Part shown: in pieces, positions 1 to 25,026 of the stretch
Position numbering within the stretch: the first letter of the stretch is position 1
Layout of the letters: every line of letters begins with the position of its first letter
Source of the DNA: a virus
Reading direction: 5' to 3' (one strand)
DNA: 25,026 nucleotides
IMG/VR virus record: IMGVR_UViG_3300017951_000119
Coordinates: 1 to 25,026 of that record
Translations under genes and position numbers: made by a program
Notes under the pieces: model-generated
What the model saw: only the letters and a program-made list of their open reading frames with translations
The model's database searches: none
Told to the model about the DNA's origin: nothing

Positions 1-2
1 GC

Positions 3-770
3 CGGGCTGGCGCTGGCAACGTGTGTCCCAACGCGACGTTCGGAGCGCATGGGTGCGCAGCCCCATGCCTCGACACTTCGGGGCATGGTGGAATTGGTAG
101 CTTGACGACCAACAAGGTCCAACTTGCCCGCAAGCGTCGCACCCGTTTCTGGTTTGACCATCGCGAGGACTTCGCTCGCATGGCAACTAAAGAAATCGGG
201 GCGATGGTCCGGAAGGCTGAGCGGCTCCCGGAATTTCAGGGTGTCGCGATTCGACCGAACGGCACCAGCGACCTTCGAGAGCTTGCGTTCTCTTTGATTG
301 ACTCCGTCAACAAAGAATTCCCGGACGCCCCGGTCATGTTCTACGACTACACAAAAATTCCGTGGGTGTTCGAGTCTGGCCCGTGGTTGCGTTCAAATTA
401 TCACTTGACGCTGTCATGGTCCGGGATGATCGACAATGCGCACGACAGTCTGCAAGCGTTGCACCATGGGTGCAATGTCGCAGCGATGCACGAAGCGACA
501 TTTTCAAATCCGTCATTGACGCACGCCACCATCACCACACCCAAGGGAACCGCGAGAACGTTTTCGACCTTTGACGCTGACTCTTACGACTTGCGGTTTC
601 TCGACTGCAATCGACGGCACCCATCGCGCAACCCGGAAGGAGAGGGCCGAGTCGGAATCTTGAAACCCAAGGGTAAAGCTAAGAAATCCCGGTTCCCCGG
701 ATTTGCTGGCAAAGTGTTGGGTCAAGAGTTGATTCTCCAACCGGACCCAAGCGCCAAGCTTAAAGGGTAA
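3..770 (+). CDS. gp88-family phage protein, 5' end outside window
   Basis: The reading frame is open to the window edge (first full codon at position 3). GTG at 21 lies inside the conserved N-terminal motif, so the true start is upstream and 255 residues are visible. The pattern matches my memory of the phage gene-product-88 family: a Cys cluster (CPNA then GCAAPCLDTSGHGG), GIGSLTTNK, an arginine-rich ARKRRTRFWF stretch, the core AIRPNGTSDLREL, and FYDYTKIP. Biochemical function is not established as far as I know. The clustered Cys residues would suit metal binding, which is inference. The lysine-rich C-terminus (KPKGKAKKSRFPGFAGK) is polar. It heads a group of three small plus-strand genes, separated from the next by a GC-rich hairpin. 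Confidence 0.75.
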   Translation, partial: RAGAGNVCPNATFGAHGCAAPCLDTSGHGGIGSLTTNKVQLARKRRTRFWFDHREDFARMATKEIGAMVRKAERLPEFQGVAIRPNGTSDLRELAFSLIDSVNKEFPDAPVMFYDYTKIPWVFESGPWLRSNYHLTLSWSGMIDNAHDSLQALHHGCNVAAMHEATFSNPSLTHATITTPKGTARTFSTFDADSYDLRFLDCNRRHPSRNPEGEGRVGILKPKGKAKKSRFPGFAGKVLGQELILQPDPSAKLKG

Positions 771-782
771 AGCGCATAATTC

Positions 783-806
783 CCCCGGGGCAATCCAGCC
801 CCGGGG
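783..806 (+). terminator. GC-only hairpin between gp88-like gene and next gene
   Basis: A perfect 9-bp stem (CCCCGGGGC at 783-791 and GCCCCGGGG at 798-806) with a 6-nt loop, followed by only TTT and then CTG. The short U-tract suggests a leaky terminator or an mRNA-stabilising hairpin. The Shine-Dalgarno site of the next gene (around 818-823) follows closely. Confidence 0.45.
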
Positions 807-830
807 TTTCTGAGGACAGGAGAAACGAAA

Positions 831-1028
831 ATGAACAAGTCGAAGAAAATCGAATCCGTCAACAACCGCATCGGTGCGCTAGAACGCAAGTTGGCGCAAG
901 TAGAGAAGCGCATTGAAGTAGCCACCAACCCACACAGCAAGTTTCTCCTCGAAGAAGAAGCAGATGCCATCACCTACTGGATTGATGAGTATTTCATGGA
1001 AGCCGCATCGCTGGAGTTTGGAGAATGA
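831..1028 (+). CDS. Small charged coiled-coil protein, unknown function
   Basis: Sixty-five residues starting at ATG 831 behind a good Shine-Dalgarno (GACAGGAGAAACGAAA). Residues 1-35 are a charged heptad-like helix (KKIESVNNRIGALERKLAQVEKRIEVA), followed by an acidic segment ending in EFGE. No family is recognised. The stop codon overlaps the start of the next small gene (ATGA at 1025-1028), so the two are probably translationally coupled. It could be an accessory or regulatory peptide; nothing in the sequence indicates a reaction. Confidence 0.7.
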   Translation: MNKSKKIESVNNRIGALERKLAQVEKRIEVATNPHSKFLLEEEADAITYWIDEYFMEAASLEFGE

Positions 1029-1180
1029 AGTGTCAACGCAAAAATTCGCAGAGTCAATCGCAGCATGTGTTCGGCAAGTTTTGCCTTTGGGTGCTTGCCG
1101 CGTTTCTGTTCGCGACAGTCGTCATACCAGAAATCAATTCCATCATTGAGGAGTCTGAGAGTTATGAGCAACGTCAATAA
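1025..1180 (+). CDS. Small single-pass membrane protein, 51 residues
   Basis: This ORF starts at ATG 1025, overlapping the previous stop by ATGA, and ends at TAA 1178-1180. A basic, polar N-terminus (MKCQRKNSQSQSQ) is followed by one hydrophobic helix at about residues 18-36 (KFCLWVLAAFLFATVVIPEI) and an acidic tail (SIIEESESYEQRQ). This suggests a single-pass inner-membrane protein with its N-terminus inside by the positive-inside rule. The next gene starts inside it at 1164. Its first codons carry one of the CGTCAA/AAAAATTCG elements that form the array downstream. Function unknown; a superinfection or lysis role is possible but unsupported. Confidence 0.55.
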   Translation: MKCQRKNSQSQSQHVFGKFCLWVLAAFLFATVVIPEINSIIEESESYEQRQ

Positions 1181-1433
1181 GAAAAATTCGCAGGGTGAGG
1201 TTCTGAACGCACGGATTCCGAAACCGCACGGGCCAGCAAATCTGGTTTGCATCGCCCCGGACTGTCAACGACAGTTTCCGGAATCGTGGCTTGACACCCG
1301 GCTCGACTGGGTAATGCCCGATGGCGTAACGGCAATCAATGACGCTGGGCTTGTCATCACAAAAATTGGCGCATGCTGTTCTGAGGAGTGTCACGAGGAC
1401 TGGATTGAGCGTGCGCGATGCCTGCAATGGTAG
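1164..1433 (+). CDS. Small Cys-rich, zinc-ribbon-like protein
   Basis: Eighty-nine residues from ATG 1164, preceded by GAGGAG about 10 nt upstream. An in-frame ATG at 1065 would overlap the preceding gene much more, so I chose 1164. Cysteines occur in two knuckle-like groups: CIAPDC near residue 30 and ACCSEEC near residue 75. This suggests a small treble-clef or zinc-ribbon fold, by inference. The sequence between includes the segment LDTRLDWVMPDGV. It is the last gene of the leftmost plus-strand group and is followed directly by a rho-independent terminator. No family recognised. Confidence 0.6.
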   Translation: MSNVNKKNSQGEVLNARIPKPHGPANLVCIAPDCQRQFPESWLDTRLDWVMPDGVTAINDAGLVITKIGACCSEECHEDWIERARCLQW

Positions 1434-1452
1434 GCGCGTCACTACAAAAATT

Positions 1453-1481
1453 CGGGGAGCCCTTCGGGGCTCCCCGTTTTT
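1453..1481 (+). terminator. Rho-independent terminator, TTCG tetraloop
   Basis: A perfect 10-bp stem, CGGGGAGCCC (1453-1462) and GGGCTCCCCG (1467-1476), closed by a TTCG tetraloop and followed by TTTTTCTTT. It lies 19 nt after the stop of the Cys-rich gene and ends the left plus-strand operon. Confidence 0.9.
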
Positions 1482-1485
1482 CTTT

Positions 1486-1500
1486 GCTTGACCGTCAAGC
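1486..1500. repeat. 15-bp palindrome GCTTGAC-C-GTCAAGC
   Basis: A perfect inverted repeat of 7-bp arms around a central C. Each arm is the GTCAAGC half-site that recurs in the downstream iteron-like array, so a dimeric DNA-binding protein could read both. It is followed by a diverged array unit (ACAGAATTCG, 1501-1510). Confidence 0.5.
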
Positions 1501-1564
1501 ACAGAATTCGAGCGTGGCAATTTCTGATGACAGGGTATGACAATGTCGGTTAAAAGCGACTTGG

Positions 1565-1728
1565 GCGTCAACAATAAAATTCGGAAACCGGGCGTCAAGA
1601 TAAAAATTCGGCGTCAATCGAAAAATTCGCGGACAAACGGAAATTCCGCGTCAAGCAAAAATTCCGCGTCAAGCAAAAATTTCGCGTCAATACCAAAATT
1701 CGGCGTCAATCCCAAAATTCGCGGTCAA
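1565..1728. repeat. Iteron-like tandem array, 18-19 bp period
   Basis: GCGTCAA (or a variant) begins at 1565, 1592, 1611, 1629 (degenerate GCGGACAA), 1648, 1666, 1684, 1703 and 1721 (GCGGTCAA). Nearly every unit is followed 2-4 nt later by AAAATTCG or a variant. From 1592 the spacing is 18 or 19 bp throughout, slightly under two helical turns, as in protein-bound iterons of plasmid and phage origins. Related single elements lie upstream at 1032-1049, 1172-1191, 1436-1455 and 1492-1510, some inside small genes. An ORF translated through the array (1537-1797) is low-complexity and rejected. Origin, partition or regulatory function is inference. Confidence 0.8.
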
Positions 1729-1765
1729 GCAAAGAAAACGCCCATGCGGCAATCCCCTACCAACA

Positions 1766-2041
1766 TAGGGGAAAACCCCTACTCCGACCGAGTGTAGGGG
1801 AAAACCCCTAGATTAGGGGAAAACCCCTAGAGGTAAACCCCTACCTTCGCCTTATCTTCGCCCCTTTTGTAGGGGGAAACCCCTATCGCGCAGCGCGAAA
1901 ATAGGGGTAAACCCTTAAGGGTAAACCCCTACGCCGGCGCTCGAAAGGTAGGTAAAGACCCGTATCGGCATAGGGGAAAACCCCGACAATCAGGCCCCAA
2001 AAGTAGGGGAAACCCCCTACCCGTATAGGGGAAAACCCTGA
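1766..2041. repeat. Array of 16-bp palindromes TAGGGG-AAAA-CCCCTA
   Basis: Perfect copies of TAGGGGAAAACCCCTA lie at 1766-1781, 1795-1810 and 1814-1829. Variants lie at 1870-1885, 1902-1917, 1916-1931 (sharing two bases with the previous one), 1971-1986, 2004-2019 and 2026-2041, with a half-copy near 1832-1845. Each copy is a 6-bp inverted repeat around a 4-nt A-rich centre, so it could be a dimeric protein site in duplex DNA or a tetraloop hairpin when single-stranded. Spacing is irregular, unlike the preceding iteron-like array. Function is unknown. Confidence 0.85.
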
Positions 2042-2399
2042 TGCCAAAAGCCCATTCTTCACTTTTGCGCAAGTCAAATGTTGTATGGGGGGTACTTTTT
2101 TCTAGAAAAGTTTCTTTTTTTCCAAAAAAGAAACGACACAAATTGCAACTTTAATGTCAACTGTTTTTTCAATACTTAATTGCGGGCTAAGAGCGAGAGG
2201 GGGGGGGTGCCCCATGTGCCTCGCCCAAAAAAATCCCCGCGAGGAGACAACCTCAACGGGGATTCGGATCGTAGGGCTTCGGGCTCGTGCGTCTCGTATT
2301 CGCCCCCTAACGAGCGATTGACCGCTGGGTATGGGGTAGCCTAACCCCGCAGCCAATCGCCCCTTAGAAGCGAAGCCTGAGCCCTATTGGGCCAAATGC
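2042..2399. other. Non-coding stretch at convergent operon ends
   Basis: No convincing gene is seen on either strand. It contains an 11-bp perfect AT-rich inverted repeat, GTTTCTTTTTT (2110-2120) and AAAAAAGAAAC (2124-2134) with a 3-nt loop, which could terminate transcription from either side. A run of nine G lies at 2199-2207, and the minus-strand terminator is listed separately. I looked for a tRNA on the minus strand near 2265-2350 and found no acceptable cloverleaf. Confidence 0.5.
2227..2264 (-). terminator. Rho-independent terminator of the packaging operon
   Basis: Read on the minus strand, AATCCCCG (2264-2257) pairs with CGGGGATT (2239-2232). The inner GAGG/CCTC extends the stem with a small bulge, and a run of T follows (complement of 2227-2233). 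It lies about 135 nt past the stop of the prohead protease gene and would end the long minus-strand transcript. Confidence 0.8.
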
Positions 2400-4442
2400 T
2401 CAGAGGATCTCGTCAACGTAGTTCGTGTCGATGTCGATATCGAGCCTCTCGGCCAGCGAGCGAAGAGCCTTGTCCACCTTGGCCTTGGCGATGCTCTCGT
2501 CTTCGGCGTCGAGGGATCGTGTCAGTGCGTCGATGCGCTCCTCCAGCGAACGCTCGCGACTCTCAATCTTTGCGCCCCCGTCCTCTTGACATTCAGGCCC
2601 GGCTGTGTCCTCAGCCTGAGTACGAGTTTCTTCCGGAGTTGCTTCGCGGCTGTCCTCTTCGTCTTCGTAGGTGCCGTCGGTGGCTTCTTCCTCCGTGAGG
2701 AGTTCGCCGTTTCCGATATCTTCGAGGACTTCTTCCAGAACCTTGTATGCGTTCATGGCGCAGCGGCTGGCTTCGGCAATCTTCTCGGCACGCTTCCGGC
2801 TGACCTTCTTACCGATACGCTCTTCGCCCTCGGCGGCTTCGGCGTCTTCGCGCACTCCCTCGATCCAGCCCGACTTGGTGACCTCGCCCAGCACGCGAGC
2901 AAGCATCGAGAGGTCTTCCTCGCTAAAGGCTTCATCGGCGGGATCCTCGACCGTGGCCGACCCGGCGGGTGCCGGGCTCCAGCTATCCATGGCTTCGAGG
3001 AGTCGTTCGAGCCCTTGGCTGAACGCGTCGTCAGCGGAAGCCTCGACGACCTCTTCGACGACCTCTTCGACCTCGTCCCCCGGGGACTCCCCCCCGGCAC
3101 CCTCCCCCGTCGTATCCTCCCCCCCGGCGTGCTCTGCAATCGAGGCAGCGATATCAATCCCGGCGGAAAGCATCGTAGCTACGCGGTGGGCGTTCTCGGC
3201 CACGTCCATAGCGGCTTCTCCGTCCCCGTCAGCGTGCGCCTTGATGGATTTCCAGAGGTCCATGAGGGGCAGGTTCGCGCCCTTAACGTGCGCTACCAAG
3301 GAGTCGTAGAGTCGATTGAGGTCATGCGAGTCGTCACGCTCTGCCGATGCTTCAACAACCGCCTCCGGCTCTTCCTCAACTTCGGGCTCCTCGACAACCT
3401 CTTCGACCCCTACTTCTTCCTCCTCCTCGACCTCGCCCTCAACGGCGCGAAGCTCGGACAGAAGATCGGCGGCAGCAGCAGCGATGGCCTCGTCCTCGGA
3501 CCCCTCAATCGCGGCTTCGAGGGCACTGGCGTAAAGTGCGACTTCGCCCTCTTCGTTCACCTTGGCAATCGGGAACATCCAACCTTCGTGGCTGTCCTCG
3601 GTATGATCCTCGTCGCGACCCAAGAAGTAGGAAGCGTAGCCCTCCCAGTCCTCCTCGCCGAGAAGCGCGTTCGCATCGTCCTCGGAGAAGCTCCACTCCG
3701 CGCTCGCGTCATAGTTCCCATTCTCGATTGCACCCTTGGCCCAATCGACCGCCTTGTCGTTGAATACGATTGCCACTCTTTCCTCCTGCCTAAGTCCTCT
3801 ATGGTCGAGGACATAAGCCTCGCCTCGCGTGATGTCTCCAACCCGAACCACCTGAGCAAACCGCTCCATCTTGTCGCCGCTAATGAGCCCACGAGCGGTC
3901 GCCTCCATCAGGGCGTCGGGATCGGCGGGGATCGGAACGGCGGAGCACTCCAAGAGTTCGTTCTTCAGAAAGTCGAAGCCGACGAAGTTGCCGTCGTCGT
4001 CCTCGATCTTGTCGTACTCCAGCGGAGTCCAACCAATGGACACTGCACGCATATGCCCGTCAAGATAAAGTTTGTAGACCGTGTCCGCGAAGTCATAGTC
4101 CGCGAACTTGGCCGTCATAACGAGCGAGGAATCCTCACCGTCCTTTACGACCTTCCAGTCCTGCCACGATCCAACGGGGGGCTGCGAGTAGTCATGGGAC
4201 CAAAGCATCACCGGGTTCTTGGAGAAGGACTCCAAGTCCCAGCCATCATTGCGCAGGCGGTTGCCATCGCGCTTAACGCCGTCAGTCGAACAGACAAAGC
4301 GAATGACCCGCTCGTCAGAACCGGCCTTCTCGACCCGCGTGTTCTGACCACGCCTAAGCTCAACGCGCTTTCCCGACTCCAAGTCGCGGACCAAGTTCCC
4401 ACTGGGCGCGTCAAGATTAAAATCAAATCTACTCATCGTCAT
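2400..4442 (-). CDS. HK97-type prohead protease with acidic scaffold-like extension
   Basis: Residues about 45-185 match the U35 prohead protease pattern: RFVCSTDGVKRDGNRL, FSKNPVMLWSHDYSQPPVGSW with candidate catalytic His83, AVSIGWTP with candidate Ser135, and LLECSAVPIPADPDAL. Such proteases mature the capsid by cutting scaffold and capsid N-termini. At 680 residues the protein is about three times the usual protease length. Residues about 190-330 form a second compact domain (GWMFPIAKVNEEGEVALYAS region). The rest is strongly acidic, with Glu-rich runs and predicted helices ending in a coiled-coil-like segment (ERIDALTRSLDAEDESI), as expected for a fused scaffold. The start overlaps the preceding HTH gene by 14 nt. 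A terminator follows; no major capsid gene is present downstream. Confidence 0.85.
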   Translation of the reverse strand: MTMSRFDFNLDAPSGNLVRDLESGKRVELRRGQNTRVEKAGSDERVIRFVCSTDGVKRDGNRLRNDGWDLESFSKNPVMLWSHDYSQPPVGSWQDWKVVKDGEDSSLVMTAKFADYDFADTVYKLYLDGHMRAVSIGWTPLEYDKIEDDDGNFVGFDFLKNELLECSAVPIPADPDALMEATARGLISGDKMERFAQVVRVGDITRGEAYVLDHRGLRQEERVAIVFNDKAVDWAKGAIENGNYDASAEWSFSEDDANALLGEEDWEGYASYFLGRDEDHTEDSHEGWMFPIAKVNEEGEVALYASALEAAIEGSEDEAIAAAAADLLSELRAVEGEVEEEEEVGVEEVVEEPEVEEEPEAVVEASAERDDSHDLNRLYDSLVAHVKGANLPLMDLWKSIKAHADGDGEAAMDVAENAHRVATMLSAGIDIAASIAEHAGGEDTTGEGAGGESPGDEVEEVVEEVVEASADDAFSQGLERLLEAMDSWSPAPAGSATVEDPADEAFSEEDLSMLARVLGEVTKSGWIEGVREDAEAAEGEERIGKKVSRKRAEKIAEASRCAMNAYKVLEEVLEDIGNGELLTEEEATDGTYEDEEDSREATPEETRTQAEDTAGPECQEDGGAKIESRERSLEERIDALTRSLDAEDESIAKAKVDKALRSLAERLDIDIDTNYVDEIL

Positions 4443-4956
4443 CCTCTGCGTTTAGGGTTGATGGCTCGTGGTCGATAGTCACAGCGGCGTCAAGCATAGA
4501 GGCGAGTTCGACAAAACTGACGTTCCCACTATGCTCCGTTTTCGCTGGCGCGTCGAGGCCAAGCAACTTCGCGCGACGCTCCATCAATCCCAACGCTGCC
4601 CGGATAGATGCAGGATCGCCCTCGGCTGCGTTCTCGTAAAGACCGCGCCACATCCCATCCAATCGTTGCAACTCCATGCGTCGAAGGTCATCCGCCTTCT
4701 CGTGCTCGATTGCGGCGAGGTCGGCCATCGCACCAGCGACATCCGTGTATGCCGTCTTGTGCGAAACGCCACACTCCTCGCCAATCTGCCGATAGGTGTA
4801 GCCCGCCTTGCGCAGATCCAACGCTCGAAGCCTGCGCTGCTGGATCAACTCCGGCCTCCGAACCATCCCAGTCGGGTAATTCTTGTGATACGGGTCTTGG
4901 CTCACCGGAACACCGGCAACCAAACGAACCGGCTCACGCTCATTCTCGTCTGCCAT
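4429..4956 (-). CDS. HTH protein, possible small terminase subunit
   Basis: One hundred seventy-five residues. At about residues 42-75 (RALDLRKAGYTYRQIGEE, then CGVSHKTAYTDVAGAMADL) there is a clear helix-turn-helix of the kind found in small terminase subunits and transposase-like regulators. A helical segment follows (ELQRLDGMWRGLYENAAEGD), then LGLMERRAKLLGLDAPAK, a motif common in phage packaging-associated HTH proteins. The likely role is recognising the packaging site and handing DNA to the large terminase. The unusual point is position: it lies after the portal, not before the terminase. It overlaps the protease gene by 14 nt. A DNA-binding regulator of late genes is the alternative. 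Confidence 0.65.
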   Translation of the reverse strand: MADENEREPVRLVAGVPVSQDPYHKNYPTGMVRRPELIQQRRLRALDLRKAGYTYRQIGEECGVSHKTAYTDVAGAMADLAAIEHEKADDLRRMELQRLDGMWRGLYENAAEGDPASIRAALGLMERRAKLLGLDAPAKTEHSGNVSFVELASMLDAAVTIDHEPSTLNAEDDDE

Positions 4957-5178
4957 TCAATAATCCTAGTGTTTTTTGTGCTTGACGGTTGACATAGTGG
5001 ACAAAGTGTGCGGCGGTTTTCGAAAAAGAGAAGCGTGAAGAGAAAAAGCCCCCATTTCCCACTCCATTTCCCACTTCACTTCTCGCCCCTCTCCGCCGTC
5101 CACAAAATGTTACCTTGCCATACAGCAATCAAGCCCTTCCAATATTCCCTTTATAATTAAGCACTTACGCCATCAACT
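4957..5178. other. 222-nt intergenic region upstream of HTH gene
   Basis: No convincing gene. It contains two perfect tandem copies of CCATTTCCCACT (5052-5063 and 5064-5075) and pyrimidine-rich plus-strand stretches. No hairpin terminator and no promoter with both boxes well spaced could be found on the minus strand. A TATAAT-like box at 5152-5157 has no matching -35. The gap could still hold a late promoter for the HTH and protease genes. Confidence 0.4.
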
Positions 5179-7902
5179 CTATTTCTGGGTAACCTTGCCG
5201 CACGGGACCGAGATACAGCGGCAACCGATAACGCTAGACGGTTCGCTGAGCGGGTCACACGGGAACGCGAGCCCTTTGTCTCTGGAGAACTTATCGCCCA
5301 GTTGCTGTTCGCTGCCATCGAGCGATGGGTGTTTTGCTGGGCAACCTGCTTCTGGGGTAACCCACCTATGGTCTGAGGTTCCGAGCAGTTTCATGGCATC
5401 GTTGCGCCCGGTATTGAGTGCGCAGCGTGCTTCGGACTGTGCGATGAGTTTGCACTTGGAGTTGGTCACGAGTCCATTGAAGGCATCCCTTACGCACTGT
5501 GCGACTTCTTCTGCGTCTTTGCCATCGGCATAGGCGCTCAGGAGTGCGTAGTTAGCCTTGTCTTTCATCCGATTCGCGATGATATCGATCTGGGATCTCC
5601 TACGTTGGATGTACCCTTGCGTCAGGTCCGCTTGGTCAGCTTCCTGCAGACCTTCGACAGACCTAACCCCAACGGCGTTGGCCTCCGAGACGAGCGGCAG
5701 AAGACCTTGGGTGAACTCGTCGGTATCGAAGGCCCTCGACGCCGCCTCTACCCGGACCATGAGAGACTCCACGTTGTCCTCAGTGAGGCACCCGATGATC
5801 CGGCTGCGCTGCTTCATAACGCTCCTACGCAGCCTTCCGACCATGGACTTGCAGATTGGGTCCAACTCATTCTTGGTGCGTTCCAGCACCTCCTGAGCGG
5901 CCCTACGGTCTTCCCCGTCTTCTCCCTGAAGCTGTTTCAGTTTTCGATCTGCCCAATCGCTGGCTCTCATGGGATCGCTGGTTGGGTTACCTCCCCACAG
6001 CATCCAAGCCACGGCACCTGCTCCGGGGTAGTCTTCGTGATTGGGGTTGGAGTTTCTGGGGGCGTCTAGGTCACTTTTGTGACGCTTGAACCAAGCGGCC
6101 ATTCGCATGACCTTGTCCTCGGACACCGACCCTTCGACCATCCTTCTGGCCTCTCTCAGCGTCTTGTCCGTAACCCCGTCGCCGCTCTTTCCGAGCTTGT
6201 GGTACTTAAGTCCCCTGCGGGCGTTCTCAGATACAAAGCTAGGCACATCGACTGCCCTAAGCTGATCCGTTGTATCCAAGAACCCAATGACAGCCTTAAC
6301 ACCCTTCGACAGTTCTACCGTCCTGAAGGAGTTCTCTTCGAAGTCATCCGGGTCCAACTGCCTAAAGCGATAGCTGGTATCCGTCTCGTCAATCTTCTCT
6401 ACCGTGAATCCGTTCTCTTCGACCCAGTCGATTGCGGAATCTACGTCCTTGAAGACATCCTTAGACAGGATGAGGCTTTGTATTGTTGTTCCCTGTGGGG
6501 GAGAGATACGGGTCGAAATGTCTGCGTTTTTGTAGTCTCGCTTGTAGTGCAATCTAGCACTTTGCTCGACCACCGTTGCCTCGACCTCCTCGCCCTCAGT
6601 GGCGGGATTCTGCGCCCCGAACAGCATCTCCGACTGTTCGACCGCAGTCTGCGCCGTGATCATCTGAGCCTGAACGAACGCCTCATCGCCCCAAGGCAGA
6701 TTCGGCATACCAAGCTCCAGCTTCTCGTTGACCGTGTTGATCGGATAACCAAGACGCCACAACTGATCCGCGTGCTTCAGCTTGCCGCCGTAATCCTCGC
6801 GCAGAGCCTCGACCGTCCCCCACTCCCAAACCAACTTAAGGTCGGGCTCGATAGCCTGCACTACCATCCGGTTCATCACATCCGAGAAGACCGCAGCAAT
6901 CGGCTGAATCGTATTGTGGTAGAACAGGCGCTCCTGAACCTTAAGCCCAGCATCGCTCAACCCATTTGCGCTGTACTCATTCAGGTACAAAGTGGGCACG
7001 TTGAACGCTCGCGCAATCTCGGCAAGGTTCCAGCGGCGTCCCTCCGAAAGCTGCATGTCCTTCGCCGCTTGACCAATCGCTTGGAAATCAAAGTTGTTCC
7101 CAAGCACCGCGATGCTGTCAGCATTCGCCGCACCGCCGTAGGAGTCGAGCCACTGGTCCCTGATCAAGCCAGCGTCTTTCTCGTCCAGCCTGCCCTCACC
7201 CGTCCACTTCAGAATGCCAGCGGGAGCGCCGCTGTTCTCCAGAGTGGCCCTGTTCCATGTCGCGCTAAGGTGGTCGGTCTGAACCGCCATCGACGCGACC
7301 TCCAGAGGGCTAACCGGCAGCAGCGGGTCTACATCGGAGATTGCGTATTCAAACCGAGCAATCCTTTCCGGCGTGACTTGGACCGCACCCCTGTCTGCGC
7401 CCAACTGCCATCCGCGAAGGTCGTACAAATTTCCCTTGGGGCGAACTGGGGCGACCATGCGCGGAGTCAGCGGCAAAAGCGCCCTCGGAACTCCTCGGCT
7501 GTCCGGGCTGTCCAAAAAAACGTAACTGGCCCCGTGCAGAAGCTCTTGCGCCACGACAGTGTGTACAAACTTAGTATGCCCCATAAGCGGATTGGGGCGC
7601 TTCAGCAGTTCGTATACGGGGCCACTCTGAACCTTGTCCTCTCCCCGGTAGAGGCTCATCGGAACCTGAGCGAGGGTCGTGGCAATCTGGTTCACGCATC
7701 GAAAAACAGTGATGTTGTTCTGATACGGATCCCCGACACCCGTGCTGCCACCTTTGTCGAGAAAGTTGATCAACGCAGTCAACTTCGAAGAGGAAGTTGA
7801 CCTAGTCTGCGCACCGCCTCTGCGAGTGATGCGATTCCGCAACGCCCCGAAGAATCCGCCTCTGTTTTTCGTGTTTGCCAAAACTTTCCCCCAATTATTC
7901 AT
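5179..7902 (-). CDS. Portal protein fused to MuF/SPP1-gp7-type minor head protein
   Basis: At 907 residues this is about twice a normal portal. Residues about 40-430 match HK97-family portals: VFRCVNQIATTLAQVPMSLY, the ELLHGASYVFL strand, and the C-terminal NLAEIARAFNVPTLYLNE with LFYHNTIQPIAAVFSDVMN. Residues about 470-540 form a small domain (SLILSKDVFKDVDSAIDWV, SYRFRQLDPDDFEENSFRTV). Residues about 558-660 form another (ARRGLKYHKLGKSGDGVT, DLDAPRNSNPNHEDYPGAGA, ASDWADRKLKQL). Both recur in phage head proteins as free or fused modules. Residues about 675-907 are the MuF-type part: IAQSEARCALNTGRNDAM, W848VTP, H858PSLDG and the closing GCRC motif. The product would form the portal ring and carry the minor head protein in one chain. 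ATG 7902 lies 23 nt after the terminase stop. Confidence 0.85.
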   Translation of the reverse strand: MNNWGKVLANTKNRGGFFGALRNRITRRGGAQTRSTSSSKLTALINFLDKGGSTGVGDPYQNNITVFRCVNQIATTLAQVPMSLYRGEDKVQSGPVYELLKRPNPLMGHTKFVHTVVAQELLHGASYVFLDSPDSRGVPRALLPLTPRMVAPVRPKGNLYDLRGWQLGADRGAVQVTPERIARFEYAISDVDPLLPVSPLEVASMAVQTDHLSATWNRATLENSGAPAGILKWTGEGRLDEKDAGLIRDQWLDSYGGAANADSIAVLGNNFDFQAIGQAAKDMQLSEGRRWNLAEIARAFNVPTLYLNEYSANGLSDAGLKVQERLFYHNTIQPIAAVFSDVMNRMVVQAIEPDLKLVWEWGTVEALREDYGGKLKHADQLWRLGYPINTVNEKLELGMPNLPWGDEAFVQAQMITAQTAVEQSEMLFGAQNPATEGEEVEATVVEQSARLHYKRDYKNADISTRISPPQGTTIQSLILSKDVFKDVDSAIDWVEENGFTVEKIDETDTSYRFRQLDPDDFEENSFRTVELSKGVKAVIGFLDTTDQLRAVDVPSFVSENARRGLKYHKLGKSGDGVTDKTLREARRMVEGSVSEDKVMRMAAWFKRHKSDLDAPRNSNPNHEDYPGAGAVAWMLWGGNPTSDPMRASDWADRKLKQLQGEDGEDRRAAQEVLERTKNELDPICKSMVGRLRRSVMKQRSRIIGCLTEDNVESLMVRVEAASRAFDTDEFTQGLLPLVSEANAVGVRSVEGLQEADQADLTQGYIQRRRSQIDIIANRMKDKANYALLSAYADGKDAEEVAQCVRDAFNGLVTNSKCKLIAQSEARCALNTGRNDAMKLLGTSDHRWVTPEAGCPAKHPSLDGSEQQLGDKFSRDKGLAFPCDPLSEPSSVIGCRCISVPCGKVTQK

Positions 7903-7925
7903 TCAGGGACTGGGGACGATGCACA

Positions 7926-9374
7926 CTAGCCGAAAAAGATTTCCCGACTAATGTCAACTGGTCCTGATTGTATCCTATTTCCCGCTGCAAATGCGAGCAT
8001 GAGCGCCTCCGCCCTGTCAGGACTCTTGCCACCGCGCCGCCTCAGTTGATCTTTGCTTTCGATCACTACTTGGCCTTTGACATTGTGCGAGTAGCGGATC
8101 CCACAAAGCTGCGACACCAGCCGCTCGTCCCAGATGCCGGTAATCTCACCATCGCGAAACCGCTCACGCATCGCCCAGTAGTATTGAGCCTTACTATTGG
8201 AAAATCTCTCCGGGTCATCCGCCTTGTTGCCGACATTTACGTCGATGACGTTGACCGCAGGACAAGCATCCTCAATCGCTCGCGCAAAGTAATGCCCCAT
8301 GCCCACAGAGTCGATGCAGCAAACTAGGTTGCGATCCTCATACCCACGCAGCACGTTGATGACCGCACCCCGGACATCCGAACCCGCCCATGTCCGCATT
8401 TCCACCAACCGTTGTCCGTGTCGTATGCAGAGGACCGTCTCATCGGAACCCGGACCAGCAACGTCGAGCCCCGCCTGCCAGATGTCGCTCGACTTGTTAT
8501 CGACCTCCCTGCGCTTTGCGTCCTCGACCCATGTAAGCCAAATCAGCGAATCGTCGCGCTCAGTCGGGAAGTCCCCACACACGCGGGACTGCCAGAGCGG
8601 ATGCCCCGGCCCCCACTCGCGAAGCTTCTCGGCGACCCATCGCTTCGTCGTCAAGTATGGGTAGGGGTTGTCATCCAACTCTTGGTCAGAAAGCTCCAGC
8701 AAGCTGTCCGGGGTCTGCCCCTGTAGGTTCGGAGAGTCGAACGCGGAAATCTGCATAAGCTCCCATGTCTCTCTTTGCCCATGGAACGCGTCGTAAAAAG
8801 GCCCACTGACCGCAGTTGGGTTGGCAATCGCAAGCATGTGAACATTGCCGCCCGCCCGAATACCCTCTGCCGCCTCCCAGATCTCCGGCCTGACTCCAAC
8901 CGCCTCGTCAAACACCAAAAGCATCGGGTTTGCTGAGTGGAATCCCTGAAACCGCTCCGCTGAATCGGTCGAAAGACCAATCGCCCACCAATCCTGCGCC
9001 GCGCGAAGCTCAGTGCCGAACAACTGCCCGCCGAATTCCTTGGGCATCTTGCCCTTGGCCGCAGCAACCTCGGCCCACAAAAGTTTGCGCACCGCAGTGA
9101 AGGTAGGCGCAGTCGTCAGTATCTTGCTGTGCGGATACAAGTAGAACCAAGCGAGAACGATCCTCGCTGCGACAAATGTCTTTCCGACGCTGTGCGCTGC
9201 CCTGACAGCAACTCGCGGCTTCTTAAATACATTGCGAACGATGCGCTTCTGCATCCCCCACAATGAAGCGCCCATGTAAGCCTCGATGAAATGCGCCGGA
9301 TCCTGTCGCCCGTCTTGGATTATTCGCTGGACGGCTGGAAGCTGATCCGAATACTGGTCGCTCTCTACGATCAA
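7926..9374 (-). CDS. terL: Terminase large subunit
   Basis: The DNA-packaging motor ATPase and nuclease, 482 residues, normal length. The Walker A variant RAAHSVGKT is at residues 58-66 and Walker B MLLVFDE at 151-157, followed by the coupling-type segment MLAIANPT. The RNase-H-like nuclease supplies candidate metal-binding aspartates in AGLDVAGPGSDETV (Asp304), CCIDSVGMG (Asp355) and SPDRAEALMLAF (Asp453). The start is TTG at 9374, since no ATG or GTG lies in frame near the end of the preceding RRM gene, which stops 4 nt upstream. Translational coupling to that gene is likely. Confidence 0.93.
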   Translation of the reverse strand: MIVESDQYSDQLPAVQRIIQDGRQDPAHFIEAYMGASLWGMQKRIVRNVFKKPRVAVRAAHSVGKTFVAARIVLAWFYLYPHSKILTTAPTFTAVRKLLWAEVAAAKGKMPKEFGGQLFGTELRAAQDWWAIGLSTDSAERFQGFHSANPMLLVFDEAVGVRPEIWEAAEGIRAGGNVHMLAIANPTAVSGPFYDAFHGQRETWELMQISAFDSPNLQGQTPDSLLELSDQELDDNPYPYLTTKRWVAEKLREWGPGHPLWQSRVCGDFPTERDDSLIWLTWVEDAKRREVDNKSSDIWQAGLDVAGPGSDETVLCIRHGQRLVEMRTWAGSDVRGAVINVLRGYEDRNLVCCIDSVGMGHYFARAIEDACPAVNVIDVNVGNKADDPERFSNSKAQYYWAMRERFRDGEITGIWDERLVSQLCGIRYSHNVKGQVVIESKDQLRRRGGKSPDRAEALMLAFAAGNRIQSGPVDISREIFFG

Positions 9375-9378
9375 GGGT

Positions 9379-9657
9379 CTAGTTCTTGTTGTCAGGACGC
9401 ATGGACGTTGAAATCTGAACCCTAATAGGGCGACCTAGAACCTCGACCCCATACATCTCCGACAAGAGAGCATCCTCGTCATCGCAAAGCACAGTGACAA
9501 ACCCAAATCCCATGCTTCGGTCACTGGCCTTGTCTCTTGCGACCTTCGTCGTTCCTACTTTGTACCCATGCGAGCGAAACGCCTCGGTTAGATCCGAATC
9601 TTTGGCATCGAAGTGCAGGTTGCCGACAAAAAATGTCTGTTCAATGTATTTTGACAT
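9379..9657 (-). CDS. Single-domain RRM RNA-binding protein
   Basis: Ninety-two residues, nearly all one RNA-recognition motif. RNP2 is FFVGNL at about residues 9-14 and RNP1 is RSMGFGFVTV at about 47-56, with the aromatic residues that stack on RNA bases in place. The fold order is complete: helix one AKDSDLTEAFRSHG, helix two EDALLSEMYG, last strand RPIRVQIS. Small RRM proteins of this kind occur in cyanobacteria and several environmental phyla and bind mRNA. Finding one inside a phage packaging operon, 4 nt before the terminase, is unusual. A small inverted repeat lies just before its start. It could regulate late phage mRNAs, but that is inference. Domain identity is firm. Confidence 0.88.
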   Translation of the reverse strand: MSKYIEQTFFVGNLHFDAKDSDLTEAFRSHGYKVGTTKVARDKASDRSMGFGFVTVLCDDEDALLSEMYGVEVLGRPIRVQISTSMRPDNKN

Positions 9658-9671
9658 ACAAAAATCCGCTT

Positions 9672-9686
9672 AAATCGATGCGATTT
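9672..9686 (-). promoter_or_regulatory. Inverted repeat just upstream of the RRM start codon
   Basis: AAATCG (9672-9677), ATG, CGATTT (9681-9686) form a perfect 6-bp inverted repeat, 15-29 nt before the RRM start codon in the mRNA leader. It could be an RNA hairpin for self-binding or a DNA operator. The stem is AT-rich and weak. Confidence 0.3.
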
Positions 9687-9693
9687 TGCCACA

Positions 9694-10011
9694 CTAATGA
9701 GAAAAACTAAACCCAGACCACCCAATTGGGTAGTTGTCGGTCGGGTTCGTGTTCTTATCACCATTGACGAAAACAAAAATCGGCCCGGTGTCCTCGCCCG
9801 CAGTCGCAGCCTGCAAGGAGCACACGGCGCGACGAGCCTCATCCTCCGTGACCATGTGCATCCTCGAAAAAATCGCCAAGAACGCATTTACGTCATACAC
9901 GGCCCTCGGAACTCCAGTGCCAAAGTCCGCTGAGACGCCAATCATGGCCTCCTCGAAGCCTTCAAGCGTCTCTACGAACTCCGGCTCACGGATGGTTGAT
10001 GAAGCTTCCAA
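9694..10011 (-). CDS. Hypothetical protein
   Basis: About 105 residues, no family recognised. The segment EFVETLEGFEEAMIGVSADF is helical; the second half (RMHMVTEDEARRAVCSLQAA, then GPIFVFVNGDKN) looks like a small mixed alpha/beta protein. The start is uncertain. TTG at 10011 has a GGTGGA-like ribosome site 8 nt upstream and overlaps the preceding gene by 26 nt. TTG 10056 gives 120 residues with no ribosome site; ATG 9945 gives about 83. It lies between the MazG-like gene and the RRM gene in the minus-strand operon. Confidence 0.55.
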   Translation of the reverse strand: MEASSTIREPEFVETLEGFEEAMIGVSADFGTGVPRAVYDVNAFLAIFSRMHMVTEDEARRAVCSLQAATAGEDTGPIFVFVNGDKNTNPTDNYPIGWSGFSFSH

Positions 10012-10384
10012 GGGGGATGTCCACCGAGTCAGACTTTCTCTTCGCGACAATTGCAAGAATCAAGTAGCCCACAAGATCGACCAGAACGTCCTCGTCCTCC
10101 CTCGCCGCGTCGCCGCGCGAAATTCGCGCAAGCTTATGATCAATCTGCACATACAGTTGATCAAGTGGGTCAACGCGCTTGCAGAAGATGTTCGCAGGCG
10201 AGATCGCAGAATTCCCGTACTTTGTGTTCTTCTCAATAAGTAAATCCAAGATTTCCTGCATCGTCTGGTGCAGTTCGCTCGCCAGCGGTGCCTTTGGGTT
10301 CTTGCTTGTCACCTCTGGCTGCGCGAGGTCGTTCTGACGCCCGCATTCTTCGTTCTTTGACAATCTGAAACTCCCTAGCTGCAT
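9986..10384 (-). CDS. MazG-like / DUF1599-type phage protein
   Basis: One hundred thirty-two residues. From about residue 38 it shows the pattern of the DUF1599 (nucleotide modification associated domain 1) family: MQEILDLLIEKNTKYGNSAI, a PANIF segment, VQIDHKLARISRGD, then DVLVDLVGYLILAIVAKR. These are all-alpha proteins related to NTP pyrophosphohydrolases of the MazG type, common in phages and sometimes linked to modified nucleotides. Substrate unknown. ATG 10384 is the first start after an in-frame stop and gives a 152-nt overlap with the preceding gene. The first 36 residues look unstructured, so a later start (ATG 10261 or GTG 10312) is possible. Confidence 0.7.
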   Translation of the reverse strand: MQLGSFRLSKNEECGRQNDLAQPEVTSKNPKAPLASELHQTMQEILDLLIEKNTKYGNSAISPANIFCKRVDPLDQLYVQIDHKLARISRGDAAREDEDVLVDLVGYLILAIVAKRKSDSVDIPLGSFINHP

Positions 10385-10685
10385 CGCCGCAGCTTACTAC
10401 GTCGCCTTCGGGGAACTCCTCTGGCGCACCAATCTTCTCGAACGATCCACTCGTCTCTAACTTGATTGCTCGGATCTCTGCGAAGAACTCTAGCCTCTGC
10501 TCGTCACTGAGGTTCTTTTCCTCGCAGTCCTCGAACAACTGCTTAAGCTCCGAGAGGGTGAAGACAACGCGCGGCTCACCATCCTCTCTGGGGCGACGCT
10601 TCAAATAAGCAAAGTCGGCCTCGGTCCTTGTGACGTAGATCTGCCCGAAGGCAGTCCGCATTCTAATAGCGCCCCACTCCGCCAT
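10233..10685 (-). CDS. Hypothetical protein
   Basis: One hundred fifty residues, no family recognised. The N-terminus (IRMRTAFGQIYVTRTEADFA) looks like a beta hairpin. It is followed by helices (FTLSELKQLFEDCEEKNLSD, DEQRLEFFAEIRAIKL) and a basic, Pro/Gly-rich tail from about residue 110 (RRMRASERPRAARGDKQEPK). The start is coupled to the preceding stop by TGATG at 10685. The tail lies entirely within the 152-nt overlap with the MazG-like gene, so the ending may be non-functional, or the overlap may reflect a frameshift. Confidence 0.6.
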   Translation of the reverse strand: MAEWGAIRMRTAFGQIYVTRTEADFAYLKRRPREDGEPRVVFTLSELKQLFEDCEEKNLSDEQRLEFFAEIRAIKLETSGSFEKIGAPEEFPEGDVVSCGDAAREFQIVKERRMRASERPRAARGDKQEPKGTAGERTAPDDAGNLGFTY

Positions 10686-11002
10686 CAGTGCAACGTCCCG
10701 TCGCCCCTGTCGGCCTCAGCTACGCGCATCACTGCCTCGCGATAGCACCGCACGGACCTCTCCTTGATCTGCTCCTGCGACCGCTGCTGGATATCGATCA
10801 CACCTACTCGGAAAGCATCAAGGCGGTCCTCCATCTGCCCCGACAGGTCGCGAATGCGCTCCACCAGAACCAAGACCTCGGCCCAGAAGTCATCTTCCGT
10901 GATCCGAATCTCGGAAGAGATCAAGTCCAGCATGATTCGCTGGGTCTCGATCTTTTGCGTAAGGCTGAATGATTCAAATAGTTGCTCTTCAAACGACGCC
11001 AT
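10685..11002 (-). CDS. Hypothetical all-helical protein
   Basis: One hundred five residues, rich in charged helix-forming residues throughout (QKIETQRIMLDLISSEIRI, VLVERIRDLSGQMEDRLDAF, QQRSQEQIKERSVRCYREAV), suggesting a helical bundle or coiled coil. No family recognised. It is coupled at both ends by TGATG one-base overlaps: with the primase-helicase stop at 11002 and with the next start at 10685. This places it firmly in the replication operon, perhaps as a partner of the helicase; that role is only inferred from position. Confidence 0.7.
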   Translation of the reverse strand: MASFEEQLFESFSLTQKIETQRIMLDLISSEIRITEDDFWAEVLVLVERIRDLSGQMEDRLDAFRVGVIDIQQRSQEQIKERSVRCYREAVMRVAEADRGDGTLH

Positions 11003-12849
11003 CAGAAATCCCCCACAGCATTATCTTCAAGGGACTCCGAATTGCCAATCCGGAAAAGCTCAGATGCTGGGTCAATCAAAGCTTCCGCTGCCGGGTCGAA
11101 GATCATTGGGCACGAACCAAGGCGACCTGACCTGCCCCTTCTCAGCTTCAGCAAGTGTACGTTCGCCATCATCTTACTGCTTGGGTCTTCCGGCTCGATC
11201 CTTTGGACAGCCACTACGTTATCGGCCACCTGCTCCAGTGCCGCCGAACCGTGAAGGTCAGTTGCCTCTGGGTTCTTCTTGTCGCGTGCGTTGCGGCTAG
11301 GGTGACACACGACCCAGACTGCCATATCGAGGCTTGTCGCACACTGCTTAAGGGCGTGAATGCTCTCGCTCAAAACAAACCGCTCTCTATCGAGCGCACC
11401 CTGCGTCATAAAGTGGAGATGGTCTAAGAGAATGAAGTTCACACCCAGCCGCCGCTTCGCGTAATGGCAAATCTTCACGAACTCATCGGTGTCCATCGAC
11501 CCGAATTTGTTGATGACGAACAACGGAAGCTCTTCAAGCACCTGAAGCCCCTCTTCGCGCTCCGTCTTTGTCATCGCTACGCCTGAACCGTCGGGCCTGA
11601 CATGGGGATACTTGCCGACAATTCGTTGCAGGATCCTCCAACGAAAATCCAGTGGCGAATTCTCGAAGCTCGCGCCCATGACCGGGACGCCCAGAGCAGC
11701 AAGCTGCACCAGCAAGCATGTTCCAAAAGCCGATTTGCCAGACCCAGTGTGTCCGGTCAGCACGGTAAGCTCTCCTGTTCGGATTCCACCAATCAGCCCA
11801 TCGAAGCATCCCCACCCGGTAGTGAAGCCGTGAGGAGCACCCCCCTCGTGATCCTCACGCAACTCTTCAATGGCGTCTTTGCTCGCAACGTGATCGACCA
11901 GCGGATGTTCGTCGCCCGGCGCTGCATTGATCGACCTAACGAGTTCGTTCAACTTCCCAGCGGCAGCGAACTCGCAAGCGTCCTTCAATTGCGTCTTGCC
12001 ATCCGCTGCGTAGACCAACGGGTAATCGACAATCCGGCACCTTGACCGACCCAGCACATCCGCCAACGCCTCCGACCCCTTGCGACCGGCGTCATCGGCA
12101 TCAAGGCAGATCGTGATATCGTCGAACTTTTCCAAGTCATCCAGCCACGACTTCCGCGACTGATAGCTCGCATGTGCGCCATCGGGCAGGCTCACCACAT
12201 TGCGGATGCCGTTCTGCGACAGAACGATTGCATCCTCTTCGCCCTCGACGACCAGAACCTTCTTCGTGCCGATGCAGTTGTCGATGTTGTAAAGATGTGA
12301 CTCCGCCCCCTTGGGCTCGCGAAGGATCATCTTCTGACGCTTTCCGCTTTCGTCAATCCAAGATCGCTTCAGCTTGCAGTAGGTCGGCTTGCCCTTGCGA
12401 GAGTACGGCACCTGCTGCAACGTCTTGCCCCGGCGCTCGACAACCCCAACGCGGAACTCCCGCAGCGACTGCTCGCTGATTCCCCTGCTCTTCTGGAAAA
12501 ACTCGACCCAGTCAGAATTCTCCAAGAGGGTCGAAGACGCAGTCGCGATGTCCTCCACCTTGGGGGCTTTCAATGCGGTCTTCCTTTTAGGCTTAGCCGG
12601 GACTGCGGCCCCTTCGACTCTTTTTGCTACGTCCACACCTAGCCTCCTCATTAGGTTGTTGAACCCGCCAGTTTCGCCACACGAATGGCAAATAAATCCC
12701 CCGGTCTCGGAGTTGACCCCAAGAGGATGGCGAGCCTTTGAGTTGCAAAGTGGGCACTCCTTAAGTCGAACCCAGCTACCGCTGCGGCTGTGCTGCAACC
12801 CTGCCGCAGAAAATCCCGCTTCGATTTCGGAAATAGAGACTTCGGGCAT
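11002..12849 (-). CDS. T7 gp4-like bifunctional primase-helicase
   Basis: Makes primers and unwinds the fork; 615 residues, similar to T7 gp4. The N-terminal zinc motif has C32PLC35, H41 and C54HSC57. A linker leads to a TOPRIM primase fold (residues about 195-260) with VVEGEEDAI (Glu202) and the metal-binding CLDADDAG (Asp250, Asp252). The RecA-like DnaB helicase has Walker A GHTGSGKS (366-373), Walker B NFILLDHLHF (471-480), CHPSRN near 515, and DLHGSAALEQVADNV near 531-545. ATG 12849 follows GAGGA by a few bases and lies 7 nt after the initiator gene. Confidence 0.93.
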   Translation of the reverse strand: MPEVSISEIEAGFSAAGLQHSRSGSWVRLKECPLCNSKARHPLGVNSETGGFICHSCGETGGFNNLMRRLGVDVAKRVEGAAVPAKPKRKTALKAPKVEDIATASSTLLENSDWVEFFQKSRGISEQSLREFRVGVVERRGKTLQQVPYSRKGKPTYCKLKRSWIDESGKRQKMILREPKGAESHLYNIDNCIGTKKVLVVEGEEDAIVLSQNGIRNVVSLPDGAHASYQSRKSWLDDLEKFDDITICLDADDAGRKGSEALADVLGRSRCRIVDYPLVYAADGKTQLKDACEFAAAGKLNELVRSINAAPGDEHPLVDHVASKDAIEELREDHEGGAPHGFTTGWGCFDGLIGGIRTGELTVLTGHTGSGKSAFGTCLLVQLAALGVPVMGASFENSPLDFRWRILQRIVGKYPHVRPDGSGVAMTKTEREEGLQVLEELPLFVINKFGSMDTDEFVKICHYAKRRLGVNFILLDHLHFMTQGALDRERFVLSESIHALKQCATSLDMAVWVVCHPSRNARDKKNPEATDLHGSAALEQVADNVVAVQRIEPEDPSSKMMANVHLLKLRRGRSGRLGSCPMIFDPAAEALIDPASELFRIGNSESLEDNAVGDF

Positions 12850-12856
12850 ATTGTCC

Positions 12857-13438
12857 TCAATTCTCGTGGGAACGAAGCGCCATAACTTTTTCCGGTGCCT
12901 CGGTAATACTTACATTATTCCCCTCCATTCCCTTCCCTTCCTTTCCATTCCCTTCCTTTCCCTTCCCTTCCCTTCCCCGTGCAAGAACGGGCCGTGCATG
13001 ACCCATGCTTGAATCATTCATGGAATCATCATCGATTTCATTGATCCTTGTCTGGGCAGGGATGCAGGACTCTGTGATGTTTACACCCTTGCCGGAAGAA
13101 CCGGGCAATGACGAGTCAACCTCTTTGTGGTGGGGCCTCTGATGCTCTAGGAAGCCCGGAATCTCGATAAGGTGCTTACCGCCACACGAGTACCTGACGA
13201 GGAAGCCGTCGGGGTGCTGGCAGAGGTCGCTGAGCATCTGCGACACCGTGACTGCGGTGATCTCTTCGTCGTAAGGAAAGCAAGCGACCTTGATTCGACG
13301 AGGCCGATCCAGAAGTCTGCCCCTGCGGTCGGCAAGGGTCCACAGGCCGATGAACAGCAACCTGTGCGCCGCTGAAAGTTCCGCAAGCCCTTCGTGCATG
13401 AAGAACTCTGGCTTGATTGTTCTAATCCTTTGCGCCAC
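12857..13438 (-). CDS. Phage replication initiator-like protein with GKEG repeat
   Basis: One hundred ninety-three residues, GTG start at 13438 behind GAGGAGG (7-nt spacing). Residues 1-100 show the winged-helix pattern of phage replisome organisers/O-like proteins: RIRTIKPEFFMHEGLAELS, RLLFIGLWTLADRRGRLLD, RPRRIKVACFPYD and LIEIPGFLEHQRPHHKEVDS. These bind the origin and recruit the helicase, which here is encoded next. After a variable linker the C-terminal part is a low-complexity repeat (GREGKGKEGNGKEGKG) encoded by a purine pentanucleotide tract, then 20 closing residues. The gene starts inside the end of the preceding gene by 17 nt. Confidence 0.8.
   Translation of the reverse strand: MAQRIRTIKPEFFMHEGLAELSAAHRLLFIGLWTLADRRGRLLDRPRRIKVACFPYDEEITAVTVSQMLSDLCQHPDGFLVRYSCGGKHLIEIPGFLEHQRPHHKEVDSSLPGSSGKGVNITESCIPAQTRINEIDDDSMNDSSMGHARPVLARGREGKGKEGNGKEGKGMEGNNVSITEAPEKVMALRSHEN
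12919..12978 (-). repeat. GGGAA/GGAAA microsatellite with G-quadruplex motif
   Basis: About 60 nt that are nearly all purine on the minus (coding) strand, built from GGGAA- and GGAAA-like units. At 12978-12960 four G-runs (GGGG, GGG, GGG, GGG) are separated by AA, a canonical G-quadruplex pattern. It lies inside the replication initiator gene and encodes the Gly/Lys/Glu repeat. Five-base units mean any slippage changes the reading frame of the last ~45 codons. Confidence 0.8.
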
Positions 13439-14084
13439 CGGAAATCCTCCTCAGCCCCATGTACTCGTGAATGATCCGCTGCACATCGGCGAGCAAATCG
13501 ACGTTCTTCTCGTCCTGACAAAAATCATCCAGAGCAGGGGCGTCTAGCTCCGAAATGGTTTTGAGGGCGGATCCAATTCCTCCTCGCGTCTGTGTCAGGC
13601 CAAGCTCAGACCGCCAGCGGCGCTGCGTGAACGCCGGGTTGTCGATGGCCTTTGTCTCCGCATCTTCGAGTAGCTCCAAGGGGGCTACGCCAAGACGCTT
13701 GGCGTTTTCTGCAGCGGTTTCATACCAGCCACGCTCGACAAGCGGGAACTGCGCATTGGCCCCCTGCGCTTCGAGCCTTGGCTTGATGACCTCTCTGTAC
13801 GCCCTTGCAAGACGGACAATCCGGCTTCGGTCATACGAGAACGAACGCGCAAGTTTTTCGAGGATACGATCTCCGCGTCCTGCACGCTCCTGCGCCACTC
13901 CGCAGCAGATTGCCATGGCGATCCATGCCCGCTTTCCCAGACTTTCCGCCTCCTGAAAAACGGAAACGATCTGATCAATTGAAACTCTTCTGAGCTTGCG
14001 ATCAATGCTCCACGGGTCCAGAGCGCGGTCGATCTCAGCAATTGGACCAGAAACCGCCTGTTCAATTTCCACCTCCCCAGCCAT
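13422..14084 (-). CDS. Putative DNA-binding protein at head of replication operon
   Basis: Two hundred twenty residues from ATG 14084, with AGGGAG 6 nt upstream. The frame stays open to 14237, but that would run through the divergent promoter region. No family firmly recognised. The protein is helical. WIAMAICCGVAQERAGRGDR, then ILEKLARSFSYDRSRIVRLARAYREV (about residues 90-115) resembles a helix-turn-helix of ParB/KorB or plasmid-regulator type. A second region (RGWYETAAENAKRLGVAPLE) is compatible with another helical DNA-binding segment. As first gene after the divergent promoter it may be a regulator. Overlaps the initiator gene by 17 nt. Confidence 0.65.
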   Translation of the reverse strand: MAGEVEIEQAVSGPIAEIDRALDPWSIDRKLRRVSIDQIVSVFQEAESLGKRAWIAMAICCGVAQERAGRGDRILEKLARSFSYDRSRIVRLARAYREVIKPRLEAQGANAQFPLVERGWYETAAENAKRLGVAPLELLEDAETKAIDNPAFTQRRWRSELGLTQTRGGIGSALKTISELDAPALDDFCQDEKNVDLLADVQRIIHEYMGLRRISGGAKD

Positions 14085-14144
14085 ATGCAACTCCCTTCGA
14101 CAAACCGAACGCAGCGTTTTTGCACCGCGCGTAGCCGATATCAA

Positions 14145-14173
14145 GCCATACCGACAACCGCGCCGAATGTCCA
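14145..14173 (-). promoter_or_regulatory. Candidate sigma-70-like promoter for replication operon
   Basis: On the minus strand TGGACA (14173-14168, 5 of 6 to consensus) and TATGGC (14150-14145, 3 of 6) are 17 bp apart, upstream of the start at 14084. The -10 box is weak. It fits the only sizeable gap before this operon. Confidence 0.35.
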
Positions 14174-14183
14174 GCAGCGGTTG
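14155..14183. promoter_or_regulatory. Candidate operator: 7-bp inverted repeat between divergent promoters
   Basis: CAACCGC (14155-14161) and GCGGTTG (14177-14183) form an inverted repeat with a 15-nt spacer. One arm overlaps the -35 box of the plus-strand promoter; the other lies between the boxes of the minus-strand promoter. A bound dimer could control both operons. Confidence 0.35.
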
Positions 14184-14209
14184 CCATGGATCCTTCTCGG
14201 TGGTACAAC
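14181..14209 (+). promoter_or_regulatory. Candidate sigma-70-like promoter for recombination operon
   Basis: TTGCCA (14181-14186, 5 of 6 to consensus) and TACAAC (14204-14209, 4 of 6) are separated by exactly 17 bp. The start codon of the ERF gene follows 28 nt later, with an AAGGAG ribosome site between. Confidence 0.5.
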
Positions 14210-14236
14210 GCCTCTTTCGAATAAGGAGAAGAAGCA

Positions 14237-14944
14237 ATGGCCCAGACCAAGACCAAGAACATATTTCAAAAAATGAACGGAGTCATGTCCGACCTTGATG
14301 GCAGCATCGAAAAGGACGGTCAGGTCACATACGGGAACAAGTACAAGTATGTGTCAATCTCCGGTTTGACCAACCAAGTTCGTCGCTCGCTGGTTGCTAA
14401 CGGACTGGCGTTCTACACAGATCTCGTCGTAGAAGACCGCTCCGGCAAGGGCTTGGTTCAGACGTACAAGTGCAGCTTGGTAAACTCCGACGATCCCAGC
14501 GAGAAGATTGAAATGCACATGGTCGGATCGTCCAACGACCAGTCTCCGACCTCTTCCGGCATTTGCCTCTCTTATGCCGTCAAGAACTGCTTTCTCAAAA
14601 TGTTCTGCTTGGCCGGAGACGATGAGGATGCAGAGGCCCACGCAGGTTCGCCTTCGTCCAAGGGGTCACAGGGCGGCGGAGCCCCAAAGAAGACAGGCCC
14701 GAAGGCGAAGCCAGCACCTAAGCCGGTTCGCTGCACGGTACTGTCCGTGAATGATGTCTTCAGCTATTCGGAGGTTATCGTGAAGAAGACCGAAGACGGC
14801 AAGGAACTGAAGACGATGACGAGCGTCTCAGAGGTCGTGGAGATGGCTCGTGCGATATGCGACGCGAAGGCAGAGGCCATTATCGAGACGAGACTGACGG
14901 ACAAGGGCAACCTCGAACTCGTTAGCATCAAGGAAGTCAGCTAA
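14237..14944 (+). CDS. ERF-superfamily single-strand annealing protein
   Basis: Promotes annealing of complementary single strands in phage recombination; 235 residues. Residues about 10-130 carry the ERF pattern: KYKYVSISGLTNQVRRSLVA, NGLAFYTDLV, MVGSSNDQSPTSSGICLSYA, VKNCFLKMFCLAGDDEDAE. A Lys/Pro/Ala linker (KKTGPKAKPAPKP) leads to a C-terminal domain (residues about 163-235, VRCTVLSVNDVFSY to LVSIKEVS) I do not recognise; such tails often bind SSB or the partner nuclease. ATG 14237 follows AAGGAG. First gene of the recombination operon, with its exonuclease next. Confidence 0.85.
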   Translation: MAQTKTKNIFQKMNGVMSDLDGSIEKDGQVTYGNKYKYVSISGLTNQVRRSLVANGLAFYTDLVVEDRSGKGLVQTYKCSLVNSDDPSEKIEMHMVGSSNDQSPTSSGICLSYAVKNCFLKMFCLAGDDEDAEAHAGSPSSKGSQGGGAPKKTGPKAKPAPKPVRCTVLSVNDVFSYSEVIVKKTEDGKELKTMTSVSEVVEMARAICDAKAEAIIETRLTDKGNLELVSIKEVS

Positions 14945-14949
14945 CACTC

Positions 14950-15639
14950 ATGCTTTCTGATTCAGCGCGGAAGTCTCTTTCTAGGTTGACCTTCACTGAG
15001 GATGACCATTGCTACACCCTCGACAAGGGCACCGAAAACGAGACAGTGCTCGCGTCTGCGACTCAGATGATTTCTGGCCTGCGGCTAACGGACACCTCGT
15101 TCTTTCGACCCCACCACCTGCAGGCCGGAACGGATCGCCATGTCGCCACCGAACTTTGGGACAGGGGGATTCTCGATGAAGGCTCACTGGACGAGAACAC
15201 CGGCCCGGCGCTCGAAGCTTGGAAGAAGTTTCTGGACCACTCAGGGTTTGAAGTTGAGGAAATCGAGATCCGCTGCTTTTCGGAAAAGCACCTATATGCA
15301 GGAACGATTGATCGCATTGGAGTCCTTGATGGAAAGCGAACAATTCTCGACATCAAGGGTTCCGCCGAGATGCCCACCTACGCCTTGCAGCTTTTCCTCT
15401 ACAAGATTGCTTGGCAGGAGATAACTGGCGACAAGATAGAAGATCTGGTTTCGGTCCACTTGCTGAAGTCTGGGAAGTACAAGGCGCATTCGCACGCAGA
15501 CAAAAAATCCGCCCTCGCAGCAGCAATGGCGGTTCCCACTCTTCACAGGTGGAACACCGGCGAAGAGATCTGGTCTAAGGCCACAAGGATTGCCGCTAGG
15601 GCACTCTGTGAATTTTCAGAGAGCTACTTGGAGGAATAG
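14950..15639 (+). CDS. RecB-like PD-(D/E)XK exonuclease
   Basis: Resects DNA ends to give 3' single strands for the annealing protein; 229 residues, a usual size. Motifs in order: GTDRHVATELWD (helix I His64), acidic EEIEI around residue 104, YAGTIDRIG with Asp121, TILDIKGS giving the D134-x-K136 pair of the active site, and TYALQLFLYKIAW with Gln147. This is the lambda-exonuclease/RecB-type core. It begins 5 nt after the ERF gene; such pairing is the standard phage synaptase-exonuclease arrangement. ATG chosen as the first start after the ERF stop. Confidence 0.87.
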   Translation: MLSDSARKSLSRLTFTEDDHCYTLDKGTENETVLASATQMISGLRLTDTSFFRPHHLQAGTDRHVATELWDRGILDEGSLDENTGPALEAWKKFLDHSGFEVEEIEIRCFSEKHLYAGTIDRIGVLDGKRTILDIKGSAEMPTYALQLFLYKIAWQEITGDKIEDLVSVHLLKSGKYKAHSHADKKSALAAAMAVPTLHRWNTGEEIWSKATRIAARALCEFSESYLEE

Positions 15640-15642
15640 AGC

Positions 15643-16074
15643 GTGTCAGAAACCCTTCCGATAATTGATTCGCAGGATGACTGGGAAAGTGCCGCCGAAG
15701 AGCTTCTTAGTATCGTCGAGCGGCGTAGGGCCATCTCCGAACAATGGGGCGAAACGATCCAGCAAACTCGCGCCAAGTACAGAGAAGCGACAACCGCGAA
15801 AGATGCTATTGACCGCGAGTTGAAGGAGCGCGAGAGCGCACTTAGGGGAGCAATGTCCCTCTATGAGTCGAGTGGCAATGACAGCCTCGGAGTACGCCGC
15901 AAGATCGAGTTCTTCGTCGAGAACGAATCCCTCATTCCTCGAAAGTTCATGCAGCCAAACGAGAAGTTGATCAAGGAAGTAGTTGAGTCAATGGGCGAAA
16001 TGACTCATATCCCCGGAATCGGAATCGCCTACAGGTATCCCGTGTACCTAAAGACAAAGAAAGAGAGTAACTAG
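15643..16074 (+). CDS. Gp157-like recombination accessory protein
   Basis: One hundred forty-three residues, GTG start 3 nt after the exonuclease stop, with GGAGGA 8 nt upstream. The N-terminal half is a coiled coil (VERRRAISEQWGETIQQTRA, KDAIDRELKERESALRGAM). The C-terminal half (residues about 95-140) resembles the siphovirus Gp157 tail: a strand with FFVENE, then LIPRKFM, PNEKLIKEVVES and HIPGIGIAYRYPVYLKTK. Gp157-type proteins sit in phage recombination operons and are thought to help protect DNA or modulate host nucleases. The match is by pattern only; function is inferred mainly from its place between exonuclease and SSB. Confidence 0.6.
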   Translation: MSETLPIIDSQDDWESAAEELLSIVERRRAISEQWGETIQQTRAKYREATTAKDAIDRELKERESALRGAMSLYESSGNDSLGVRRKIEFFVENESLIPRKFMQPNEKLIKEVVESMGEMTHIPGIGIAYRYPVYLKTKKESN

Positions 16075-16075
16075 A

Positions 16076-16459
16076 ATGGGCACAATGAACACAGCGATGA
16101 TCCTTGGCCGCTTGGGCCGCGACCCCGAAACCCGTTACACGAACGGAGGCAAGCAGGTCTGCAATTTCAGCGTGGCGACCGACCGCAAGTCGGGCGGGGA
16201 AAGCGTCACTGACTGGCATAACGTGACTTGCTGGGACAAGACCGCCGACATTGCCGCCAAGTTCCTGCGCAAAGGATCCGAAGTAATGGTGCAGGGGGAG
16301 ATTCGCTACAGCACCTACAAGGCGAAAGACGGCACTGAGAAGAACAAGACCGAGATCAACTGCACGAGGATCGTACTTGTAGGAAAGAAGGACTCTAACG
16401 GGTCCAGCGGAGGTGGCGGGTTTGGGGGATCGGAAACAAAGGCAGAAATGCCCTTCTGA
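16076..16459 (+). CDS. ssb: Single-stranded DNA-binding protein
   Basis: Coats single-stranded DNA at forks and during recombination; 127 residues. One OB fold with the usual bacterial signatures: MNTAMILGRLGRDPETRYTN, VCNFSVATDR, DWHNVTCWDKTADIAAKFL, KGSEVMVQGEIRYSTYK. A short Gly/Ser linker leads to the C-terminal tip ETKAEMPF. This keeps the final Pro-Phe but has only a Glu before it instead of the usual DDxPF, so host partner binding may be weaker. The linker is shorter than in host SSB. Starts 1 nt after the previous stop. Confidence 0.93.
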   Translation: MGTMNTAMILGRLGRDPETRYTNGGKQVCNFSVATDRKSGGESVTDWHNVTCWDKTADIAAKFLRKGSEVMVQGEIRYSTYKAKDGTEKNKTEINCTRIVLVGKKDSNGSSGGGGFGGSETKAEMPF

Positions 16460-16535
16460 TATCCCTTGGGGCGGACACAAAAACGCAACGCCTGAATCCG
16501 ACTCTCTGGACGGAGTAGCGATACTCGTAGAGGAG

Positions 16536-16799
16536 ATGGGACGAACTGCGATTGGGACAGAACCAACAGTCGCAGCAGCGCCGTCGCCTGAGATAGCATT
16601 GCGGGCGGCGGTGCTGCGTCAGGCAATCAGGGATTCACAGGGGAACAGCAAGGATGCACTTTCGGCAAACTCGTGGTTCATGGGGAATCACAGTTCATGC
16701 GAAGGGTTTTCCTTCGTCGAGATTTGCGAGTCACTGTCCTTCGACCCAAAGCTGACCATTAAGAAAATTCGGGGAGTTTCTAAGCTTGGCAACCACTGA
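16536..16799 (+). CDS. Small conserved-domain protein, paralogue of the next gene
   Basis: About 87 residues from ATG 16536; GTG 16413 would add 41 residues overlapping SSB, and neither start has a well-spaced ribosome site. The body aligns with the C-terminus of the next gene: SPEIALRAAVLRQAIRDSQG, ANSWFMGN, GFSFVEICESLSFDPK, KIRGVSKL. This resembles a short phage/bacterial domain whose hallmark is AVL..A......A..WF......FSF..IC..L, of unknown function to me. A helix-turn-helix-like DNA-binding role is plausible from the last helices. The two genes look like a tandem duplication. Confidence 0.6.
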   Translation: MGRTAIGTEPTVAAAPSPEIALRAAVLRQAIRDSQGNSKDALSANSWFMGNHSSCEGFSFVEICESLSFDPKLTIKKIRGVSKLGNH

Positions 16800-17250
16800 A
16801 TACAACGGAGTGACGCTTCGGTTTCCAAACACCGAAAAGCCATACATCGCTCGCGCCTATGTTCCGGGTGGGATCAACCCGCGACAGAAGCTCATCGGTA
16901 GATTCGCGACTGCTGAGGAGGCCCACGTTGAACGCGAGAGGTTTCGAAGGGATCAAGCCCGAAGGCAAAAGTCGCGCGAAGAGATTGAAGAGGAAATTCT
17001 TGGTCCGACGCTCCCTAGTCAGATTTCCAAGGGAGTGAAGAGCCCGGCCATTCTTCTTCGAGCAGCAGTGGTGGAGCAGGCGAAGAAGGATCTCGAATCT
17101 CCGAATGAGAAAATAGCAGAAGAGGCCCGTCGTTGGTTTCTTGGGCTTTACGAGTGCATGCCAACCTTCAGCTTTGCCGAGATCTGCGACCTTTGCGACG
17201 CTTCGGCCCCCAAGGCCGCTCGAAGGTTGGGTTGCTGGGGAAGTATTTAG
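16786..17250 (+). CDS. Two-domain protein: AP2-like N-terminus plus FSF..IC domain
   Basis: One hundred fifty-four residues, TTG start at 16786 with GGGGAG 9 nt upstream; overlaps the preceding gene by 14 nt. Residues 1-50 (TEYNGVTLRFPNTEKPYIAR, AYVPGGINPRQKLIGRFATA, EEAHVERERF) look like a three-strand sheet plus helix of the AP2 DNA-binding type, by pattern only. A charged helix follows (RRDQARRQKSREEIEEEI). Residues about 88-150 repeat the domain of the previous gene: SPAILLRAAVVEQAKKDL, ARRWFLGL, TFSFAEICDLCDASAPKAAR. The domain order suggests a DNA-binding accessory of the recombination operon; no reaction can be assigned. Confidence 0.6.
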   Translation: MATTEYNGVTLRFPNTEKPYIARAYVPGGINPRQKLIGRFATAEEAHVERERFRRDQARRQKSREEIEEEILGPTLPSQISKGVKSPAILLRAAVVEQAKKDLESPNEKIAEEARRWFLGLYECMPTFSFAEICDLCDASAPKAARRLGCWGSI

Positions 17251-17685
17251 ATGGGCGAAGCGCAGGGGAGAAAGATCTGTAGCTTCACGGTGCAGGGAAA
17301 ACCTCAGCCGCAGGGATCGCATCGCGCCTTCATGCCGAAGGGGGCTAGGTTCCCGGTGGTCACCGACTCCAATCGAAACCTGAAGCAATGGAGGGACATC
17401 ACGTCATTGGTCGCTCAGAGTCACGCTCTTGACCCTCTATGTGATGGTCCCGTTCTCTTGGTCATCGACTTCTATTTCCAGCGACCCAAAAGCCTTCCGA
17501 AGAAGGTTGAGCACCACCTTAAGAAGCCCGATCTAAGCAAGCTAATCCGGTCTATTGAGGACTCCCTGACAAACATTATTTGGTGCGACGATTCGCAGGT
17601 TGTCGAAGTCAGGGCGACTAAATCATACGGCACTCCAAGGGCTGAAGTCGCCGTTTTTGAATTGAGTAAGGAGAAATCGCAATGA
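17251..17685 (+). CDS. rusA: RusA-type Holliday junction resolvase
   Basis: Cuts Holliday junctions made during phage recombination; 144 residues, typical length. Signatures: an N-terminal strand FTVQGKPQPQGSHRAF, central VLLVIDFYFQRPKSLP, then KPDLSKLIRSIEDSLTNIIW and CDDSQVVEVRATKSY, which hold the conserved aspartates and the lysine of the RusA active site. ATG directly follows the previous TAG; GGGGAAG in the end of that gene serves as ribosome site. It completes the annealing-nuclease-SSB-resolvase set. Confidence 0.9.
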   Translation: MGEAQGRKICSFTVQGKPQPQGSHRAFMPKGARFPVVTDSNRNLKQWRDITSLVAQSHALDPLCDGPVLLVIDFYFQRPKSLPKKVEHHLKKPDLSKLIRSIEDSLTNIIWCDDSQVVEVRATKSYGTPRAEVAVFELSKEKSQ

Positions 17686-17885
17686 GGACACAGTTGGACA
17701 AGAGGCAGAACATTAGGCTCGATCAAGAGCTTCTTTCGGTTGTTTCCAAAATCGCAGAGGAAGAAGACCGAACGGTTAGTGCGACGCTTCGGGTTCTAGT
17801 GAAGGAGGCTCTCGCGAAGCGAGGAAAGGCTGTTAATTCCGGTAAAGGCAAGCTGGCCTCCATCCGTCCTTCCACAAGAGTTTGA
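17682..17885 (+). CDS. Ribbon-helix-helix protein
   Basis: Sixty-seven residues, coupled to rusA by ATGA. The pattern NIRLDQELLSVVSKIAEEED, then RTVSATLRVLVKEALAKRG, is a ribbon-helix-helix fold: a short strand, two helices and a Thr-containing turn. Such proteins bind DNA as dimers and often repress their own operon or act as antitoxins. Its last 53 nt overlap, tail to tail, the metallopeptidase gene on the opposite strand. Last gene of the plus-strand operon. Confidence 0.7.
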   Translation: MRTQLDKRQNIRLDQELLSVVSKIAEEEDRTVSATLRVLVKEALAKRGKAVNSGKGKLASIRPSTRV

Positions 17886-18147
17886 AGAGGGCTCTTTCGA
17901 TGTGGTAGACCCTCTTCTCCGACATCTCAGGGGCTGCAGCGTGCAGCAACTCGTGAAGATATGTACTCGCGAGTTGCTGTGCGCTTTTTTTTCGCTGCAA
18001 GAAAATTATCTTGTGATGAACGTCGGTGTAGCCGACTACGTTGTCGCCTACCGGCTTCGCTGAACTGCCGTATGTTGCTCGAATCGCATCGTCGATGTCG
18101 TCAACAACATAAACCGCCCACGAAGATTTTCCGACTCTGATCCTCAT
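17833..18147 (-). CDS. HExxH zinc metallopeptidase-like protein
   Basis: One hundred four residues. LASTYLHELLHAAAPEMSE has the HELLH zinc motif (H-E-x-x-H) with downstream acidic candidates for the third ligand (E in PEMSE or YHIERAL). A strand VHHKIIFLQ precedes it, as in ImmA/IrrE- and SprT-like phage proteins, ending in a helix with LLWKDGW. ImmA-like peptidases cleave repressors; that is one possible role, unproven. It is coupled to the upstream ribbon-helix-helix gene by ATGA at 18144-18147, which makes a repressor-peptidase pairing worth considering. Its 3' end overlaps the converging plus-strand gene by 53 nt. Confidence 0.65.
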   Translation of the reverse strand: MRIRVGKSSWAVYVVDDIDDAIRATYGSSAKPVGDNVVGYTDVHHKIIFLQRKKSAQQLASTYLHELLHAAAPEMSEKRVYHIERALFKLLWKDGWRPACLYRN

Positions 18148-18407
18148 CCATTTTGCGCCTGATACATCATCAAGATTTGCCTAAGAACCTTGCTTCTCGA
18201 ACAATTCCATTCGGATGCCAGACGTTCGATCATTAGGTCAAGCTCTTTTGTTAGGGTGAAGGAACAAGTTGAGGTCACCCCGCGCTCTCTTCGCGCACTG
18301 TACCGCTTAGGACCGCCTTTAAGGTTCTCCGCAGAGCGCGGCCCGACGTTCCGATCAACTACTCCGTCGTCTAAAAAATCCTGCCTACCGTTCAGCCTAG
18401 AGGCCAT
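18144..18407 (-). CDS. Ribbon-helix-helix-type DNA-binding protein
   Basis: Eighty-seven residues from ATG 18407, with GGAG 8 nt upstream; a start at 18482 would overlap the phosphoesterase gene far more. The first 45 residues are polar and basic (PRSAENLKGGPKRYSARRER). The C-terminus is a ribbon-helix-helix pattern: strand STCSFTLTKELDLMIERLAS, then EWNCSRSKVLRQILMMYQ. It overlaps the phosphoesterase by 16 nt and the metallopeptidase by ATGA. It could be a repressor of this operon. Confidence 0.62.
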   Translation of the reverse strand: MASRLNGRQDFLDDGVVDRNVGPRSAENLKGGPKRYSARRERGVTSTCSFTLTKELDLMIERLASEWNCSRSKVLRQILMMYQAQNG

Positions 18408-19174
18408 GACAAAGTCTCCACATCGACAATCGGGTCGGTCCCGTGTTTGTCGAACTTGATCAAGGGGGATCCAAGCGGGCATGGCGCTACAATCATTTCC
18501 CGAATGTAGTCGGACCTGCCAAGGTAACTGCCTGTCCTAATCTCAAGACGAGGGCGAAGAACTTCGTTATCTTCCTCATCTACACCAATTGACCACAGGG
18601 TTTTGAATCCGAAGTAGTGGTTGTGCCCAAGTGCAGCGAATTGAGCCTTGGGGAACAAACTGAAACACCGCTCAACTTCGGACCAAGGGTTCACGCCAGC
18701 CCGCTTGCCGTGCTGGATTACGCCCCAGTATTCTTCCCCGCTCGATCCAACCTTGACGCGCACTAATCCTCCAATGCCCCAGTACGGGACATTGCCGGGA
18801 AGAACGTGTGCGATGATTTGGCAAAGATCCAAAAGCCCCTCTCGCCTAGTTCTGGCGTCGTGGTTCCCCCGCGTTACGCCCGCAATCAAACCCTTCTCGG
18901 CCAATGGAACTAAGCAATCAATTGCATCGATCACTTGCTCTGTCGGCCAACTGGATTGAGTAAGCAACTTCTCGCCGGGCGACGAGCCGCTAACGATTGC
19001 GTTTTCTAGAATATCGCCATTGAGGACTAGGCAAATCTTATTTTCCAAGCAGTAGTCGAGGGTGTATTGCCACTGCTCTGCGGCGTGCTCTTCGGCTCCA
19101 ATGTGAATATCGGAAGCGATGCACAGGAGTCCATTACTCCTGAGTTGAATTGTCGGAATCTGCAACGGGACCAC
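18392..19174 (-). CDS. Calcineurin-like metallophosphoesterase
   Basis: Two hundred sixty residues with the complete two-metal motif set: SDIHIG (Asp22, His24), LNGD (Asp54), TRGNHDARTR (Asn104, His105), QHGKR (His155) and LGHNHYFG (His184, His186). The family hydrolyses phosphodiesters or phosphomonoesters; phage members may act on DNA or nucleotides, but the substrate cannot be read here. GTG 19174 gives a 41-nt overlap with the preceding gene; an internal TTG (at residue 5) is an alternative start. It sits downstream of lysis-type genes, an odd place for a nucleic-acid enzyme. Confidence 0.88.
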   Translation of the reverse strand: MVPLQIPTIQLRSNGLLCIASDIHIGAEEHAAEQWQYTLDYCLENKICLVLNGDILENAIVSGSSPGEKLLTQSSWPTEQVIDAIDCLVPLAEKGLIAGVTRGNHDARTRREGLLDLCQIIAHVLPGNVPYWGIGGLVRVKVGSSGEEYWGVIQHGKRAGVNPWSEVERCFSLFPKAQFAALGHNHYFGFKTLWSIGVDEEDNEVLRPRLEIRTGSYLGRSDYIREMIVAPCPLGSPLIKFDKHGTDPIVDVETLSWPLG

Positions 19175-19559
19175 CTTGGTTTTCTAAAGTATCCGCAAGC
19201 TCCGATGCCTTCACTGAAACAAGTCGAATGAAGCTTGCTATCTCTGGTCCCTGTATCTCAATTCTATTAGCGACAGACCTAAGCACACCCGTGGTCGTTG
19301 GGATGTACTCCTCGGAAGAACGCGCTGCTTGCACGGCGTAGGAGGCAAGCCCCCTAAGAACCTCAACCGATATCTCGGCCCACTCGACGAGTTCTTCGAC
19401 CACTCGGTCGTCGAGATTGTTGTCAGTTTCGGCGGCAAAGGTTTCTAGGATCTCTCGTACTGTGCCGCCGCTGTCCGCCTTGGCCTTCGCCGCCATTGCA
19501 GCAGAACTGCTGTCGATAGCGACTGAGATCAGAGAAGACATTGATGAGAATAAGCTCAT
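19134..19559 (-). CDS. Hypothetical helical protein
   Basis: One hundred forty-one residues, predicted mostly helical: an N-terminal Ser/Ala-rich segment (MSLFSSMSSLISVAIDSSSA), then acidic amphipathic helices (EILETFAAETDNNLDDRVVE, EWAEISVEVLRGLASYAVQA, EIASFIRLVSVKASELADTL). No family recognised. It is coupled to the preceding small membrane protein by ATGA at 19556-19559, which suggests a linked role in the lysis region. Confidence 0.6.
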   Translation of the reverse strand: MSLFSSMSSLISVAIDSSSAAMAAKAKADSGGTVREILETFAAETDNNLDDRVVEELVEWAEISVEVLRGLASYAVQAARSSEEYIPTTTGVLRSVANRIEIQGPEIASFIRLVSVKASELADTLENQGGPVADSDNSTQE

Positions 19560-19759
19560 TCTGCCTTCTCGTCAGGTCTGGAGGCCCCCGCAAAATAGCC
19601 GACAATCCCCAAGACCAAGTTTTGGCAGAACGAAAGAGCGCCAATGACGATTTCTGGGTTCTGTGGAGGGTAAAACCAAGACACCGCAACAGAGCCGATC
19701 ACGCCAGACTGTCCAAGAACCGCAATCCCAGCAAGGATGTAGTCCCGCCGGGGGGTCAT
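19556..19759 (-). CDS. Small two-helix membrane protein, holin candidate
   Basis: Sixty-seven residues with two hydrophobic segments: about residues 7-30 (YILAGIAVLGQSGVIGSVAV) and about 37-58 (IVIGALSFCQNLVLGIVGYF), joined by a short PPQNPE turn; basic N-terminus and charged C-terminus (RPDEKAE). This is the size and topology of class II holins, which make the membrane holes that release lysins. Not proven by family match. ATGA overlaps couple it to both neighbours. Confidence 0.55.
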   Translation of the reverse strand: MTPRRDYILAGIAVLGQSGVIGSVAVSWFYPPQNPEIVIGALSFCQNLVLGIVGYFAGASRPDEKAE

Positions 19760-20088
19760 TCCTCTTCGTCCTTAAACAGGCCACTGAAAAACCCCCAAAC
19801 GCGGCCAAAAAGGTTGTTCCAGATGTCTACGACAACCGAGACAAGCCCGCCGGTCATTGGGGTAATGAGAGGAGCGACGGTTTCCCAATCGACCCCGCGA
19901 ATTTCCTTCACGCTGCCCTGAAGTAGCCGCCAAAGGCTCTCAGATCCCTGCACGACGGCGTTGTGCTTTGCCTCACCAGAGGCCCCGGAAGGCTTCCCTG
20001 CCTCCTCTGCGGTCAAAATGAGGGCTTTTAGGAGGGGGAGGAAGGTTGCCACTGCGTTTACGGTCTTTGCGTCTGCTTGTTGGCTCAT
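19756..20088 (-). CDS. Small amphipathic protein of lysis region
   Basis: One hundred ten residues starting at ATG 20088, which overlaps the stop of the preceding gene by ATGA and has GGAG 9 nt upstream; longer starts at 20151 or 20103 are less likely. An amphipathic helix (AVATFLPLLKALILTAEEAG), a Lys-containing middle (SGEAKHNAVVQGSESLWRLL), then a hydrophobic segment (PLITPMTGGLVSVVVDIW) and an aromatic tail (LFGRVWGFFSGLF). The layout resembles some Gram-positive phage holins, but weakly. Lysis role is inferred from neighbours. Confidence 0.6.
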   Translation of the reverse strand: MSQQADAKTVNAVATFLPLLKALILTAEEAGKPSGASGEAKHNAVVQGSESLWRLLQGSVKEIRGVDWETVAPLITPMTGGLVSVVVDIWNNLFGRVWGFFSGLFKDEEE

Positions 20089-20255
20089 GGTCTTTTTCTC
20101 CATGCGGACCACACGCGGGATATGATCCCCAGCAGTCCATTCTCGGTCCATCCAGTCGGGCCGTTCTCTGCGTCAATTAGCGGAATCTGTATTTTGCTGT
20201 CACTTTGACGGGTCAAGTCATCTAGTACGGTCGAGCGTTCCCAAATTTTCCGCAC
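20085..20255 (-). CDS. Small hypothetical protein, 56 residues, GTG start
   Basis: A GTG at 20255 directly follows the TAG of the upstream gene and is preceded by AAGGA at proper distance. The frame stays open for 56 codons and ends at TGA 20085-20087 in an ATGA overlap with the next gene. The product begins MRKIWERSTVLDD, continues with SDSKIQIPLIDAENGPTGW and ends GLLGIISRVWSAWRKRP. The final amphipathic, aromatic and basic helix could lie on a membrane. Below common length cut-offs, hence easily missed. Without it there would be a 167-nt gap in an otherwise gapless operon. Confidence 0.62.
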   Translation of the reverse strand: MRKIWERSTVLDDLTRQSDSKIQIPLIDAENGPTGWTENGLLGIISRVWSAWRKRP

Positions 20256-20534
20256 CTACTCATTCCTTAGAAAGGCGCGTGTCCCTCTTTCGTCAATTTC
20301 TTTGAGAGTTTGGGCCACCGCTTTCAGTTGGGATGCGGTTTCAGTCTGTTGGATTGTAATACGTTCCAAAACGTCAGCGTTTCGCTGAGAATCGCGTCTC
20401 GATTGCTCTTTTGTTTCGGCAATTGCAAGATTCTGCGCGTTATCGACGCTGCTTTGTACCGAGATTATGGAGCCAAGAACCACGCTCAGTATCCCAACTA
20501 GCCCGCCCACAAGCCATCTGATGTTCTCGTTCAC
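20256..20534 (-). CDS. Membrane-anchored coiled-coil protein, spanin- or holin-like
   Basis: Ninety-two residues, GTG start 20534, GGGGA upstream. One N-terminal hydrophobic helix at about residues 7-27 (WLVGGLVGILSVVLGSIISV) is followed by a polar coiled coil to the end (AIAETKEQSRRDSQRNADVL, QQTETASQLKAVAQTLKEID). A single anchor with a long helical extension is the layout of inner-membrane spanins, and also of hemolysin XhlA-like proteins. It follows the lytic transglycosylase by 23 nt, where lysis accessory genes are expected. Confidence 0.6.
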   Translation of the reverse strand: MNENIRWLVGGLVGILSVVLGSIISVQSSVDNAQNLAIAETKEQSRRDSQRNADVLERITIQQTETASQLKAVAQTLKEIDERGTRAFLRNE

Positions 20535-20557
20535 GATCTAATTCCCCTTTTCGTGGA

Positions 20558-21055
20558 CTATGGATCGAAGAGGACACTGACTTGCCTGCTGGCATCCATG
20601 ACCCGGCGGAGGTAGTCAGGATCGCCACCCCCATTGTAGCGCAAAAGCGCCCTTCGAATCGAGCCTGTCCTAGCTAGGTGTCTAGACAAAATTTTGCAGG
20701 CTAGGTCTATGTTTTTCTCTGGGTCAAGTAGCTCAGTTGGAAAGCGAGCCACGAAGCCGTTCTCCCATGCCACGGGGAGCATGATCTGGCACAGCCCATA
20801 CGAACAACTTGCTAGGTCGGGGTACTTGATCCACTTGTCGTCGTACTTGGACTTTGTTCTCAGGACGTTCGCCTTGACCCCGTCGAAGTAGCGACGCCAA
20901 AACCCGCGCTCTACGCGAATTGCCCACGGATTGCCGGAGGACTCTGTGTAAATCAAGCCGCCAACAACATAGGGCGGCACTCCGTACTTCTGCGCCGACT
21001 TCTTGACTTCATCAACATAGGGTCGAACGGCTTTTGCTATAAGCGAGTCACCCAT
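20558..21055 (-). CDS. Lytic transglycosylase (SLT-type lysozyme)
   Basis: Cleaves peptidoglycan glycan strands; 165 residues from ATG 21055. Motifs: YGVPPYVVGGLIYTESSGNP with catalytic Glu38, SYGLCQIMLPVAW (the GLxQI motif), LLDPEKNIDLACKIL and ALLRYNGGG. No signal peptide, so it needs holin help or acts as a virion-associated enzyme. The frame is open further upstream to 21148 but that part overlaps the tail gene; the 4-nt gap after the tail gene stop supports 21055. It may be either the endolysin or a tail-associated muralytic enzyme. Confidence 0.88.
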   Translation of the reverse strand: MGDSLIAKAVRPYVDEVKKSAQKYGVPPYVVGGLIYTESSGNPWAIRVERGFWRRYFDGVKANVLRTKSKYDDKWIKYPDLASCSYGLCQIMLPVAWENGFVARFPTELLDPEKNIDLACKILSRHLARTGSIRRALLRYNGGGDPDYLRRVMDASRQVSVLFDP

Positions 21056-21059
21056 CTCG

Positions 21060-24000
21060 CTAGTCAAGGTATGCTGTTGCCATTCGATCCGATACTGGGT
21101 CCACCGGCTTTTCCAATTTGAGGGATACCGTCTTAGGCATTTTCGCATCGAACTTTACCGACATGATTCTCCAGATAGGGTGCTCGTCAGGACCGGAGTC
21201 CACTCGACTCACCGACTTCATGTAAACGTACTCTCCGATGACAGGGATCTCGGTCAAACCCAAGACCTTAACTTCGAGAGTGACTCGCTGCCGAGAGTAG
21301 TAGGTCACGCCAGCGGCGGCTACGCCATCGGCATCTGCCTCGTCTACGAGTATCGGGTCGTTCAAGGTCACGACCCCCGAAGACTCAATAAGATCCTTTG
21401 CCTCGGAGAACTCGGTGCTCGCAAAGGTTCCGTTGACAGCCTCGGAGTCTACAAACGTCCTTACTCGCGACTGTTTGCGTCCCAATTCCTTAACGGCTTG
21501 TCGAGCGTCAAACGGAACGCCATAGCCATAGTAGTTTTCCGTGTTGAAGTTCATGTTTCCGACGATTGTGTTTTCGTCAGTCAGAACACACGCCACCGGA
21601 AACAACTGCACCATGTCCAGAGCCACTATTGAATTGATGCTCACGCCCAAGAACTCCCAATCGCAGTTAAACGCGACTTGCCCTATTCCCGCGTTGCCAA
21701 ATTCAATTTCAAAGTCTTCAGCGTATCTCGCCCACGCGGCATCTCCTATTTCGTAGGTTGCCTTCCGGGGGTTTGGAAGTGCTTTGGTGCCAAGGTCAAT
21801 GTAGCTGCCGTCTGCAAGGAACACCCGAACAGTTAGCAGGGCGTCTAATTGTCCGAAAAAATCAGCATCAATCGTAGAGCCAACAAATGTAAGAACGTAG
21901 GTGCCTGCTTTCGGAAATGCTACATCTTGGTATGCGTAGCCTTCATCTATTGGCTCAGTTGAAGTCAATTTAATCGCGTATTGCCCGTTGAACGCAGGTA
22001 CACGGGTGTTGTCGTTAGCTACGTTGATTCTTTTCCTTTCAATCGAATTCCCCGCACCCAGCGTCCTCCAAGGATAAATCGCGGTGCTACTGACGCTGCT
22101 GCCGGGAAGCTCCGCCGATCCGTTCACAATCAGATTGCCGCCATAAAAGTCCGCAACATCGATTGCGATGCGACCGGCTGCGTTGGTCTTCCAGTAGCAA
22201 AATGTTCCATTGCAAATTTCGTTTAGCGTCTGGGCCACAGTCTGCCCCGAAGGAATCAAAACTCCAATCTGAACAGGAACCTGCGTTTCTCTAAACCCTT
22301 GGTTGTCTGCATCTGAAGCGTCATCAACAGAGGAGAACGTATGCCGCTTGCGAAGGTCAACCAAGTCGAACGAGGTCTTGTCCACGTTAGTAGCAGCAAC
22401 TGGCGCGTGGCTTTCGCCCGGAGCGGTCCTAGTCAAAATGTCGTATGCAATTTCGCCCAGATGGAAATAGCTTTTGGTTACGCTTCCGCCGCCATCGCGG
22501 TCGCACTGTCCAAGAACATCGACATACAGCGTGTCTGGAACATCGTCTACGTCGAACGTGTAATCGCCAACCGGACTAACAAGCCCTGCTGCGACCGTGT
22601 TGGTAATGACGAAATTACCCTCACTGCTGTTGTCCTGCGACAACGATGTTCCTGCAATAGAGCGGGTCGAGTCCGCCGTCCCGTACACGTTCCTGATGAC
22701 GTTGCAGTTGTTTGCTGCAAACGTATAAGTGCCTCCGCTACCCGCCAAGTCTCCATTCGTGCCTGTACGGTAGGCTGGAATCCTTTTAACTTCTCCGTAT
22801 ACAACGGGGATTGGCTGTTGCTTCAGCGTGGTGGTTTCGGTGAGCTTGCCGGAAATCCAATCAACGGTCGAGTTGTGCAACTGCTTCGACAAATCAACCT
22901 TGCGATCCATCAGCCCAATGTCGATCTTCGACGTTGACCAAGACGGGATTACCATCGAAGCCCTTGCAATTAGCGTGAAGTCTTCAATCTTGTCCGAGAC
23001 AGTGGAATTGCCAATCCAAAGATTCGCATCGCGGCCCTGCCAGATGTAGTCGAAGAACTCGTTGTCGTACTCACCGTCTGCCGACGCCAAGGAGATTTTT
23101 CCCAAACTGACGGAATTCTGAAATCTGCCGTTGGAACTCGAAAGAGTTTTAGAGAACCCCGGCAAGCTACTCATCCTCGATTCGTAAGGATAGTAGGTAT
23201 CAGCGTGAGAAATGTTCTCAGTTCTAAGGGCTACGCGAATCGGAGTGACGGCATAAATGTACGAACTGGACTTAGTGGGCACATACGCCGTGTCTAGCTG
23301 AATGCGCAGGACGCCCGTCGAAGAGTCGTAATGCCAGTAGTCGGTTCCACCCAAGCTGTCTGAGTCTCCGGGGCTGGCTACGGAGCTTTCCGTTAGCTTG
23401 GTCAAGCCGCGATAAACCTCTTTGATTTCCGGCTTGCTGGACAGCGTGGTCTTGTATGTAGTCCCAACCGAGCTACTTCCACCCGGAGTAGAATCTGTAA
23501 GCTCCCAAGCCTTTAGCCCGATGCCGGGAAGCAACTCCGCAATCACGGTAGTTGCTGCGTCTAGGGGAATTTCGGCGACTGGGATTTCATAAAACGCAGT
23601 GGTCTGAGGGTTGTTGCACCCAACGGATTCTGTGCTTGAAGGACCGCCGCCAGATCCGTCGCCCAGCAAAGCCTGCGCGCTTACAATACGGTCAGTAGCA
23701 GCGGTAGAGTTGTATGCCCTGTCAAAAAAACTCGTAATGAGACACTTGTCACCAAGCCCGCCAGTACCATTTCCAAGATACCCCATCCGACCAAATGGGG
23801 CGTTGACTTGCGTTTCGGAAGATCCGTCCCAAGAGACACCTCTAGGGCGAATCCAAGCAACGTCAGCAGTGCCCGCATCGAGAGAAGTTGTAATTCCGGT
23901 GCATAGTATTTGAGTGGTGTAACCCACGCTTCTCACTCGCGAGGCGACTGCGCCTGCCCCAGAACCGCCAAATGAAGAAGAATCGCCAAAGTCCAAATCC

Positions 24001-25026
24001 TGCCATCCGGCAGAACTTATAGATTCATCTATTCTCGAAGGACCGTCTATGCTTGCTGCCGTGCCGCTAGATAGGATCGACGGGACAAACGTAATAAGAA
24101 ATCCATAACTGATGTGGGTGTTGCCCCCCGCGTCTGGATTCTCCATTTCGATTTTGGTGTCGTTGCCGGTAGGATTGGAATCAAACTCGTCAAATCGAAC
24201 TATGCCCTGCGCTAGCAAATCCCCGGTCGCCATCGGCGTGATTAGCGTTTCGCCCCTAGAAGCACTGCCATCGACGAAGTTGTTCAAGAGAACGGAATTG
24301 CCACTGTCTGAGGTTATGTCGTCTGATCCGGCAAGAACAACCGAAACAGTAAGGGCATTTGCACTTGTGGGATTTGTAGCGTTCCCCAAATACTCCGTTG
24401 CGGTGCTAGTCCCGTTGGTCAGCTTTACCTCCTCGTGACCATTCGCAACTTGCCCAGTAGATGTCGAACCACCAACTGTTCCAGTTGTTGCTGTCGCCCT
24501 GAAAGTTGTTGATGCGCTGGCGTCATACCTAAAGGCCACCATGCGAGCTTGATGCATTTGAACAACTTCAATCTTGTGGCCGGTATAGGTGGAAGTGTTA
24601 GGTGCGTTTCCTTCGCAGCAAAATTGCAAACTAAGGTCATACCTTTGCCCACCCGCAAGACTTAAAATGCCGCCAACTTGTGCGTTGTAGCACTGACCAC
24701 CGTCCAACTCGTATGCATAGTCCGTCCAGTTGGTGCTTAGATCGGCCTGCTTCGTAGATGCCTTAGTAATCGTGACGACGTTTTCTGTATAGACATCATC
24801 GTCTGTGTTGATTCCAGCATCTGCATAAATGTCGTCTGGCTGGCATATCCGAAGCCTTGCCCTGACTTCAGTTTGGGTTCCTCCGGTGATTGCCGTCGCA
24901 GCAGCGGGGTTGTTGATCGTGGCGTTCATCCAGCCCGCGCCAAAAACAACGTAATCGTATGTTTCATCGGGAGCTTCGGTCAGATCAATTACAAGCCGCG
25001 ACGCTTCCGCCCACGCCGATTCTCCA
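21060..25026 (-). CDS. Giant tail tip/hub-like protein, 5' end outside window
   Basis: The frame is open to the window edge: 32 further residues, including AEASRLVIDLTEAPDE and VVFGAGW, precede the Met at 24929, so that Met is not the start. 1,321 residues are visible. The N-terminal half is Ser/Thr/Gly-rich beta-sandwich-type sequence. The middle part (near 22850-23200, VSLGKISLASADGEYDNEFF; DFTLIARASMVIPSWSTSKI; QQPIPVVYGEV) resembles tail hub or baseplate proteins of siphoviruses. About residues 932-1111 counted from the Met (21597-22136) look like an inserted carbohydrate-binding module (NLIVNGSAE, GQYAIKLTS, GYAYQDV, AGTYVLTFVGS). The C-terminus returns to hub-like beta strands. Likely builds the tail end and contacts the cell surface. 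Confidence 0.75.
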   Translation of the reverse strand, partial: GESAWAEASRLVIDLTEAPDETYDYVVFGAGWMNATINNPAAATAITGGTQTEVRARLRICQPDDIYADAGINTDDDVYTENVVTITKASTKQADLSTNWTDYAYELDGGQCYNAQVGGILSLAGGQRYDLSLQFCCEGNAPNTSTYTGHKIEVVQMHQARMVAFRYDASASTTFRATATTGTVGGSTSTGQVANGHEEVKLTNGTSTATEYLGNATNPTSANALTVSVVLAGSDDITSDSGNSVLLNNFVDGSASRGETLITPMATGDLLAQGIVRFDEFDSNPTGNDTKIEMENPDAGGNTHISYGFLITFVPSILSSGTAASIDGPSRIDESISSAGWQDLDFGDSSSFGGSGAGAVASRVRSVGYTTQILCTGITTSLDAGTADVAWIRPRGVSWDGSSETQVNAPFGRMGYLGNGTGGLGDKCLITSFFDRAYNSTAATDRIVSAQALLGDGSGGGPSSTESVGCNNPQTTAFYEIPVAEIPLDAATTVIAELLPGIGLKAWELTDSTPGGSSSVGTTYKTTLSSKPEIKEVYRGLTKLTESSVASPGDSDSLGGTDYWHYDSSTGVLRIQLDTAYVPTKSSSYIYAVTPIRVALRTENISHADTYYPYESRMSSLPGFSKTLSSSNGRFQNSVSLGKISLASADGEYDNEFFDYIWQGRDANLWIGNSTVSDKIEDFTLIARASMVIPSWSTSKIDIGLMDRKVDLSKQLHNSTVDWISGKLTETTTLKQQPIPVVYGEVKRIPAYRTGTNGDLAGSGGTYTFAANNCNVIRNVYGTADSTRSIAGTSLSQDNSSEGNFVITNTVAAGLVSPVGDYTFDVDDVPDTLYVDVLGQCDRDGGGSVTKSYFHLGEIAYDILTRTAPGESHAPVAATNVDKTSFDLVDLRKRHTFSSVDDASDADNQGFRETQVPVQIGVLIPSGQTVAQTLNEICNGTFCYWKTNAAGRIAIDVADFYGGNLIVNGSAELPGSSVSSTAIYPWRTLGAGNSIERKRINVANDNTRVPAFNGQYAIKLTSTEPIDEGYAYQDVAFPKAGTYVLTFVGSTIDADFFGQLDALLTVRVFLADGSYIDLGTKALPNPRKATYEIGDAAWARYAEDFEIEFGNAGIGQVAFNCDWEFLGVSINSIVALDMVQLFPVACVLTDENTIVGNMNFNTENYYGYGVPFDARQAVKELGRKQSRVRTFVDSEAVNGTFASTEFSEAKDLIESSGVVTLNDPILVDEADADGVAAAGVTYYSRQRVTLEVKVLGLTEIPVIGEYVYMKSVSRVDSGPDEHPIWRIMSVKFDAKMPKTVSLKLEKPVDPVSDRMATAYLD

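Follow-up and report, generated by a model that had tools for sequence, protein, structure and literature searches.

A one-stranded cluster of ten 16-bp palindromes in a tailed phage record as a possible part of a replication origin

What role could be played by a dense cluster of short palindromes that lies between two convergent sets of phage genes? We addressed this question in IMG/VR virus record IMGVR_UViG_3300017951_000119, the full 25,026 bp of which are referred to here as the window. It covers a fragment of the genome of a tailed phage, with genes for portal, TerL, prohead protease, primase-helicase, Erf, exonuclease and RusA proteins, together with an SSB (16076-16459) that was assigned by reading its sequence only. 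The phage also encodes an RRM RNA-binding protein (PF00076; 9379-9657), and the window contains no tRNA genes. No relatives were recovered by a TerL search of viral_contigs or by a search with the pattern of a neighbouring repeat array (array 1), blastn against phages returned no matches, and portal and GP88 searches yielded distant loci only, so that no close relative was found in which the palindrome cluster (array 2) could be followed.

Array 2 comprises ten copies of a 16-bp site, TAGGGG-NAAA-CCCCTA, starting at 1766, 1795, 1814, 1828, 1870, 1902, 1916, 1971, 2004 and 2026, each with 0-2 mismatches to this consensus and all on the + strand. An earlier note on this DNA had reported at least nine near-perfect palindromes, which is confirmed by our search of the whole record for TAGGGGAAAACCCCTA-like sites with up to three mismatches. 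This search found no site outside 1766-2041, and 100 dinucleotide shuffles gave a mean of 0.09 sites and a maximum of one. A further, more degenerate copy (TAGGTAAAGACCCGTA) can be seen at about 1949. The centre-to-centre distances are irregular (29, 19, 14, 42, 32, 14, 55, 33 and 22 bp), two pairs of copies overlap by 2 bp, the spacers (3 to 39 bp) share no common sequence, and helical phasing of the copies was not significant (Rayleigh P = 0.16). Information content per position is approximately 1.4 bits in the arms and 1.2 in the loop, compared with 0.29 in the flanks. Since flanks and spacers are unrelated, array 2 is not explained by the decay of some longer unit that was duplicated in tandem. 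The argument that irregular spacing speaks against simple slippage also held up, as conserved units embedded in unrelated spacers support selection on the 16-bp site itself.

All ten loops carry an A-tract (NAAA or AAAC) on the + strand, a feature that the earlier note had missed and which, if the copies are independent, has a two-sided sign probability of 0.002. A site that required only a symmetric spacer would not need its A-tract to be fixed on one strand. Array 2 is, in our judgement, quite probably an array of target sites to which a sequence-specific DNA-binding protein attaches, which is a broader claim than any of the particular roles considered below.

It had also been proposed that variants often change both arms in ways that keep symmetry, and that pairing or dimer binding is selected. 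We found arm substitutions in five of the ten copies (1828, 1902, 1916, 1971 and 2026), giving the arm pairs TAGAGG/CCCCTA, TAGGGG/CCCTTA, TAAGGG/CCCCTA, TAGGGG/CCCCGA and TAGGGG/CCCTGA; every substitution is confined to one arm and breaks or weakens its pair. Watson-Crick pairs are formed at 54 of the 60 positions across the arms, versus 54.4 of 60 when right arms are shuffled among copies (P = 1.0), and compensatory evolution in array 2 is rejected on this basis. The example that had been given for it, TAAGGG beside CCCTTA, joins the left arm of copy 1916 to the right arm of copy 1902, which are neighbours with a two-base overlap (TTAA junction). Given zero compensatory changes and a position that, judging from the terminator-like hairpins, is outside both transcription units, selection on pairing finds no support, while dimer binding is still plausible. 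These results bear directly on whether the palindromes act as hairpins at the level of RNA or single-stranded DNA, for example as terminators, an RNA sponge or priming hairpins. Each perfect copy could fold into a 6-bp stem capped by a 4-nt loop (approximately -5 kcal/mol as DNA), folding of the region is stronger than that of shuffled sequences (z of about -5 to -6), and the loops are one-sided. However, apart from the missing compensatory changes, variants 1916 and 2026 lose about half of their stem energy, the copies are without T runs and lie beyond the terminators of both operons, and an Rfam search returned zero matches, which leaves such hairpins quite improbable.

The genetic context of array 2 is a 966-bp gap (1434-2399) that separates convergent transcription units and is the largest non-coding gap of the record. 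Each of the two units ends in a terminator-like hairpin and T run before the arrays are reached (Table 1). The scan that located these sites found four in total versus 3.3 in shuffles, and the assignment of the two border hairpins as terminators is supported by their position and stem quality, not by their number. There was no excess of promoters in 700-2500 (one found versus 1.3 expected). Because array 2 lies between terminator-like hairpins without such an excess, it likely functions at the level of DNA and not of RNA.

Array 2 is directly adjoined on its upstream side by array 1, a set of GCGTCAANNNAAAAATTCG repeats that are all on the + strand. Stray copies of this repeat extend upstream to 1032, inside two small + strand genes, and two of them are at or near gene starts (1028 and 1174). 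Protein-coding repeats are an unlikely explanation for array 1, as its 18- and 19-bp steps break the reading frame. In its 18-19-bp direct repeats of one orientation, array 1 is similar to plasmid and phage iterons of the P1, F and R6K type, from which it differs by having no adjoining RepA-type initiator. Iteron arrays are a known kind of element; the double array observed here is unusual. Downstream of array 2, the record reaches its highest A+T content over any 100 bp.

Table 1. Location of the arrays, neighbouring signals and selected genes. Positions refer to the window unless another locus is named.
Feature	Position	Strand	Remarks
Array 2 (TAGGGG-NAAA-CCCCTA)	1766-2041	+	Ten copies; pattern search and shuffles
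Array 1, direct repeats GCGTCAANNNAAAAATTCG	1494-1741	+	18-19 bp pitch in dense part (about 1594-1741); iteron-like
Perfect 17-bp inverted repeat TTTTCTTTGCTTGACCG / CGGTCAAGCAAAGAAAA	1478-1494 and 1722-1738		Brackets array 1 exactly
A+T-rich tract	2093-2192		28% GC (23% over 2096-2155); candidate unwinding element
Terminator-like hairpin and T run	1453-1476	+	Ends + strand operon before the arrays
Terminator-like hairpin and T run	2233-2248	-	Ends - strand (prohead protease) transcription unit before the arrays
GP88 family gene (PF17338, phrog_1617)	3-770	+	5' end lost at record start
Replication initiation protein gene	12857-13438	-	10.8 kb from array 2; rival origin
TTATNCACA clusters upstream of GP88	L132 8930-9200; L149 4912; L155 8807; L165 8771; L167 4501; L320 17896		

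As the likeliest of the roles considered, we tentatively read array 2 as a DNA-level binding array that forms part of a phage replication origin. This reading draws on the ten conserved sites in unrelated spacers, which constitute the sole such cluster in the record, on the one-stranded A-tracts, as in the lambda O iterons, and on the iteron-like array 1 and A+T-richest 100 bp that adjoin array 2. It also draws on two observations from other phages that are described below, namely clusters of the same core inside initiator genes or beside primase genes, and TTATNCACA clusters upstream of GP88. In the order of events that we infer, a dimeric initiator (or accessory protein) would bind each TAGGGG-NAAA-CCCCTA site, array 1 would provide a second set of iterons for a second protein or domain, and the assembled complex would open the adjoining A+T-rich tract.

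The lambda O iterons are 19-bp imperfect inverted repeats, such as ATCCCTCAAAACGAGGGA, located beside an A+T-rich tract (PMC7466680). A lambda-type origin and the array region of the window have in common several imperfect inverted repeats (arms rich in G/C, an A-tract at the centre), the single orientation of these repeats, and an adjoining A+T-rich tract (PMC7466680). They differ in that the 4-6 lambda-type sites of 18-19 bp are found inside the initiator gene, whereas the ten 16-bp sites of the window occupy an intergenic gap between convergent genes and are adjoined by a second, unrelated direct-repeat array. With two features of lambda-type origins present (oriented A-tract repeats and an adjoining A+T tract) and one absent (location within the initiator gene), the array region may work like a lambda-type origin without being classed as one. 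Doubt is cast on the origin reading by the replication initiation protein gene, which is distant from array 2 (Table 1) and has its own 15-bp repeats (12917-12976, encoding a GKEGN-type low-complexity stretch); the origin may be there. A second doubt arises from DnaA boxes (TTATNCACA), of which there are none in 1430-2400 at up to one mismatch, and a DnaA-dependent origin in the array region was rejected on this feature.

The earlier note had suggested looking for clustered copies of the site in other phages, and the same core does occur there in clusters. Exact-pattern scans of 2.9 million viral contigs for GGGG-N4-CCCC, plus whole-record counts, showed that sites, where clustered, mostly form one cluster per genome; in G012 they are spread over 2.4 kb. 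The GGGGAAAACCCC clusters of L300 and L304 are found inside replication-initiator genes; they resemble array 2 in their core palindrome and single repeat orientation, and differ in being coding (GENP peptide repeats) and in their arms outside the core. Judged by sequence, L297 looks like a member of the same family as these initiator-gene loci. Another cluster lies inside a 520-aa gene without a family match (L303), and that of L315 adjoins a primase/helicase gene. Three copies in L298/L313 are located just upstream of terS, between terS and a primase gene, and the cluster of L175/L176 immediately precedes, on the upstream side, a candidate small-terminase gene followed by terL. At eight loci, the A+T-richest DNA was unusually near core clusters relative to all positions (P = 0.017), but no closer than expected relative to non-coding positions only (P = 0.37), which weakens the origin reading.

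The clusters near terminase genes (L176; L298/L313) are a further reason for doubt, as they also fit a role in packaging, in which the palindromes would be recognized by the small terminase or by a DNA-bending protein at a pac/cos-type site where packaging starts or ends. The head gene module that borders array 2 is likewise compatible with such a role. We nevertheless consider a packaging site unlikely: array 2 is positioned at the 3' end of the protease gene and not at the terS of the window (4429-4956), such clusters occur within replication-initiator genes in other phages, and an adjoining iteron array with an A+T-rich tract is not expected of a pac site.

One further phage, G001 (L085/L310), carries a GGGG-N4-CCCC array beside its GP88 gene. 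This array is similar to array 2 in its core, its CCCCTA arms, an A/T-tract that is mostly on one strand, the adjoining GP88 gene, and its proximity to the A+T-richest 100 bp of its 20-kb stretch. It differs in its extent of over 1.3 kb, its larger units and its extra GCGA-type hairpins, and the G001 phage is only distantly related to that of the window (TerL 25% identity). At L310 1450-3000, next to GP88, GGGGTTTTCCCC palindromes extend over more than 1.3 kb together with GCGA-type hairpins and CCGACC motifs. The CCGACC motif is common to the arrays of the window, G001 and L176, which is suggestive, with insufficient counts in two of these arrays.

Single copies of the palindrome point to a different kind of use. 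In other viral contigs, a single 16-mer abuts a TTGAC -35 hexamer at 13 of 124 sites, where about one would be expected, and seven of these 13 have a full promoter-like match. Given this excess, some protein probably reads the 16-bp palindrome at promoters in other phages. Array 2 could similarly consist of operators for a dimeric transcription regulator of the phage or its host, or act as a decoy array that titrates it. We think this rather unlikely, because the array region shows no promoter excess and is flanked by facing terminators, an operator would need far fewer than ten sites, and there is no demonstrated regulator gene common to those contigs and the window. A literature search found no phage or bacterial regulatory site that matches the palindrome. 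Single ATAGGGGNAAACCCCTAT palindromes were observed in L010, L011, L027, L033, L040, L045, L066, L069, L078, L089, L096 and L102, where they often abut a TTGAC -35 and adjoin a palindromic promoter element, AAATTATANNATATAATTT. Several of them lie beside a conserved small HTH-like gene. These single sites probably serve as an operator for a regulator that is as yet undescribed.

Dimer-type sites that are clustered and share one orientation, within putatively untranscribed DNA, would also suit a centromere-like (parS-type) array for plasmid-style upkeep of a prophage or pseudolysogen, and two ribbon-helix-helix proteins are encoded in the window (17682-17885 and 18144-18482). No ParA/ParB family member was present among the scanned part of the window proteins, although the record is incomplete, and we regard this role as improbable.

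The earlier note had named, as a refuting outcome, a wide presence of the same array in unrelated host intergenic regions, and host genomes were scanned for it. Many superficially similar GGGG...CCCC palindromes exist in host genomes, which could potentially point to REP/MITE-like mobile palindromes that spread from the host as dispersed TAGGGGNAAACCCCTA copies. Among the matches listed, however, most host copies belong to another REP-like element (GTAGGGGC...GCCCCTGTG), whose loops and flanks differ, and the phage copies form one cluster with a conserved loop and none elsewhere in the record, making a mobile origin very improbable. A recurring palindrome pair of REP-like type (GGCACAGGGGCCTGCCCCTAC...GTAGGGGCAACCCCCTGTGGT) was noticed in many bacterial phyla (L179-L296).

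Several known classes of repeat were excluded by individual features. Stoperators of the cluster A mycobacteriophage type are asymmetric sites spread over the genome (PMC9283540), whereas array 2 sites are palindromic and all fall within one 276-bp cluster. REP/BIME elements were excluded by this single cluster and by the differing loop and flanks of the REP among the listed host matches, a CRISPR array by the irregular spacing (14-55 bp), and an intrinsic terminator array by the presence of zero terminator-like sites (hairpin then T run) within array 2.

At 17 non-redundant loci, GP88 genes lie close to the most repetitive non-coding stretch more often than random positions do (Fisher P = 0.012), but not more often than other non-coding DNA does (P = 0.23), and the origin reading is weakened here as well. 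DnaA-box-like TTATNCACA clusters are found 0.6-2 kb upstream of GP88 in three sequence groups (L132; L149/L155/L165/L167; L320), and are probable DnaA-type phage origins. The arrays of the window are downstream of GP88, whereas those of most relatives are upstream, which adds to the doubt; the GP88 gene of the window is cut by the record start, and its upstream region is outside the record. Taken as a pattern, these neighbourhoods fit an origin near GP88 without being proof of one. Several autographivirus records have GP88 among the early genes, close to the end of the genome or adjoining the terminase gene, and this early-gene position could be an alternative cause of the pattern.

The GP88 family has invariant C2, C12 and C16 residues, which hint at a metal or Fe-S site, and the motifs RLNGTSD and FYDYTK. 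A structure model built from 13 sequences was mediocre (mean pLDDT 67.8) and gave no PDB matches at E < 0.001, so GP88 cannot be called an initiator. No paper on the function of GP88 (PF17338) was found in a literature search. It is a doubtful proposal that GP88 marks a replication or genome-maintenance locus with a cis array of short palindromes or DnaA-like boxes, of which the window and G001 would carry the TAGGGG-NAAA-CCCCTA version, read by an undescribed protein.

A link that ties GP88 genes to the principal repeat-rich non-coding region in phage genomes is so far only suggestive. If array 2 is part of an origin, it would provide a concrete sequence test for where replication starts in this phage and its relatives, and clustered GGGG-A-tract-CCCC palindromes could be used to flag replication origins in uncultured phages.
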